Program-made: the position numbers and the translations under genes | Part shown: piece by piece, positions 1-64,000 of the stretch | How positions within the stretch are numbered: position 1 is the stretch's first letter | Layout of the letters: each line of letters starts with the position of its first letter | Assembly (NCBI GenBank): GCA_026398255.1 | Contig: JAPLTG010000033.1 | Coordinates: 62,001 to 126,000, forward strand | Source: Verrucomicrobiota bacterium | GTDB lineage: Bacteria > Verrucomicrobiota > Verrucomicrobiia > Chthoniobacterales > Terrimicrobiaceae | DNA length: 64,000 nt | Reading direction: 5' to 3' | Notes under the pieces: model-generated | Database searches by the model: none | Told to the model about the DNA's origin: nothing | Seen by the model: the letters and a program-made list of their open reading frames with translations, nothing else

Positions 1-36
1 CGGAAATCCTCACCCGCCCGAGTCTCCGGGCCTATT

Positions 37-600
37 TCAAGGCTCGCAGGAAATAATCCCCTCGGGCGTCACCACGAAATCCATTCGGATGTCGTGATCC
101 TCGCAGGGCACGCGCTCCACGAGAAGTTCGGTGAAACAAACCCCGACGCGCACCCCTTGGAACTTCGTCAAAAGCCGATCGTAATATCCAGCCCCACGAC
201 CCAGGCGACGTCCAGCGGGATCAAATGCCAACCCCGGCACGACAATAAAATCAGACTCGAAGGGAGCTTTTGGCGCGTTTGCCTTGGGCTCGAGATTTCC
301 AAATTTTCCCTGAACCAATTCCTCGGAGGACTCGGCGTAGTGGAGTTTCAAATCCTCCCCGGAGACTCGCGGAAGGATGACTTTTTTTCCATCCGGCCAA
401 GGCGTGAGCAGGTGCGGTTCCGACGGCAGCGCGCTATAAAGGCAGACAGAACTGGAACGATGCCATTCGAGCCAGAGCGCGAAGTGTCCAAGGATTTCCA
501 AGCCCGCAGCACGGCTGCGAATTTTCGGCAAACCCTCGACCTTCCTGCGCGCCTCCCTCCGCAGGCTTTGCTTTTCTTCGGCGATCACCGACAATCCCAT
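37..600 (-). CDS. 5-formyltetrahydrofolate cyclo-ligase
   Basis: Predicted to convert 5-formyl-THF to 5,10-methenyl-THF with ATP in cytosolic one-carbon metabolism. The 187-residue product has the usual family length. Near residues 130-140 it carries GRGAGYYDR, the family's glycine-rich substrate/ATP motif, and its N-terminus is rich in Lys and Arg as expected (KQSLRREARRK). The ATG at 600 lies only five bases from the ATG of the divergent MBL-fold gene, so the promoters of the two genes must overlap coding sequence or one start lies further in. Family assignment is firm; the start is less so. Confidence 0.9.
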   Translation of the reverse strand: MGLSVIAEEKQSLRREARRKVEGLPKIRSRAAGLEILGHFALWLEWHRSSSVCLYSALPSEPHLLTPWPDGKKVILPRVSGEDLKLHYAESSEELVQGKFGNLEPKANAPKAPFESDFIVVPGLAFDPAGRRLGRGAGYYDRLLTKFQGVRVGVCFTELLVERVPCEDHDIRMDFVVTPEGIISCEP

Positions 601-605
601 GGCAC

Positions 606-1532
606 ATGGTCCGCAAGTTTATCGAGAAAAAAATAGCCGCACGTAAGAAGCCGGACCTGCATGTGGACATGAAACTCGGCAGCGGTTGGCACAAGCGGAA
701 CTTCCTCGCAGAGGTCGTCATCCCCTCGATGTTCACGAAGCGCCACGGCGAAAAAACCAAGCCGGTCTACCCCGAACTTCGCGAGGGCCAACTCTGCATC
801 ACCTGGATCGGCCACGCCTCATTCCTCATTCAAACCCCCGAGCACAGCATTCTCATCGACCCCAACTGGGCGAAGTGGCTCAAGGTCATCAAACGCATCC
901 GCCAGCCTGGAATCGAAATTCATGACCTCCCGGCGATCGACCTCGTGCTGGTGACCCATGCCCATTTCGACCACCTCGACCGCAAAACCCTCCGCGCCGT
1001 TGCCAGCGATCAGGCCATTGTCGTTCCCGAGCATGTCGGCGGGCTGGTCCATGGTCTGGGCTTCAACCATGTCCAAGAACTCCGACAATGGGAGTGCTTC
1101 GAATTTGGCGATCTCAAAGTCACCCTCACTCCGGCGAGGCATTGGGGGGCTCGCGTCCTTCACGACAGCCACCGGGGATTTGGTGGATTTCATATCGAAT
1201 ACGCGGGTCGCTCGGTTTTTCATTGTGGCGACAGCGCGTGGTTCGAGGGCTTCACGGAGATTGGCGAGCGGTTGCCGGTGGAAATCGCCCTCCTGCCCAT
1301 CGGCGCCTACGAGGCCCCGACCAAACGCGATGTCCACATGAATCCCGAGGAAGCGATCGATGCCTTCCTCCAACTCAAAGCCCGCACGCTCGTGCCGATG
1401 CACTATGGAACTTTTCGTCTGAGCTACGAACCGCTCCACGAGCCGCCCGAGCGACTCATCCGCCACGGCGCCGACAAGCAGGTCATCGACCGCATCCGCA
1501 TTCTAAATGAAGGCGAACCGACGGTTTTTTAG
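606..1532 (+). CDS. MBL-fold metallo-hydrolase (NAPE-PLD/UlaG-like)
   Basis: A 308-residue metallo-beta-lactamase-fold hydrolase. The metal ligands are visible in order: THAHFDHLD (HxHxDH, about residue 118), a later His in ARHWG, the Asp in HCGDSAWF, and a C-terminal His in MHYGTF. The layout ITWIGHASFLIQ before the metal motif and GDSxW after it matches the UlaG/NAPE-PLD-like branch (L-ascorbate-6-phosphate lactonase, N-acyl phosphatidylethanolamine phospholipase D). There is no signal peptide, so it is probably cytosolic. The substrate cannot be read from sequence. A start at the ATG at 669 would separate it better from the divergent neighbour, but the N-terminal residues look typical of the family. 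Confidence 0.85.
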   Translation: MVRKFIEKKIAARKKPDLHVDMKLGSGWHKRNFLAEVVIPSMFTKRHGEKTKPVYPELREGQLCITWIGHASFLIQTPEHSILIDPNWAKWLKVIKRIRQPGIEIHDLPAIDLVLVTHAHFDHLDRKTLRAVASDQAIVVPEHVGGLVHGLGFNHVQELRQWECFEFGDLKVTLTPARHWGARVLHDSHRGFGGFHIEYAGRSVFHCGDSAWFEGFTEIGERLPVEIALLPIGAYEAPTKRDVHMNPEEAIDAFLQLKARTLVPMHYGTFRLSYEPLHEPPERLIRHGADKQVIDRIRILNEGEPTVF

Positions 1533-1543
1533 ATTTTTCGTTA

Positions 1544-1577
1544 GGGGCAAAGGTTTTTGCGCCCTTTGCGCCTTTTC
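1544..1577 (+). terminator. Probable intrinsic terminator after the MBL-fold gene
   Basis: GGGGCAAAGG at 1544-1553 pairs with CCTTTGCGCC at 1563-1572 with one mismatch across a nine-base loop, and is followed by TTTTCGTTCGTT. It sits 12 bases after the upstream stop codon and ends before the next gene, which is the expected place for a terminator. Confidence 0.55.
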
Positions 1578-1597
1578 GTTCGTTAAATTTTTTAGTG

Positions 1598-2200
1598 ATG
1601 CCTGACCCAATCACGAAATATCCCGACCAAACAGGCCTAATGATCTTGCCGTGGGTGACCCTTTTTCCGGGAGCCATGATGCCGCTCAAAATTTTTGAGG
1701 ACCGCTATCAGGAAATGATCGCCCAATCCCTCTTGGGAAACCGAATGTTTGCCATCGCTCATACCCTCTCCGAAGAAGATGCCAGTGAGTCCCTCGGCGC
1801 GATCGGCATGATCCGGGCTTGTGTGACGAATCCCGACGGCACCTCAAATCTCGTCCTCCAAGGAGTCACCCGCGTGGCCTTTCATCAAATCCACCTCGAT
1901 CCCTACCCTCGCAGCGAAATGCTCATGTTGAACGATCCGGACGAGTCGAATGCCTCCCTCGAATCGCTCCGCCGATCGATCATGGCCGCGTTCCGTTCCC
2001 ATGCGGTGGAAAAGCTCGGGATCCCCGATGGGTTTGTGGGCCACCTCGACACGATCACCACTCATGGGGCGTTTGCAGACCTCTTGGCCTCGACGGTTTT
2101 CGAGAATCCACAGACTCGCCGACTCATCTTTCAGGAGTTGGATGTCATGACTCGGATGGAGTTGCTCGAAAAATTCCTCCTCGCCGGAGTTTTGGACTAA
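1598..2200 (+). CDS. Lon substrate-binding-domain protein (LON_substr_bdg)
   Basis: A 200-residue protein resembling only the N-terminal domain of Lon protease, without AAA+ or protease domains. The N-terminal stretch ILPWVTLFPGAMMPLKIFE followed by RYQEMI matches the conserved LPLxxxVLFPGxxxPLxIFE start of this fold. Stand-alone proteins of this kind are common and their role is not settled. The sequence has GTG at 1595 directly followed by ATG at 1598, so the start could be either. It is separated from the next gene by about 140 bases holding a Pho-box-like site. Confidence 0.85.
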   Translation: MPDPITKYPDQTGLMILPWVTLFPGAMMPLKIFEDRYQEMIAQSLLGNRMFAIAHTLSEEDASESLGAIGMIRACVTNPDGTSNLVLQGVTRVAFHQIHLDPYPRSEMLMLNDPDESNASLESLRRSIMAAFRSHAVEKLGIPDGFVGHLDTITTHGAFADLLASTVFENPQTRRLIFQELDVMTRMELLEKFLLAGVLD

Positions 2201-2223
2201 ACAAAGAGCCGAATCGGTCCTCG

Positions 2224-2241
2224 TGTGACAATTCTGTCGCA
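2224..2241 (+). promoter_or_regulatory. Pho-box-like site upstream of pstC
   Basis: TGTGACA at 2224-2230 and TGTCGCA at 2235-2241 are separated by four bases, so the TGT cores are 11 bases apart, the geometry of the PhoB half-sites (CTGTCAT-N4-CTGTCAT). It lies about 100 bases before the pstC start. Nearly the same 18 bases recur at 7842-7859. Binding by a PhoB homologue is inference; no phoB or phoR lies in the window. Confidence 0.6.
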
Positions 2242-2344
2242 ATCTTTTTGAGGCTCGCCATGGATTGGCAAATTGCTAGAGTTTCGGGCCGATCTAAAAG
2301 CTGGGATTTGTTTTTATCATATCCTATTTTCGTAGAAGCACTAA

Positions 2345-4636
2345 ATGCCGAATACTAAAAAAACTTTACCTGGGCACGCCACCGAGCAGAACCGCTTTGA
2401 GACCTCGAAGCTGACCCTGCTGGTCGATCGGTTCATGACGGTTTTTATCAAATTCGGCGGCGCGCTGGTTATCACCTCCGTGCTGGGAATTTTTGTTTTT
2501 ATTGTTCTGCAAATCTGGCCGCTCTTCGCCCCACCAAGCGTCACGCCGCTGAAAAGCATTCCGCTCCCCGACACCAAATACGCCCTGCTCGGTGTCGATG
2601 AATGGGGCGCAAAACCCTTCCTCGTTGAGCCCGACGGTTCCCTCCTCGTCGTCGATTACGAGACCGGCGAAACCCAAGACCAATCCCTCAACCTCGGAAT
2701 CACCGGTCAGGTCACCGCCGCCTTCCTCAATAAGCGGGAACAAAAAATCATCCTGGGCACATCGAACGGCCAATTTGTCTTTGTCTCTCCAAACCACACC
2801 TCGCGCGAGTCGGGTGGTCGCCAGATCATCGATGTGAACCCCACCGCCGAGACGCCCTCCTCGATCGGAGATCCCGGCATGCCGATCACCGACATCGCTT
2901 ACGGAGATTCCGGCAGCAGCAAGCTCATCGTCGCCCTCCAATCCGACGGCGAGACGAACCGAGTGACCGCCTCGCTTTTCAAGCGCAAGCGCTCGCTCAT
3001 GGGCAAAAACAAAGAAGAAGCCGCCGGAACCCATGATCTGACACCCATGATCCCTGGCCGACCCGAGAAAATCCTCGTTCCAGTCACAGGCGATTCCGTG
3101 GTGGTGATCAGTGAGAGCGGCAAGGTCAGCTACCTCGTTCTTGCCGACGGAAAATTCGAGCTTCGCCAATCCTTCACCCCCTTCGGAGATCTGGCCAACT
3201 CGCACATCAATGTCGCCAATTTCATCTTTGGCGATGTCTCGATCGCCTTCGCCAGCGACTCGGGCGAGAACCGCATTTTCAGCCTGTTCTATCCCGAGGG
3301 CGGAAAGGAACGACTCTTCGGCATCACCCACGAATTCCCAAATCTCGGCGCGAGCCCCGTGCTTCTCGTCTCGACCCTTCGCAACAAGGCCTTCCTTCTC
3401 GGCGGGGGCAAGGAACTCTCCCTCCGCTACTCGACCACCGAGTCCATCCGCTGGCAGAGCCGCGTCCCCTATCCCGTCTCGAACGCCGTCATCAGCGGAA
3501 AATATCAACGCCTCGCCGTGCTCGACTCATCGAACACCCTCCATTTTTTCCAAATCGACGACCCGCATCCCGACTCGGGCTGGAAGGCTCTTTTCGGCAA
3601 AGTCTGGTATGAAGGCGCGCCGGGGCCGAAGTGGGATTGGCAAAGCACGGGCGGCAGTGACGATTTCGAACCCAAATACTCCCTCGTGCCTCTGATTTTC
3701 GGAACGCTGAAAGGCACTCTCTACGCCATGCTTTTCGCCGTGCCGATCGCCCTCCTCGCGGCCCTCTACACCTCCCAATTCCTCGACCCGCGCTTCCGCT
3801 CCACCGTCAAGCCGACCATGGAAATCATGGCCTCCTTGCCATCGGTCGTCCTGGGTTTTCTCGCCGCGATCTACATCGCCCCGCTGATCGAACGCCAGGT
3901 TCCTTCCCTGCTTCTGGTCGTCGTGGGAGTTCCGATTGTGGCAGCCTTTTCAGGATTCTTCTGGAGCCATCTCCCAATCCAAATCCGCAAATTCATCCGC
4001 CCGGGCTGGGAGTGGATCGTTTTCCTTCCCCTGCTCTTCATCAGCGCTGGGATTCTCTGGTATCTCGGGCCAGCCTTCGAGTCCGTGGCCTTCGTCGTGA
4101 CCGATCCCGCCACGGGGCAAAAAACAGCCGACTTCCGGGCTTGGTGGCCAGCTGTGACCGGCGCGAGCTACGATCAGCGAAACTCTCTTGTCGTCGGGTT
4201 CATGATGGGCTTCGCCGTCATTCCGATCATTTTTACCATCACCGAGGACGCCCTCTCGAATGTCCCCAAGCCCCTGATTACGGCCTCCATGGCCTGCGGA
4301 GCCAGTCGCTGGCAGACCGCCCTGCGCGTCGTCATGCCGACCGCATCGGCCGGCATTTTCTCAGCCCTCATGATCGGCCTCGGCCGCGCGGTTGGCGAAA
4401 CGATGATCGTCGTCATGGCTACCGGCAACACCCCGATCATGGAGTGGAATATTTTCTCCGGCATGAGGACGCTCTCCGCAAACATCGCCGTGGAACTTCC
4501 CGAAGCCCCGCACCACGCCACCCTCTACCGCACCCTCTTCCTCGGTGCCCTCGTGTTGTTTCTTCTCACTTTTGCCATCAACACCGTCGCCGAGGTTCTC
4601 CGCCAGCACCTCCGGGAAAAATTCAAGACGACCTAG
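2345..4636 (+). CDS. pstC: Phosphate ABC transporter permease PstC, long form with extracytoplasmic domain
   Basis: Inner-membrane permease of the high-affinity phosphate transporter. At 763 residues it is more than twice the length of E. coli PstC. One membrane helix at about residues 35-55 is followed by about 390 soluble residues with recurring beta-strand, propeller-like segments. The permease block starts near residue 454 and has the EAA coupling loop ASMACGASRWQTALRVVMP near 647. Long PstC forms are known in Proteobacteria, for example Pseudomonas. It is the first gene of pstC-pstA-pstB-phoU, with a Pho-box-like site upstream. No pstS binding-protein gene lies nearby. Confidence 0.9.
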   Translation: MPNTKKTLPGHATEQNRFETSKLTLLVDRFMTVFIKFGGALVITSVLGIFVFIVLQIWPLFAPPSVTPLKSIPLPDTKYALLGVDEWGAKPFLVEPDGSLLVVDYETGETQDQSLNLGITGQVTAAFLNKREQKIILGTSNGQFVFVSPNHTSRESGGRQIIDVNPTAETPSSIGDPGMPITDIAYGDSGSSKLIVALQSDGETNRVTASLFKRKRSLMGKNKEEAAGTHDLTPMIPGRPEKILVPVTGDSVVVISESGKVSYLVLADGKFELRQSFTPFGDLANSHINVANFIFGDVSIAFASDSGENRIFSLFYPEGGKERLFGITHEFPNLGASPVLLVSTLRNKAFLLGGGKELSLRYSTTESIRWQSRVPYPVSNAVISGKYQRLAVLDSSNTLHFFQIDDPHPDSGWKALFGKVWYEGAPGPKWDWQSTGGSDDFEPKYSLVPLIFGTLKGTLYAMLFAVPIALLAALYTSQFLDPRFRSTVKPTMEIMASLPSVVLGFLAAIYIAPLIERQVPSLLLVVVGVPIVAAFSGFFWSHLPIQIRKFIRPGWEWIVFLPLLFISAGILWYLGPAFESVAFVVTDPATGQKTADFRAWWPAVTGASYDQRNSLVVGFMMGFAVIPIIFTITEDALSNVPKPLITASMACGASRWQTALRVVMPTASAGIFSALMIGLGRAVGETMIVVMATGNTPIMEWNIFSGMRTLSANIAVELPEAPHHATLYRTLFLGALVLFLLTFAINTVAEVLRQHLREKFKTT

Positions 4637-4639
4637 GCC

Positions 4640-6301
4640 ATGCGCGACACCGACACCAAGGATCTCGAACTCACCCGAACCCTCGCCGCCCCCGGCGAAC
4701 CCTTCGTCTGGCTCACAGCCATGGGCCTCGCTCTGGGCCTGATCATGGTCGTCGGCTTGCTTGGCGTGATCGTGGCCAACGGCCTGCCGGTTTTCTGGCC
4801 CTCGAAAATTGTCGAAGTCCATCTCAAGCCGGGAGTCAAAAACCCCCTCCCCAATTCCGGCGGAACACTCACCGGCGAAATCGTCCAGACCCGCGAGAAA
4901 CGCATTCCGGTCCTCAGCGCCACCGGCGACAAAATCGAAGATCAGACCGAAGTCCAAATCTTCGTCGGCAACAAGGATGTCAACGGCTCCGGTTTCGTCT
5001 TCCTTAACAATTCCGACATCGCCTCCATCTCCGAACCTCGGGGCATCTACCGCCTCGAGCGCATGGAATATGGCATCGCTTTCGCCTACCCAAAATCTCT
5101 CCAACTCGCGGATGGCACCTCTCTCCCCGCGGACTCCCCCGCCTTCACCCAAACCCTCACCCGCCTGGATGCCGAATCCGCCGCTCGCCGCCGTGAGATC
5201 GAAAAGATCGAAAAACACGACATCGGCGCCATCAATTCCCGCATCACCCAACTCCGAGCCAAAGGCAAGGGATCCCCGGAATCCCTGAAGGAAATCGCCG
5301 CCCTCGACGCCGATTATCAACTCCTCGCCGCCAAGGCCCGCGAACTCCGCGCCATCCAATCCGCCGCCGCCCTCATTTATACCACCCCGAACGGCATCGA
5401 GCGCCGTCTCCCCGTAGGCGAACTTGTCGCTTTCACCCTGCCAAACACTCTCGTTTTCAACCAAAAACTCGGCCTGTTTTTTCACAACATCTGGAATTTC
5501 CTGACGCTCGATCCCCGCGAGGCAAATACCGAAGGCGGCATCTTTCCCGCGATCTTTGGCACTTTCGTTATGACTCTCCTGATGAGCCTCGCCGTCGTTC
5601 CCTTCGGCGTCGTGGCGGCCATCTACCTGCGCGAATACGCCAAGCAAGGCCTCGCCGTTCGCGCCGTGCGCATCGCCGTCAACAACCTCGCCGGTGTGCC
5701 ATCCATCGTTTTCGGCGTCTTCGGCCTCGGCTTTTTCGTCTATTTTGTCGGAGCCTCGATCGATAGCACCTTTTTCGGCGAATACCTCCCCACCCCGACC
5801 TTCGGCACCGGCGGTATCCTCTGGGCCGCCGCCACGCTCGCGCTCATGACCGTCCCTGTGGTGATCGTGGCCACTGAGGAGGCGCTCGCCGCAGTTCCAC
5901 GCGGAATGCGCGAGGGGTCGCTCTCCTGCGGCGCTTCGAAATGGCAGACGATCCAGCGCATTATTCTCCCTGCCTCCCTTCCGGGCATTCTCACCGGCTT
6001 GATCCTCGCGATGGCCCGCGGTGCCGGCGAGGTCGCCCCCCTCATGCTGGTCGGCGTGGTGAAACTCGCCCCCAGCCTTCCGATCGACGGCGCTTTTCCC
6101 TTTGTCCACCTTGAGCGCAAATTCATGCACCTCGGATTCCACATCTACGATCTGGGCTTTCAATCGCCCGACTCCGAAGCTGCCAAGCCCATGGTTTTCG
6201 CCACCACCCTTCTTCTGATACTTCTCGTCGTCGTCCTCAACCTCGCCGCCATCCTGATCCGTGAGAAACTCCGAAAACGATATGCCACCGGTGCTTTCTA
6301 A
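4640..6301 (+). CDS. pstA: Phosphate ABC transporter permease PstA, long form
   Basis: Second permease of the phosphate importer, starting three bases after pstC. The 553-residue protein has one helix at about residues 30-55, then about 240 soluble residues that include a Lys/Glu-rich, probably coiled segment, and then the permease block from about residue 304. The coupling motif [18 protein letters not shown] is near 425. The same architecture in PstC and PstA suggests that the two extracytoplasmic parts evolved together. Overlap with pstB supports a single transcript. Confidence 0.9.
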
Positions 6302-7106
6302 GCCCACCGAACAACCCATGGAAACCACTGTCAATACCACCGCCGAAGGACGACCGGATTTCATCTCCATCCGCGACTTCAGTTTTTTCTACGGCAAAAA
6401 ACAGGCCCTCTTCGACATCTCGCTCGACATTCCCGAGCGCCAAGTCACCGCCTTTATCGGGCCCTCCGGCTGTGGAAAATCCACGCTCCTGCGAAACCTC
6501 AATCGCATGAATGACCTCATCGATGGCATCCGCCATTCGGGCGACATCGTCGTGAACGGCCGCAGCATTTATGATCCCCACATCGAGGTGATTTCGCTGC
6601 GCAAACGAGTGGGCATGGTTTTCCAAAAATCCAACCCCTTCCCGAAATCCATCTACGAGAATGTCGTTTACCCCCTCCGGGTCTCGGGGCAGAACAAAAA
6701 ATCCGTCCTCGATGAAACCGTGGAGCGCAGCCTCCAAGGTGCCGCCCTGTGGGATGAAGTAAAGGACCGTCTCCACGAAAGCGGCCTCAGCCTCTCGGGC
6801 GGCCAGATGCAGCGCCTCTGCATCGCCCGCGCCATCGCCAACCGCCCCGAAATTCTCCTGATGGATGAACCCTGCTCCGCGCTCGACCCGATTGCGACCG
6901 TGAAAGTCGAGGAGTTGATTCGCGAGTTGAAACAGGAATTCACCATCGTCATCGTCACCCACAACATGCAGCAGGCCACGCGTTGCTCGGACCGCACGGC
7001 CTTCTTCTATCTCGGAAAGCTTGTGGAGTTTGATGAAACTCCGAAAATCTTCAGCAACCCCGCGCAAAAACAAACCGAGGATTACATCACCGGCCGCTTC
7101 GGCTGA
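6282..7106 (+). CDS. pstB: Phosphate ABC transporter ATP-binding protein PstB
   Basis: Cytosolic ATPase of the phosphate importer. It shows Walker [21 protein letters not shown], the signature [16 protein letters not shown], Walker [14 protein letters not shown] and the switch His in IVTHNMQQA. The RNLNRMNDL wording after Walker A is typical of PstB. The frame is open from a GTG at 6261 inside pstA; ATGs at 6282 and 6318 are both possible. The latter gives 262 residues, closest to the E. coli protein, while 6282 is the first ATG in frame. Confidence 0.93.
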
Positions 7107-7144
7107 GGCAAACCCCTTCCCCAATTTCAAATCCTACAAACCCG

Positions 7145-7825
7145 ATGGAAACACCCCGCCACATCCTCACCAACTTCGAAACCGCCCTCGAGAACCTCCG
7201 CAAGGATGTTCTCATGATGGCGAGCCTCGCCGCCCGCAGCATCGACAGCGCTCGCAAGGGACTTTTCGAACGCGACGAAGATTGGTGCAACACCGTCATC
7301 GCCGATGACGAGGAGGTGGATACCCTGGAAATCCAAATCGATAAGGCCGGAATGGACATCATGCTGCGCTACCATCCCTTCGCCTCGGATTTGCGCAATG
7401 TGATCGCGGCGATGAAGACCAGCGTGAACCTCGAACGGGCTGCCGACCAAGCCGTCGGCATTGCCCGCCGTGCCCGCAAGCTCATCTTGCAACCCGCGCT
7501 CCCTGAAATCGCCCGTATCGAGCCGCTTTTCGACACCGCGACGAATTTGTTCAAGGATGCCATCAAGGCCTTTTCCGATGGCGATATCGAACTCGCCCGC
7601 ACCCTCAAACTCCGCGACAAGGGACTCGACGAGCAAAACCGCTCTTTTGCCGAAACACTCGCCGACCTGATGCAGAAAAACCCGGACTCGATCCGTGGCT
7701 ATCTCGAGCTGATCTTCATTGCCCGCTGCCTCGAGCGCATCGGTGACCAAGCCAAGAGCATCGCGGAGGACACCATCTACGCGGTCGAGGTGAAGGACAT
7801 CCGCCACACCTCCATCCCCAACTGA
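7145..7825 (+). CDS. phoU: Phosphate signalling protein PhoU
   Basis: Predicted negative modulator linking PstSCAB to the PhoR/PhoB signalling pair. The 226 residues are of normal length and contain two three-helix PhoU repeats, each with the metal-binding E/DxxxD-like signature: LERAADQAVGIARRA near residue 98 and LERIGDQAKSIAED near 196. It follows pstB by 38 bases and closes the operon. A second Pho-box-like site begins 17 bases after its stop. Confidence 0.93.
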   Translation: METPRHILTNFETALENLRKDVLMMASLAARSIDSARKGLFERDEDWCNTVIADDEEVDTLEIQIDKAGMDIMLRYHPFASDLRNVIAAMKTSVNLERAADQAVGIARRARKLILQPALPEIARIEPLFDTATNLFKDAIKAFSDGDIELARTLKLRDKGLDEQNRSFAETLADLMQKNPDSIRGYLELIFIARCLERIGDQAKSIAEDTIYAVEVKDIRHTSIPN

Positions 7826-7841
7826 ACGGGGAGTCCTTCCG

Positions 7842-7859
7842 TGTGACAATCTTGTCACA
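7842..7859 (+). promoter_or_regulatory. Second Pho-box-like site, before the metallophosphoesterase gene
   Basis: TGTGACA at 7842-7848 and TGTCACA at 7853-7859 are spaced by four bases, matching the site at 2224-2241. It also reads as an inverted repeat, TGTGACAA-TC-TTGTCACA. It lies 42 bases upstream of the start at 7901, a normal promoter distance. Inverted symmetry leaves a dimeric regulator other than PhoB possible; the spacer of eight between TGTGA and TCACA argues against classical CRP. Confidence 0.6.
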
Positions 7860-7900
7860 CCCCCTTCCTTGCGGGGAATTTTCACCTCGGATCGACTGCG

Positions 7901-8692
7901 ATGCGGATGAACCACTACCGCACCGGTTGGATTTCAGATGTGCATTTGGGAACCAAGGGCAGCCAAGCCAGCGCCTTGATCAATTTTCTCAGGGATACGG
8001 AATTTGAGACGCTCTACCTTGTCGGCGATTTGATTGATATCTGGGCTCTTCGTCGCGGAATCTACTGGCCGCAGGATCACAACGATGTGATCCAAAAACT
8101 CCTCCGCAAGGGCCGCAAAGGCACCGAGATCATTTACATTCCTGGCAACCACGACGAATTCCTCTCCGCCTTCCACGGGCACTATGCCAGCGTCGAAATC
8201 CGCAAGAATGCGATCCACACCACGGCGGACGGCCGAAAAATCCTCGTCATCCACGGGCATGAACTCGATACCGTCGTCCAAAACCTCGGCTGGTTGGCCC
8301 ACCTCGGGGACATCGGCTATGTGCTGCTCATGCGCTGCAACGGCGTCGTCAATTTCTTCCGTCAACTCTTCGGGCTCGGCCACTGGTCCCTCAGCGCCTA
8401 TGTGAAAGCAGAGGTCAAAAATGTCGTGAGCTTCATCGGCAAATTTGAGGAATCCATCGTTCGGTTCGCCCGCGACCACAGCGTCGATGCCGTCCTCTGC
8501 GGCCATATCCACACCCCGGCCGTGCGCGAGATCGAAGGGATCACCTACTACAACTGCGGGGACTGGGTGGAAAGCCTCACCGCGATGGTCGAACACTTCG
8601 ATGGCCGGATGGAACTCTTGGATTTTCGGGACATCCCGAACGAAACCCAAACCCCCGAGTTGCACGAATCCCCTCTCCTCGCGGCGAGCTAA
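7901..8692 (+). CDS. COG2908 metallophosphoesterase, possible PlcP phospholipase C or LpxH-like hydrolase
   Basis: A 263-residue calcineurin-type phosphoesterase. All metal motifs are visible: ISDVHLG, GDLIDIW, IPGNHDEF, VIHGHELD and CGHIHTPA, followed by YYNCGDWVESLTAMVE, which is typical of the UDP-2,3-diacylglucosamine hydrolase-like group. That group includes LpxH-type enzymes and PlcP, the Mn-dependent phospholipase C that strips phosphate from membrane lipids under phosphate starvation. Its place behind pst-phoU with its own Pho-box-like site favours PlcP. Sequence alone does not separate the two. No agt-type lipid glycosyltransferase is adjacent. Confidence 0.75.
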   Translation: MRMNHYRTGWISDVHLGTKGSQASALINFLRDTEFETLYLVGDLIDIWALRRGIYWPQDHNDVIQKLLRKGRKGTEIIYIPGNHDEFLSAFHGHYASVEIRKNAIHTTADGRKILVIHGHELDTVVQNLGWLAHLGDIGYVLLMRCNGVVNFFRQLFGLGHWSLSAYVKAEVKNVVSFIGKFEESIVRFARDHSVDAVLCGHIHTPAVREIEGITYYNCGDWVESLTAMVEHFDGRMELLDFRDIPNETQTPELHESPLLAAS

Positions 8693-8712
8693 ACTCCAGA
8701 GGACTTAGAAAA

Positions 8713-9395
8713 TTACTGGACGGGCTGTGCGCTCACGGCTGGTTCGGCAACCGAGGCCCGGGGCGGTTGGGAGGCTCCCAGCCGAGCGAGTTGAGACGAG
8801 GCCATGCGTGCCGCAGGAGACTGCGGAAATTGAGTCACCACCATATTGAAGCTCCGCTGAGCCTCGTCGCGCAGAAAGCGGCGAAGGAGAATCTCCCCCT
8901 CGGAATAAGCGGCAAAGGGCGCGGCGTAGCTCTTTGGATATTGGGTAACGACCTGCTGGTAGGTCGTCAAAGCCGCGTCGGAATTTCCGGTGGCGTCTTG
9001 GTTTTGACCTACTCCCAGCCGCCAGCAAGTGGGTGGTCGGGAAATTTCTCGAGGAATTTTTGGAAAGTAGCCGTGGATTTTTCGAGGTCACCGGCCTCCC
9101 GTTGCGCGGCGGCCAGGCGCAACAAGGCATCCGCCGCGGGCATGGACCCCGGATATTGAGTCACGACCGCTTCGTATCCCTCGATGCCCGTGGCATTCGC
9201 CAAGAGCTTCTGGGCGGCCGTGGAACGAAGGCTCGAATAGATGAACCAAGCTCCCAAGGCGATCCCGCCGACGACTAACAAGACGACAGCTCCTAAAATG
9301 GCGGATTTGTTTTTCTCCCAGAACAATTCCCACTTCAGCATGGGATCATCAATCGGGAGGGGGGCTGGAATAACGGGCGTTTCCGAATTGCTCAT
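8713..9395 (-). pseudogene. Membrane-anchored TPR protein, split by a one-base frameshift
   Basis: The 5' part (9395 down to a TAG at 9009) encodes a cytosolic tail, one membrane helix at about residues 32-54 and TPR-like helices containing YEAVVTQYPGSMPAADAL. The 3' part (to 8713) continues in another frame with TTYQQVVTQYPKSYAAPF, the next repeat of the same kind. Reading across with one extra base near 9022-9027 gives a continuous protein (HPLA, then WRLGVGQNQDATGNSDAAL). The layout resembles YfgM/tetratricopeptide proteins of the cell envelope. It starts three bases after cysK ends. A sequencing error is as likely as a real mutation. Confidence 0.7.
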
Positions 9396-9398
9396 AAA

Positions 9399-10382
9399 TT
9401 AATTGGCGACTTTGGCGCGAGCCTCATCAGCGAGAGCGGTGGAAAGGTAGCGTTCGCCGGTGGAGCAACCGATCGTCACGATCAACTTGCCGGCGTTCTC
9501 GGGGCGTTTCGCGACTTCGATCGCGGCGAAAACATTGGCTCCGGTGCTGATGCCACCGAGGATTCCCTCTTCTTTGGCAAGTCGGCGAGCCATGGCCATG
9601 GCGTCGTCATTAGAGACCTTCACGCACTCGGTGATCTGCGGAGTGCCAGCAGCGCTCTTCAAATGCAGGTTGCCGGGAACGAATCCCGCACCGGTTCCTT
9701 GGATTTTGTGCGGGCCGGGTTTGAGGGGTTCGCCGGCGAGGGTTTGGGAAATGACGGGCGAATCCATCGGCTCAACCGCAATGGCGCGGAAGGACGGCTT
9801 GCGAGGAAGAAGAGCCTCGACGACGCCGCTGATCGTGCCACCGGTTCCGACCGCCGAAACAAGGATGTCCACCTGACCGTCGGTATCGGCCCAGATTTCT
9901 TCCGCCGTGGTTTTGGAGTGGATAGCGGGATTGGCGGGATTGTTGAACTGCTGTGGCATCCAAGCGCCAGGGGTTTCTTGAAGAAGTTGGTCGGCTTTGG
10001 CGATCGCGCCGCGCATCCCTTCCGAGCCGGGCGTGAGAACCAAGTCCGCGCCGAGCAAGGCCAGGAGCGTGCGGCGTTCGACGCTCATGGTATCAGGCAT
10101 CGTGAGGATGACCTTGTAGCCTTTCGCGGCGGCGACAAAAGCCAGGCCGATACCGGTGTTTCCACTGGTCGGCTCGATGATCACTCCACCGGGTTTGAGG
10201 ATTCCGCGTTGCTCGGCGTCCTCGATCATGGCCATTCCAATGCGGTCTTTCACGCTGCCGAGCGGATTAAAAAACTCGCACTTGAGGGCGATCGTGGCTG
10301 GAAGGCCAGCGGTGACGCGGTTGAGTTTCACGAGCGGCGTGCGCCCGACGGTTTCGACGATGTTGTTATAAATCTTGCCCAT
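9399..10382 (-). CDS. cysK: Cysteine synthase A (O-acetylserine sulfhydrylase)
   Basis: PLP enzyme making cysteine from O-acetylserine and sulfide in the cytosol. The PLP lysine lies in [11 protein letters not shown], the substrate-binding loop is [12 protein letters not shown], and the PLP-phosphate loop is GTGGTISGV; a C-terminal [11 protein letters not shown] closes the active site. I start at the Met of MGKIYNN (10382), giving 327 residues; the longer frame to 10424 adds 14 residues not typical of the family. It lies 63 bases after ppc on the same strand. Confidence 0.93.
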
Positions 10383-10445
10383 AGGTTTTATTCGGAGGAA
10401 CGAATCTTTTACACAATCGAGCAAGGGGCGGTGAAGCCCGAAATC

Positions 10446-13196
10446 CTAGCCCGTTGTTCGCAGGCCGCTGGCAATCGCATTGATGCCGAGCAAAACCTGT
10501 GGAAGCAGGCGGTCTTTTTCCGGAGATTGTGCCACGCAGGCCGCACGCCAACGGCGCAGGAGGCTGATTTGGTGGTGGTGGAGCGCCTTCAATCCCTCGC
10601 TGCGCAGGGCGAGTGTCTTCGTCATGCGAGGCCGGCGTATCTCCATCGATCCGCCGAAAACCTCAGCCATCATCTCGCGGGTGGAATCGAACTCTCCCAG
10701 AATGAGGGGCAGGATCGAGGCCTTGGCCGAGGAATTGGAAACGAGCCCCGCGTATTCCTCAATGATTTGCCGGTCGGCGCTGGCGAGGTTCGTTTCGACA
10801 TTGTTCAGCACATAATAAAGGAAGGCGGACTTGCGGAAGTTCGATCGCAGAGCATCGAACAAAGCCGGTTTTTCCTCGCGAAGGCGGCGGAGGGCAGACC
10901 CAACACCAAACCAACCCGGGAGATAGTGGCGACTTTGGTTCCAGCTAAAAACCCAGGGAATCGCCCGAAGATCCGCGAGTGTCCTCTCACCGGTGCGACG
11001 CGCGGGACGCGATCCGATGCGGCTCGTCTCCAAGGCGTCAATCGGTGTGGCCTCCGAGTAGTAGGCCATGAAATCGGGATGCTGAATTAGCGCGGTGTAA
11101 CTCTCCCGACTGGCCAAGGAGAGGAATTCGCAAATTTCCGAAACGATCCCATCGACCTCGGGCTTTGGACTTCCCATGGAAACGGAAGCGACGCCGGCTT
11201 GGAGCAACTCGAGATTGTGAACCGAGGAGCTGATGGTGCCGTATTTTTGCGAGATGGTCTCGCCCTGCTCAGTCATGCGGAGATCGCCTTGAACGGAACC
11301 CGGCGGAAGAGCATCGAGAAACCGGTGGGTCGGTCCCGCGCCACGGCTGATCGTGCCTCCGCGGCCATGAAAGAAGCGAATTTTGAATCCCTCTTTTCTA
11401 CCGGCTGCCGCGATGGCGTCCTGAGATTGATGCAAGGTCCACTGGCTCGCGAAAATTCCGCAGTCCTTGTTGCTGTCGCTGTAGCCGATCATCACCTGCT
11501 GAACGGGCAAGCCTGTGGTCGTCGCCTGCTGGCTGGCGAGGCTCCGGCGCGTCAAAAGATTTTCTAGGAATTTCTGTATGATGTCTGGACCCCGCTCGAG
11601 ATCGTCGAGGGTTTCAAAAAGAGGAACGACGGGGAGTTCGCAGACCAGGCCCTCGCTCGTCCATTTCGTCAAACCCGCCTCGCGGGCCAACAGGTAAACA
11701 GCCAGCAAGTCGGAAAGGCGGCGGGTCATGCTGACGATCAGGGAGCCAAGTCCCGTAGGACCATGCTTGTCGAGGTGCTGGCGAAGGACGGCGTAGCAGG
11801 AAAGGACCGCATCGGCTTGAGGCCCGGCCGAAGCACCTCCACCGAGGAAAGGGCGTGGCGAGCGGAGTTCCGCTTCGAGAAATTCAAGTCGGCGGGGCTC
11901 GTCCCATTCCGAGAAATTGGGCGAGGCTGCGCCACTGGCGGCAAGGAGTTGGTCGATCGCAAGATCATGGAATCGGCTGTTCTGTCGAATATCCAGAGCG
12001 GCTAGATGAAAGCCGAAAGTATCGAGTGTGCGGCGAATGGGCGAAACGGTTGAATCCACTAATCTTCCCGCACCCATTGCAGACAACGAAGCAGCCAAGC
12101 GTGCGAGGCACGCATCCAACTCGGAAGGAGTCTGGAAATGGATTCCACCCTCTAGGATTTTAGCATCCTCAATTTCCCCGGTCGTGACAGGAAGTTTCGC
12201 CTGGAGGTGCAAAATGAATCGGCGCCAGGGCTCGTCCGAGTAACTCGCCCAGAGACTCGCATCGAGCACGGGATTTTCCTGACTGAAGAGGTCGAGGTCC
12301 GCCTGAAGTTCAGAAGGGAAATTCTGAAAATTGCTCGAGAGCGGGAGCTTCGCAGCGAGGTCGTCGAGTTGACGGTGAAGCACAATCAAAGCGCTCACGC
12401 GCAGCTCGCGAAGGCTCGTCTCGGTGACGCTGGCCGTGACGAACGGATGCCCATCGCGATCGCCGCCCACCCAAGTTCCAAAACGGACTTTGGGCCAATC
12501 GAGTGGATTGGCAATCAACTCAGCATCCAAGCCCGCCTCCCGCCAAGCTTGTCGAAAACGGGTATCCAATCGGCCGAGCGCCGCAGGAAAAACTTCGCGC
12601 AGCGTGTAGATCACGCCGCGACGCTCGGAGGCGATGTCGGGTTTTTCGAGGAGGATTTCCCCGGTGCGCCATAAGCGTTCCAGCACGACCTTGAATTCCT
12701 CGCGCAATGTCTCGCGCTGGGATGGCGACAGCAGCGAATCCTCGCGAGCCAAAAGCAGAGTGTAGAGAGCGCGGTGTTGCTCGAGAACCGCCGCTCGCTT
12801 CGCTTCGGTGGGATGTGCGGTGAGAACAGGTTCGATGCGAATGGACGCCAGAGAAGCCGCGATGCTGGCGCCATCGATTCCAGCCGACGCGAGTTCCTTC
12901 AACTGGCGGGGCCACAGCCCAGGTTCGGCCGCACTTCCCTGATCCATCTCGCGCAAGCGCCTCGTCGCGGCGGCTGCATTTTCCTCGATCATATTGAGGA
13001 GTTGAAATGCCATGGAGGCTGCTTGCTCAAAGCCTTCGCAGGAATCGGCATTATGGCCAGTCCACGGCAGGCTTTCCGCCACACGCTCCTCCCCTAATTC
13101 GCGCAAGACCTCATCAAAACACCCGAGGAGAAAGTCGAGGTCGGCGGAAATTTTATCGAAACCCTGTGAAATGTAATCTGCCCTTTTCGTTTCCAT
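10446..13196 (-). CDS. ppc: Phosphoenolpyruvate carboxylase
   Basis: Anaplerotic enzyme producing oxaloacetate from PEP and bicarbonate. The 916-residue length matches bacterial PEPC. The catalytic His is in VLTAHPTEAKR near residue 128; GYSDSNKDCGIFASQW and FHGRGGTISRGAGPTH carry the second half of the active site. The C-terminus NAIASGLRTTG matches the conserved tail that ends in Gly. The start at METKRADY (13196) is preferred to a Met 12 residues upstream that begins a Phe-rich stretch. Probably cotranscribed with cysK. Confidence 0.95.
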   Translation of the reverse strand: METKRADYISQGFDKISADLDFLLGCFDEVLRELGEERVAESLPWTGHNADSCEGFEQAASMAFQLLNMIEENAAAATRRLREMDQGSAAEPGLWPRQLKELASAGIDGASIAASLASIRIEPVLTAHPTEAKRAAVLEQHRALYTLLLAREDSLLSPSQRETLREEFKVVLERLWRTGEILLEKPDIASERRGVIYTLREVFPAALGRLDTRFRQAWREAGLDAELIANPLDWPKVRFGTWVGGDRDGHPFVTASVTETSLRELRVSALIVLHRQLDDLAAKLPLSSNFQNFPSELQADLDLFSQENPVLDASLWASYSDEPWRRFILHLQAKLPVTTGEIEDAKILEGGIHFQTPSELDACLARLAASLSAMGAGRLVDSTVSPIRRTLDTFGFHLAALDIRQNSRFHDLAIDQLLAASGAASPNFSEWDEPRRLEFLEAELRSPRPFLGGGASAGPQADAVLSCYAVLRQHLDKHGPTGLGSLIVSMTRRLSDLLAVYLLAREAGLTKWTSEGLVCELPVVPLFETLDDLERGPDIIQKFLENLLTRRSLASQQATTTGLPVQQVMIGYSDSNKDCGIFASQWTLHQSQDAIAAAGRKEGFKIRFFHGRGGTISRGAGPTHRFLDALPPGSVQGDLRMTEQGETISQKYGTISSSVHNLELLQAGVASVSMGSPKPEVDGIVSEICEFLSLASRESYTALIQHPDFMAYYSEATPIDALETSRIGSRPARRTGERTLADLRAIPWVFSWNQSRHYLPGWFGVGSALRRLREEKPALFDALRSNFRKSAFLYYVLNNVETNLASADRQIIEEYAGLVSNSSAKASILPLILGEFDSTREMMAEVFGGSMEIRRPRMTKTLALRSEGLKALHHHQISLLRRWRAACVAQSPEKDRLLPQVLLGINAIASGLRTTG

Positions 13197-13263
13197 CGGG
13201 CAGGACTTTTGCGGATTTCCAAAAAAAAACAACCGCAGGAAATGGGAAGCCTGTGTTGGCCCG

Positions 13264-13794
13264 TTATTTCTTTTCGGTGCGGAGACCCAACATCAAAAAA
13301 ACAGACCCCGCGAAAATCGACTGGATGCCATACAGCAAACCCACAACCCAGGCAGCATCAGAGGGCCACTTCGAAAAAATCATCCCACCGAGAACCAGCG
13401 CTACAACGCCGTTCAGAAGCAGCCAAATCCAAGCGGGATTCGAGCGCATGCTGAACGAAGTCGAGATGCAGAAAATGCCTTCGGCCACAAAAACTCCGGC
13501 GAGGATCAGCGTGAGGATGGCGACGCCCTCCGTGGTCATAAAAAACAAGGCCGATCCGGCCGCTACGCGAACGATGGCCGAAAGAAGCGACAGCACACGA
13601 TGGGCGATATTTTTGCCCAGCAAGGCTTGAAATAAACCAACGACGCCTGTGACCAGCAGCAGGGCTCCGAGGAATTCCGTCAGAAGGATGGAAAAAATCC
13701 CAGGCGCTACAATGGCAAAGATGCCCGCCAGAAGTGACACGATCCCGCCAAAAATCAGCAGGCCGCGTTTGGGAGAGGTGGAATCTTCGGCCAC
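13264..13794 (-). CDS. DUF308/HdeD-like membrane protein
   Basis: A 176-residue integral membrane protein with about six short hydrophobic helices, for example GLLIFGGIVSLLAGIFAIV at the N-terminus and GVAILTLILAGVFVAEGIF near the middle, as in the DUF308 (HdeD) family. HdeD is linked to acid resistance in E. coli, but most family members have no assigned function. The stop of the upstream kinase gene is only three bases away, so it is probably the last gene of the exopolysaccharide operon. Confidence 0.75.
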   Translation of the reverse strand: MAEDSTSPKRGLLIFGGIVSLLAGIFAIVAPGIFSILLTEFLGALLLVTGVVGLFQALLGKNIAHRVLSLLSAIVRVAAGSALFFMTTEGVAILTLILAGVFVAEGIFCISTSFSMRSNPAWIWLLLNGVVALVLGGMIFSKWPSDAAWVVGLLYGIQSIFAGSVFLMLGLRTEKK

Positions 13795-13797
13795 GGC

Positions 13798-15930
13798 TTA
13801 TTCCCCGTAAACTCCCTTGGCACCGTAAGAGCCGTAGTATTTTCCAGAGTAGTAGTAGGCGTAGTAGCCTCCGCGACCGCCGGGCAGGAAGTTCAGAATC
13901 AGACCGGCTGGTTCGGTCTTGGTTTCATCGAGGGATTTCAGAGCACGCTGCACCATCTTGCGCGGTGTGGAAAAAGCGCGCACCACGAGAGTGCAGAGGT
14001 CGATGTGTGGCGCGATCAACAGCGTGTCGCTCACCGCAAGCAATGGCGCGGAGTCCACCACGACACGGTCGTATTTCGAGAGAGCCTCTTTAAGAACACG
14101 CTGAATATTTTCATTCGTGAGCAACTCGGAGGGATTCGGCGCACGGCCGCCGGCGGTGAGAACCTGCAAATTATCGATGTGCGAAGGCATGACGGCGTTT
14201 TTCATCGCACAGGATTGCATCAAAACCTCGGAAAGGCCGGGCTTCCGGTTCTCTCCATAAAAAACGATCGAGCCGCCGGGCTTGCGAAGATCGGCATCGA
14301 TGAAGAGGGTATTGAATCCCTGCTGGGCGAGCGTGACGGCGTAGTTGGAGCTGCAGAAGGTTTTGCCTTCACTCGGCAAGGAACTGGAAAAAAGGAAGGT
14401 GCGCGCGTTTTCATTGAGCTGGTGAAGGGTCAAAGATGCTCGCAACGATCGGAAGGATTCCGCAACGATACCGGAGCGCTCTTCGTTGACGACCAACACG
14501 CTGGCACGCGAGGAGAGGCTGAGTTTGGGAATGGCTGCAATGACATTGACGCCTGTCATTTGCTCGATTTGATCGACCGTCTTGATGCTCGTGTCCAACA
14601 TGAACAAAGCAATCGCAAGGGCGATGCCGGCTGCCAAACCCCCGAGTAGGGACTGCATCCATTGCTTGGTGGCGCTAGGTCGGATGGGCTGGGCGCCTGA
14701 GGCTTTTTCGTGGATTCGAACGGGCGACTCGGTGAGTTGCTTCGTCAAATCCACCTCCTTGAAACGCGACAAGACGGAGTTGTAGAGAGCCAAGTCGGAG
14801 TCGAGCTCCCGCTTCAGGTAGTTGTATTCCACAGTTTTAGCAGTGACGTCCAGGAGCCTTCTCTCTGCTTTTTGCTGGGAAAAGTTCAATTCTTGCTCCT
14901 GTAAGAGCAACCGATTGCGTGTGTTCTCCAATAAGCCTGAGGCGCCAAAGAGCACTTTATTCAAATCTCTCTGGGTCAAATCAATTTGTGTTTTGATTTG
15001 GATATAAGTCGGGTGCTTGGCGCGGTAGCGATTGGAAATCAGGTCGAGTTCCCGCTCCCGAGCCCGAATGGATTCGCTAAGTTGGACCACCTTGGGTTCC
15101 GAGGCGACGCTCGGAAGGGAGAGGAGTTGGTCAACACTCCCTTGGTTGGCTTTGATGACAGCCAAATCACTATCAATCTGGCGAATGCGTTGCTGAATTT
15201 GAGCCAGATTGGCATTGATTTCGGAAAGTTGCCCCTGAGCTGTGGCGAGCATGTTTTCGATCGAAGCAGCCTTTTCTCGCTCGCGGAAAGCCTGCATTTT
15301 TTCCTCCGAAATTCGCATTTTTTCTTGGAGGCGATCGCGCTCTTCGAGCAGGAACTGTGTCGCGGACTTCGACGCATCGGAACGCCGCTCGTTCACATAA
15401 CGAATGTATTCATCCGCGAAGCCGTTTGCTAATTTCACCGACAGGTTGGGATCCGAGCTCGTGATGACGACATCAATGAGACGCGTTTGCGGTCGGAATA
15501 CCGACGACACCATGGAATTCAACGCAGCGCTCACCCGATCGATATTGGCATCGCGGGCCGGGATGCCGGCGGCGGAGAGGAAACGTGGGTCCTGATCGAG
15601 CTTGAGCCATATAGCCACTCGTTGTGCAAAAGTGTAACTCCTCAAGAGATCCACGACGGTATTGATCATGTCCACGCTTCGAATGGCTTCGTCACGGACT
15701 TGTTCCGCTTTGATGATTTTTGCCTGCTCTTGTTCGATAAAAAGCACCGAGCGCGCACGATAAACGGTCTGCACTGTCGAGAGGCTGTATGCGGCATAGA
15801 TTCCCGCTACCACCATGCAGAGGATCACCAACCACAACCGATCCACCACGGCATGGAAATACTCCCGCCAATCAATGGCATCCGTAACATTTTGGATTGG
15901 ATTTTTTGTATTAGCTGGGTCTTTGCTCAT
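13798..15930 (-). CDS. Polysaccharide co-polymerase / tyrosine autokinase (Wzc-like)
   Basis: A 710-residue inner-membrane protein that would control chain length and export of an exopolysaccharide. Helix 1 (about 33-50) and helix 2 (about 425-447) enclose a long periplasmic part with coiled-coil segments (Wzz/GNVR type). The cytosolic kinase domain has Walker A SSLPSEGKT, Walker A' LFIDADLRKPG and Walker B VVVDSAPLLAVSDTL. The C-terminus is a Tyr cluster (GGYYAYYYSGKYYGSYGAKG), the expected autophosphorylation site. It follows the wza-like gene by 30 bases. No glycosyltransferase or Wzx/Wzy genes lie nearby. Confidence 0.92.
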   Translation of the reverse strand: MSKDPANTKNPIQNVTDAIDWREYFHAVVDRLWLVILCMVVAGIYAAYSLSTVQTVYRARSVLFIEQEQAKIIKAEQVRDEAIRSVDMINTVVDLLRSYTFAQRVAIWLKLDQDPRFLSAAGIPARDANIDRVSAALNSMVSSVFRPQTRLIDVVITSSDPNLSVKLANGFADEYIRYVNERRSDASKSATQFLLEERDRLQEKMRISEEKMQAFREREKAASIENMLATAQGQLSEINANLAQIQQRIRQIDSDLAVIKANQGSVDQLLSLPSVASEPKVVQLSESIRARERELDLISNRYRAKHPTYIQIKTQIDLTQRDLNKVLFGASGLLENTRNRLLLQEQELNFSQQKAERRLLDVTAKTVEYNYLKRELDSDLALYNSVLSRFKEVDLTKQLTESPVRIHEKASGAQPIRPSATKQWMQSLLGGLAAGIALAIALFMLDTSIKTVDQIEQMTGVNVIAAIPKLSLSSRASVLVVNEERSGIVAESFRSLRASLTLHQLNENARTFLFSSSLPSEGKTFCSSNYAVTLAQQGFNTLFIDADLRKPGGSIVFYGENRKPGLSEVLMQSCAMKNAVMPSHIDNLQVLTAGGRAPNPSELLTNENIQRVLKEALSKYDRVVVDSAPLLAVSDTLLIAPHIDLCTLVVRAFSTPRKMVQRALKSLDETKTEPAGLILNFLPGGRGGYYAYYYSGKYYGSYGAKGVYGE

Positions 15931-15960
15931 CCTGGTTTCTTGAAATTTTTTTAAGGCGTA

Positions 15961-16695
15961 TCAATACCAACTTTCTCCGACGGTAATGATGTCCCCGGGG
16001 AGGACTTGGAAACTTCCACCATTGGCATCCTCAAGCCTCTTGGTGTTGACTTTGATGGTATCTGGCTTGCCGCCCACAATTCGTTTGATCGTGACATTTT
16101 TGCTATCCGCGATGCGGGTGAAGCCCCCCGCCATGCCGATCGCCTCCAAAATTCCGAGCGATTCATTGCCTTGAAGTTCATAGCTTCCGGGGCGAACGAC
16201 TTGGCCGATCAGCGTGATCTTTCGCTGGGTGTAAGAGGCAATATTCAAATAAACTTGCGGATCAACTAGGTAATCGGCGTTGAGCAGTGACCTAATGAAA
16301 TCTTGCGCCTCGCGAACGGTTTTTCCCGCAACGGCCACCTCTCCCAGAAGGGGCAATTGCACCCGCCCGTCCCGCGAGATTTTGGAGCGCATATTCAAGT
16401 CCGGCTCCTTGTAAACCATCAGATCGAGCGTATCCCCCGCTGCCAAAACATAGTCTCCCTCCCCGGCCATCAATGTCGGGATCGAGGCTTCCCCAGATCG
16501 ATCGGCAGGAACCGCCGGAGCAACTGGGGCGTTCGAGTTATCCGAACGAAAGCCGCCTGCAGCAGGCTCGGGAGCGGAATGGGTGACTGGCGCTGGGAGA
16601 ACAGGCGGTGCGGCGTGGAGCGGAACAGCGGCTAAAAACAAAGCCGCCGCGTGAAGTGCAAATTTTTGGCGGGTGTTGGAATGACGAAAAAACAT
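15961..16695 (-). CDS. Polysaccharide export protein (Wza-like, SLBB domain)
   Basis: A 244-residue secreted protein with an N-terminal signal peptide (about residues 1-28, ending LHAAPP), a Pro/Ala-rich linker, then the Poly_export domain (YVLAAGDTLDLMVYKEPDLN) and one SLBB segment (ITLIGQVVRPGSYELQG). This type forms the outer-membrane or periplasmic exit for polysaccharide and works with the Wzc-like protein encoded next. No lipobox Cys is visible, unlike classical Wza. Confidence 0.9.
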   Translation of the reverse strand: MFFRHSNTRQKFALHAAALFLAAVPLHAAPPVLPAPVTHSAPEPAAGGFRSDNSNAPVAPAVPADRSGEASIPTLMAGEGDYVLAAGDTLDLMVYKEPDLNMRSKISRDGRVQLPLLGEVAVAGKTVREAQDFIRSLLNADYLVDPQVYLNIASYTQRKITLIGQVVRPGSYELQGNESLGILEAIGMAGGFTRIADSKNVTIKRIVGGKPDTIKVNTKRLEDANGGSFQVLPGDIITVGESWY

Positions 16696-16720
16696 CAGCG
16701 ATTGAAACTAATCACCAAGC

Positions 16721-18262
16721 TCAGAAGTTCAAATTTAAACTTGATGAAAAGCGCGTCTGCAGTTCGGTGCTGTCGCCTTGGCCGGTGGAGACCATGAAGG
16801 TGTTTTGCCAGGCGAGCCACTCGCGGAAGCGCCAGTAGAGCGAGGCATTTGCCAGCCAGTAGTCTGCTGGGCCCTCCACCGCCGCTGGCGCATTCTCGGC
16901 TCCACTCAATCCCTCGTAGATCGACTGCTCGTAGCCAGCCGAGAGTGAGAGGTCGATGCCTTTGATCAAGCGCTGGGAGACCGTTCCGAGGATGCCTCGG
17001 GTGACATTGTATTGATCCGGAGAAAGGCTCGAGAATCCTTGGTTTTGGTAAACCGACATCGAGAGCCGAGTTTTTTCTCGGGCGTTCCAGCCCGCGATCA
17101 AGCTGAAGTTCGGCATGATGTCGGCCCCCTGCATCGAGATGCTCGCTTTGAAGTAGGTTTTCTCCGTCGGCGTGTAGTTGATCGCTCCCGTGTAAACCGG
17201 CCGCAGACCCGCGTATTTGCCATCGGGGATGTTTTCATCAACCACATAGCCGACGCCACCGCCCGCATCGATCGAGAACTTGGGCGCGAGTTGGTAGGTC
17301 AGAGTCAACAATGCATCGTAGTAGAGGCGGCCTTCGGTCGATGCCCCGACAAAGGCCTGCGCGTCCTGGCCTGCACTAAGCGTGAAGCGTAAGTTGGTTT
17401 TTGGGGTCAGCAGGTAATCGGCAAAAATACTCGCGCCGAGATTTGTGCTGTAGCTGTCCTCTTGCGGGGGCTCTCCCTCGGCAGCTTGGGTGTCGGCGGT
17501 GTTGGAGTAGGTGACAGAGGCCGCGGCGCCGGTGGTGAATTCCTCGGTGATGATGTAGCGCAAGGAGAGCGACGAGGAGCCTGAGGTCTGCCAACTGTTG
17601 CTGCCGGAGGTGATGTCGTAGCCACTGCCCGAGGAGGCGCTGCCGCTGAGGTTCACCGAGAGGCGGCTCGTATTGTAGCCGATGTCGATCCCTCCAGTGA
17701 GGGCGAGCGGATTGCGCTGAGCCCCGGTTCCGGCCGCCGTGTAATCTTGGTTGAAATAATACCGGTAGCCGGTTCCAAAGCGGGCGTTGACGGTCCAAAC
17801 GCCGATCTCTCGCTCGTAGGTGATCCCGATCGTGGGGGCGGCGAAAAAGCTGTTGTTATCGGCAAAGTCATTCGAGCTGCCGGCCGAGTTTTGCGAGGAG
17901 TATTCCCAGCCATTGGAGAGGCCGAGTTGAAAATCCAGCGGGCCGAAGCGCAGGCCGCGTTTCACATTTTCCGCCATGCGGTCCATGCTTTCGACGAGGC
18001 TCGGCTCGGCAGGCTCCTCCGTGCTGGACGCCCCCTCGGCATCCTCGTCCAACCCGCCGCCGGGGGCAAAGTATTGGGGAGTGACGATACGGTCCTCCTG
18101 CTTGCCAGCCCAGCGCGAACGATATTCCGCATCACGAACCGTCAAAACCGTCTGGGCCGTAGCTTGGGCCGAGAGAGTAAAGACCGCCATGCAAACACAA
18201 ACCGCCGCGCTGTATTTGCCAACGTCTGAATGGGAATTTGTTCTTAGGGTTGCCAGAGCCAT
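16721..18262 (-). CDS. Outer-membrane beta-barrel protein of the exopolysaccharide operon
   Basis: A 513-residue protein with an N-terminal export signal (hydrophobic segment about 17-36, ending AQATAQT). The body consists of alternating amphipathic strands rich in Gly, Ser, Asn and Tyr, and it ends in a terminal Phe (SLNLNF), the classical outer-membrane barrel signature. No enzyme motif is seen. Its place as first gene before wza- and wzc-like genes suggests it helps pass the polysaccharide through the outer membrane. The promoter region holds a 26-bp palindrome. Confidence 0.8.
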   Translation of the reverse strand: MALATLRTNSHSDVGKYSAAVCVCMAVFTLSAQATAQTVLTVRDAEYRSRWAGKQEDRIVTPQYFAPGGGLDEDAEGASSTEEPAEPSLVESMDRMAENVKRGLRFGPLDFQLGLSNGWEYSSQNSAGSSNDFADNNSFFAAPTIGITYEREIGVWTVNARFGTGYRYYFNQDYTAAGTGAQRNPLALTGGIDIGYNTSRLSVNLSGSASSGSGYDITSGSNSWQTSGSSSLSLRYIITEEFTTGAAASVTYSNTADTQAAEGEPPQEDSYSTNLGASIFADYLLTPKTNLRFTLSAGQDAQAFVGASTEGRLYYDALLTLTYQLAPKFSIDAGGGVGYVVDENIPDGKYAGLRPVYTGAINYTPTEKTYFKASISMQGADIMPNFSLIAGWNAREKTRLSMSVYQNQGFSSLSPDQYNVTRGILGTVSQRLIKGIDLSLSAGYEQSIYEGLSGAENAPAAVEGPADYWLANASLYWRFREWLAWQNTFMVSTGQGDSTELQTRFSSSLNLNF

Positions 18263-18346
18263 GGGTGTGGTCCGATCAGAGAGCTCTTGTGAACAAGTGC
18301 GCCCTCAATGTCAACCCTCCTAAAATTAAAAATCTCTTACTATTAT

Positions 18347-18372
18347 GATCATTAAACCTAGGTTTAATGATC
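18347..18372. promoter_or_regulatory. Perfect 26-bp palindrome, probable operator
   Basis: The 26 bases centred on CCTAGG (half-site GATCATTAAACCT) are exactly self-complementary. They lie 85 bases upstream of the beta-barrel gene and 28 bases downstream of tRNA-Val. The AT-rich arms and lack of a following T-run on the tRNA strand fit a dimeric repressor site better than a terminator, although a run of eight T follows the tRNA before the palindrome. Confidence 0.55.
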
Positions 18373-18399
18373 GATTTTGCTTGAAAAAAAAGGGGGGGG

Positions 18400-18471
18400 T
18401 GGGCAGTGAGGGGATCGAACCCCCGACCAATAGTGTGTAAAACTACCGCTCTACCGCTGAGCTAACTGCCC
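18400..18471 (-). tRNA. tRNA-Val (anticodon TAC)
   Basis: A full cloverleaf can be drawn: acceptor GGGCAGT/ACTGCCC, D-arm AGCTCAGCGGTAGAGC, anticodon loop TTTACAC (anticodon TAC), T-arm GGGGGTTCGATCCCC. The discriminator base is A and the CCA end is not encoded; a C/T run follows. Confidence 0.93.
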
Positions 18472-18534
18472 GAAAAGAGAGATCGGAAAACTACACGAAA
18501 CTCGAAACGCCACACAAGAAGTAATCCCGCGAGT

Positions 18535-18610
18535 TGGTGGGGGCAGCCGGATTCGAACCGACAACCAAGCGGTTATGAGCCGCCTGCTCTAACCGTTGAG
18601 CTATGCCCCC
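18535..18610 (-). tRNA. tRNA-Ile (CAT, lysidine type)
   Basis: Cloverleaf with acceptor GGGGGCA/TGCCCCC, anticodon loop CTCATAA (CAT) and T-arm with GGTTCGAATCC; CCA is encoded. The run GAGCAGGCGGCTCATAACCG closely matches E. coli tRNA-Ile2 rather than elongator tRNA-Met, so the C34 is probably changed to lysidine by TilS. Its 5' end overlaps the last ten bases of the HIT gene. Confidence 0.85.
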
Positions 18611-19164
18611 GGTGGCTGAGTGGTTTTACAGATACCCGAGCCGGGAACATTGGCAAGCCCCGCCTGAATTTCCAACAAGCGCGCGTAGAGGGGCTGAAGT
18701 CCATCGGGAATGATCCGCGTTCCGCCCGTGACGGCCATGAAATTCGAATCACCAACCCAGCGCGGCACGATGTGGATGTGCAAGTAATCCTCGACCCCCG
18801 CCCCGGAAGCCTTGCCAAGATTCCAGCCCACATTGAAACCCTGAGCCTTGACGGCCTCGGTCAGCAATTTCTGGGCATGAACGGCCAGATTCCAAAGATC
18901 GAGCACCTCCTCCGCGAGGACATCAGACATTTTTACCACCTTGCGACACGGCACCGCCATCAAGTGTCCAGCCGAGTAGGGATATTTATTCATGATCAGA
19001 AACGCAGTCCCCAGACGCTTCACCACCAAGTGCGCGGCGTCGTCAGTCGCATTGGCCGCCTCGGTTAAAAAATCGATCCCGCTCTGGTGCTCGGCCCGGA
19101 AATACTCGACACGCCATGGGGCCCAGATCGACTCGAGATGGTTCTTAGGAAATTCCTCGCTCAT
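18601..19164 (-). CDS. HIT-family hydrolase/phosphorylase
   Basis: A 187-residue cytosolic nucleotide-binding protein of the HIT superfamily, in the group with bacterial Ap4A phosphorylase-like proteins. The signature is YLHIHIVPRWVGDSNFM near residues 128-144: the central catalytic His and the last His of HxHxH are present, but the first His is Tyr. The N-terminal LESIWAPWRVEY is typical of this group. The stop codon TAG lies inside the 5' end of tRNA-Ile, and the start overlaps lpxB by four bases. Confidence 0.88.
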   Translation of the reverse strand: MSEEFPKNHLESIWAPWRVEYFRAEHQSGIDFLTEAANATDDAAHLVVKRLGTAFLIMNKYPYSAGHLMAVPCRKVVKMSDVLAEEVLDLWNLAVHAQKLLTEAVKAQGFNVGWNLGKASGAGVEDYLHIHIVPRWVGDSNFMAVTGGTRIIPDGLQPLYARLLEIQAGLANVPGSGICKTTQPPGA

Positions 19165-20348
19165 GGCATCAAGGATGCCTGACTTTCATTGACCGAGTCG
19201 AGCAACGCCTTCGCCGCACGCTTTCCAGCCCCTTCGGCCCGTAGCGTGCGCACAATTCCCTCAAGCCGCGCCGCCAAAGCCTCCCTCGCCACCGAGTCGC
19301 CAAGCAGCCGCAAAGCCTCCCCGGCGAGGGCCTCCGGCGAGGCATCCGATTGGATGAACTCCCGCACCACATGGGGCGCGCCAGACGCCGGCAGGCGAGG
19401 ATCCGGCGGGGGATTGACCAAATAGTTATTCAAAATATTCACGATCCCGAGGGCATTCACATCGAGCACCCGCTTGCCGACCTCGAAGGTCAGCCAGGCC
19501 GTCTTGTAAACCAGCGCGTAAGGCAGCCCGAAAAACGCCGCCTCCAAGGTCGCCGTGCCCGAGCAAACCAGCCCCGCCGTAGCCCGCTGCATCAAAGCGT
19601 GAGCCCCCCCATCCACCACGGTGACAGGAAAACCCTCCGCCATGCGTCGCATCATCGCAGCCCTCGCCGACCCGGCCGCCGCGGCCTCAAAACGCACCCC
19701 CGGCATCTTTTCAGCCACAATCCTTGCCGCACCGAGCATGGCCGGAAAATTCCGCTTCACCTCGCGCTCCCGACTGCCGGGGAACAACCCGAGGAGATTC
19801 TCCTCGCGAGCCAGCCCTCCCCGCTCCTCTGCCAGAGCCTCCAGAAGCGGATGCCCCGCGAAAACCGTATGCAGCCCGCTCGCCTCATACATCGGCGCCT
19901 CGAAGGGAAAAACACAGATCATCAAATCAAGAATCCTCGCCATCTTCGGAATTCGCGAGCGGTTCCATGCCCAAACCTGCGGGCTGATGTAGTAAAGAAT
20001 TTTCCCGGGATAGCTCCGAGACCGAAGCGCCTTCGCGAGACGCAAATTGAAACCCGGGTAGTCCACCAGCACCACCGCGTCGGGTTTTTCCGAAAGGATC
20101 GCACGAAGCCCCGCCTCGAACTTCCCGCGAAAATAACCATAGTTTTTTAGAACATCCCACAAGCCGACCACCGCCGCCCGTCCGATCCAGTTGTCAAACG
20201 GACCACCGCAAAGCGATTGCATCCTCTCCCCTCCCGCCCCGCCAAACCTTACAGATGGCCGCAACTCGCGAATGGCCCGCATCACCTCGAAGGCACGCGC
20301 ATCCCCGCTCTCCTCCCCGGCCACAAACCAAAAATACAGATCACGCAT
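19161..20348 (-). CDS. lpxB: Lipid-A-disaccharide synthase
   Basis: GT19 glycosyltransferase condensing UDP-diacylglucosamine with lipid X at the inner membrane during lipid A synthesis. The 395 residues show the family's N-terminal FVAGEESGDARA, the central ISPQVWAWNRSRIPKMAR with FPFE and FAGHPLLE, the nucleotide-binding LFPGSREREVKRNFP and VCSGTATLEAAFFGLP. It shares a four-base overlap with the HIT gene, so the two are probably cotranscribed. Its presence supports an LPS-bearing outer membrane. Confidence 0.93.
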   Translation of the reverse strand: MRDLYFWFVAGEESGDARAFEVMRAIRELRPSVRFGGAGGERMQSLCGGPFDNWIGRAAVVGLWDVLKNYGYFRGKFEAGLRAILSEKPDAVVLVDYPGFNLRLAKALRSRSYPGKILYYISPQVWAWNRSRIPKMARILDLMICVFPFEAPMYEASGLHTVFAGHPLLEALAEERGGLAREENLLGLFPGSREREVKRNFPAMLGAARIVAEKMPGVRFEAAAAGSARAAMMRRMAEGFPVTVVDGGAHALMQRATAGLVCSGTATLEAAFFGLPYALVYKTAWLTFEVGKRVLDVNALGIVNILNNYLVNPPPDPRLPASGAPHVVREFIQSDASPEALAGEALRLLGDSVAREALAARLEGIVRTLRAEGAGKRAAKALLDSVNESQASLMP

Positions 20349-20398
20349 GGGATCGGCCTGATTTTTTTACTCCCCCTCGCCCCGCTGGAAATCCCAGC

Positions 20399-20644
20399 TC
20401 AGTCATTCAAAACCCGCACCGGCAAGGCGACGAGGCTCGCATTAACTGGGTTCACGCTGCCGCTGTCGGAGATCACATCCGAAATCGCCACTCCGTTGAC
20501 CGATACAAGATCAACTTTCTGGATGCGAACCGCGGCCTCTTGGGCATGCGCTGTGGAAATCACCGGTGCATCCTTGAAAAGATGCGCGATGAGAGCTGCT
20601 GCGATAAGGGTCAGAACGATTTTCGTGTAGGCGTCGATTTTCAT
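20399..20644 (-). CDS. Small membrane-anchored exported protein, unknown function
   Basis: An 81-residue protein starting MKIDAYTKIVLTLIAAALIA: one N-terminal helix (about 7-24) or uncleaved signal, then about 55 residues probably outside the membrane, ending in short beta-like segments (VRIQKVDLVSVNGVAISDVI). Small proteins with a similar YTKxVLTxIA start occur in many environmental bacteria, with no assigned role. I prefer 20644 over the longer frame to 20707, which runs into tRNA-Gln. Confidence 0.6.
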   Translation of the reverse strand: MKIDAYTKIVLTLIAAALIAHLFKDAPVISTAHAQEAAVRIQKVDLVSVNGVAISDVISDSGSVNPVNASLVALPVRVLND

Positions 20645-20675
20645 AGTTTGGATGGGTTGCAAAAGGAGGGAGAGT

Positions 20676-20749
20676 TGGCTGCCTCGCATGGATTCGAACC
20701 ATGACAAATTGATCCAGAATCAATTGTGCTACCGTTACACCACGAGGCA
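20676..20749 (-). tRNA. tRNA-Gln (anticodon CTG)
   Basis: Acceptor TGCCTCG/CGAGGCA, D-arm TGGTGTAACGGTAGCAC (typical of tRNA-Gln), anticodon loop TTCTGGA giving CTG, T-arm ATGGTTCGAATCCAT, discriminator G and an encoded CCA. The leading U at position 1 is also typical for glutamine tRNA. Confidence 0.93.
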
Positions 20750-20878
20750 GTGGAAATCCCGCAAAACGGGACAAGGAATGTGAGTCGATGCGGCGTTTGC
20801 CGCAAGTGAAAAGTCGGCTTCAAATTCGACACCCGATACCCCTTGTGTTCCTCGCATAAATTGGCTTTTGTCGAGGAC

Positions 20879-22330
20879 ATGGATTCTGGGCAATCCGCAT
20901 CGATTGGGGATGGACGCTATGTGTTCGAACGACGGGTTGGCGTCGGGGGGTGTGGCGCGGTTTATCTTGCCTATGACACGGTTCTGAATCGCTGGGTCGC
21001 CATCAAGCAGATCGTAACCGACGACGGCATCTCCGATCCCTTCCTCGAAGCCCGCCAACTCGCGAGCCTCCAGCACCCGAACATCGTCACGATCTATGAC
21101 TTCTTCCGTTCCGAAGGCCAAACCTTCGTTGTGATGGAGTATATCTCGGGTCAAAATATCAACGAGCTCTCCGAACCGATGGCGCTCGATTTTTTCGCCA
21201 CCTTTGCCCGCCAATGCCTCGAAGCCCTCGGCGCCGCCCATGCGATTGGATTGGTTCACCGCGACATCAAACCCGCAAACATCATGCTCGCCGCCACCCC
21301 TTCAGGCGGCTTCCAAGCCAAGTTGCTCGACTTCGGGTTGGCCAAAGTCATGAGCGAACCGAGCCAGCAAACGATGGATCACTCGGGTGCCATCACCGGA
21401 TCGATTCACACCATCTCGCCCGAGCAACTCAACCGCCTCCCCATGGATCAGCGCTCGGACCTCTACTCGCTGGGTTGTGTTTTCTACAAGGCGCTCACCT
21501 TTCAGTTTCCATTCCAAGGGGATGACGTCCCCTCGCTCATCGCCGCCCATCTTCAACACGATTTCACTCCGCTCTCGAAAGCCCGACCCGACCTTCCCAT
21601 CGCACTCGCCGCCTGGGTGGAAAAACTTTTCGATTTCAACAAGGATGACCGCCCGCAATCCGCATCCGAGGCCCTTCAGGGTCTCGAACCCTCCACCAAA
21701 ACGCCCTCTCCGAACAAGCGCCCCGACCTGCGCGGCAAACCCTCCCTCGCCAATCCCCTCACCTCTCCGACTCCACCTCCACCGAAAAAAAACAAACCAA
21801 ATCCTCCCGCAGAAGTCGATGAGAGCCCGACATCCAAAGCCACCCCATTCCATCGCTCGCAGAATTTCGTGATCGCCATGGCGGCGGTGATTGCCGTTTG
21901 CACGACTCTCACGATCCTCGCCCTCACCGGCAATTTCGGAGGAGTCACATCCCGCCCCTCGCCCTTCGCCAAAAAGGAAAAGCCCACGCCCACACCAGCC
22001 GAAAAGACATCCTTCAAGTCCACCGATCGCGGGGAAATCAAAGACAAAGCCGGCAAACAAATCACCGTCACCGGCGTTATCGACCGCTTGGAGCACGGTG
22101 AAAAGAGCCGCTATCTGGTTTTCGCCGAGTCCGACCCCCGCAGCGGTGTGATGGTTTCCTACGACCCCGCAAAAACTGAAATCTCGGAGTGGATGCTCAA
22201 ACGCAAATTCGTCGGCCAAAAAGTTCGCGCCAATGGAACCGTTCAACTCGACGGGAGCCGCTTGCTCCTCGAGATATCTTCCATGGACGACCTCACACTC
22301 CACGCCGATGAGTCCCCTGCCTCAAAGTAA
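20879..22330 (+). CDS. Membrane Ser/Thr protein kinase with extracytoplasmic OB-like domain
   Basis: Hanks-type kinase of 483 residues. The kinase domain (about 10-270) has a glycine loop VGVGGCGAVYLAYD, the ATP lysine in VAIKQIV, catalytic loop VHRDIKPANIM, DFGLAK, and SPEQL in place of APE, so it looks active. A Pro/Lys-rich juxtamembrane part follows, then one membrane helix (about 335-357, AMAAVIAVCTTLTILALTG). The last 100 residues contain ITVTGVIDRLEHGEKSRYLVF and resemble an OB-fold, probably a periplasmic sensor or binding module. The ATG at 20879 follows GAGG closely; an upstream ATG at 20843 is less likely. Confidence 0.9.
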   Translation: MDSGQSASIGDGRYVFERRVGVGGCGAVYLAYDTVLNRWVAIKQIVTDDGISDPFLEARQLASLQHPNIVTIYDFFRSEGQTFVVMEYISGQNINELSEPMALDFFATFARQCLEALGAAHAIGLVHRDIKPANIMLAATPSGGFQAKLLDFGLAKVMSEPSQQTMDHSGAITGSIHTISPEQLNRLPMDQRSDLYSLGCVFYKALTFQFPFQGDDVPSLIAAHLQHDFTPLSKARPDLPIALAAWVEKLFDFNKDDRPQSASEALQGLEPSTKTPSPNKRPDLRGKPSLANPLTSPTPPPPKKNKPNPPAEVDESPTSKATPFHRSQNFVIAMAAVIAVCTTLTILALTGNFGGVTSRPSPFAKKEKPTPTPAEKTSFKSTDRGEIKDKAGKQITVTGVIDRLEHGEKSRYLVFAESDPRSGVMVSYDPAKTEISEWMLKRKFVGQKVRANGTVQLDGSRLLLEISSMDDLTLHADESPASK

Positions 22331-22336
22331 AAAACC

Positions 22337-22602
22337 ATGTCCTCTTTCCTCCGCCTCGGCACTTTGATTCTTTGGCTCACGATCCTCTCCTGGTGGATCC
22401 TCGCGGGCAGGAATCCGGGCTGGACCAAAACCTCCGTCTCCACCATGGAAACCGACCCCGTCACCGGCATCAACTATCCCGTTTGGAAAAAACAATTCGT
22501 CCCCGGCCTAGACCTCCTCGCCGTGGGAACCGGTTGCGCCGTCGTCCTGTTTGGGGTTTCCTTCCTGCCTTTCCTCTCCCGGAACACCAAAAACCAACAA
22601 CT

Positions 22603-22606
<4 letters not shown>
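22337..22606 (+). CDS. Small two-helix membrane protein, unknown
   Basis: An 89-residue protein with helices at about residues 4-23 (LRLGTLILWLTILSWWIL) and 58-80 (LLAVGTGCAVVLFGVSFLPF), joined by a polar loop. No known family is recognised. It starts six bases after the kinase stop and its own stop overlaps the YceI start as ATGA, so it is translationally coupled to both neighbours. Confidence 0.6.
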
Positions 22607-27076
<4,470 letters not shown>

Positions 27077-27080
27077 CCCC

Positions 27081-27724
27081 TTGGAACGACCACTGCATTT
27101 CGAGTGGTTTCGGCTCAATGAATTGCTCGCACAGAACAACGTGAGCTTCCCGAAAAAGCTTTTCGACCTGTCGCCGCTGCGTCGAGCCCAGCCCACCCCG
27201 CGCGGCGGCGAGGAGTTGGATGCGATAGTTGAATTGCTTGTCGGTGACTCACCCGCAAACGGAAGCTGGCGCAGGCGATGATCGATCCGCGAGGCCCATT
27301 CAAGGACGCCGATACCGGGGGCGAGGTCATCGAGATCAACAGGAATGCCGACCGCCTGCGCACCATCGAGCGCAATGTGGTGCTCATTCCCGACCCCTCG
27401 CTCGCAGCCTCCGCCAAGGTAGAACTTTTCGGTGTTGGCGAGAAAGTCGTCCAGGCTGGTCATCCCGACGAGGCGTTCTTCCTCCTCTTCGGCGGACAAG
27501 TGAGTCTCGAAGACGGGACAGTGTCCAAACCCATCACCAGCCTCTCGGATGGCGAATTCCTCGGCGAATCGGTGCTCCTCTAGAGAGAACCCAGCCCGGT
27601 CAACGCCACGCTTCTCCACATAGAAGGCACCGCCATGAACCAACTCATGCAGCGCCAACCCGGCTTCGCCCTCAAGATCAGCCAATTCATCGACGAACGC
27701 CGCAAACTCATTCGGAAAGCATAA
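27081..27724 (+). pseudogene. Decayed mechanosensitive-channel-like gene with cNMP-binding domain
   Basis: Fragments in two frames read as one broken protein. In the first frame a piece with LNELLAQNNVSFPKKLFDL resembles the region before an MscS core. Near 27250 a shift leads to GGEVIEINRNADRLRTIERN and VVLIPD, similar to the MscS beta domain. This joins directly to a cyclic-nucleotide-binding-like domain (VELFGVGEKVVQAGHPDEAF, then SDGEFLGES), which is cut by an in-frame TAG at 27581-27583 and continues to TAA at 27722. Several membrane parts are missing. Family identity is tentative; the broken state is clear. Confidence 0.5.
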
Positions 27725-27746
27725 GCCGCCCAACCCCAACGCGCGG

Positions 27747-27794
27747 CAGCGCCCCCTCGAAAACCCCATGGAGGGCGGTGCTCCGTCGCCGCCG
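27747..27794. repeat. 48-bp direct repeat, copy 1
   Basis: Begins CAGCGCCCCCTCGAAAAC and ends TGCTCCGTCGCCGCCG. It matches copy 2 at 27888-27935 at 45 of 48 positions. It contains the small inverted pair GGAG/CTCC, and the surroundings are GC-rich and non-coding. Confidence 0.8.
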
Positions 27795-27840
27795 TCTCCC
27801 CCCGCGCGCCAGCGCGGCCCTATCACATTGCCTAAAACCC

Positions 27841-27860
27841 GGACGACACGGAGGTCGTCC
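27841..27860. repeat. Short hairpin between the two direct repeats
   Basis: GGACGAC at 27841-27847 pairs with GTCGTCC at 27854-27860 over a six-base loop. It has the form of intergenic palindromes scattered through verrucomicrobial genomes; that comparison is from memory. Confidence 0.5.
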
Positions 27861-27887
27861 CTCCAACGCCCCGCGCCATCGGCGCGA

Positions 27888-27935
27888 CAGCGCCCCCTCG
27901 AAAACCTACTGGAGGGCGGTGCTCCGTCGCCGCCG
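27888..27935. repeat. 48-bp direct repeat, copy 2
   Basis: Second copy of the repeat at 27747-27794, with three mismatches clustered in the middle (ccca against ctac). It ends 29 bases before the stop codon of the CIA30 gene. Confidence 0.8.
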
Positions 27936-27964
27936 ATTCTCGGGGCGAAGAGCGTGTGGGCAGG

Positions 27965-28456
27965 TCAGCGCAAGCGCACTTGCGTCATGGTTTTTCCTGG
28001 GAAATTCGGCTTCTCGAGTCGGTCGCCGCGGAAGTGGGGGGTCATGTCTTTGAAGGGAATCTCGAGGGTTTGCCAATCGGTGCCGGTCTGGAATTCGGCT
28101 TGGTAGTAGTGGCGTGCGCCGGGAGTGGCCTCGGTGAGGAGGCGGTAGCGTTTGCCGTCGCCGCGGAGGCGCATGACGAAGGTCGAGTAGGGGCTGACAT
28201 CAATGGGGTCGAAGTTCCATCGCACGGAGGAAAAGCCGCCGTTGTTCTCGAGCGAGACATTCCCGGTGAATGTCGCGTGGCCTTCGTTGTTGAGCTGGAA
28301 GCGCCCTTTCGAGAGGCCGCCCATGACGCCGTCGTCCTCGATCATCCAACCGGAGGTGTCGCCGTCTTTTTTGAAGTCGAAGAGAATTTTTTGCTCTGCG
28401 TGTGCCGAGGTGGGTAGCGAGAAGGCGAGGGCAAGGAGGAGTGCGGAGCGGATCAT
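27965..28456 (-). CDS. CIA30-family exported protein, probably C-terminally shortened
   Basis: A 163-residue protein with signal peptide about 1-19 (LLLALAFSLPTSAHA). The mature part matches the CIA30/galactose-binding-like fold: FKKDGDTSGWMIEDDGVMGG, then SLENNGGFSSVRW and a central FVMRLRGDGKRYRLL. The family normally ends with a strand of the kind IGFMIADKQAGPFRLEI; here the frame stops at TMTQVRLR just before that, and no other frame supplies it. The stop lies next to the direct repeats. The ATG at 28456 starts the signal peptide; the longer frame is not supported. Confidence 0.75.
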   Translation of the reverse strand: MIRSALLLALAFSLPTSAHAEQKILFDFKKDGDTSGWMIEDDGVMGGLSKGRFQLNNEGHATFTGNVSLENNGGFSSVRWNFDPIDVSPYSTFVMRLRGDGKRYRLLTEATPGARHYYQAEFQTGTDWQTLEIPFKDMTPHFRGDRLEKPNFPGKTMTQVRLR

Positions 28457-28635
28457 GGCGTAGAACACTACGCGCAGGTCGGGGCGGTGGATGTCTTGGG
28501 AAAAAACTTCCCGCCTCGGCGAGCACGGCGTCGCAGGTGAGAAACAGCGCGATGGCCTTGGAGCCGCCAGCCGACGCCCAAGTTCTCGCACTTTTTCTTT
28601 CACCACTCATCGGATATGGCATTTTATACCCTCTC

Positions 28636-29643
28636 ATGAGCACCACCTCCTCGGATTCGCCGATCCTCCACGAGCCAGTTGGAACGACTTTCAAGGTCGC
28701 TGCCTCGTTACTGGCCGCTTTTCTTGTCCTGCAAATCGCCGCGGTGACTTGGTATTTCCTGCCTCGACTCCAGCAGGCCATCGTCAGCCAAGTCGTGACC
28801 GAAAAACCGCCCGAAGCCAAAGTGGAACCTGCCGTGGCGGCCGCGACACCCATCTCCCAGCCCACCGCCACCCCCACTCCGCAGCAACCAGACGACGCAA
28901 CCTACGAGAAAATCACGGCGCTTGTGGCGGAGTCGGACAAGGCCTTTCGAATAGGGGAATACGACATCGGGTTGGAAAAAATCCGTCAGGCCGATCGCCT
29001 CTTGCCGAACGATGCGGGCATCCTTCTTCGCATCGCCCGGCTTCATGAAAAGCGCAGCGAAACCGAGGATGCGGCGTCTATTTATAATACGGTGCTCGCC
29101 CTGCCGGATTTGGGCCAGGAATTGCGCGCCCAGACACGCCGCAAGCTAGGGATGCTGGAAAATGCCAAGGCCCAGGCTCCTGCCGAGCTGACCATGGTCG
29201 CCGCCGAGAAAGGCGCGGACGCCCGTGACGAGTTCGGCCTCCAGCCCGGAGCCATCCTCGGCATCGTGGATACCAAGCTGATCGATGGTGCCGAAGGTAA
29301 GAAAAACCTCCGCATCTCGATCAAGTCCCGCCCCGGCCAAACGATCGATTCCCAGCAAATGCGAGTTCATGTTTACTTCTACGACAAGGATCCGGCCGGA
29401 AACATCGAACTCACCGAGTCGGACATCCTCACCGAGTGGATCAGCCCGCCGGTGAATTGGAGTGAGAACGAGCCCGAAATCCTCGACACCACCTACACCC
29501 CGCCCTCGGATCCGAGTTTCTCATTCATCGGATATGTGGTGGGCATCTACTACACTGGGGAACTCCAAGACACCCGAGCGAACCCCGGTTCCCTGGCCAC
29601 CGAGCACCCCTTGCCCCTTTATCTCACCAACGAGAATCCGTGA
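28636..29643 (+). CDS. Membrane-anchored TPR protein of the pseudokinase module
   Basis: A 335-residue protein with a short cytosolic N-terminus, one helix (about 18-40, VAASLLAAFLVLQIAAVTWY), a Pro/Ala/Thr-rich linker (about 55-80) and TPR-like helices (about 85-175, including FRIGEYDIGLEKIRQADRLL). The C-terminal 150 residues look beta-rich (LRISIKSRPGQTIDSQQMRV, HVYFYDKDP). No enzymatic motif is seen. Its stop overlaps the next gene's GTG by four bases, tying it to the receiver/pseudokinase protein. Confidence 0.7.
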   Translation: MSTTSSDSPILHEPVGTTFKVAASLLAAFLVLQIAAVTWYFLPRLQQAIVSQVVTEKPPEAKVEPAVAAATPISQPTATPTPQQPDDATYEKITALVAESDKAFRIGEYDIGLEKIRQADRLLPNDAGILLRIARLHEKRSETEDAASIYNTVLALPDLGQELRAQTRRKLGMLENAKAQAPAELTMVAAEKGADARDEFGLQPGAILGIVDTKLIDGAEGKKNLRISIKSRPGQTIDSQQMRVHVYFYDKDPAGNIELTESDILTEWISPPVNWSENEPEILDTTYTPPSDPSFSFIGYVVGIYYTGELQDTRANPGSLATEHPLPLYLTNENP

Positions 29644-31592
29644 AAATTTTTGCGGCACTCAATGAGGCTTCCTCCGCCGAGTCGGTGGCATCATTGTTTG
29701 TCGAGCTGTGTTGGCCTCGCCCGTCGCTGGCATTCCATTGCGACGAGGCCATTCGGGAGATCGAGGCCGCGGGAGGTTGCGACCTTTTGCTCTTGGATGT
29801 CTTCCTCTCGCCGCTCGGGGGATTCACTCTCCGCGATATCCTCCGCGACCGCTACCCCCAGATGAAGACGCTTTTCGTCTCGTCTCGCGACATCTCCGCC
29901 TATGCGGGGCTTTTGCAAGGGGCACCATTTCTTCCACTGCCTCTGGAGACAAACGCCCTTCGCAGCTGCTTGGAATCCATGTTCCCCGCCCCGGCGGCGG
30001 TCCATTTGACCGGCACGATTTTTGGTCATTTCCATGTCCGCGAAAAACTCGGCGAGCGCGAGGGAGTCGAAATTTTTCGGGCCCGAAAAACACACAGCGG
30101 CCATCAGGTGATGCTCCATGTGTTGATTCAGGAAAACCCACCGTGCCCGAAGAAGGGCGCGGCGTTTTTGGATGAGGCCCAAGCCAAGATGCGACGCTCA
30201 CACCCCCGCATTCTGGAGGTCTTGGACACCGGAACGGCCGAGGGACGCGAGTTTTTCACCACGCCGTTTTTGGGGGGCGCCACGCTGGAAATCTTGCTGG
30301 CGAGCGGCGGCAAGATCGACTCCTCCACCGCGCTGCAAGTGATCGGTTTGGTCGCCGAGGTTTTCGGCGATTGCGAAAGAAAAAACATCCCGTTCGGCCC
30401 GCTGATCTCCGCGGCGATTCTTTTGCCCAAAAACGCTCTCCCCCGCCTCGCCAACCTCGCGCTTTCCGGAGAGGGCCCTTCTCAAAATCCCAGCCTATCG
30501 ATGCAAACCCTCGGCCGTTTGATCCTCGAGGCCTTGGACTCCTCACCCGCTTCCGAATCAGCGAGAAGCGTCGCCCTGAGATTAATAGATTCCGAAGCGA
30601 ATCCTTTATCCTGGGAAGAGGTCGAGAAGCTTTCGTGCCCCGCCCCGCCGAAGCCAGCAACTCCTTCTCCCACTCCCCCGCCAACCCCTCCACCACCGAA
30701 AAAACACAACCCCACCCCGATCATCGCCGGCGCGTTGCTCCTTGTGAGCGCGGCGCTCGGCCTCTGGTTTTTCATGAGGCCCTCGACGATTGAGGTCCAA
30801 GTCCCCTATCTCGGCGCCCTCGTGGAAATTCCCGCCGGACCATTCGACTTCCAAGGCCAGCCTGCCAGCCTTCCGGCGTTCTATATTTCCAAATACGAAG
30901 TCACGATTGCCGAATATCAAAAGTTCCTCGAGGACCTCGAGCGCCACCCTGAAAAGAGCGCCGAGATCGCCCATCCGTTCCAACCTCCCGGCAAGTCTCA
31001 TGTGCCAAAAGGCTGGGCGGACCAAACGCAAGTCACGCCGCCGTCCCCCGGTTATTTCAAACGCGCCGTCCGCGAGGGCCAATATCTCGGCGCAACCCTC
31101 ACGCCCGACTCTCCGGTTTTCGGAGTCGATTGGTTCGACGCCTACGCTTACGCAAAATGGGCCGGACGCCGCCTTCCCACCGAGCGGGAATGGGAAAAAG
31201 CCGCCCGCGGCCGTGCCTCCTCGCGTCACCCGTGGGGCGAGACGCATTCCGAGGATTTGGCGAATCTCGGCTTCGATTTCACCCCCAGCCCCGATGCCAA
31301 AATCGGCGGAGAGAAAGATGGTTTCAAACGATGGAGCCGCGTGGATTTGCCAACCACCGACCGCAGCGATTACGGAATCCACGGCATGGCGGGCAATGTC
31401 TCGGAGTGGACTGCAATTTGGGTGAAAGATGGAAACGGCCAGCGAGTCCCCGTTTCTCGCGGCGGCCACTGGATGACTGGCTTTGGAAATAGCACCGACA
31501 CGGCCACAGCGACCCGTCGCGCCATGGATTTGACCCCGCTGCAAACCTCGGACACGATGGGCTTCCGAACCGCTGCCGACAAACCCGACTAG
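29640..31592 (+). CDS. Receiver-pseudokinase-membrane helix-SUMF-like multidomain protein
   Basis: A 650-residue protein starting at GTG. Residues 1-115 resemble a response-regulator receiver (phosphoacceptor-like Asp in DLLLLDVF, FVSSRD). About 125-330 is a protein-kinase fold (FGHFHVREKLGEREGVEIFR) lacking the ATP Lys, the HRDxKPxN loop and DFG, so it is probably inactive. A Pro-rich stretch and a helix (about 362-380) follow. The C-terminus (about 390-650) is a sulfatase-modifying-factor/FGE fold (YEVTIAEYQKFL, RLPTEREWEKAARG, GMAGNVSEW, GFRTAAD) without the catalytic Cys pair. Pkn1-type kinase-FGE proteins are the nearest known arrangement. Confidence 0.8.
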   Translation: MKIFAALNEASSAESVASLFVELCWPRPSLAFHCDEAIREIEAAGGCDLLLLDVFLSPLGGFTLRDILRDRYPQMKTLFVSSRDISAYAGLLQGAPFLPLPLETNALRSCLESMFPAPAAVHLTGTIFGHFHVREKLGEREGVEIFRARKTHSGHQVMLHVLIQENPPCPKKGAAFLDEAQAKMRRSHPRILEVLDTGTAEGREFFTTPFLGGATLEILLASGGKIDSSTALQVIGLVAEVFGDCERKNIPFGPLISAAILLPKNALPRLANLALSGEGPSQNPSLSMQTLGRLILEALDSSPASESARSVALRLIDSEANPLSWEEVEKLSCPAPPKPATPSPTPPPTPPPPKKHNPTPIIAGALLLVSAALGLWFFMRPSTIEVQVPYLGALVEIPAGPFDFQGQPASLPAFYISKYEVTIAEYQKFLEDLERHPEKSAEIAHPFQPPGKSHVPKGWADQTQVTPPSPGYFKRAVREGQYLGATLTPDSPVFGVDWFDAYAYAKWAGRRLPTEREWEKAARGRASSRHPWGETHSEDLANLGFDFTPSPDAKIGGEKDGFKRWSRVDLPTTDRSDYGIHGMAGNVSEWTAIWVKDGNGQRVPVSRGGHWMTGFGNSTDTATATRRAMDLTPLQTSDTMGFRTAADKPD

Positions 31593-31594
31593 CC

Positions 31595-32539
31595 ATGGCC
31601 AGGATTCTCAAAACAACAACCACCCTCCTGCTCACCCTTGCCGCCTTCCTGCCCACCGCCCGCGCGCAGTTGCAAGTGGATATGAGCCTCAAGCGCTCCC
31701 TTTACCTCGCCTACGAACCGCTCATCGTGAATGTGACGATCCAAAACCTCAGCGGAAACTCCCTCAACCTCCGAGACACCGACGACATTCCGTGGTTCAG
31801 TTTCCAAATCGAAACCCTCGACGGTCGCCCCATCCCGCCTCGCAGCGTCAAGCATTCGAATCCCTCCCTGCTCCTGAAAGCCGGCGAAAAACTCTCCCGC
31901 CCGGTGAACCTCACCCCGCTCTACCCGATCAGCGAATATGGAGGCTACCGCATCCGCGCCACCATCCACAACTCCTCGCTCGGCCGATCCTTCTCCTCCG
32001 AGCCGATGAATATCGAAATCACCGAGGGGCGCTCTCTTTTTGAGAAAACCGTCGGCGTCCCTGCCAGCCAACCCGGCGGCGGCGGCACGCGCCAGATCAA
32101 TGTCCTCTCCCACCGACTCCCGAACAGCACCCAACTCTATATCCGAATCACGGACCCAAAAGCCGGCGTCATCAAATGCACCCACCGCCTCGGCCGTATC
32201 GTCTCCTACGGCACTCCCGACATCCTTCTGGACGGCTCGAACGAGATTCACATCCTTCAAAATGTCGCCCCCAAGGCCTTCCTCCACTCCCACATCGGCC
32301 TCAATGGCGAAATCCACGAGCGAAAAACCTATCAGCAAAACACGAAAGTCCCCGCTCTGATGCAGAGGCCTGATGGTCAGGTCGTCGTGATCGGTGCCCA
32401 AGCCATCGACACCGCCACCATCGCCGAGCGCGAACACACCACTCCCACGATCTCCGACCGCCCCGTTCCACTCCCTGGCGCCGATACCGACCAGACCCCC
32501 AAGGACGAAAATCGCCCTAAAAACCTCCTCTCTCGCTGA
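31595..32539 (+). CDS. Exported protein of unknown function, third gene of the pseudokinase module
   Basis: A 314-residue protein with a signal peptide (about 1-24, ending PTARAQ). The mature part has Ig-like beta segments (LYLAYEPLIVNVTIQNLSGN, then SLNLRDTDDIPWFSF), a Gly-rich spacer near 155 and a polar, Pro-rich tail without structure. No known enzyme motif is seen. It starts two bases after the multidomain gene, so it is probably cotranscribed and may be its periplasmic partner. Confidence 0.65.
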   Translation: MARILKTTTTLLLTLAAFLPTARAQLQVDMSLKRSLYLAYEPLIVNVTIQNLSGNSLNLRDTDDIPWFSFQIETLDGRPIPPRSVKHSNPSLLLKAGEKLSRPVNLTPLYPISEYGGYRIRATIHNSSLGRSFSSEPMNIEITEGRSLFEKTVGVPASQPGGGGTRQINVLSHRLPNSTQLYIRITDPKAGVIKCTHRLGRIVSYGTPDILLDGSNEIHILQNVAPKAFLHSHIGLNGEIHERKTYQQNTKVPALMQRPDGQVVVIGAQAIDTATIAEREHTTPTISDRPVPLPGADTDQTPKDENRPKNLLSR

Positions 32540-32634
32540 TCCCCTCGACTTTCCGCTTGCCCCGTCGCCCCTCAGCGACCAATCTCAAACATCCCGCAAC
32601 GCCGCTTCCCAAGCCGTTTCGCGGGTCACGCGAC

Positions 32635-32716
32635 GCTCGGGTGGCGAAATTGGCAGACGCGCCAGACTTAGGATCTGGTGGAGCAATCCATAGGGGTTCG
32701 AGTCCCCTCCCGAGCA
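32635..32716 (+). tRNA. tRNA-Leu (anticodon TAG)
   Basis: Class II tRNA: acceptor GCTCGGG/CCCGAGC, D-arm beginning TGGCGAAATTGGCAGACGC (typical of Leu), anticodon loop CTTAGGA (TAG), a long variable arm (TGGAGCAATCCA), T-arm GGGGTTCGAGTCCCC and discriminator A. CCA is not encoded. Confidence 0.95.
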
Positions 32717-32789
32717 CTCCCAGGCTGGAAAATCCCCGCCAGCCCGATGCTCCCACCCGAAACGCCCCAAAAAATCAGCCTTCGCGAGG

Positions 32790-32960
32790 GTCAAGGATTT
32801 TTCCCCCGAAAGTGAAAATTTTTACCCCCGAAATCTCATCTTTTTCCTTGTGACAAAATCGACCGGTTTCTAATCTGACGCCGCTGGCGAAAACAAAAAC
32901 CGACAGCATGTGAATAAGTTGTGAATAATTTGAAAATCATGGATTTGGTCGTGCGGTTCA
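32790..32960. other. Possible replication origin (oriC) or dnaA control region
   Basis: The 454-base gap between tRNA-Leu and dnaA holds no convincing gene. Two DnaA-box-like nonamers TGTGAATAA, one mismatch from TGTGGATAA, lie in tandem at 32909-32917 and 32920-32928, one helical turn apart. Just before are two AT-rich direct repeats, TTTTTCCCCCGAAA at 32798-32811 and TTTTTACCCCCGAAA at 32819-32833, which could form an unwinding element. Only two boxes were seen, so it may be a dnaA autoregulation site and not the origin. Confidence 0.45.
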
Positions 32961-33170
32961 CTCCTCCCTCCAAGGGGCAGTTGAAATCCACCACACATTC
33001 CATGCCTCCTAGCCGGATTGGTTTCTACAAAGGGTTAAACGGCTTGTTGGTAAATTTTTACAACTCAAACTCGACTGCAGCCCGATTTTTAAACTTGTTT
33101 CGGGTCCAACCACTCTCAATTCTAGCCACGTTCCAGCGCCAACAGGCCGGTCGCGGTGTATAAATCCATC

Positions 33171-34520
33171 ATGTCTCACTCCCCATCCAATCTTTGGCCT
33201 CAGATTTCCAAGCACATCCGCGAGCGCGTGAGCGCCGATGGTTTTGAGCGCTGGTTTTCGAATGTCACGATTGCCGCCGTCGATGGCGCAACGCTCCGCT
33301 TGGGCGTGCCCAATCCGATCCACCAGTTTTTTATCGAGAGCAACTACCTCCCGATCGTGCGGGAATCCGTCCTCCTCGTCGCCCCAACCATCGAAAAAGT
33401 CGAATTCCAGCCGAGCGAGGCAGAATCCCAGCCCGCCCCAGCCGCGCCCACCCGCAAAGCCAGCAAAGAACCGAAGGACAAATCGATGAAAATCGCCGTC
33501 GCCGGGATGAATCCGCGCAACACCTTTGAGAATTTCGTCGTGGGTCGTAACAACGAATTCGCCCACTCCGCCTCGCTCGCCGTCGGCAATTCCCCCGCCG
33601 TCACCTACAATCCCCTCTTTATCTACGGCGTGAGCGGCATTGGAAAAACCCACCTCCTCCAAGCGATCGGCCATCATGTTCAGGCCAACAACGCCTCCGC
33701 AAAGGTCGTTTACCTCTCGAGCGAGCAATTCACGAACGAGTTCATCGATGCCATCCAGCACGGCACGCTGGTGAAATTCCGCAAAAAATACCGCCAAGCC
33801 GATGTCCTGCTCATCGACGACATCCAATTCTTCGCCGGCAAGGAACGCTCCCAGGAGGAATTCTTCCACACCTTCAACGCGCTCCACGACGGCCACAAAC
33901 AGATCGTTCTCTCCAGCGACCGCCCGGCCAGCGAGATTGAAAAACTCGAGCAACGCCTCGTCTCCCGCTTCGAGTGGGGCATGACCGCCGAGATTCAACC
34001 ACCGGACACCGAAACGCGTATCGCCATCCTTCGCAGCAAGGCCGCGTCCTTGAATCTCCAGATCGAGCCTTGGATTATAGACTTCCTCGCCGACAAGATC
34101 CGCAACAATGTCCGCCGCCTCGAGGGCGCCCTCATGCGGGTGGCCTCCTACAAATCCCTCAGCGACCGCGAACTCACCCGCGAAGTCATCGAAAACCTCC
34201 TGCGCGACATTTTCCAAGAGCAAGCCCGCAAGGCCATCACGATCGATCAAATCCAGCGCCGCGTCGCCGAGCATTTCGATGTGCGCCTCGCCGACATGAC
34301 GAGCAAACGCCGCCCTGCGAATATCGCCTTCCCGCGACAGATCGCCATGTATCTCTCGCGCCAACACACCAATTCCTCCCTCATGGATATCGGCGATGCG
34401 TTCGGCGGCAAGGACCACGGCACCGTGATCCACGCCTGCAAACTCATCAAAAAACGGATGGAGGAGGACGAAAAAACCCGTCAGGTCGTCAGCCTTCTCG
34501 ATACCCAACTCCAGCGCTGA
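33171..34520 (+). CDS. dnaA: Chromosomal replication initiator DnaA
   Basis: AAA+ initiator that opens oriC. The 449 residues comprise an N-terminal helicase-interaction domain (LWPQISKHIRERVSADGFER), a short linker, the AAA+ domain with Walker A YGVSGIGKTHLLQA and Walker B LLIDDIQFFAGKERSQEEFF, and the DNA-binding domain with RPANIAFPRQIAMYLSR and FGGKDHGTVIHACKL (DHGTV in place of the common DHTTV). I start at the ATG at 33171; a GTG five codons upstream is in frame. dnaN and recF are not adjacent. Confidence 0.96.
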   Translation: MSHSPSNLWPQISKHIRERVSADGFERWFSNVTIAAVDGATLRLGVPNPIHQFFIESNYLPIVRESVLLVAPTIEKVEFQPSEAESQPAPAAPTRKASKEPKDKSMKIAVAGMNPRNTFENFVVGRNNEFAHSASLAVGNSPAVTYNPLFIYGVSGIGKTHLLQAIGHHVQANNASAKVVYLSSEQFTNEFIDAIQHGTLVKFRKKYRQADVLLIDDIQFFAGKERSQEEFFHTFNALHDGHKQIVLSSDRPASEIEKLEQRLVSRFEWGMTAEIQPPDTETRIAILRSKAASLNLQIEPWIIDFLADKIRNNVRRLEGALMRVASYKSLSDRELTREVIENLLRDIFQEQARKAITIDQIQRRVAEHFDVRLADMTSKRRPANIAFPRQIAMYLSRQHTNSSLMDIGDAFGGKDHGTVIHACKLIKKRMEEDEKTRQVVSLLDTQLQR

Positions 34521-34604
34521 TGGCGCGGAGCCCCGGCCCCGTAGCGGAACTTGGAACAAGTTTCGCCCTCGCAGACTTCCATCGCGGTTAGGGCAATCAG
34601 GGCG

Positions 34605-35144
34605 ATGGACATTGTTTATTTCGATCTCGAGACCCAGCGCACCGCGAACGATGTCGGCGGTTGGGACCGCAAGCACGAGATGGGAATGTCACTCGGCGTG
34701 ACCTACAGCACCCGCGACGGGGTTTATGAGATTTTCGGCGAGGAGCAGGCCGAGGCTTTGATTCGCCGCCTCCAGCGGGCGGACCTCGTCGTGGGCTTCA
34801 ACCACATCCGCTTCGATTACGATGTCCTGATGGCCTACACCGTCCTCGACCTCCGCGAAAACCTCCTCTCGTTCGACCTCCTTCTCGAAATCGAAAAAGC
34901 CGTCGGTCACCGTCTCAAACTCGAGGATATCGCCCAAGCGACCCTCGGCGTTGGAAAAACTGCGGACGGTCTCGACGCCATCAAATGGTGGCGCGAGGGC
35001 AAGCTCCTCGAGATTGCGAAATACTGCTGCTTCGATGTGAAGGTCACACGCCTCGTCCACGAATACGGCGTGAAAAACAAGGAAGTCCTCTACCGGGACC
35101 GAGTCGGCCGCATCCAGCGGGTCGCCGTGGATTGGCGCACATGA
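34605..35144 (+). CDS. RNase H-fold (YprB-like) predicted 3'-5' exonuclease
   Basis: A 179-residue protein with the DEDD exonuclease layout: DIVYFDLETQ with the first acidic pair at the N-terminus, VVGFNHIRFDYDVL around residue 65 with the middle Asp, and KYCCFDVKVTRLVHEYG near the C-terminus with the last Asp. It resembles the ribonuclease H-like YprB domain without helicase or zinc parts. The ATG at 34605 places the first motif right at the start. The stop overlaps the next gene as ATGA. Confidence 0.8.
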   Translation: MDIVYFDLETQRTANDVGGWDRKHEMGMSLGVTYSTRDGVYEIFGEEQAEALIRRLQRADLVVGFNHIRFDYDVLMAYTVLDLRENLLSFDLLLEIEKAVGHRLKLEDIAQATLGVGKTADGLDAIKWWREGKLLEIAKYCCFDVKVTRLVHEYGVKNKEVLYRDRVGRIQRVAVDWRT

Positions 35145-36409
35145 TCCAACCCCTCAAAGTCCCAAAAAACGCCTGGCACCTCTACTGGCTCGACCTCGAA
35201 GAGCCTTTGCCAAAAGGCAAGGACTGGTATCTCCCCACGCTGGTCGTGGTCTGCGACCGACAGGGCACCCCCGTCGCCCCCCCCGAGATCATGGAGGAGC
35301 TCGACCAAGGCCGCATCGAGAACATGCTCTATCGCATTTTTGAAAAGACCCCCCCGCCCGACCAATTGCTCGTTCCCCACGACGAAGAGTGGGACGAGGA
35401 ATCCTGGAAAGCCCTCTCCTCCGAGTCCAAAATCGAGATTCGCTTCCAACCCGCCGAGCGCAGCGCACCAGACGAATTGAAAGCCATGACCCAGGCCTTC
35501 GTCATGCACATCGGCCGTTCCGACAAGACCGGACCGAGCCCGGCCGAGATCGCCCACGGCTTGGTGCGAACCGCGCTTCGCCTTCTCTCAATGCGGAAAC
35601 GCCTCCAACTTCTCCAAGCCGCCCTCGCCCGTGATCCGGAGTGCTTCCCGGCCCGAATCGAACTCGCCGATGCCGAATTCGGCCAAGGCAACTGGAAATC
35701 CTGCGGCGAGGCCTACGATGAAATCATCCGGCGAGGAGAGTATCTCCGCAACGACCCCTCGACCGTTTGGTGGAAAGACGCCGAGACCCGCCCCTATCTT
35801 CGCGCGATCTACGGCAAGGCGATGACGGAATGGCACCTCTCCCGCTTCGCCGAGTCAGCCGAGCATTTGGAATATCTGCTGAAATGCAATCCTGCCGACA
35901 ACCAAGGCGTGCGCTTTCTCATCCCCATGCTCCATCTCCTCGCCGAGAAACCCCCGAAGGCCGCACGTTATTTCAAGAGCTACGAAAAAACCTACCCGAA
36001 TGATTTCAAGGAACCCTCGTTCCTCTTCGGCTGGGCGCTGAGCTGCTCACTCGACGGCCATGAACGCTCCGCTCGCAACAAATACATCGAGGGCATCCTC
36101 CGAAATATCTACATCGCCCCGATGCTTCTGGAGGTGGATGAACCCCCACGCTCCATCTGGCTCCCCACCGACCGCGCCGAGCCAAACTACGCCTCGGATT
36201 TTGTGCAAAGCTACGCCCTCCTCTGGGACCGCGAGCCCGGTGCCCTGCGGATTCTCCGTGAGGTCTGGCAGGAAATCCAACCCCGCGTCCGCGACCTCGT
36301 GCGCCTGCGCGAGAAAATGCAGGATTTCCAGGACCAGCACTACGATCCCGGCTTCAAGACGAAGTGGCAGGACCTCGTCGCCGAGGAGGAAAAACTCGCC
36401 ACGCCTTGA
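35141..36409 (+). CDS. TPR-containing cytosolic protein, unknown function
   Basis: A 422-residue protein with no signal or membrane helix. The first 150 residues are mixed alpha/beta (WHLYWLDLEEPLPKGKDWYL) and may form a DUF-type N-terminal domain. The rest has helical repeats with TPR character: LLQAALARDPECFPARIELA, then AESAEHLEYLLKCNPADNQG and a late helical part. No catalytic motif is recognised. It overlaps the exonuclease gene by four bases and the methyltransferase gene by about four, so the three are coupled in one transcript. Confidence 0.7.
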   Translation: MIQPLKVPKNAWHLYWLDLEEPLPKGKDWYLPTLVVVCDRQGTPVAPPEIMEELDQGRIENMLYRIFEKTPPPDQLLVPHDEEWDEESWKALSSESKIEIRFQPAERSAPDELKAMTQAFVMHIGRSDKTGPSPAEIAHGLVRTALRLLSMRKRLQLLQAALARDPECFPARIELADAEFGQGNWKSCGEAYDEIIRRGEYLRNDPSTVWWKDAETRPYLRAIYGKAMTEWHLSRFAESAEHLEYLLKCNPADNQGVRFLIPMLHLLAEKPPKAARYFKSYEKTYPNDFKEPSFLFGWALSCSLDGHERSARNKYIEGILRNIYIAPMLLEVDEPPRSIWLPTDRAEPNYASDFVQSYALLWDREPGALRILREVWQEIQPRVRDLVRLREKMQDFQDQHYDPGFKTKWQDLVAEEEKLATP

Positions 36410-37413
36410 GCCGCGCCACGGCACACCTTCTCGCGTTGCAGGAGGAATTGGGCGGCCCCCTCCCCTTCGAGCGCTTCATGCGCGAGGCCCTCTATCACCC
36501 GGAATTTGGCTACTACACAGCCCGAATCCGCGATGTCGGCTCTCGCGGTGATTTCTCCACTTTCGCCACGCTGGGAAATTCCCTCGCCCAATTCCTCGCC
36601 CGCTGGATCGTGGAAAACAAAGCCCGCGATGTCATCGAAGTCGGGCCAGGCAACGGCCAACTCGCTGCCCAAATCCTCGGAGAACTCGGCTGGTGGCGCC
36701 GCAGGTCAGTTCGCTACCACCTCGTCGATGTCGATGGCCCGCTCCACGCCGCCCAAGATCAACGCCTCCGAGGATTTCGAGTCCAACGCCATCCCGACCT
36801 CGCCTCCGCCCTGCGCGCCACTGGTGGACACGCCTGGATTTTTTCCAATGAACTCCCTGACGCCTTTCCCTGCCGTGTCTTTGAACTCAGGCCAGAAGGT
36901 TGGCTGGAACTCCACCTGAGGCTCGGCCCCGATGGAACTCGCGAACTTCTCCTTCCCGCCACCTTGCCCGAGTCCACCGCATTCAGCGGGGATTTTCGTC
37001 CCGGCCAGCGCGTAGAAATCCACGAAAGCTACCGGCACTGGCTTCGCGGTTGGGCGGCTCAATGGACCTCTGGCTCGATTCTCACGATCGACTACGGCGA
37101 CCCGATGCCCGCCCTCTACCACCGCCGCACCGCCGGCACCCTGCGTGGCTATGCCCACCACCAACGACTCACCGGCCACGAGATCTACCAAGCCCCCGGC
37201 CGCCTCGACCTCACCGCCGATGTGAATTTTTCCGACCTCGAAAAATGGGGGGAGGAATTGGGTTGGAAAACCACCCGCCACGCGACTCTCAACGAGTTTT
37301 TGCCCGCCACCACCGAACCCCAATTCCTCGAAGCCGCCAAAGCCTTCCGGGTTTTGGATCAATGTCCTTCAGCCGCTTTTGGATTGCCCCCCACGCGAAA
37401 AATCACAGGATAA
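36406..37413 (+). CDS. MidA/NDUFAF7-family SAM-dependent methyltransferase
   Basis: A 335-residue class I methyltransferase of the COG1565 family, whose mitochondrial member NDUFAF7 methylates an Arg of a complex I subunit. It has the N-terminal FERFMREALYHPEFGYY, the SAM loop VIEVGPGNGQLAAQIL, SNELPDAFP, the acidic LTIDYGD, and LTADVNFSDLEKWG near the end. The likely start is TTG at 36406 overlapping the previous stop. The bacterial substrate is unknown. Confidence 0.88.
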   Translation: MSRATAHLLALQEELGGPLPFERFMREALYHPEFGYYTARIRDVGSRGDFSTFATLGNSLAQFLARWIVENKARDVIEVGPGNGQLAAQILGELGWWRRRSVRYHLVDVDGPLHAAQDQRLRGFRVQRHPDLASALRATGGHAWIFSNELPDAFPCRVFELRPEGWLELHLRLGPDGTRELLLPATLPESTAFSGDFRPGQRVEIHESYRHWLRGWAAQWTSGSILTIDYGDPMPALYHRRTAGTLRGYAHHQRLTGHEIYQAPGRLDLTADVNFSDLEKWGEELGWKTTRHATLNEFLPATTEPQFLEAAKAFRVLDQCPSAAFGLPPTRKITG

Positions 37414-37422
37414 ACCACGCAC

Positions 37423-38067
37423 ATGCTTCGACCCCTGCTAGCCGCAGTTTTGTTTTCCACCTCCATCGCGTCGGCCCAGTTCTCCACGCCGGATGCTGAG
37501 GAGGCAAAGAACATCGCGGTCGAGCGGGTTCTCGCCGACTACGGAGCGCAGAAATACGACGAGGCGCTCGAGCGCTTGATGAATTTGAAAGATCGCCACC
37601 CGAGCGACCCGCTCATCCTCAATCTCATGGGCTCGGTCTACATCAAGAAGCTCAACTACCAGAAAGCGGAGAAGGCCTTTCGCCAAGCGCTCGACCTCGA
37701 GCCGGGCTTTTTCCCCGCCGCCTACAACCTCGGCGAACTTCTTTTCCTCCAGCAAAAATACCCACTCGCCCGCCAGTATTACGAAACCATGCGGGCCACC
37801 GACCACCGCCACGAACTCCTCCAATTCAAGGTCGCCCTCTGCGATATCATGTCCGGAGAGACTGAGCGCGCCACGAAGGTGATGAACACCATCAAATACC
37901 CCGGCGACTCCCCCGCTTGGTATTACGCCCATGCCGCCCTCGAGCACAAACAAGGCAACACCGCCAAGGCCCGCGAATACATCCGCGGCGCGAAGTTTGT
38001 CTATGGGCCGGAAAAAACCGCCCTCTTCGACGAAAGTTTTCAACTCATCGGCATCGAGACCGATTGA
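37423..38067 (+). CDS. Exported TPR protein
   Basis: A 214-residue protein with signal peptide (about 1-18, VLFSTSIASAQ) and TPR repeats in the mature part (YDEALERLMNLKDRHPSDPL, then YQKAEKAFRQALDLEPGFFP and LARQYYETM). It probably acts as a periplasmic scaffold; no partner can be read from sequence. It follows the methyltransferase by nine bases and precedes hldD by 16. Confidence 0.8.
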   Translation: MLRPLLAAVLFSTSIASAQFSTPDAEEAKNIAVERVLADYGAQKYDEALERLMNLKDRHPSDPLILNLMGSVYIKKLNYQKAEKAFRQALDLEPGFFPAAYNLGELLFLQQKYPLARQYYETMRATDHRHELLQFKVALCDIMSGETERATKVMNTIKYPGDSPAWYYAHAALEHKQGNTAKAREYIRGAKFVYGPEKTALFDESFQLIGIETD

Positions 38068-38083
38068 TTCCCGTTTTTTATTT

Positions 38084-39178
38084 ATGGCCGAACACAACCC
38101 ATCCTTCAAAGCCCCCTCTCGCCCGTTTCGCTCCGCCCTGCCTCGCAACCACGGAGAAAAAAAACTCAACCCGACCGATGCCCTCCTCCACTCGAAGGCC
38201 CGCGTGCTCGTCACCGGCGCGGGAGGTTTCATCGGCAGCGCCCTCGTCCATGCCCTCAACCAGCGAGGCATCGACCAAATCGTCGTCACCGACTGCCTCG
38301 GCGAGGATGAGAAATGGCGAAACCTCCTTCCGCTTTCCTTCGAGGACTATGTCCCGGGGCAGGAATTCCTCGATGGCATCGAGTCCGACCCCGACACTTT
38401 TGGACGCTTCGCCGCCGTGTTCCACCTCGGTGCGTGTTCCTCGACCACCGTCACGGACGCCGACTTCGTCCTGCGCAACAATTTCGCCTACACCAAATCG
38501 CTCTGCCGCTGGTCGCTCTTCTCAGGCGCGCGGTTCGTCTATGCCTCCTCCGCCGCGACCTACGGCGATGGCTCGGCTGGGATGGACGACAAATCCACCG
38601 ACCTCTCGCGATTTCGCCCGTTGAATCTCTACGGCTACTCGAAGCACCTCTTCGACCTCTACGCGATGCGCGAGGGGATCCTCGATGACATCGTTGGCAT
38701 CAAGTATTTCAATGTTTTCGGACCAAACGAATATCACAAGGGCGACATGCGCAGCCTCGTTTGCAAGGCGTTCGATGAAATCCAAAACACAGGACGCATC
38801 CGGCTTTTCAAAAGCTACAAACCCGAATACCCGGACGGCGGCCAGATGCGCGACTTCGTGTATGTGAAGGACGCCGTGGAAATGACCCTCCACCTCGCGG
38901 AAACCGAAACTGCCGGTGGCCTCTACAACATCGGCTCCGGCACGGCCCGCACTTGGATCGACCTCGCCAACGCCCTCTTCGCCGCCCTTGGCAAAAAGCC
39001 CGAGATCGAGTTTTTCGACATGCCCGAAAGCATCCGGCACCAGTATCAATATTACACCTGCGCTGATATCTCGAAGGTCCGCTCGACCGGCTACGAAAAA
39101 CCCGTCACTACGCTCGAGGACTCCGTCGCCGACTACGCCGTTAACTACCTCCTGCCGCGAAAACGCCTCGGAGAGTAG
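38084..39178 (+). CDS. hldD: ADP-L-glycero-D-manno-heptose 6-epimerase
   Basis: SDR-type epimerase giving ADP-L-glycero-beta-D-manno-heptose for the LPS inner core. The 364 residues have NADP-binding VTGAGGFIGSALVHAL, the acidic D-C-L-G loop, YASSAATYGDG with catalytic Ser, Tyr and Lys in NLYGYSKHLFD, and the family-specific KYFNVFGPNEYHKGDMRS. An N-terminal extension of about 45 residues precedes the Rossmann motif compared with the E. coli enzyme (about 310). hldE and gmhA are not adjacent. Confidence 0.9.
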   Translation: MAEHNPSFKAPSRPFRSALPRNHGEKKLNPTDALLHSKARVLVTGAGGFIGSALVHALNQRGIDQIVVTDCLGEDEKWRNLLPLSFEDYVPGQEFLDGIESDPDTFGRFAAVFHLGACSSTTVTDADFVLRNNFAYTKSLCRWSLFSGARFVYASSAATYGDGSAGMDDKSTDLSRFRPLNLYGYSKHLFDLYAMREGILDDIVGIKYFNVFGPNEYHKGDMRSLVCKAFDEIQNTGRIRLFKSYKPEYPDGGQMRDFVYVKDAVEMTLHLAETETAGGLYNIGSGTARTWIDLANALFAALGKKPEIEFFDMPESIRHQYQYYTCADISKVRSTGYEKPVTTLEDSVADYAVNYLLPRKRLGE

Positions 39179-39254
39179 CCCCACGCCAAATCCTCCCCGC
39201 TACGCCAGCCAGCACCGCCAAGTGGCATTGCCGTGCTTTACAATGCCCCCCCCG

Positions 39255-39282
39255 CCGGGTTGCCGAGTTTTCAGCGACCCGG
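39255..39282. terminator. Weak hairpin between convergent hldD and MFS genes
   Basis: CCGGGTTGC at 39255-39263 can pair with GCGACCCGG at 39274-39282 with one G-T pair, loop of ten. It lies where both convergent genes must end, but no T-run follows on either strand. Confidence 0.3.
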
Positions 39283-39290
39283 AATAGTCA

Positions 39291-40865
39291 TCAGTGACTG
39301 TCGGAGAGACTCACCGGTTTGTAGCCGCCACGGGAGCGGAACCAAAGGATGAGGCCGATGTAGCAGGCCAGCATGAAGGCTGGAAAGACGACGACTTTTG
39401 CCAGGGAGCCTTGTCGGGCGCTTTTGGCGATGCCGGCGATCTCGGTGGACTCGTTCTCGGGCAGTGCCTGGAGCTTGGTGCCGTCCAATGCTTGGTAGGT
39501 TCCGAAGAAATACGAGTCGGTTTTTGAAATGCCTTGGTAAACGCCGGGAGATTTCGTCTCGATGGCAGACTGAATCGAGCGTTCCTGCATTTCGCCGATG
39601 AGCGGTCCGCCGAGAATGCCAACGCTCAGCATGCCGATGCCGGCGATGGCGTTGAGGGTGAGCGCCCCGCCTTTGGGGGTTTGTTCGGCGACGACACCCA
39701 GCATGGTCGGCCAGAAGAAGGTCTTACCGACCCCGTAAATCGTGGCGGCCAAGAAAATGAAGGCGATACCCTGGGCCGAGGAAAGAAGCAGCAGACCGAC
39801 AGAGGCCAGAACGGCACAAACCGCCAGCAGGCCCAACGGGGTGAGCTTGTGAACGATCGGACCAGCAATGAAGCGGAGAACCATCATGATGCTCGAGGTG
39901 TAAACAAGCACCCAGAGGGGATTGGCTCCGACGGCGTGGAGGGGTTCCTCCATGATGCCCGTGATCGCTCCATCGGTGCCGAGCTCGGTCGTGGCGAGTG
40001 GCATCATGATGAGGCAGAGTAAGAGCAGGAGTGGGCGTCCAAGCGAGCGGCAGTATAAACCGTAAGCGGCAACGGCAACCCCGAGGAGAGTCCAAGTCAC
40101 GGCCTGCGGCCATCCGAAGACCATGCCAAGCTGCTTGAAAACGAGGAATCCGGCGAGGGCGGCTCCGAGGACGCCGAATTCGGCGAGCATTTCCCGGTAG
40201 GAGGCACCAGCGGCAACGCGCTCGTTCACCGGAAATTTCGCCCGGAAGAGCATGAGCATGTAAATCACGGCTGGAATGGCGATGAGGTAAACGAGGATGC
40301 GCCAATCGGCGGTCACATTCGCGCCGAGGAGGATCGAAATCATGCCGCCGACGACAAGGCCCGCCGGCCATCCGGCGTGGAGCATGTTCAGCCATTTTGT
40401 CTTGTCTCGGCTGAAGAGGGTGGCGACGACGGGATTGATGAATGCCTCCACGGTGCCATTGCCTAAGCCGAGCACGATCGAGCCCGCATAGAGCAAATTC
40501 CACGCAGAGGCTCGCGCGGCGGCGAGGGCGTCGCCTTCAAGAGCTGCGCCCGCCGGATGGAGGATGGCGTAGGCTTGGAGAGCCAGCACCGCGTAGATCG
40601 CGTAGCAGACAAAACTGAAGACCATCGCCGCCCGGTAGCCGATACGGTCGATGACGAGGCTGAAAAGGATGATCGAGATGGCGAACGGCCAGATGCCAGC
40701 ACCAAAGAGTTCTTGGGCTTTGACCGTGTCTAGGCCGAGCTCGGCAGGCCAGAGCGTGGGGTCATTGACGAGGAACGCCCGCGTGATAAAGGCGAACGAG
40801 GTGGTGACGAGGGCGATGAAGCACCCCCAGAAGAGTTGCTGGTTTTTATCAGGGCTTGAGCTCAT
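39291..40865 (-). CDS. MFS transporter, last gene of the sugar-oxidation operon
   Basis: A 524-residue integral membrane protein with about 12 helices in two halves and the inter-helix motif DRIGYRAAMVF after helix 2 typical of the major facilitator superfamily. A large polar loop of about 75 residues (MQERSIQSAIETKSPGVYQG onward) precedes the last helix. Similar transporters accompany Gfo/Idh genes in Planctomycetota and Verrucomicrobiota and are probably sugar or sugar-acid carriers; the substrate is not known. It follows the ThuA gene by 32 bases. Confidence 0.85.
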   Translation of the reverse strand: MSSSPDKNQQLFWGCFIALVTTSFAFITRAFLVNDPTLWPAELGLDTVKAQELFGAGIWPFAISIILFSLVIDRIGYRAAMVFSFVCYAIYAVLALQAYAILHPAGAALEGDALAAARASAWNLLYAGSIVLGLGNGTVEAFINPVVATLFSRDKTKWLNMLHAGWPAGLVVGGMISILLGANVTADWRILVYLIAIPAVIYMLMLFRAKFPVNERVAAGASYREMLAEFGVLGAALAGFLVFKQLGMVFGWPQAVTWTLLGVAVAAYGLYCRSLGRPLLLLLCLIMMPLATTELGTDGAITGIMEEPLHAVGANPLWVLVYTSSIMMVLRFIAGPIVHKLTPLGLLAVCAVLASVGLLLLSSAQGIAFIFLAATIYGVGKTFFWPTMLGVVAEQTPKGGALTLNAIAGIGMLSVGILGGPLIGEMQERSIQSAIETKSPGVYQGISKTDSYFFGTYQALDGTKLQALPENESTEIAGIAKSARQGSLAKVVVFPAFMLACYIGLILWFRSRGGYKPVSLSDSH

Positions 40866-40897
40866 GGCAGGATGATTCGAGGGCTTTGCGGCGGGGT

Positions 40898-41896
40898 TCA
40901 GTTGGCTGTGGGGTTGGGTTCGGAGGAACCGGGAGCGAGGCCGAGGGCCCAGCGGATGCCCCCGAGGAGGTGGCTGCGGAATTGGGAGGCGATTTCAATC
41001 GAGTTGATGCGCTTCGGAAGTGCGGGGTCGATGCTCCAAATATCCTCGCGGTGGCCAAGGGTGGTGTAGAAGACGCGTCCCTCGCCGAGGCCGCGCACCC
41101 AGGCGACCGGGAAGAAGCCTTTTTCCTCGGGCTTGTTCGGGTGGTGACGCATGAACCAGATCGAGCGCACCTTGTCGCGGTCGTGGTTTTTGATGAGATA
41201 CATTTCCTCTTGGGAGAGGGTCCAGATGTCGCCGATGTTACCGTTGGCTGGATGCCCTTTGTCCCCCGCGTGGAGGGTGGCGGGAACTTGGGGACCGTGT
41301 CCGTCGAAGGTGCCGCAGAGCATGTCGGTGAAGGGAAGCGAGTCTTTGAGGGTGTCGCTGCCCGCGTGCATGCCGATGAAGGCACCGCCCGATCGGATCC
41401 ATTCCACGAAGCCCTCGATGTCGGGAAGCGGGAGTGCCCCCGAGGTGTTGCAGAAAATCACGGCATCGATCTTGTTTTCGCGGAGGGCCTGCGGTGAGAG
41501 CGCTTCGAGGGTTTTGGCCATCGCGGCATTGAACTCGGCGGCTTTTTTATCGGCCTCGGGCTTTATGTCTTTGTTCCATTGCTCCATGGCCTTTATGTGT
41601 TCAGCCAAGGCGGCGTTGTATTTATCAAGTTCCGGCTGCGAAGCGTTGTCTGCCGGCTTTCGGGGAGGTTTTGGCGCTTCAGGAACTTTGATCTCGGGTT
41701 GGCGGAGCCAGGTGACGATCTCGAAGTCCGGCGCGGAGGTGTCCAACGCCGCGAGGGCTTCTTCACCGTATGGAATCGAGGGGTGTCTGTAGCCCATCGT
41801 GGTGGTGCACACGAGGACGCGCTTGGGGGCGTCGGCGGCTTCGGCTACGATGGTTGAACCAATCATCATGGCGAGGGCGAGGTGTTTGATTTTCAT
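40898..41896 (-). CDS. ThuA-domain protein, exported
   Basis: A 332-residue glutamine-amidotransferase-like ThuA protein with an export signal (about 1-20, MMIGSTIVAEA). Core motifs are VLVCTTTMGYRHPSI, GGAFIGMHAGSDTLKDSLPF and GRVFYTTLGHREDIW. An inserted, charged helical segment (about 65-135) is unusual. ThuA proteins were named from trehalose utilisation and are common in keto-sugar gene clusters, but the catalytic activity is unproven. The start overlaps the stop of the next gene by four bases. Confidence 0.88.
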   Translation of the reverse strand: MKIKHLALAMMIGSTIVAEAADAPKRVLVCTTTMGYRHPSIPYGEEALAALDTSAPDFEIVTWLRQPEIKVPEAPKPPRKPADNASQPELDKYNAALAEHIKAMEQWNKDIKPEADKKAAEFNAAMAKTLEALSPQALRENKIDAVIFCNTSGALPLPDIEGFVEWIRSGGAFIGMHAGSDTLKDSLPFTDMLCGTFDGHGPQVPATLHAGDKGHPANGNIGDIWTLSQEEMYLIKNHDRDKVRSIWFMRHHPNKPEEKGFFPVAWVRGLGEGRVFYTTLGHREDIWSIDPALPKRINSIEIASQFRSHLLGGIRWALGLAPGSSEPNPTAN

Positions 41897-43059
41897 ATGG
41901 AGAGCGAAGTCCAGCGGGCGTTGTGTTTCGAGCTGTCCACCGCCGCTTCGATGAAGGCCATGCCGCGGATGCCGTCCTCGATCTTCGGGTAGTCGAGCGC
42001 GATGGCGTCGGGCGAGGTGCCGTCGATGACGGCGCGGAGGTTATTGGCGAAATTGCGGTAGATGTTGGCAAAGGCTTCGAGGTAGCCCTCGGGGTGGCCC
42101 GCCGGGATGCGAGTGTGTGCGGCGGCGTTTGCGCCGAGGTAACCGAGGCCGGTGCGGCGGATTTCCGTCGGGCGGTCGTTCCATTTCACAAGAAGAGTAT
42201 TCGGCTCCTGTTGGTGCCACTCGAGGCCGCCGAGTTCGCCATAGACGCGGATATTGAGGTTGTTCTCCTCGCCCACGGAAATCTGTGACGAATGGAGGAT
42301 GCCCTTGGCGCCATTGTCGAAGCGGAGGAGGACATTGCCGTCGTCATCCAGCGCGCGGCCTTCGACGAAGGTCGTGAGGTCGGCGGCGAGTTCCTTGATG
42401 TGGAGGCCGGTGATGAACTCCGCGAGGTTTTCAGCGTGGGTGCCAATGTCGCCGAGGCAACCGGCTGCGCCAGATTTGGTCGGATCGGTGCGCCAGGCGG
42501 CTTGCTTCTGCCCCGATTCTTCGAGGCGAGTGGAGAGCCATCCTTGCGGGTATTCCACGACGACCTTGCGGATTTTTCCGAGTTGGCCGGCGTGCACCAT
42601 GTCACGGGCTTCTTTAACGAGTGGGTAGCCGGTGTAGTTGTGAGTGAGACCGTAGAGGAGACCTGTTTTGGCAACGAGGGCACCGAGTTCTTTCGCCTCC
42701 GCGAGATTAAAGGTCGCGGGCTTGTCGGACAGGACCGGGAAGCCGTGTTCCATCGCGGCCTTGGCGGCGGGGAAGTGGACATGGTTCGGGGTGACGATGG
42801 CGACGAAATCCATGCGCTCGCCGAGCGGCAGAGCAGCCTCGGACTTCATCATTTCCTCGAAGGTTCCGTAGCACCTCTCTGCTGGAAGGAAGAAGTCGGC
42901 TCCCGAGTCGCGTGAGCGTTGCGGGTCGCTGCTGAACGCGCCGCAGACGAGTTCGATCTGGCCGTCGAGGGCTGCTGCCATGCGGTGGACGCCTCCAATG
43001 AAGGCTCCACGGCCGCCGCCGACCATGCCCATGCGGATTTTGCGTTTGGCTGCGCTCAT
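41893..43059 (-). CDS. Gfo/Idh/MocA oxidoreductase, cytosolic
   Basis: A 388-residue NAD(P)-dependent sugar oxidoreductase. The Rossmann loop is [18 protein letters not shown], followed by [20 protein letters not shown] and [14 protein letters not shown], where the usual EKP is [22 protein letters not shown] region and the C-terminal barrel with [13 protein letters not shown] carry substrate residues. No Tat or Sec signal is present, unlike the other three Gfo/Idh proteins of this operon, so it would act on an imported intermediate. Confidence 0.9.
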
Positions 43060-44105
43060 TGGGATTTGCCCTTCTTTTTGTCGAAGGCGGCATCGAACGC
43101 CACGGCGCTTGAAGAGAAGTCGAGTTGACGCACGAAGGCGGCCGACTCAGTGGCGCCGTGGATGCGATCCATGCGAACGTCCTCCCACTCGACCGAGAGC
43201 GGGCCATGATAGCCAACCTCGTTGAGGGCCACTATGACCTCCTCGAAATTGATGTCGCCGCGACCCACCGAACGGAAGTCCCACTGGCGGCGGGCGTCGC
43301 CAAAGGTCGTGTGACCGCCGAAGACGCCGACCGAGCCGTCGCCGTGACCCCACCAGGCATCTTTGATGTGAGCATGAAAAATACGCGGACCGAATTTCCG
43401 GATGAACGCGACATAGTCCACCCCTTGGTAGCCGAGGTGCGATGGATCGTAGTTGAAGCCGAAGCGGCGGTGGTTTTTCACGGCGGCAAGGGCGCGCTCG
43501 GCGGTGGCGATATCAAACGCGATCTCGGTGGGATGCACCTCGAGGGCGAAATCGACATCCGATTTATCGAACGCATCGAGGATCGGGGTCCAGCGTTTCG
43601 CGAAGTCGGCGAAACCAGCGTCCCAGTATTCCTGCGAGGTTGGCGGAAACGCGTAGATCGAATGCCAGATCGAGGAACCGGTGAATCCGTTGACGGCAAC
43701 GCGGTGCGGGGCTTTCGAGAAGCCCGGCTTGGCGTTGAAAAATGCGCGGGCGGCCTTCGCGGTGAGCGCCATCTTTTTAGCGGCGCGGCGGCGGACGCCT
43801 TCCGGATCGCCATCGCCCCAGACATCCGGCGGGAGGATGGATTTGTGGCGGGCATCGATCGGGTCACAGACGGCCTGACCAACGAGGTGGCTCGAGATCG
43901 AGAAGCAGGTGAGGCCGTGGTCGGCGAGGAGTTCCCATTTTTCGCGGATGTAGGATTTCGACGAGGCGGCCTGGTCGACATCGAGGTGGTCGCCCCAGCA
44001 GGCGAGTTCGACACCGTCGTAACCCATTTTTTTCACAAGCGGAGCGAGGTCGGCGAGCGGCAGGTCGGCCCATTGGCCGGTGAACAGAGTGAGAGGTCTA
44101 GGCAT
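43056..44105 (-). CDS. Sugar phosphate isomerase/epimerase (AP-endonuclease-2 TIM barrel)
   Basis: A 349-residue TIM-barrel protein of the xylose-isomerase-like group. Metal and substrate motifs visible are [57 protein letters not shown] and PLSVEWED. These supply the Glu, Asp, His and Glu ligands of a divalent metal site. No signal peptide, so cytosolic. Partners like this isomerise or epimerise 3-keto or free sugars in similar clusters; the exact reaction is not known. It overlaps its upstream neighbour by four bases. Confidence 0.87.
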
Positions 44106-44127
44106 GGTGAGCTGTTTTAAAAAGGAT

Positions 44128-46023
44128 TTACTTCGGAATATTGGCGTCGGTCATAGACTGGGCGATGGAGTCGCGAATTGGGCCCTCCGGAGCGGCGGCG
44201 AGAACCCTTTTGGCGTAGGCCGCCTTGAGATACGGTGGAGCGTTGAAACTCGGAGAAAAAAGCTTGGTGGCGGCTTGGAAAAATTTCTCGCGTTCGGCGG
44301 CGTCCAGGTTGGGGAGCACGGCGGCGTCAAGAAGTGCGTTCCCGGCATCGAAGCTCGACCAACCCAGTAGTTGGTCGATGCCGTCCTGTCGCATGGCGCT
44401 GTCGCTGCGAATCCATTCAACAAGCGTGGCTCCGGATTCCGGGCAACGCAGACCTGGGATGGTCTGGAGGAGTGCGGTGCGGTTTTCCATCGTGGCGGAC
44501 TCAAACGCCGGCAGAAAAGTGGACTTCCAGAGCACGGATTCCGCTTTCAATCGGGGCGCGAGTCTGCGGAAGGTTGCAACATAGGGCTTGGAGTCGGATC
44601 CTTCCGGGGCTTGTGCGATCCAGTTAATAAGTTGAACACCGGTATCGTATCCGCCAACGGTTTCCAAACTGGAGAGCACTATTTTGTTCAGGTCGGCCGG
44701 GGAATCCGGTGCGGCGAGCTTCAAAAACAGGGCTTCGGTTCCCTCGGGATTGCGCATCGAAAGGAGCATAATGGTTTTCTCATCCGGCTTGCTCTTCGCT
44801 TGTTCGATGAGTCGCTGGTCGAGTCCAGCGATCTTCAGGCGGTTCAGCGCAAGGGAGGCGGAGGGCAGGGTCTGCGGGGATTTTTTACCAACCTCTGCAA
44901 CGAGGAACTCCAAACTTTTTTCTGTCCCGCAGGAGGCCAGCATCTCAATGGCACTTGCTCTTTTGCTTCCGTCCAGTGCAGCGGCAAGAGCGAGAAGGTC
45001 GTCTTCCCGCGAGGTGTCGGATTTTTCAGCCAAAGCGGCATGGACAGAGAGGCGCGCGTCTTCATTAAGGTTTGGCAAGGCGACGAGGACGGGATCCTTG
45101 AGAGAGGGGTTCCCGGAAAGAACGGCCATACGAAGGATTTCTCGGGTGCCCGGAGTGTCTTGTTTGGCGAGGAGATCACTCATGATTGGCGCAGCTTGGG
45201 AACCGTCGCCGATAGAGGCCAGGGCGTTGAAAATCTCGCATCGGACTGCGGCGTTGATGGCTTTTGGCCACAGGGCCGAGATGGATTCCGCAGGTGTTGG
45301 CATTCCAATAAATTTCTCGGCAGCGGCAACAAGCCGGCCCCAAAAACCCGTTGGGTCTTTTGTCAGGGGAAGGGCGCAGCGAACGAGCGCACTTTGAGCC
45401 ACAGGCAGGATGTTTGGCGGGCAGTTCGGCAGGAATTTGTTCAAGGCTTCGAAGGACTCATTGCCGCCGATCGATCCGAGGGATTGGGCGGCCAGCGAGG
45501 CGATGGCGGGATTTGGCGAGGTCAACCTCGAGGCGAATGCCGGAATAGCGGTGACATCGGCGCGTGTGGCGAGCGAGTCCATGAGACCGAGCGTCCACGC
45601 CGGTTGGTCCGCTTTTTCAAGGGCCTGCAGGAGGGGCACGGATGCGGCGGGGGCGGGATTGTTCTGCAAGGCGCAACGGGCGTTTTCACGAATGATCGGG
45701 GTCGGGTCCGCAAGCAATGCGGCGAGACCGGAAACGGACGAGGCTGAACCGCAGAACGGGAGCTGCTCCAGGGCGCTGAGGCGCGAAGCCTCGGGGGCTT
45801 TGGTGTCCGCGGCGAGAGAAAGGAGGTCTTTTTCCAAAGCAGCCGCTGTGGCCGGGTCCGCTCCGGGTTTTCCGGTCTCGAAGGCGAGTTGGCGGAGCTT
45901 GGTCTCGGCTTCGAAGCGTTTTGCCAAATCGGGTGAGGAAAGGTTTGTGAGGACATCCCCCGGTATGCCTGCTTGTGCGGCCAAGGCGGTGGTGAGGAAG
46001 AGAGTGGTAAAAAAGTGTTTCAT
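44128..46023 (-). CDS. Exported HEAT-repeat protein
   Basis: A 631-residue protein with signal peptide (about 1-19, [11 protein letters not shown]) and many alpha-helical HEAT repeats, for example AARCALQN-like pairs and [20 protein letters not shown]. No enzyme motif is seen. HEAT proteins of this size are frequent beside secreted Gfo/Idh and DUF1080 proteins in this phylum and may act as periplasmic scaffolds. The ATG at 46023 starts the signal peptide; the longer frame adds eight unlikely residues. Confidence 0.8.
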
Positions 46024-46043
46024 TGGTGTGGTTGATTGAAATT

Positions 46044-47330
46044 TCAAACGGGGAGCTGATATCCGGCGCGGCGGGTATAATCGGCAAAGCGGGTGGCCTC
46101 AGGGTCACCGGTGATTTCCCGTTTTTCGGGGTTCCAGTGGATTGGGCGATTGAGGCGCTCCGCGATTCCCGCCAGCGAACAGATATCGAAGGTGCTAGCG
46201 CCGACGGTGGCTGGACAAATTGGCGGTCGCCTCGTGATGATCGAGTCGAGCCAGTTTTGACGATGGTCATTCGAGCGGTAGGCGCGAAATTCGTTGGATG
46301 AAGGAATCTTTGAAGCCAGACCAGCGGGGGTTGTTTCGATCATTTCGCGCGATACCTTCACTTCGCCGTTTTTTCCGACAAACCGGATCATCGCTCCATT
46401 GGCAGGGCCGCCGCTTTTGGAAGCAGTGACTTTCAGGCCATTGGCATACTGGTGGTATTGATAGGGCTCCCCTTCGAATCCTTTCGGGACAAAGAGCACG
46501 GGGCCGTTGCCATCCATGTCGAGGGCCCATTGCACGATATCGAAGTGGTGCGCCCCCCAGTCGCCGTTTTTGCGCGAGCCGTAGTCCCAGAAAATGCGCC
46601 ATCCGCCGCCAAAATTACCAAGAACGCGGGTGCTATTATAGGGCCTCCAAGGAGCAGGGCCGAGCCAGCGGTCGTAGTCGATATCCGCGGGGATGGGCTC
46701 CTCGGGGAGCAGGCTGACGGGGGCGAATTCGCCTTTTAAATCAATATGAATCTCGGCGATCTCTCCAAGCCAGCCATTGCGAACGATGTCCACCGCTTGG
46801 CGGAATTCTGGGCTGGAGCGTTGCTGGCTTCCGACTTGGAGGATGCGTCCATAGCGTTTTTCCGCCGCCACCATGGCAGCGGCTTCATCCAGCGTGAGGG
46901 CCATGGGTTTTTCGACGTAGACATCTTTTCCGGCGCGCATGGCATCGATCGAGATCGCGGCGTGCCAGTGGTCGGGTGTCCCGATGATAACGGCGTCGAT
47001 ATCACTGCGGGTCATGATGTCGCCGTAATCGACATAGCCGACGGCGTCGGGGTTCTTTTGTTTGAGCCTGGCCAGAGCGGCATCGCGCTGGGATTTTTTC
47101 ACATCGCAGACAGCGACAAGGTCGATCATCGGGTGGGACTGCGCCCAACCGTGGTGAGCACCCATCATGAGGCCGCAACCGATGAGCGCCATGCGGACGC
47201 GGTTGTTCGCGCCGATGGGATTCGATCGAGCGATGTATGGGAAAAAGATGGTGCCGGCAGCGGTGGCAAGTCCGGCCTTGATGAAGGATCGGCGGGAGAG
47301 TGTCTCGATGGTGGATGGGTGGGTGCGCAT
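46044..47330 (-). CDS. Tat-exported Gfo/Idh/MocA oxidoreductase, tandem copy A
   Basis: A 428-residue oxidoreductase with a Tat signal (LSRRSFIKAGLATAAGTIFF). The Rossmann loop is MALIGCGLMMGAHHGW, and the catalytic motif VYVEKPMALTLDEA has the conserved Lys; NGDWGAHHFDIVQWALD carries substrate residues. Tat export with bound cofactor is known for Zymomonas glucose-fructose oxidoreductase, and a similar use is likely. It is almost identical to the next gene upstream, differing mainly in the loop after ALIGCG, a few surface positions, and one residue (TASKSGG against TASLKGGG). Confidence 0.92.
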   Translation of the reverse strand: MRTHPSTIETLSRRSFIKAGLATAAGTIFFPYIARSNPIGANNRVRMALIGCGLMMGAHHGWAQSHPMIDLVAVCDVKKSQRDAALARLKQKNPDAVGYVDYGDIMTRSDIDAVIIGTPDHWHAAISIDAMRAGKDVYVEKPMALTLDEAAAMVAAEKRYGRILQVGSQQRSSPEFRQAVDIVRNGWLGEIAEIHIDLKGEFAPVSLLPEEPIPADIDYDRWLGPAPWRPYNSTRVLGNFGGGWRIFWDYGSRKNGDWGAHHFDIVQWALDMDGNGPVLFVPKGFEGEPYQYHQYANGLKVTASKSGGPANGAMIRFVGKNGEVKVSREMIETTPAGLASKIPSSNEFRAYRSNDHRQNWLDSIITRRPPICPATVGASTFDICSLAGIAERLNRPIHWNPEKREITGDPEATRFADYTRRAGYQLPV

Positions 47331-47350
47331 AGGTGTTGGCGATAGAGTTT

Positions 47351-48640
47351 TCAAACAGGGAGTGGATATCCGGCGCGGCGGGTGTAGTCGGCGAAGCGGG
47401 AGGCTTCGGGATCTCCGATGATTTCCCGTTTTTCGGGGTTCCAGCGGATCGGGCGGTTGAGGCGCTCCGCGATCCCCGAGAGCCCGCAGACATCGAAGGT
47501 TCTTGCGCCGACGGTGGCCGGACAAATCGGGGGACGTCGCGAGATGATCGAGTCGAGCCAGTTTTGACGATGGTCGTTTGAGCGGTAGGCGCGAAATTCG
47601 CTGGACGAGGGAATCCGCGAAACCAGACTTGCGGGCGTGGTTTCGGTAGAATACCGCGATGACTTCACCTCGCCGTTTTTTCCGACAAAGCGGATCATGG
47701 CTCCGTTGGCAGGACCACCGCCCTTCAGCGAAGCGGTAACTTTAAGGCCGTTGGCATACTGGTGGTATTGATAGGGCTCCCCCTCGAATCCCTTCGGGAC
47801 GAAGAGCACGGGCCCGTTGCCATCCATGTCGAGGGCCCATTGCACGATGTCGAAATGGTGCGCCCCCCAGTCGCCATTTTTGCGCGATCCATAGTCCCAG
47901 AAGATGCGCCATCCCCCGGCCCACCACCCAAGAACACGCTCATTGTTGTAGGGCCTCCAAGGGGCCGGGCCGAGCCACCGATCGTAATCGATGTCGGCGG
48001 GAACGGGTTGCTCGGCGAGCAAGCTGACGGGGGCAAAATCGCCCATAAAATCGACATGAGTCTCGGTGATCTCGCCGATCCAGCCGTTACGAACGATCTC
48101 CACGGCCTTGCGGAATGCGGGGTCGGAGCGTTGCATGCTGCCGACTTGGAGGATGCGGCCGTAGCGTTTTTCTGCTGCCACCATGGCCGCTGCCTCGTCC
48201 AGCGTGAGGGCCATGGGTTTTTCGACAAAAACATCCTTCCCGGTCCGCATGGCATCGATCGAAATGGCCGCATGCCAGTGGTCAGGCGTGCCGATGATAA
48301 CGGCGTCGATATCGCTGCGGGCCATGATGTCGCCGTAATCGACATACCCGACGGCGTCGGGGTTCTTACTTTTAAGCTTGGCCAGAGCGGCTTCGCGTTT
48401 GGATGTTTTCACATCGCAGACAGCGACAAGCTCGATCATCGGGTGGGACTGCGCCCAACCATGGTGACCTTCCATAATGCCCCCGCAACCGATCAAGGCC
48501 ATGCGGACGCGGTTGTTTGCACCAATCGGATTGGATCGAGCGATGTAGGGGAAAAAAATCGTGCCGGCAGCGGTGGCAAGGCTGGCCTTCAAGAATGATC
48601 GGCGCGAGAGAGTAGATTGTGCGGTTGGCGCTGTTTTCAT
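47351..48640 (-). CDS. Tat-exported Gfo/Idh/MocA oxidoreductase, tandem copy B
   Basis: A 429-residue paralogue of the adjacent copy. Tat signal LSRRSFLKASLATAAGTIFF, Rossmann ALIGCGGIMEGHHGWAQSHP, catalytic VFVEKPMALTLDEA, and the same GAHHFDIVQW motif. Long stretches of DNA as well as protein are identical to copy A, which points to a recent tandem duplication. Its Rossmann loop keeps a GCGGIM form nearer the family consensus. Its start overlaps the ankyrin gene's stop by four bases. Confidence 0.92.
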   Translation of the reverse strand: MKTAPTAQSTLSRRSFLKASLATAAGTIFFPYIARSNPIGANNRVRMALIGCGGIMEGHHGWAQSHPMIELVAVCDVKTSKREAALAKLKSKNPDAVGYVDYGDIMARSDIDAVIIGTPDHWHAAISIDAMRTGKDVFVEKPMALTLDEAAAMVAAEKRYGRILQVGSMQRSDPAFRKAVEIVRNGWIGEITETHVDFMGDFAPVSLLAEQPVPADIDYDRWLGPAPWRPYNNERVLGWWAGGWRIFWDYGSRKNGDWGAHHFDIVQWALDMDGNGPVLFVPKGFEGEPYQYHQYANGLKVTASLKGGGPANGAMIRFVGKNGEVKSSRYSTETTPASLVSRIPSSSEFRAYRSNDHRQNWLDSIISRRPPICPATVGARTFDVCGLSGIAERLNRPIRWNPEKREIIGDPEASRFADYTRRAGYPLPV

Positions 48641-49284
48641 GGAGTGTTGAGGGATTTTTCGATGGAAGAAATGACGACGGCATCTCCTCGCTGGCGGGCG
48701 ATGGAGAGGGCGGTGTCTCCGGTTTGTGAAACAGTGGCGGGATCTACGCCGTGATTGAGGAGGAGGGCGATGATTTCGACGCTCCCGCTGGCGGCGGCCT
48801 CGTGGAGCGGGGTGCCCCCGCAGGCGCTGAGAACCTTGGTGTCCGAGCCGCCTTCGAGCAGGGCTCGCACAACGGCGGCGTCGTTTTTTGCGGCGGCGTG
48901 GTGGAGTGGGGTCCAGCCGATGCTGTCTCGGCGGGAGGGATCGGCTTTGCGGGCCAGGAGAAGACGGACGATCTCGGGATTACGGCGTTCCACGGCAAGA
49001 TGGAGCGGGGTTCTTCCCGAGGAATCGGGAGTGTTCACATCCGCCCCCGCATCGATAAGGACGGCCGCGATTTCCGCACGGTTGCGGAGGATGGCTTGTT
49101 GAAGAGGTGTCAGGCGCGGATTGGCTCCGGCCTTGGCGAGAGCGGGGTCGGCGACGAGAAAGCTTTGGACAGCCTCAATGTTTCCACGCGCGATCGCCTC
49201 GTCGATGGATTTGCAATCGACGGGATCCGCAGCGAACAGAGGGATCGAGGCCGACAGAACGGCGAGCACCAAGCGTGTTTTCAT
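48637..49284 (-). CDS. Exported ankyrin-repeat protein
   Basis: A 215-residue protein with a signal peptide (about 1-18, VLSASIPLFAAD) and about five ankyrin repeats, each with the TPLHxAAxxGxxEIVxLLLxxGAD pattern: RTPLHLAVERRNPEIVRLLL, WTPLHHAAAKNDAAVVRALL and TPLHEAAASGSVEIIALLL. Probably a periplasmic protein-binding module. It overlaps both neighbours by four bases, so it is a structural part of the operon and not a chance neighbour. Confidence 0.85.
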   Translation of the reverse strand: MKTRLVLAVLSASIPLFAADPVDCKSIDEAIARGNIEAVQSFLVADPALAKAGANPRLTPLQQAILRNRAEIAAVLIDAGADVNTPDSSGRTPLHLAVERRNPEIVRLLLARKADPSRRDSIGWTPLHHAAAKNDAAVVRALLEGGSDTKVLSACGGTPLHEAAASGSVEIIALLLNHGVDPATVSQTGDTALSIARQRGDAVVISSIEKSLNTP

Positions 49285-50132
49285 TTGTCGATGCCGACCG
49301 GGCCTGCTGGTGAGAGAACCTGGTCGTCGGGTAGCGACTGAATCCAGATGTTGCGAAACTCCACGACTTCGTTGTGGTTTTGGAATATGAGCGGTCGGGC
49401 ATCGGCGTGTTTCTGGTAGGGGGGGCGTTTTTTGTGCGACGAGGGGCCGTCGAACGGGACATTCTTCTGAACGATGACCCCGTTGACCATGACTGTCACG
49501 CAGGCGGGTGATGTCATTTTTCCCGAATCATCGAAGAGTGGGCGCTTGAACCAGATGTCGTAGCACTGCCACTCTCCGGTTGGGCGGAGCGCGTTGAAAT
49601 CAGGAGGTTTCACGCCGTAGAGGGCGGCGGCCATGCCATCGGGGTAGGTTTTGTTCTCGTAGGTGTCCAGGACTTGGATTTCGTAGGTGGACATCAGGAA
49701 TACGCCGCTGTTGCCTCTGTCCTGACCCGATTTTTTGGTGCTTTCCGGCGGAGTTCTCCACTCCAAGTGGAGGTGGCACGAGCCAAATGAGTCCTTGGAG
49801 CTCAGCGAGGTATTGACCGGGCGCACTTGGAGGACGCCTTGCTCGAGGATCCAAGGTTGGGGAACATTCCAGGCATCGAGATTTGTGCCGTCAAAGAGGA
49901 TTCGTGCGCCGGAGGGAGGCTTCGATCCCTGCTCGAGTTCCGCCCATGGCTTTGGCGTGGCCGAGGGTGGCCAAGGGCGGGACATGTCATGCACTTTCCA
50001 AGCTCCATCCGCTGTTAGTGTGGTATCTGGGTGCTGGTTGAAAACCGAGTAATCGGAGGCGAAGGCGCTTCCGGCGGCAGCAAGAACGATTATGGCAGTC
50101 CACGCGGTGGCGCGGAGGACAAGGATGTGCAT
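49281..50132 (-). CDS. DUF1080 (3-keto-disaccharide hydrolase-type) exported protein
   Basis: A 283-residue exported protein of the concanavalin-like DUF1080 family, signal about 1-24 (IIVLAAAGSAFAS). Family segments are ARILFDGTNLDAWNV, FGSCHLHLEWRTP, GNSGVFLMSTYEIQVLD, WQCYDIWFKRP and FQNHNEVVEFRNIWI. Characterised relatives cleave 3-keto-glycosides, which fits oxidation of the sugar by the Gfo/Idh proteins encoded in the same operon. That link is inference. Confidence 0.88.
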   Translation of the reverse strand: MHILVLRATAWTAIIVLAAAGSAFASDYSVFNQHPDTTLTADGAWKVHDMSRPWPPSATPKPWAELEQGSKPPSGARILFDGTNLDAWNVPQPWILEQGVLQVRPVNTSLSSKDSFGSCHLHLEWRTPPESTKKSGQDRGNSGVFLMSTYEIQVLDTYENKTYPDGMAAALYGVKPPDFNALRPTGEWQCYDIWFKRPLFDDSGKMTSPACVTVMVNGVIVQKNVPFDGPSSHKKRPPYQKHADARPLIFQNHNEVVEFRNIWIQSLPDDQVLSPAGPVGIDK

Positions 50133-50143
50133 GCGCTGGGGCG

Positions 50144-50800
50144 TTATTTCGCAGGCGATCCGAACACCTCGACCTCGATATAGTGGTTCATGTCGTTCGA
50201 GGTGTTTCCCTGGCTGTAAAGGCGGACATAGCGGCCCTTGACGCCCGCCACGGGGACCAGGAGGCCGTATTGGGTCTCGATGTAGGGGGCGTCGGTGCCG
50301 GTGCCGAGAGAGGCAGAGTTGTCGAAGTCGTTGTTGAAGACGGTGGTCACGCCGGTGGCGAATTCGGGATCATTCGAGATTTGAATGACGACATCGTGGT
50401 AGGCGCGGCGCTGGGAGTGGTAGTGCCACACCCAAACGGCCTGGATGGCGGCCTCTTGTTCTAGGTCGATCTGCACCCACTGGAGGCCGTTGGCGAGTTC
50501 GAGGAAATAGCCTTCACCAGCTTCTTTATCCCCGTCGGTGATGTAGGGCAGGTCGCCGATGATGGGAAAGTCGTCGCTGGCGGTGACTGGCTTGCCTTTC
50601 GAGAGAAGCGAGGTTCCTGCGGGAACTTGGATTTCAGGAGCCTTCGAGGCGGCGGGTTTGAGGTTCGGGACCTTCACCTCGATCGGGGTGCCCTCGATTT
50701 TCTCGGGGGGAATGGTGGTAGTGAGCGGGATGGTGTCTGCGGCTTGGACTGTTGGGAGAATCGCCGTGGCCAGCAAGGCGAGGAGTGTTGTTTTTTTCAT
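50144..50800 (-). CDS. Exported F5/8C (discoidin)-like carbohydrate-binding protein
   Basis: A 218-residue protein with a signal peptide (about 1-20, LATAILPTVQAAD), a Pro/Lys-rich linker, and a C-terminal galactose-binding-like domain: LLSKGKPVTASDD, LPYITDGDKEAGEG, LQWVQIDLEQEAAIQAVWVW, VVIQISNDPEF and GRYVRLYSQGNTSND. This is the pattern of F5/8 type C domains that bind sugars or other ligands. No catalytic part is present. The start overlaps the next gene's stop by four bases. Confidence 0.82.
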   Translation of the reverse strand: MKKTTLLALLATAILPTVQAADTIPLTTTIPPEKIEGTPIEVKVPNLKPAASKAPEIQVPAGTSLLSKGKPVTASDDFPIIGDLPYITDGDKEAGEGYFLELANGLQWVQIDLEQEAAIQAVWVWHYHSQRRAYHDVVIQISNDPEFATGVTTVFNNDFDNSASLGTGTDAPYIETQYGLLVPVAGVKGRYVRLYSQGNTSNDMNHYIEVEVFGSPAK

Positions 50801-52194
50801 GTGTGGAGGTGTTCTTCGGTGAAAATGATGGTTTCGTTGCGCTGTGCGGCGGGGTTGACCCAGTAAATCGGAGCTTCCGATTCGAGGGCTTCGCGGGCGT
50901 CGCAGTTGAGCTTGGCGTCGCCGCGGATGGCCGCAAAGAAGTTCGCCAAATGGGGTTGGTGCGGGGGTTCGTTCAGGTCGCCGGGCAGTTCGAATCCCTC
51001 TGGTGCGGCCGAGGCATAGGAAGCGATCGCATCGGACGAGTCCGCAGCGGCCGCTGGGGCCGTGGCTTTTTTGAGCCAGCCTTGCTGGACGAGGGGGTCC
51101 CAACTCGGGGCGGAGCCGGGTTCGCGGTAGATTTTCGTGTAGGCCGAGCGCTCGGAGATTTCGATTGTGCCGTCCGTGCCCATGAACGACTCGGCGTAGC
51201 CACCACCGGCGCTGGTGGTGGTGAGGACTTGGTAGAAGGCGCGGGCGCCGCCATCGGCGGTATCGTAGTCGAAAATGCACATGACATTGTCGAAATGCTC
51301 GCGGTCCTTGAAGTAGTCGCATCCGCCGGAGGCGATCACGGATTTCGGACGCGCGCCGAAGAACCAGTTGAAGATGTCGATCTGGTGGGCGCCGAGATCG
51401 GAGATGGGGCCGCCAGAGAGGTCGCGGTAGAGGCGCCAGTTCAAGAAGCGGCGTTGGAGTTCCTCATCCGAAAGATTCTGGCCTTCGCGGCCAAAGCCAT
51501 ATTTCAGCAGGGTCTCCTTGTTAGGAAGAATCCGGGCGGGGGCGGTGATGTCGCGTGAGGAACTGACCGCACGGTTCCAGTGGGCGTTGGCATTAACGAT
51601 GCGGCCGCATATTTTGTGGCGATGGATGAGTTCCTTGAGGGTGTAGATGTAGCGGGGGTTGCTGCGGCGCTGGTGGCCGATCTGGCATAGCTTTCCGGAG
51701 ACATCCATGGCCTTCACCATGGCGCGGGCGCCCTCGAGATTTTGGGCCATCATTTTTTCGCAATACACATGCTTGCCCGCCTGGAGGGACATGACGGTGT
51801 GGGGCGAGTGCCAGAAGTCGGGGGTCGACACGATCACGGCGTCGAGGTCTTTTTCCTTCTCCAGCATGTCGCCGGCGTCGATGTAGCGTTTCGGATCGTA
51901 GCCGAAGCGGGAGCGGATGCGGCCATAGGCGGCTCCCACGCGGTCTTTCATGATATCGCAGACCGCCGTGTAGCGGAGGCCGGGGATGTTCACCATCGCG
52001 TTGAAGAGGACTTCGTGCTGCTTGCCGCAGCCGATGAAGCCGACATTGATCATGTTCGACGCGGCCGCAGGGCCTTCGACGGCTTTGAGGATCGACGGCA
52101 TGCCGAGCACAAGGCCTGCCCCGGCGAGGGTTCCCTTGAAGAGAAAATCGCGCCGGGTCAATCCAGTCGGTTGGGAGGGGGTCAGAGTTTCCAT
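50797..52194 (-). CDS. Tat-exported Gfo/Idh/MocA oxidoreductase
   Basis: A 465-residue oxidoreductase with a Tat signal (LTRRDFLFKGTLAGAGLVLG). Rossmann motif NVGFIGCGKQHEVLFNAM, DAVIVSTPDFWHSPHTVMSL and YCEKMMAQNLEGARAM, where EKP has become EKM. The GGPISDLGAHQIDIFNWFFG motif is intact. It is clearly diverged from the tandem pair downstream. First oxidoreductase gene of the operon; its end overlaps the F5/8C-like gene and its start overlaps doxX by 13 bases. Confidence 0.9.
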   Translation of the reverse strand: METLTPSQPTGLTRRDFLFKGTLAGAGLVLGMPSILKAVEGPAAASNMINVGFIGCGKQHEVLFNAMVNIPGLRYTAVCDIMKDRVGAAYGRIRSRFGYDPKRYIDAGDMLEKEKDLDAVIVSTPDFWHSPHTVMSLQAGKHVYCEKMMAQNLEGARAMVKAMDVSGKLCQIGHQRRSNPRYIYTLKELIHRHKICGRIVNANAHWNRAVSSSRDITAPARILPNKETLLKYGFGREGQNLSDEELQRRFLNWRLYRDLSGGPISDLGAHQIDIFNWFFGARPKSVIASGGCDYFKDREHFDNVMCIFDYDTADGGARAFYQVLTTTSAGGGYAESFMGTDGTIEISERSAYTKIYREPGSAPSWDPLVQQGWLKKATAPAAAADSSDAIASYASAAPEGFELPGDLNEPPHQPHLANFFAAIRGDAKLNCDAREALESEAPIYWVNPAAQRNETIIFTEEHLHT

Positions 52195-52712
52195 TTTCCG
52201 GTAAGTTCGAGTTTATTGTGTTTCGCTTGGAAAAGCATGAGGGCGATGAGTGCGATGTGGATCGCGAGCCAGGCGACGCCGGAGTTCTCGTTGATGAGGA
52301 TGAGACCGACTGTGAGGCTGGTGTAGAGCAGGCCCATGGCGAAGAGGGTGAAGCGTGTCGCGAATCCAAAGAGAAGCGCGATGCCCAGGGCGATGAGGGC
52401 GGGGCCGAGGATTTGGTCGTAGATTTTCAGGCCCCACTCGGGGATGAGAGGCTCGGCGAGGAATTTGTCATAAAGCGGCTTGGGAACTCCGTGGTAGTTG
52501 GCAAAGGAGTAAACCTTCGTGGCCGTCGCCTCGGTGAGGCCGTAGGAATTCACAGCGCCTTCGATCGTGACGGGCGAGGTGGATGTGGAAGTGCCGGCGT
52601 ATTTTTCCAGACCGGAGAGAATCGCCCTGACTGCGAGCCAGAGCCTGAGGACGAGAACGCCGAGGGTTGCACCGAGATCGAATGTGTGTTGGGGCTGGGA
52701 TTCTTGGCTCAT
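52182..52712 (-). CDS. DoxX-family membrane protein, first gene of the sugar operon
   Basis: A 176-residue membrane protein with four predicted helices, e.g. LGVLVLRLWLAVRAILSGLE at the N-terminus and FTLFAMGLLYTSLTVGLILI. The DoxX/TQO-small-subunit fold often passes electrons or associates with quinone chemistry. In this operon it could connect sugar oxidation to the membrane, but that is speculative. The start at 52712 (MSQESQ) is preferred; the longer frame enters the intergenic region. Confidence 0.8.
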   Translation of the reverse strand: MSQESQPQHTFDLGATLGVLVLRLWLAVRAILSGLEKYAGTSTSTSPVTIEGAVNSYGLTEATATKVYSFANYHGVPKPLYDKFLAEPLIPEWGLKIYDQILGPALIALGIALLFGFATRFTLFAMGLLYTSLTVGLILINENSGVAWLAIHIALIALMLFQAKHNKLELTGKWKL

Positions 52713-52822
52713 GGAATTTGATGGTTCGGAGGATGGGTGAGGTTTGAACTGACAGTTATTGAATACCACAATCCCAGATTCGATCTTGTAAGTTTTCGGA
52801 AATTTTTGGTATATTTTTAAAT
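52713..52822. promoter_or_regulatory. Divergent control region between the sugar operon and its AraC regulator
   Basis: A 110-base AT-rich gap between two divergent genes. It contains an inverted pair, ATACCA at 52763-52768 and TGGTAT at 52807-52812, about 40 bases apart, that could be the regulator's half-sites. Spaced half-sites of this kind are usual for AraC-type proteins. No promoter boxes could be assigned with confidence. Confidence 0.4.
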
Positions 52823-53578
52823 GTGAAATTCAGCATTTCCACGGAGCTCGTGTCTTTGACAGCACTTGTCGCAGAGGCGTTCAAACATGTTCCGGAAATT
52901 GGATTTTTTGTGAAGGACCCGGAAGGGCGTTTTGTGCGAGCCAACAGCAATTTCATCAAGCTCTGCTGGCAAAAAAAAGAGGAGGAGGTGCTGGGCCGTA
53001 ACGATCTGGATTTTTTCGATGCCAAATGCGCCGCCATTTACACGGACGATGACAGAAAGGTCCTCTCCACCGGATCTGCCATTGAAAACCATTGTGAACC
53101 GATGCCCTACGGAAAATCTGGAGGCGCTCCAGGGGGCTTTGTTTTGACCACCAAAATTCCTGTCAAAGATGGGCAAGGGAGGGTTCAGGGATTGATGGGG
53201 ATCGTTCGGAACATCGGAGAGGTCTCCCAGCACTTCGAGTCTATCCAGTCCTTCGGCCCAGTGATTGATTATCTGGATCGCCTGAAGGATGAACCGGTCG
53301 AAATTCCGAAACTCGCCGCGATGGTTGGCATGTCGGTCAGCGGTTTTGGGAGGGAGTTTAAAAAGGTTTTTGGGATGACTCCGTCAGCGTATGGCAATCA
53401 GCTCCGCCTCCGGCACGCCCGGAGCCAGGTCATCTCCTCCCGGTTGCCTTTGGGCGAGATTGCGCTGGAGAATGGCTTCTACGACCAGAGTCATTTCACC
53501 AAACGGTTCAGCGCCATGTTCGGCATCACCCCGAAGAAGCTGCGTGCCGCCTCGATGGCGAGCCGCAAGGTTTCGTAA
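52823..53578 (+). CDS. PAS-AraC transcriptional regulator
   Basis: A 251-residue regulator. The N-terminal half is a PAS-type sensor (about 20-130: HVPEIGFFVKDPEGRFVRAN, then EEEVLGRNDLDFFDAKCA), and the C-terminal 100 residues are an AraC HTH pair (IPKLAAMVGMSVSGFGREFK, then GEIALENGFYDQSHFTKRFS). The start is GTG at 52823, because the overlapping ATG at 52821 is followed by a stop. It is divergent from the DoxX-to-MFS operon and is probably its activator. Confidence 0.9.
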   Translation: MKFSISTELVSLTALVAEAFKHVPEIGFFVKDPEGRFVRANSNFIKLCWQKKEEEVLGRNDLDFFDAKCAAIYTDDDRKVLSTGSAIENHCEPMPYGKSGGAPGGFVLTTKIPVKDGQGRVQGLMGIVRNIGEVSQHFESIQSFGPVIDYLDRLKDEPVEIPKLAAMVGMSVSGFGREFKKVFGMTPSAYGNQLRLRHARSQVISSRLPLGEIALENGFYDQSHFTKRFSAMFGITPKKLRAASMASRKVS

Positions 53579-53584
53579 AGGCTA

Positions 53585-54418
53585 TCAAAAGTCCGGGTCG
53601 CTGATGACCTGGCAACCCGGCGGCAAACTCTTTGTAAATTCGCGGATCTCTTCGGGGGGCATGACGAAGCAGGCGGTGGAAAAAGCATCGGCGAACGACG
53701 CGCTCGGATGAACAACCCAGACACTCTGAAAATGCCGCGCCGGGGATCCATCGCGTGGATCCACAATGTGAGCGCCCTGCTGGGAGGAACCTGAGGCCCC
53801 GAGCGCGGCTTGACGCAGCATCAGTCGTCGTAAACCGCCGGAATGAGTGATGTCGATTGGCCAATCCATTTCCCCCATGGCGAGAATCGTGCTCGCCCCG
53901 GAGGTGAGCAGCGCCTTTTCGATTCCATGCTCCGAGAGAATCGAGGCCATGCACTCCAAGGCATATCCTTTGCCGATGGCTCCCAAATCGAAAATGCGTC
54001 CCTCCTCGATACAGGAAACCATCGGACGGCAGGGATCCAATGAGACGATGCCCCGCACCTCCCCTCCCCCGCCAGTTGGCAATTTCACGGCATCGATGAG
54101 GATTCCAATGCAAGGGTCGAAGCGTCCGCTTGTGGCCGCCGAGGCTTCGATCGCGAGGCGAAGGCACTGATCGCAATCGTTGCTAAGAAATAATGACTCG
54201 CCGGCCTTCATGGCATTGATGCGGCTGATGTCACTTCCCGGCACATAGCGACTGAGAAGGCTTTCGAGGTCCTCCAATTTTTGAAATGCCTCCGAGACCG
54301 CCGAATCGACACGGGAGCGGTCCCCGCCTGAAACAAAGATCCGGAAGGTCGTCTTCATCGCATCATGCGAATACCTCGCCAACGAGGGATCCGAAAAAAC
54401 CGGCAGGGTTTCATTCAT
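53585..54418 (-). CDS. apbE: FAD:protein FMN transferase (ApbE family)
   Basis: A 277-residue enzyme that would attach FMN to Thr/Ser of flavoproteins. Motifs: SRYVPGSDISRIN, IFDLGAIGKGYALECM, AHIVDPRDGSPARHF, and ASFADAFSTACFVM with the metal-binding region. No signal peptide or lipobox is visible, which is unusual for the often exported ApbE. No Nqr/Rnf target gene lies nearby. The ATG overlaps the stop of the upstream glycosyltransferase gene by four bases. Confidence 0.87.
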   Translation of the reverse strand: MNETLPVFSDPSLARYSHDAMKTTFRIFVSGGDRSRVDSAVSEAFQKLEDLESLLSRYVPGSDISRINAMKAGESLFLSNDCDQCLRLAIEASAATSGRFDPCIGILIDAVKLPTGGGGEVRGIVSLDPCRPMVSCIEEGRIFDLGAIGKGYALECMASILSEHGIEKALLTSGASTILAMGEMDWPIDITHSGGLRRLMLRQAALGASGSSQQGAHIVDPRDGSPARHFQSVWVVHPSASFADAFSTACFVMPPEEIREFTKSLPPGCQVISDPDF

Positions 54419-55878
54419 GGGATCGAGACCTCCTGGGCGCGGACATCTCGCCGCACAAAGACAGTGAGGGGAACCTCACTACGGAGCCCGTTGTAAAAAA
54501 TCTCGTGGGTCCCAGAAAGCCGATTGGAGGCTTCCAGGGCGGCTTCAGGCAGAGCAATCACCGCCGGGTAGTTTTCAAGATCCGAAGGTGGCGCATCAAA
54601 ATATCCAGCCTGAGAGGTGCCCCGCAAATACCAAGGCAGTGGCCAGTAGCCCTTGCCAAGCACCGCAATCCGGCCGGCACGGAACGCAGGAGATTTTCGG
54701 TGCAAGGCGCGCATCCGCTCCCCGAGCATGACGATGTCCCGCGATGTCGGGGAGTAGGCCATCGGGTTCCGCGGGTCATTGGAAAAACGAAACACGGCGG
54801 CTCCCGTTTGCCAGACTTGAAAAAAAAGAATCGCGGAAAGCACAGCAACGACTGCCGACAAACGGACCACACCAGCCCCAGCCAAAAGAGCCGCCGCACC
54901 CGCCCCGGCGAGAAGGCATGATTGGATCCATGGAACCATCGCAAGCCACGGCGTCTTGTAGGATATCGCGGAGAGAATCGCGAATTGCACCGCGGTGGAA
55001 ACCGCCAGCCATTTTAAAAAAAGGTTTTTGGTGCGCCATGCGCCCCAAGCCCCCGCCACGGCCAGCAACCCGACACCGACCTCGGTCCACCACTGTGGCG
55101 CGTGGTGTTTAGGAACCAAAAGCAGATGCCAGTAGTAATCCCACGGTTTGTGGTGACCGGGATCGATGGAATACACAAAGTAGGTTTTGAAAAAATCCCA
55201 TGGGCTCCCGTAGGCGATGATCAGAACAGCCAGAAAGATCAGCCCTGAGGAGATCGCAGCAAAGCCCACATTGCGGATCGGCGCGACGCACTTGCAGACA
55301 ACAATGCCCACCAGCCACGAAATGGCCATGATGCCGAAAGTCTCCTTGGTGGCTGCCATCAACCCCAACGCCAAACCGCCGCATAGCGCTGCAGGAAGCC
55401 CGCCTCCCGCAAGCCACCACGCGAACCCCGCGATGGCTCCTGCGGAGAAAACCGAGAGCACCGGCTCATGGATAAAAACCCGAGAGAATTGGCACAAGAG
55501 CGGCGAGGTCGCGAGGAGCGCCCCTGCCAAAAGCGCTCCGGCATCACCCAGCCATTTTCGGAGAATCAGCGGCAGCAGGACAACCAACAATCCACATACG
55601 GCCGAGACACTCCGAAGGGAATAAACATCAAGCTCCGCAAAAGATTTTTGGTCCGCCAAGAGGGCCGCCCTCGAGGCCAGCCAAGTGAGGGAGGGGCCGT
55701 GATAGTGCGAAGGATCGAAATGATATCTACCGCCTTCCAAGCGATCCCCGGTGATCCGCGCCCCGACCGCCTCGTCGGCATGCAATGGAGCCGCAGGCAG
55801 ATCGATGAACCGAAAAGCACCTGCGACCACGAAAACGAAAAACCAAAGACAGACCACGACACGAGAGGTGAGTGACAT
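54415..55878 (-). CDS. Agl23/GT39-like membrane glycosyltransferase (TIGR03663 type)
   Basis: A 487-residue integral membrane protein with about 11-12 helices. The N-terminal loop FIDLPAAPLHADEAVGARIT contains the Asp-Glu pair of GT39/GT83-type mannosyltransferase-like enzymes, and RVFIHEPVLSVFSAGAIAGF matches the TIGR03663 pattern. It would use a lipid-linked sugar donor. The start at ATG 55878 is preferred; a TTG start at 55890 is also in frame. The acceptor is unknown. Confidence 0.82.
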   Translation of the reverse strand: MSLTSRVVVCLWFFVFVVAGAFRFIDLPAAPLHADEAVGARITGDRLEGGRYHFDPSHYHGPSLTWLASRAALLADQKSFAELDVYSLRSVSAVCGLLVVLLPLILRKWLGDAGALLAGALLATSPLLCQFSRVFIHEPVLSVFSAGAIAGFAWWLAGGGLPAALCGGLALGLMAATKETFGIMAISWLVGIVVCKCVAPIRNVGFAAISSGLIFLAVLIIAYGSPWDFFKTYFVYSIDPGHHKPWDYYWHLLLVPKHHAPQWWTEVGVGLLAVAGAWGAWRTKNLFLKWLAVSTAVQFAILSAISYKTPWLAMVPWIQSCLLAGAGAAALLAGAGVVRLSAVVAVLSAILFFQVWQTGAAVFRFSNDPRNPMAYSPTSRDIVMLGERMRALHRKSPAFRAGRIAVLGKGYWPLPWYLRGTSQAGYFDAPPSDLENYPAVIALPEAALEASNRLSGTHEIFYNGLRSEVPLTVFVRRDVRAQEVSIP

Positions 55879-55935
55879 CCTTAGCAACAAATCTCACCAA
55901 AACCTCCCACGAAGCAAGCCGTCCCCCGTGGTGTG

Positions 55936-58900
55936 CTACGCGTGGAATTCCTGAAGGCTCTTCACGCCGTATCCGTGCTGGTTCATTGCTTGGATGGCTT
56001 TCGTGCTGGCGCGGGCGCCACGGAGAGTCGTCATCACCGGCACACGAGCAGCCACCGCCGCACTGCGGATCGCCACCTCATCCTCGCGGGGAGCCTGGCC
56101 GGTGGGCGTATTGAGGATAAATTTCACTTCGCCGTTTTTGATGAAGTCCACGACATTCGGGCGGCCTTCGCGGATTTTCAGCATCACAGAAACTGTGAGG
56201 CCATTTTCGGCGAAATATTTTGCCGTGCCGGTGGAGGCATGAACCTCGAAGCCGAGCGCATGGAGTTCGCGGGCGACTTCCAAGGCCGCCGGCTTATCGG
56301 AATCCTTCACGCTAATGAAAACCTTGCCGGAAAGTGGCAGCGCCGGTTGGGCACTCATCTGGCTTTTTGCATAGGCGATGCCGAGGTCGGGATCGATTCC
56401 CATCACCTCGCCGGTGGACCGCATTTCGGGGCCGAGAATGATGTCGATGCCTGGGAATTTAATGAATGGGAAGACGGCTTCTTTCACGGAGTAGTAAGGT
56501 GGGATCACCTCTTCCGTAAAACCGAGTTCGCGGAGAGTTTTCCCAGCCATGACTTTTGCCGCGAGTTTGGCGAGAGGAACGCCGGTGGCCTTGCTGACAA
56601 AGGGCGCGGTGCGGGAGGCGCGGGGGTTCACCTCGAGGATGTAGACGACTTCGTCTTTCACAGCGAATTGCACATTCATCAGGCCGCGGACCTCGAGTTC
56701 GATCGCCATGGCCTTGGTGGCTTTCTTGATCGTTTCGAGGACTTGGGTTGAAAGCGAAAAACTCGGAATCACACAGGCGCTGTCTCCGGAATGGATGCCG
56801 GCCTGCTCGATGTGTTCCATCACACCGCCGATGACGCAGAGTTCGCCGTCGGAAATGCAATCGACATCGACCTCGGTGGCGTCCTCCAAAAAGCGGTCCA
56901 CCAAAACGGGACGCTCGGGGCTGGCTTCCACGGCCGTGCGGATGTAGCGGCGGAGGTCGGCTTCATCATGGACGATTTCCATGGCACGCCCGCCGAGAAC
57001 AAAGGAGGGGCGGACCAGCACAGGGTAGCCGATGCGCGAGGCGACATGGACGGCCTCCTGCTCGTTCGTGGCGGTGCCGCCTTGGGTTTGGCGCAGCCCG
57101 AGCTTGTCGAGCATGGCAGAGAAGTGTTTCCGATCCTCAGCCATTTCAATGCTGCGCGGCTGGGTGCCAATGATAGTGCATCCGTTCGCGGCGAGGCCGG
57201 CGGCGAGGTTCAGCGGGGTCTGGCCGCCGAATTGCACGATCACGGCATCCGCTTTTTCCCGCTCGTAGATATTGAGGACATCCTCGAGCGTGAGCGGCTC
57301 GAAATAGAGCTTGTCGCTGGTGTCGTAGTCGGTCGAAACGGTCTCGGGGTTGGAGTTAACCATGATGGTCTCCCAGCCGAGTTCCTTGAGGGCGAAGGCG
57401 GCGTGGACGCAGCAGTAGTCGAACTCGATACCTTGACCGATGCGGTTCGGTCCACCGCCGAGGATGAGAACCTTCTTTTTGTTGCTGCCACGGGTTTCGT
57501 CCTCGTCGCCGTAGGTGGAATAGTAATAAGGCGTGAACGCCTCGAACTCGGCCGCGCAGGTGTCCACGAGGCGGTAGGTAGGAATGATTCCAGCAGCCTT
57601 GCGCGCCTTGCGGACTTCGGGCTCGGAGGTTTTAAGAAGATGACCGAGTTGGCGGTCGGAAAACCCGAAGCGCTTGGCGCGGCGGAAGTCGGCTGCCGCT
57701 AGCGGGAGGGCCAGCGAGGCGAGGCGTTTTTCCTCTTCGATAATCAGGCGGATGTGTTCAAGAAACCAAGGGTCGATCGAGGAAAGTTCGTGAATGTCTT
57801 CGACCGTGAGTCCAGCGAGGAAGGCGTAGCGGATGAAGAAAATTCGTTCCGCGCAAGGGACGCGGAGCTTTTGGCGGATCGTGTCGAGGTCGGGAGTGAT
57901 ATCCTTCCCGTCAGCTCCGAGACCGAAACGACCAATTTCGAGCGAGCGGAGGGCTTTTTGGAGGGATTCCTTGAAAGTGCGGCCGATGGCCATCGCCTCG
58001 CCGACGCTCTTCATTTGCGTGGTCAGCGTGGGGTCGGCTTTCGGGAATTTTTCGAAAGTGAAGCGCGGGATTTTTGTGACGACATAGTCGATCGACGGCT
58101 CGAAACAGGCGGGCGTCTCGCGGGTGATGTCGTTCCGCAGTTCGTCGAGCGTATAGCCCACCGCGAGCTTGGCGGCGATTTTGGCGATCGGGAATCCCGT
58201 GGCTTTGGATGCCAGAGCCGAACTGCGCGAGACGCGCGGGTTCATTTCGATGACAACCATGCGGCCGTTGGCGGGATTGACGGCAAATTGGATATTCGAT
58301 CCTCCGGTCTCGACGCCGATCGCGCGGATGACGGCGAAACTTGCGTCGCGCATCGCTTGATATTCCTTGTCGGTGAGCGTCTGGATCGGCGCCACGGTGA
58401 TCGAGTCGCCGGTGTGGACGCCCATCGGATCGAGGTTTTCGATCGAGCAGATGACGACGCAGTTGTCGGCACGGTCGCGCATGACCTCCATCTCGAATTC
58501 CTTCCAGCCAAGCAGCGATTCCTCGACCAAAACCTCGCTGACAGGCGAGAGATCCAACCCTCGGCGGCAGATTTCATCAAGTTCCTCGCGGTTGTAGGCA
58601 ATGCCTCCTCCCGCGCCGCCCAGAGTGAAGGCAGGGCGAATGATGAGCGGGAAAGTTCCAATTTCAGCACCGACTTGGCGGGCCTCCTCGAGCGTGTGGG
58701 CGACTCCGGACCGGGCGCAGTCGAGCCCGATCTCGAGCATGATATTTTTGAAAATCAACCGATCCTCGCCGCGCTTGATGGCTTCCGCGTTTGCCCCGAT
58801 GAGGTGGGCGCCGTGGCGTTCAAGCGCGCCGTTTTCGACGAGCGACATCGCGGCGTTCAGTGCCGTCTGACCGCCGAGCGTGGGCAGGACAGCGTCGGGC

Positions 58901-59145
58901 TTTTCGCGCTCGAGGATTTTCTCAATCGTCTCCGGCGTGATCGGCTCAACATAGGTCCGCATGGCAAACTCGGGATCGGTCATGATCGTCGCAGGATTCG
59001 AGTTCACCAGGACAACCTCATAACCCTCCTCGCGGAGCGCTTTGCAGGCCTGAACTCCCGAATAATCGAATTCGCAACCCTGTCCGATCACAATGGGACC
59101 GGAACCAATGAGGAGGATTTTTTTGATCGAGGTGTCTTTCGGCAT
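55936..59145 (-). CDS. carB: Carbamoyl-phosphate synthase large subunit
   Basis: Makes carbamoyl phosphate for pyrimidines and arginine from ammonia supplied by CarA. The 1069 residues have two ATP-grasp halves: [38 protein letters not shown] and [20 protein letters not shown] in the first; [39 protein letters not shown] and [20 protein letters not shown] in the second. The C-terminal MGS-type allosteric domain starts near 930 ([13 protein letters not shown]). carA is not adjacent. Confidence 0.97.
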
Positions 59146-59272
59146 GGCGCGGGAGACTATTCAAAGCACCCACGGAGCGGCAACGAAATGGTTGGACTAA
59201 AAATTGCCGAGGAACGAAAAAACGCTTGTGGAACCTCGCAAATACAGCACCGGCACGAAGGGACGATTGAAA

Positions 59273-59629
59273 ATGCATTCCGACCAATGTCGGGAATTCA
59301 TTCACGCGAACTCACCCGATTTTCATCTCGCTACGGAATTTATCCAAACCCTCGACCCCGATCGCGAAGACCGGAACTGGCAAAAATTCCAATCCCCCGA
59401 GGACACGCTGCCATTTTTGAAGGCCTGGCTCGCCGGGGACGAAATGCCGAGCGAACGAAAGGCCCCCGAGCCGCGCCTCGTTCCAGCCAAGAATCTCAAA
59501 CCCCCGCAAAATCTCGACGCGGCTCTAAAAATGACCCGGGAGTGGGTGGAAGAAAACCGCACTCGTTTGGCTACCCTTCCGGCGATGGACGCCGTGGAGG
59601 AAGTCCTGAATCGCCTATCGCACCCTTAG
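59273..59629 (+). CDS. Hypothetical protein of 118 residues
   Basis: A short soluble protein rich in Pro, Glu, Lys and Arg, with a central segment WQKFQSPEDTLPFLKAWLAG and a C-terminal helix (WVEENRTRLATLPAMDAVEE). No known family is recognised. The frame is open upstream to a TTG at 59204, but the ATG at 59273 is the better start. It overlaps the end of pgl (convergent) by four bases. Confidence 0.5.
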   Translation: MHSDQCREFIHANSPDFHLATEFIQTLDPDREDRNWQKFQSPEDTLPFLKAWLAGDEMPSERKAPEPRLVPAKNLKPPQNLDAALKMTREWVEENRTRLATLPAMDAVEEVLNRLSHP

Positions 59630-60321
59630 CCCGAAATCCCGGCAGCAGCCGGGGCATCGAGTAGAAGGATCGCATTTTTCTGAGCGATAGGTCCGGCGGG
59701 AATTTGCGGGTCGCCGGCTAGGAGACGCGGAACCATCGGCGCTTTTTCCGCTCCAGTGACGACCCAGAGAATGGTGCGACTGCGATTGATCACCGGATAG
59801 GTGAGCGTCATGCGGCGGCGGTTTTGATAAAGGCCCGTCAGCGCGACTTCGCGGTCGTGGACTTGGCAAACGGCATCCCCGGGAATCAGCGAGGCGGTGT
59901 GACCATCCGGTCCGAGCCCGAGATGAACGAGATCAATGACGGGAGGATTTCCACACAGGGAATTCAAGACGCCGGTGTAATCGAGGCAGGCTTTTTCCGG
60001 ATCGGCGGCCTCGACGGGCATGGCGTGAATTTGCTCGGGCGGTATCGGAGCGTGGGAAAGGAGACTCTCGCGAAGATGGGTGAGATTGCGGTCGGGATCA
60101 CCCGCCGGGGCGATCCGTTCGTCCACTTGAACGATATGAAAAGAGGCCCAAGGCACCTCCTCATGGGCCAACTCGCGGAGCATTTGCCAAGGCGTCTTGC
60201 CTCCGCTGACAGCCATAATAAATCGGCCACGGGCGGCAACGGCTTGGCGGGCTTCCGAAGCAATGAGTAGCGCGGCGGCTTTCGCGACAGCGTTGGAATC
60301 AGGGAAAATTTGCGGGGTCAT
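59626..60321 (-). CDS. pgl: 6-phosphogluconolactonase
   Basis: Hydrolyses 6-phosphogluconolactone in the oxidative pentose phosphate pathway. The 231 residues match the SugarP-isomerase family: FIMAVSGGKTPWQMLRELA near the N-terminus, FHIVQVDERIAPAGDPDRNL, and LGLGPDGHTASLIPGD with the catalytic His. zwf and gnd are not adjacent. It lies ten bases after the zinc-ribbon gene's stop on the same strand. Confidence 0.93.
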   Translation of the reverse strand: MTPQIFPDSNAVAKAAALLIASEARQAVAARGRFIMAVSGGKTPWQMLRELAHEEVPWASFHIVQVDERIAPAGDPDRNLTHLRESLLSHAPIPPEQIHAMPVEAADPEKACLDYTGVLNSLCGNPPVIDLVHLGLGPDGHTASLIPGDAVCQVHDREVALTGLYQNRRRMTLTYPVINRSRTILWVVTGAEKAPMVPRLLAGDPQIPAGPIAQKNAILLLDAPAAAGISG

Positions 60322-60331
60322 TTTAAAAAAC

Positions 60332-61036
60332 TCAGAGCGGCAGGTGAAGAAGCCGTCCGCATTGCGGGCAAGACACGATCGACTTGTCGGAGCGGAGGGC
60401 GAGGCTGGTTTGCGCGGTAACCTTCATGTGGCAACCGGTGCAGACATCATGCTCAACAGGCACCACGACTCGGGCATTTTTGGTTTCAAAGAGCCGTTCG
60501 TAGCGTTCGATCAAATCCTCGTCGATGCCCTCGAGGAGTGCGACCCGTCCGGCAGTCATCTCGTCAATCCGGCTTTTCAGATTCCCTTCTTTTTCGCGAA
60601 TCGTGGTGATTTGGGCATCGTATTTCGCCTTGTCCTCGGCGTGGGCTTTGTCAGCCGCGACGAGTTGCGGGGCGAGTCCCTCGGCTTCTTCCATGAGGAC
60701 CAGCTCTTTGTCCTCGATCGCCGAAATGGCGCGCTCGGCGGTCGCGATTTCGTGGGAGAGCGCTGAGTATTCCTCGTTTTTACGAGTCTGGAGCTGCTGG
60801 TTTTTGTAGCGGGAAATTTGGTCGCGCTTGGCGGCGATTTCACCCTCGAGGGCCTTTTTTTCTACCTCGATCGCCATGGAGCGGGAGCGGGCGGTTTGGA
60901 GGCGGCTCGCGGCGTCCTCCACGAGCTTTTGCTTGGAGGCGATCTCGAGGGGGATCGATTGGAGTTCGAGACGGAGGGTTCGGAGGCGCTGGTCGCGGTC
61001 TTGGAGCGCGAGAAGTTTTTCAATGGCTTCGAGCAT
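60332..61036 (-). CDS. Zinc-ribbon coiled-coil protein (CT398/CdsZ-like)
   Basis: A 234-residue protein with a long, charged coiled coil (about 1-170) and a C-terminal C4 zinc ribbon: CTGCHMKVTAQ and CPQCGRLLHLP. This is the DUF164/CT398 family, whose members bind other proteins as chaperones or adaptors. The start MLEAIEKLLALQDRDQ at 61036 matches the family; the longer frame adds 13 residues. Probably cotranscribed with pgl. Confidence 0.85.
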   Translation of the reverse strand: MLEAIEKLLALQDRDQRLRTLRLELQSIPLEIASKQKLVEDAASRLQTARSRSMAIEVEKKALEGEIAAKRDQISRYKNQQLQTRKNEEYSALSHEIATAERAISAIEDKELVLMEEAEGLAPQLVAADKAHAEDKAKYDAQITTIREKEGNLKSRIDEMTAGRVALLEGIDEDLIERYERLFETKNARVVVPVEHDVCTGCHMKVTAQTSLALRSDKSIVSCPQCGRLLHLPL

Positions 61037-61122
61037 GCGCGGAGCTTGAATCGGGCCGGGAATTTTATCCAGCAATCAAAAGGATTTCTTTGGGGCGGGC
61101 CGGATGCCACGATGAACTGTTC

Positions 61123-62628
61123 ATGCTGGAAGGAATTTGCTATCTCGTCGGCGCGGGTCCTGGCGACCCGTTGCTACTCACGCTCAAGGGCCGCCACTGC
61201 TTGGAACGCGCGGATGTCGTCGTCTATGACTACCTCTGCAATCCCGAGCTTTTAAAATGGGCACCCGTTGATGCCGAAAAGCTCTATGTCGGCAAAAAAG
61301 CCGGCGCCCACACGATGCGCCAAGAGGACATCGACGCCCTTCTGATTTCCAAAACCCAGGCCGGAAAAACGGTCGCCCGACTCAAGGGCGGCGATCCTTT
61401 TGTTTTCGGGCGAGGTGGTGAAGAGGCCGAGGCTTTGGCTGCAGCAGGGTGCCGGTTCGAAATCGTGCCCGGTGTCAGCTCCGCCATCGCAGGACCGGCC
61501 TACGCGGGAATTCCAGTCACCCACCGCAAGCACACCTCGATGTTTACGATTTTTACGGGACACGAGGATCCGACGAAGCCCGACCCCTCGCTGGACTATA
61601 AAGTCCTCGCGACCTCTCCTGGCACAAAAGTCATGCTCATGGGCATCGAGCGTTTGCGCTCCATCACCGCCCGACTCCGCGAGGAGGGAATGCCTGCGGA
61701 AACACCCGTCGCCCTCGTGCGATGGGCGAGCACGGGATACCAAAAAACCCTCGTCGGCACGGTCACGAATATCGCCGAAAAGGCGGAGGAGGTTTCTTTT
61801 GAGGCTCCGGCCGTGGCGGTTTTTGGCGAGGTGGTGAACCTGCGTGAACCCCTGAACTGGTTTGAAAGCCTCCCGCTTTTTGGCAAACGCATCGCCGTCA
61901 CTCGCACGCAGTCGCAGGCCGGGGAACTCGTTGCCAGCTTGCGAGAGCTCGGAGCCGACGCCTATGAGATGCCAACGATCCGAATCGAGCCCGCTCCAGA
62001 TAAACGGGAATTCTACGAATTGGTCGCCTACGCCCACACCTATGAATGGCTGATCTTTACGAGCCCGAACGGCGTGGATGCTTTCTTCAAGGCCTTCTAC
62101 GAACTCTACAAGGATGCCCGAAGCCTCGGCGGAGTTCGGATCGCGGTGATCGGCCCCGCCACGGCCGAGCGCGTTCGTTCCAACCGATTCGAGATCGATC
62201 TCATTCCGGAAAAACATATCGCCGGCGAGATCGTTCCAGCCCTCCAGAAAGAGACCACTATTGATAATCTGAAAGTCCTGCTCGTTCGCGGCGAGAAGGC
62301 CCGCGACGAACTCCCCAAGGAACTTTCCCGCCTCGGCGCGATCGTGGATGAGGCTCTAGCCTACCGCACGCTTCCCGAGTCAGCAGACTCCTTGGGCATC
62401 GCACGCTATCGCCGGGAGGGCGCCGACATGGTGACTTTCACGAGTGCTTCGACGGCCGAGAATTTTCATGCCCTCGAATTGCCAACCGACAAAAATGTGA
62501 GCTTCGCGAGCATTGGGCCGATTACCTCCAAGGCAATGCGCTCCTTGGAAATGCCTGTCGCTCTAGAGGCAAAAAGCCATGACATTCCGGGATTGATCCA
62601 AGCGATCGTCGGTTTTTATAAAAAATAA
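61123..62628 (+). CDS. Uroporphyrinogen-III C-methyltransferase / uroporphyrinogen-III synthase fusion
   Basis: A 501-residue fusion for tetrapyrrole synthesis. Residues 1 to about 245 are a SUMT (CobA-type): YLVGAGPGDPLLLTLKGRHC, RLKGGDPFVFGRGGEEAEAL and VPGVSSAIAGPAYAGIPVTH. Residues about 255-501 are HemD-like: GKRIAVTRTQSQAGELVASL, EWLIFTSPNGVDAFF and a late DMVTFTSASTAENF. The first makes precorrin-2 and the second uroporphyrinogen III. Such cobA-hemD fusions are known in several phyla. The ATG at 61123 is chosen by comparison with SUMT. Confidence 0.93.
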   Translation: MLEGICYLVGAGPGDPLLLTLKGRHCLERADVVVYDYLCNPELLKWAPVDAEKLYVGKKAGAHTMRQEDIDALLISKTQAGKTVARLKGGDPFVFGRGGEEAEALAAAGCRFEIVPGVSSAIAGPAYAGIPVTHRKHTSMFTIFTGHEDPTKPDPSLDYKVLATSPGTKVMLMGIERLRSITARLREEGMPAETPVALVRWASTGYQKTLVGTVTNIAEKAEEVSFEAPAVAVFGEVVNLREPLNWFESLPLFGKRIAVTRTQSQAGELVASLRELGADAYEMPTIRIEPAPDKREFYELVAYAHTYEWLIFTSPNGVDAFFKAFYELYKDARSLGGVRIAVIGPATAERVRSNRFEIDLIPEKHIAGEIVPALQKETTIDNLKVLLVRGEKARDELPKELSRLGAIVDEALAYRTLPESADSLGIARYRREGADMVTFTSASTAENFHALELPTDKNVSFASIGPITSKAMRSLEMPVALEAKSHDIPGLIQAIVGFYKK

Positions 62629-62650
62629 ACGACCACTTCCCTGCATCCCT

Positions 62651-63112
62651 ATGGAGACCGACTGCGTAATCACTGAATATGCCGTTAAGAAAATGATCGC
62701 CGACTTGTCAGAAATCTCTATCACGCGGGTTCCCGAAGGTCTTTCGGATACAAAATCCAAAACGCTTTTCCAAAAAATAACCCGCCGGATTTCCTCGGAG
62801 CCCGCCCGCCTGCAAACGGACGCCAATGGCTTCATCACCTCGGTGAATCCTGCATTCACCCGGCTTTGCGGTCACACATTCGACGAAATGAAAGGGCGCA
62901 AGCCGGGGGCTGTGCTGCAAGGTCCCGAGTCCTCCCGCGAGAGCATTGAAACCCTGCGCCACGCGATTCGGAATGGAGTTCCCTGCGTGACCGAGTTGGT
63001 CAACTACCACAAAAACAATATCCCCTATCGCGTGAGGATCGATCTGCGTCCCATGCTCTCCGCTTCTGGAAAAGTCATCGGGTTTGAAGCCGAGGAGTAT
63101 CTGTTGGACTAA
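62651..63112 (+). CDS. Stand-alone PAS-domain protein
   Basis: A 153-residue protein with one PAS domain (about 45-150) and no output domain. GRKPGAVLQGPESSRESIE matches the LOV-like GRNCRFLQG region but has no flavin-binding Cys (KPGAV instead of NCRF). RLQTDANGFITSVNPAFTRL and VRIDLRPMLSASGKVIGFEA are typical PAS strands. It probably senses or binds through a partner. Its 3' end overlaps the convergent bioF-like gene by 38 bases. Confidence 0.8.
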   Translation: METDCVITEYAVKKMIADLSEISITRVPEGLSDTKSKTLFQKITRRISSEPARLQTDANGFITSVNPAFTRLCGHTFDEMKGRKPGAVLQGPESSRESIETLRHAIRNGVPCVTELVNYHKNNIPYRVRIDLRPMLSASGKVIGFEAEEYLLD

Positions 63113-64000
63113 TCTTCGCCAGTTCGGCGGCGAGTGTTTGGATATTCTCTGGCGAGTGTTTGGCGGTCAGGGCGACTCGTAATCTCGCGGAGCCTTTGGC
63201 CACGGTCGGGTAGCGAATCGCCGGAACCAGATACCCGGCATCGAGTAATTTAGCGGACACATCCATCGCTTCCGATTCGCCGCCGATTATCCAGGGAATG
63301 ATCGCCGATGAAGCCTCTTCCAAACCCAATTGTTTGGATGCAGACGCGAGGTTTTGGCGGAGAGAGGTCCGCAGGGCATCGCCCTCGCTCGATCGGCAAA
63401 TCTTCAAAGCCTCCCGAGCAGCCGCCGCCACCGGAGCGGGCTGGGCTGTGGAAAAAATAAAACTCCGCGCGCTGTTGATCAGAAATTCCCGCAAGGCCTC
63501 GCTCCCGGCAATGTAGGCCCCGTGCGCGCCAAGGGCTTTGCCGAGAGTTCCCATCTGGATCTCGATCCGATCAGAAACTCCCTCGCGATCGGCCAGTCCC
63601 CTTCCCTCTTCGCCGAGAACCCCCACCGCATGAGCCTCATCGAGCAAAAGCCAAGCCCCGAAGCGTTCTTTCAGCGCAACCATTTCGGAAACAGGAGCAA
63701 GGTCGCCATCCATGCTGTAAACGGACTCAGCGACCACCAGCACGCGGGCATGCGGGTATTTTTCCCTCGCCCACCGGAGATGGCTTTCCAACTTCCCGAG
63801 GTCGTTATGGTGAAAAACGCGGATTGTCGCCCCGCTCAATCGAGCGCCATCGACCAGACAGGCATGCGAGAGTTTATCCAAAATCACAACATCCCCGGCA
63901 CCACACAGCGCGGGGATCGTTCCAAGCGCCGCCGCATAACCACTCGAAAAACTCAGCGACGCGGGCGTCCGCTTGAAGTCGGCAATCGCTGCTTCCAATT
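63075..64000 (-). CDS. 8-amino-7-oxononanoate synthase-like PLP enzyme, 5' part outside the window
   Basis: At least 308 residues of an alpha-oxoamine synthase (BioF/KBL type), cut by the window edge. Visible motifs: SLSFSSGYAAALGTIPALCG, DKLSHACLVDGARLSG, LLLDEAHAVGVLGEEGRGL, and the PLP Lys in MGTLGKALGAHGAY. BioF would join pimeloyl-thioester and alanine for biotin synthesis; KBL uses glycine. BioF is preferred from the motif wording. The rest of a biotin operon, if present, is beyond the window. Confidence 0.85.
   Translation of the reverse strand, partial: LEAAIADFKRTPASLSFSSGYAAALGTIPALCGAGDVVILDKLSHACLVDGARLSGATIRVFHHNDLGKLESHLRWAREKYPHARVLVVAESVYSMDGDLAPVSEMVALKERFGAWLLLDEAHAVGVLGEEGRGLADREGVSDRIEIQMGTLGKALGAHGAYIAGSEALREFLINSARSFIFSTAQPAPVAAAAREALKICRSSEGDALRTSLRQNLASASKQLGLEEASSAIIPWIIGGESEAMDVSAKLLDAGYLVPAIRYPTVAKGSARLRVALTAKHSPENIQTLAAELAKISPTDTPRLQTR

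Follow-up and report, generated by a model that had tools for sequence, protein, structure and literature searches.

A PlcP-like gene with a Pho-box-like site in Chthoniobacterales points to probable phospholipid cleavage under phosphate starvation

In the window, i.e., the whole 64,000-nt stretch on contig C13 that was analysed here, a gene coding for a metallophosphoesterase of the COG2908 family lies downstream of a phosphate transport operon. The locus raises the question of whether this gene encodes an LpxH-type enzyme of lipid A synthesis or a PlcP-type phospholipase C that would act when phosphate is short. The genome analysed, from a freshwater-type verrucomicrobium, comprises 2.6 Mb in 44 contigs. 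Its nearest named relatives are MAGs labelled Spartobacteria, Chthoniobacter or Terrimicrobiaceae, which places it on the Chthoniobacterales side of Verrucomicrobiota. The features of the locus, the sites detected in the genome and the candidate partner genes are collected in Table 1. The genes pstC, pstA, pstB and phoU were assigned with NCBIfam equivalog models, each scoring above the cut-off, and they are directly followed by the plcP-like open reading frame, just as an earlier note on this DNA had claimed. The gap between the end of phoU (7825) and this frame amounts to 75 bp. The frame starts with ATG at 7901, and the in-frame ATG at 7907 is an alternative possible start. A scan of 7780-7930 with promoter and terminator consensus sequences gave no match. 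PstC (763 aa) and PstA (553 aa) much exceed the models of 272-296 positions, which cover their C-terminal parts. The pstS gene is absent from the pst operon of the window and is located on contig C42.

Table 1. Genes and Pho-box-like sites of the window (positions in the window), further sites of the genome and candidate glycosyltransferases.
Feature	Position	Strand	Description
pstC	2345..4636	+	763 aa, long N-terminal extension; TIGR02138, 201.7 bits (cut-off 196.45)
pstA	4640..6301	+	553 aa; TIGR00974, 241.9 bits (cut-off 193.45)
pstB	6261..7106	+	TIGR00972, 401.4 bits (cut-off 343.2)
phoU	7145..7825	+	TIGR02135, 166.4 bits (cut-off 130.25)
plcP-like metallophosphoesterase	7901..8692	+	263 aa, seven metal ligands, His84 at the position of LpxH Arg80
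Pho-box-like site of plcP	7841..7858	+	TGTGAC-N5-TGTCAC, 11-bp direct repeat, also near palindrome
Pho-box-like site of the pst operon	2223..2240	+	pattern match, upstream of pstC
Genome sites 1-3			before pstC, plcP and pstS; genome-wide scan
Genome site	C42:221628		105 bp upstream of the gene for a 414-aa protein that looks exported, no Pfam/NCBIfam match
Genome site	C42:241992 (L049:3993-4010)		between OprB porin and ShlB-type two-partner secretion transporter
Genome site	C26:35131		before epimerase/DUF1731 protein
Genome site	C14:86786		strong; 320 bp from contig end, downstream gene, if any, cut off
Candidate glycosyltransferase	C22, beside lpxI		GT28 with MGDG_synth domain (MGDG-synthase/UgtP-like)
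Candidate glycosyltransferase	G000:C17:186373-188784 (L112:3374-5785)		803 aa, Agt-like GT4 domain at the C-terminal end
Candidate glycosyltransferase	C27		GT4

The Pfam search with the 263-aa protein returned only general calcineurin-like domains. Its best PDB and NCBIfam sequence matches were LpxH, and public records label plasmid-borne relatives of the gene as this lipid A enzyme. The two NCBIfam LpxH equivalog models scored far under their cut-offs (45.9 vs. 134 bits and 44.4 vs. 190.35 bits). The window protein shares 23% identity with E. coli LpxH, 50% with the S. meliloti PlcP row over 244 residues and 50% with the P. aeruginosa PlcP row over 239 residues. The two PlcP rows are 47% identical, and the window protein is thus as close to both as they are to each other. 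We assigned the S. meliloti row to SMc00171 on account of its 47% identity to the P. aeruginosa row and of the adjoining LuxR-type regulator and AHL synthase genes, which we take to be the neighbours of SMc00171. The P. aeruginosa row is the plasmid copy of a plcP-glycosyltransferase pair and is assumed to represent PA3219. The value printed for S. meliloti PlcP and PA3219 in the accessible part of PMC8528852 is 46%.

All seven metal ligands (D13, H15, D43, N83, H118, H202, and H204) are present in the window protein, and they are common to PlcP and LpxH. The window protein, both PlcPs and all 31 verrucomicrobial rows have His at position 84, but all five LpxH rows have Arg there. According to the available portion of PMC5016852, Arg80 is found only in LpxH, where it binds the phosphate of lipid X. 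Both Bacteroidales rows located on the LpxH side of the tree described below also carry His at this position, so Arg marks LpxH proper and not every protein annotated as LpxH. The top structural matches of the predicted fold were LpxH (Z about 19); the model is weak in an insertion, with block means below 60 from 121 to 180. Since LpxH has the same fold, the fold search does not separate PlcP from LpxH, and an LpxH match is to be expected family-wide.

The tree was built from 52 rows: the window protein, 31 of 70 relative loci chosen for spread, two PlcPs, 11 plasmid or phage members, five LpxH, and two Bacteroidales proteins retrieved with an LpxH query. A 100/99 branch separated the five LpxH and two Bacteroidales rows from the other 45, which include the window protein, both PlcPs and the plcP-agt-linked proteins. 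The window protein falls inside a 31-row verrucomicrobial group (95/100) that stands next to the proteobacterial PlcPs; around it, members from phages and proteobacteria are intermixed. L085 (44%), also verrucomicrobial, lies outside that group, together with a Parabacteroides protein. PlcP-like genes are carried by Pelagibacter phage Mosig EXVC030M (L099, 3001-3738) and Synechococcus phage S-SRM01 (L180, 1495-2199); the gene next to the one in Mosig, on the opposite strand, bears the annotation of a putative phosphate ABC transporter.

LpxI is an alternative enzyme for the LpxH step of lipid A synthesis. It was found in 87 of 97 genomes, and in the genome analysed it is located at C22:26105-26488. 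As LpxI is present here and in most relatives, the plcP-like gene is unnecessary for lipid A. PlcP-like genes were detected in 66 of the 97 genomes and no homologue was shown for the other 31, which is unlike the distribution of a lipid A gene. It is therefore well supported by these comparisons that the window gene encodes a PlcP-like and not an LpxH-like protein, with a presumed phospholipase activity. The preference of the earlier note for PlcP over LpxH was borne out by the tree, the identity values, the active-site residue and the presence of LpxI.

The earlier note had also ascribed to the gene its own copy of the site found before pstC. A site is indeed present upstream of the plcP-like gene, and it is a near copy of the pstC site (15 of 18 positions identical), not an exact one. 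A pattern built from both sites gave three strand-matches in the window compared with 0.22 expected by shuffling, a test that is partly circular, as the pattern was derived from the two sites it scores. Evidence independent of the pattern-making comes from the sites before the genome's own pstS, before pstC or pstS of relatives and before plcP homologues across the order. The own pstS on contig C42 has the site 53 bp upstream. The genome was scanned with TGTKACRRNNYYGTMRCA at up to one mismatch, with the reversed pattern as a control. Seven places were found, and the control gave one forward and one reverse match. The genes at C42:241992 and C42:221628 are possible further phosphate-regulated genes. 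A search of the nearest relative for the continuation of the contig end behind C14:86786 yielded nothing beyond short repeat-like matches.

A regulator and kinase pair that might act on the site is located on contig C22, where an OmpR-type regulator gene adjoins a kinase gene; their best models are PhoB and PnpS/PhoR, respectively. The regulator scored 232 bits with the PhoB model, under the cut-off of 296.2, and the kinase scored 320 bits with PnpS (cut-off 400) and 257 bits with PhoR (cut-off 334). Out of 22 matches of the PhoB model in the genome, only the C22 regulator spans the model end to end.

Because pstS precedes pstC in most relatives, it is the pstS promoter that has to be inspected. 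Of 12 stretches fetched from the region before pstC, 8 contained a perfect match to TGTKAC-N5-TGTMAC; in one of these, from relative G003, the site lies 52 bp before pstS. The other four stretches, two of which were shorter than 1,300 bases because of a contig end, had no site at up to one mismatch. In six related genomes, TGTKACRRNNYYGTMRCA without mismatch occurred in 17 places, and the reversed control in none. Of these places, two lie upstream of plcP, three upstream of PstS-like genes and one upstream of pstC; several more precede genes with no evident tie to phosphate. No zero-mismatch site was found in G010, one of the six genomes.

For the plcP homologues, 200 bp upstream of 70 loci (54 distinct sequences) were scored against TGTKACN5TGTMAC. 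At most one mismatch was observed in 24 of the 54 upstreams and at most two in 35, compared with 0.1 and 1.7, respectively, expected from dinucleotide shuffles; the remaining 19 had three or more. The site is weak, with four mismatches, in L034, the homologue from the same-family genome G017. The control consisted of 403 upstreams of other genes from 36 of 41 loci, with five loci omitted as plcP was missed by the gene finder. A site with at most one mismatch was seen in only eight control upstreams, five of which belong to PstS or PstC genes. In a second set, which overlaps the first in species and is not independent of it, 53 of 78 loci had at most two mismatches vs. 3.6 in single-base shuffles (80 loci were retrieved, two with too little upstream sequence). 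The sequences within both sets are related, and the counts do not equal independent events. Judged by its sequence and conservation, this is a genuine 11-bp repeat of the Pho-box type, to which a PhoB-like regulator would bind to induce the gene.

Among 36 loci with a neighbourhood table, plcP lies directly 3' of phoU only in the window and in its closest relative, L051, so the placement behind pst-phoU is a recent arrangement. Read-through from pst as the sole control was rejected: in 34 of the 36 loci plcP is not directly behind phoU, and many of them keep the site. Since the site is kept where plcP does not adjoin phoU (e.g., L019, L036, and L037), it is the site and not the gene position that appears as the lasting link of plcP to phosphate. 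The phosphate control suggested in the earlier note thereby gains support from a site conserved across the order. In a remote family within the order, plcP of L070 heads a plcP-pstS-pstC-pstA-pstB-phoU cluster. In L082, plcP adjoins PstS and porin genes, and genes for a PiT-type transporter and polyphosphate kinase are close by. It is near PhoB-like and PstS genes in L080 and near CHAD genes in L087. In one family (L068:8007-8348 and relatives), a protein of ~115 aa with no Pfam match overlaps the plcP end by 4 bp and is a possible partner.

A check named in the earlier note, for lipid glycosyltransferase genes that share the site, gave a negative result. None of the seven sites precedes a glycosyltransferase gene, and no such site was found near the three candidate glycosyltransferases. 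Of 97 genomes, 95 have Agt-like glycosyltransferases irrespective of plcP, which means no co-occurrence; many of these matches lie in open frames of at least about 800 aa. Alongside PlcP, a surrogate lipid is commonly, though not universally, made by Agt, OlsB/OlsA or BtaA/BtaB. Searches for OlsB and BtaA gave no match in this genome. OlsB-type proteins were found in 16 of 97 genomes, 14 of them with plcP (Fisher p 0.08), and BtaA-type proteins over the cut-off in 14 of 97, 13 of them with plcP (Fisher p 0.03), where the p values are uncorrected for kinship, completeness and number of tests. At the six OlsB or BtaA loci inspected, no site within one mismatch was found. The absent co-regulated partner is the main weakness of the lipid remodelling under phosphate starvation that we infer here. 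The portion of PMC9239053 at hand describes type Ia methanotrophs with plcP and no adjacent agt, several of which have another putative diacylglycerol glycosyltransferase.

We consider it very probable that the gene encodes a PlcP-type phospholipase C that is activated through the site at phosphate shortage, with the resulting diacylglycerol most likely being glycosylated. The simplest reading would be an induced cleavage of phospholipids under phosphate starvation. When phosphate runs out, the PhoR-PhoB-like pair of contig C22 would activate the site at 7841-7858, and plcP would be induced alongside pst and pstS. The metal-dependent COG2908 phospholipase C would then cut the phosphate-bearing head groups off membrane glycerophospholipids, so that phosphate would be freed for reuse and diacylglycerol left behind. 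A glycosyltransferase that is not under the same site would most likely convert the latter into a phosphorus-free lipid, and the best candidate for this step is the GT28 gene beside lpxI. More tentatively, we propose that such one-step control may extend across the order, with PlcP induced and a constitutive glycosyltransferase outside the Agt family making the glycolipid; the GT28 protein or the 803-aa protein may be this enzyme.

Phosphate salvage only, in which diacylglycerol would be recycled into phospholipid or degraded and no replacement lipid made, would agree with the missing site-bearing partner and with the OlsB and BtaA results. We regard it as unlikely, since the GT28 gene and two Agt-like GT4 genes could use diacylglycerol uninduced, and since PlcP in characterised bacteria feeds replacement lipids according to the accessible parts of PMC8528852, PMC9239053 and PMC4796936. 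It is quite improbable that the protein is a phosphate-regulated family member with another substrate, e.g., a glycerophosphodiester, a nucleotide or another phosphorylated lipid. The verrucomicrobial rows do form a clade of their own, for which no enzyme with tested activity was found in the open-access literature, and the genome has no co-regulated lipid-making partner, but the closeness of the window protein to two characterised PlcPs and the phage and proteobacterial members intermixed around it argue for PlcP. An LpxH-type UDP-2,3-diacylglucosamine pyrophosphatase with an incidental site, despite the common fold, metal site and best database matches, was rejected as highly improbable given the sub-cut-off scores, the low identity, the tree split, His84 in place of Arg80, the patchy distribution and an LpxI that fills the step.

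The PlcP-type enzyme preferred here resembles known systems in part. As far as the consulted parts of PMC3596328 and PMC8528852 go, PlcP of S. meliloti and of P. aeruginosa is under Pho control, and the Pho-box-like site suggests the same for the window gene. In P. aeruginosa, plcP is described as the neighbour of agt1 in an operon that carries a Pho box (PMC8528852, in part), whereas the window plcP is behind pst-phoU with no glycosyltransferase adjoining. The window site differs from the consensus printed in the available section of PMC8528852 at 5 of 14 scored positions. The PhoB box CTGTCATNNNNCTGTCAT given there likewise has two half sites around TGTnAn at a spacing of 11 bp; in this order the first half is TGTKAC and the second TGTMAC, which makes a near palindrome. 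A PlcP homologue of the same family and phylum, from a marine verrucomicrobium single-cell genome, is only listed in the accessible part of PMC4796936, without promoter or context in the order Chthoniobacterales. The excerpt of PMC9239053 reports no PlcP in verrucomicrobial methanotrophs, and that of PMC5615132 lists phoRB and pstABC in freshwater Verrucomicrobia and does not cover lipids. Neither the Pho box of Verrucomicrobiota nor lipid remodelling in this order was found described in the open-access literature, a scope outside which most subscription journals fall.

The finding carries an already described survival strategy over to a little-studied group and is not a new strategy. Lakes and soils, in which Verrucomicrobiota are common, are often short of phosphorus, and to our knowledge the lipid response of these bacteria has hardly been studied. 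The capacity for remodelling is easily missed, because relatives of the gene stand in public records as a lipid A enzyme. If the one-step control holds, the PlcP pathway of the order would differ in its second enzyme and in its wiring. The order-wide site can serve directly as a motif for the group's Pho regulon, and it makes the question testable in a cultured relative.

Follow-up and report, generated by a model that had tools for sequence, protein, structure and literature searches.

A conserved operon of three genes, which we call A, B and C, was found in the window, that is the whole 64,000-nucleotide stretch of Verrucomicrobiota DNA analysed here, and its central gene encodes a predicted membrane-spanning protein in which two fused enzyme domains have kept their folds and lost their catalytic residues. 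We give an even chance to the reading that A, B and C form a non-enzymatic adaptor complex of the inner membrane and periplasm that links a signal in the cytosol to an envelope machine, with a type IV pilus-like machine as the foremost candidate. The operon is conserved in a major bacterial class and its function is predicted here from sequence. B could serve as a test case for signalling by pseudoenzymes across a membrane, and the link to pili and MglA, if true, would give a clue to the control of surface attachment in Verrucomicrobiota.

Gene B encodes a transmembrane protein with two degenerate enzyme domains

The features of the three genes are listed in Table 1. A Pfam search with the window B alone gave a match to FGE-sulfatase at 1.7e-38, which passes the curated cut-off of PF03781 (133 bits vs 23.3), and weak matches to receiver (0.013) and kinase (0.02) domains. 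A family profile made from a 22-member B alignment was then compared with the PDB and matched FGE at 1.2e-35, bacterial kinases at 1e-22 and receivers at 1e-14. A kinase-only profile matched PknA at 7e-21 over profile positions 9-163. These significant matches to solved structures bear out the first-pass annotation of this DNA, which had read B as a receiver-like domain, a kinase fold, a membrane helix and an FGE-like fold. For B, the FGE and kinase folds are assigned from sequence profiles; the structure models presented below are those of A and C. On its profile matches and motifs B belongs to the protein kinase fold superfamily as a pseudokinase.

Table 1. Coordinates of genes A, B and C and of their predicted domains, counted from the first nucleotide of the window
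Feature	Coordinates	Strand	Basis
Gene A: N-terminal membrane helix, TPR domain, C-terminal beta domain; 335 aa	28636..29643	+	ORF, translation
Gene A membrane helix, residues 19-41	28690..28758	+	hydrophobic segment; helix in AlphaFold2 model
Gene A TPR domain, residues 87-179	28894..29172	+	AlphaFold2 and PDB matches
Gene A C-terminal beta domain, residues 205-323	29248..29604	+	alignment A2, AlphaFold2 model
Gene B: receiver, pseudokinase, TM, FGE-like; 650 aa, GTG start	29640..31592	+	ORF, Pfam, profiles
Gene B degenerate receiver, residues 1-115	29640..29984	+	profile matches, site tally
Gene B pseudokinase, residues 121-335, shortened C-lobe	30000..30644	+	kinase profile, site tally
Gene B membrane helix, residues 361-379	30720..30776	+	hydrophobicity, charge count
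Gene B FGE-like domain without Cys pair, residues 386-650	30795..31589	+	Pfam, PDB match, site tally
Gene C: signal peptide, two beta domains, tail; 314 aa	31595..32539	+	ORF, translation, AlphaFold2

The kinase-like domain had been described as lacking the ATP Lys, HRD and DFG. In the window B the VAIK Lys is indeed H160, the HRD Asp is P254 and the DFG motif reads N272-L-A, and the protein thus has none of the three residues (VAIK Lys, HRD Asp, DFG Asp) by which an active Hanks-type Ser/Thr kinase is recognized. Among the 35 aligned B members of the order the HRD Asp is replaced in all and the DFG Asp is an asparagine in all, and the VAIK lysine is retained in 8. A separate membrane Ser/Thr kinase gene in the window (20843-22330) provides an internal control: it retains VAIK, HRDIKPAN and DFG, which indicates that the loss of these motifs is specific to B.

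The FGE-like fold had been said to lack its Cys pair, and the corresponding segment of the window protein, RGGHWMTGFGNST, contains no Cys. None of the 39 aligned B members has the active-site Cys pair, which sets them apart from formylglycine-generating enzymes. The earlier impression that both enzyme-like domains are inactive therefore holds for the family as a whole as far as catalytic residues are concerned. The closest PDB structure to the FGE domain of B is SUMF2 (1y4j). SUMF2/pFGE is an FGE paralogue that lacks the active Cys pair; unlike B it is eukaryotic, soluble and free of any pseudokinase fusion. Because the kinase-like and FGE-like domains have both lost their catalytic residues B is probably a non-enzymatic signalling adaptor, and the apparent retention of the folds in an alignment where every member has lost these residues argues for this reading.

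The receiver of the window B has L7-N8 where an acidic pair is expected, keeps D53, has S81 and carries L100 in place of the Lys; taken over the acidic pair, acceptor Asp, Ser/Thr and Lys it does not qualify as a functional response regulator. The receiver pocket is canonical in 14/35 aligned B members, those of the window's genus not being among them. Many receivers of this genus (L032-L037, L040) have a Glu at the phospho-acceptor position that could mimic phosphorylation. The mean number of K and R residues around the B helix is 4.9 before and 2.5 after it, and this family-wide excess of positive charges N-terminal to the helix places the kinase part in the cytosol and the FGE part in the periplasm.

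Genes A and C flank B in a compact operon

B starts with a GTG that overlaps the stop codon of A as GTGA, and two bases separate the stop codon of B from the start of C. These coordinates are as first annotated, when B was said to overlap the gene of a TPR membrane protein and to be followed within two bases by an exported Ig-like protein, and the structure models are in agreement with both descriptions. The AlphaFold2 model of A has a pLDDT of 86 and its TPR part matches TPR structures in the PDB with Z up to 14, in a comparison essentially of residues 82-189. For C the model reached a pLDDT of 87, and the first of its domains resembles Ig/FnIII folds (Z up to 11.9), in a comparison essentially of residues 22-145. 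A Pfam search of the window proteins gave no significant family for either A or C. The best-conserved portion of A is its C-terminal beta domain (alignment A2) and the orientation of its membrane helix is ambiguous under the charge rule.

The operon is conserved while the domains of B turn over

In a set of 58 relatives, most of them from the order, B had matches in 54 genomes (a count that takes in genomes matched by the FGE or kinase segment only), A had them in 46 and C in 50, and linked copies run A-B-C. At all 29 loci of the order the genes lie on one strand. The first-pass annotation had named poor conservation of the three-gene order as the outcome that would speak against its module; we find the order conserved, A and B being adjacent in 58 of the 65 class genomes that have both among the matches listed. 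B and C are adjacent in 40/72 class genomes and A and C in 51/72, again among the matches listed. Two genomes with split operons were checked (G262 and G232) and both retain A-B and C within the genome. C was found in 175/236 genomes class-wide, nearly always as a single copy, and its range extends to further classes of the phylum; that of A is largely limited to this class. Named records matched via C were from Spartobacteria, Chthoniobacterales and Terrimicrobiaceae. From gene order, topology and co-retention it is fair to infer that the three proteins form a complex across the inner membrane.

Receiver and kinase are joined by a Pro/Ala-rich linker in most B members; in others a DUF4388 (PATAN) domain, assigned by Pfam, lies between them. 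Families are given here by f-numbers. In family f8 a receiver-DUF4388 protein alone, with neither kinase nor FGE, sits between A and C (for example L070:5866-6543 and L069:5903-6952), and in genus g31 of f15 A, a receiver-less B (pseudokinase-TM-FGE) and C follow in a row. Family f5 has a DUF4388-TM-FGE protein, B', without A or C. In a tree of FGE domains the B members form one clade of 52 rows (99/99) with three G000 paralogues outside it. The f5 B' proteins fall inside this clade beside f4 (94/87) and we therefore count them as B members. Some other placements in this tree, those of the g31 rows included, are unsure because of long branches.

A possible link to type IV pili and MglA

As a non-enzymatic adaptor B would span the inner membrane, and its cytosolic receiver and pseudokinase, together with DUF4388/PATAN in several relatives, would bind partners whose state carries the signal. 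On the other side the periplasmic FGE-like domain would bind C and the TPR/beta part of A, whose soluble portion would then be periplasmic, or it would bind a putative envelope ligand. Signalling would run outwards, the complex tuning an envelope machine according to the cytosolic signal.

Which machine this may be is suggested by gene neighbours, read here as called ORFs rather than annotated genes. In two genera of f14 the consecutive genes are pilT, A, B, TPR/MshEN, pilB, a proline-rich/roadblock-like protein, mglA and mglB, and in f5 B' is followed by mglA, pilin and pilT. Since relatives of B sit in pilus/MglA operons of these two families, a type IV pilus-like machine is the leading candidate. 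It is also favoured by analogy with Myxococcus, where the pseudo-receiver protein FrzS and the TPR protein SgmX work together with MglA to control type IV pili (PMC11580455). Together with PATAN regulators of type IVa pili these proteins share pseudo-receiver, TPR or PATAN domains with the module, yet FrzS consists of a pseudo-receiver and a coiled coil and SgmX is a TPR protein, and neither has the FGE or pseudokinase of B.

Each of the two linkages probably goes back to one relocation event. Most pilB/mglA operons that we read in the class are without A and B, and against the pilus reading HtrA and amidase genes are commoner neighbours of the module than pili. In part of the class the genes for a TPR/MshEN protein, pilB, a proline-rich protein, mglA and mglB form a conserved operon (L157-L171), mostly without A-B. 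A scan for pilus genes around the module in the window found none adjacent and an MglA query had no match in the window's family, G000 included; for the window genome itself the pilus link is one that we infer. A bolder version of the adaptor reading, in which a protein of pseudo-domains (receiver, kinase and FGE) would relay a signal through the inner membrane purely by conformational coupling and control type IV pilus-like machines via MglA or by direct contact with the pilus base, is speculative and in our view somewhat unlikely.

Other neighbours and alternative readings

The module may instead sense protein quality in the periplasm and recruit or switch an adjacent HtrA/DegP-type serine protease, its FGE and TPR domains binding misfolded envelope proteins and presenting them to the protease or gating it. 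A protease of this type (Trypsin_2 and PDZ) is found directly upstream of A in f1, f9, f12 and f13, mostly no more than tens of bases away (the f1 cases exclude the window's genus), and these upstream proteases show the His motif in 9/10 and the Ser motif in 10/10 cases. Two HtrA-like genes face C in genus g31 and an HtrA lies near A in f20. We nevertheless think this reading unlikely: no HtrA was found beside the module in the window's genus or at the f2, f3, f4, f6, f8 and f35 loci, and the four Chthoniobacterales families may derive their arrangement from one ancestral event. At L044, L054, L059, L067 and L071 the HtrA upstream of A comes after an ExbB/TolQ-like gene and the gene of a large TPR protein. 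The HtrA neighbours also led us to consider FGE sensors of DGR and conflict systems that go with trypsin-like proteases (PMC10907252), but the neighbour lists of the module contain no reverse transcriptase, STAND ATPase or EAD domain and this identity was rejected.

A role in peptidoglycan remodelling, where C and the FGE domain would bind wall glycans and B relay the state of the wall much like the extracytoplasmic domains of PASTA kinases, seems to us quite unlikely. It would account for the N-acetylmuramoyl-L-alanine amidase gene found next after C in families f3, f4, f6 and f8 and in parts of f15, and for the genes resembling mreB, mreD and PBP2 (assigned by eye) that adjoin C in one f16 genome. 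However, no wall-binding motif was identified, and the amidase may mark an old housekeeping neighbourhood because an NnrD-like gene mostly comes next.

B could also be a cryptic enzyme, with a kinase-like domain that binds nucleotide and employs unusual chemistry or an FGE-like domain that uses other metal ligands. FGE-fold enzymes such as EgtB rely on different residues, and the survival of the VAIK lysine noted above suggests that some B members could bind nucleotide. The invariable loss of the HRD and DFG Asp and of the Cys pair weighs heavily against catalysis and makes this reading improbable. That the pseudo-domains of B are decaying remnants in an operon conserved for A and C only is highly improbable, since the folds and an N-[IL]-A signature persist across families in open reading frames, even though A and C are adjacent without B in f7, f13 and one f8 genome.

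Relation to known systems

The first-pass annotation went too far in calling the module not of any described type. Single-pass kinase-TM-FGE (SUMF1) proteins are common in Planctomycetota (PMC11032199) and have the same plan as B, a cytosolic kinase fold, one membrane helix and a periplasmic FGE-like domain. Those proteins are kinases, whereas in B the pseudokinase state is fixed, a receiver or DUF4388 is present and the gene lies in an operon with A and C. What appears to be new here is this fixed pseudokinase form within its conserved operon, and we found no description of it in the open-licence literature searched.

Bacterial pseudokinase families have been reviewed (ActPs1-3, GLW, CP1, DYD and DLHK; PMC12599244) and share with B a kinase fold with degraded catalytic motifs; the terms Verrucomicrobiota, FGE, receiver and response regulator are all absent from the text of that review. 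The B family profile also matched GldK/PorK of the type IX secretion system in the PDB near 1e-15, and like B this component of a periplasmic machine has an FGE-like fold. GldK/PorK is a Bacteroidota lipoprotein without a kinase part, whereas B has an internal membrane helix. MviN of mycobacteria is a pseudokinase with a membrane part and an extracytoplasmic domain, features which it shares with B along with degraded kinase motifs. Two further candidates were set aside. Chlamydial Pkn1, considered as a possible kinase-FGE relative, is treated in a review as an active cytoplasmic kinase with FGE unmentioned, and the module is dissimilar to the description of the Akkermansia mucin utilization locus MUL2 (amuc_1099-1102).

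Surroundings of the operon in the window

Upstream of the operon an ORF of 904 aa (24362-27076) resembles a metallo-beta-lactamase-type exonuclease fused to an ATP-dependent DNA ligase, and a gene on the minus strand (27965-28606), divergent from A, encodes a probably exported CIA30-domain protein (3.7e-35). Shortly downstream of the module and of a tRNA-Leu lies dnaA (33156-34520), and the cumulative GC skew has its minimum near 40 kb. Because of this minimum and the closeness of dnaA the A-B-C module may be near the replication origin.
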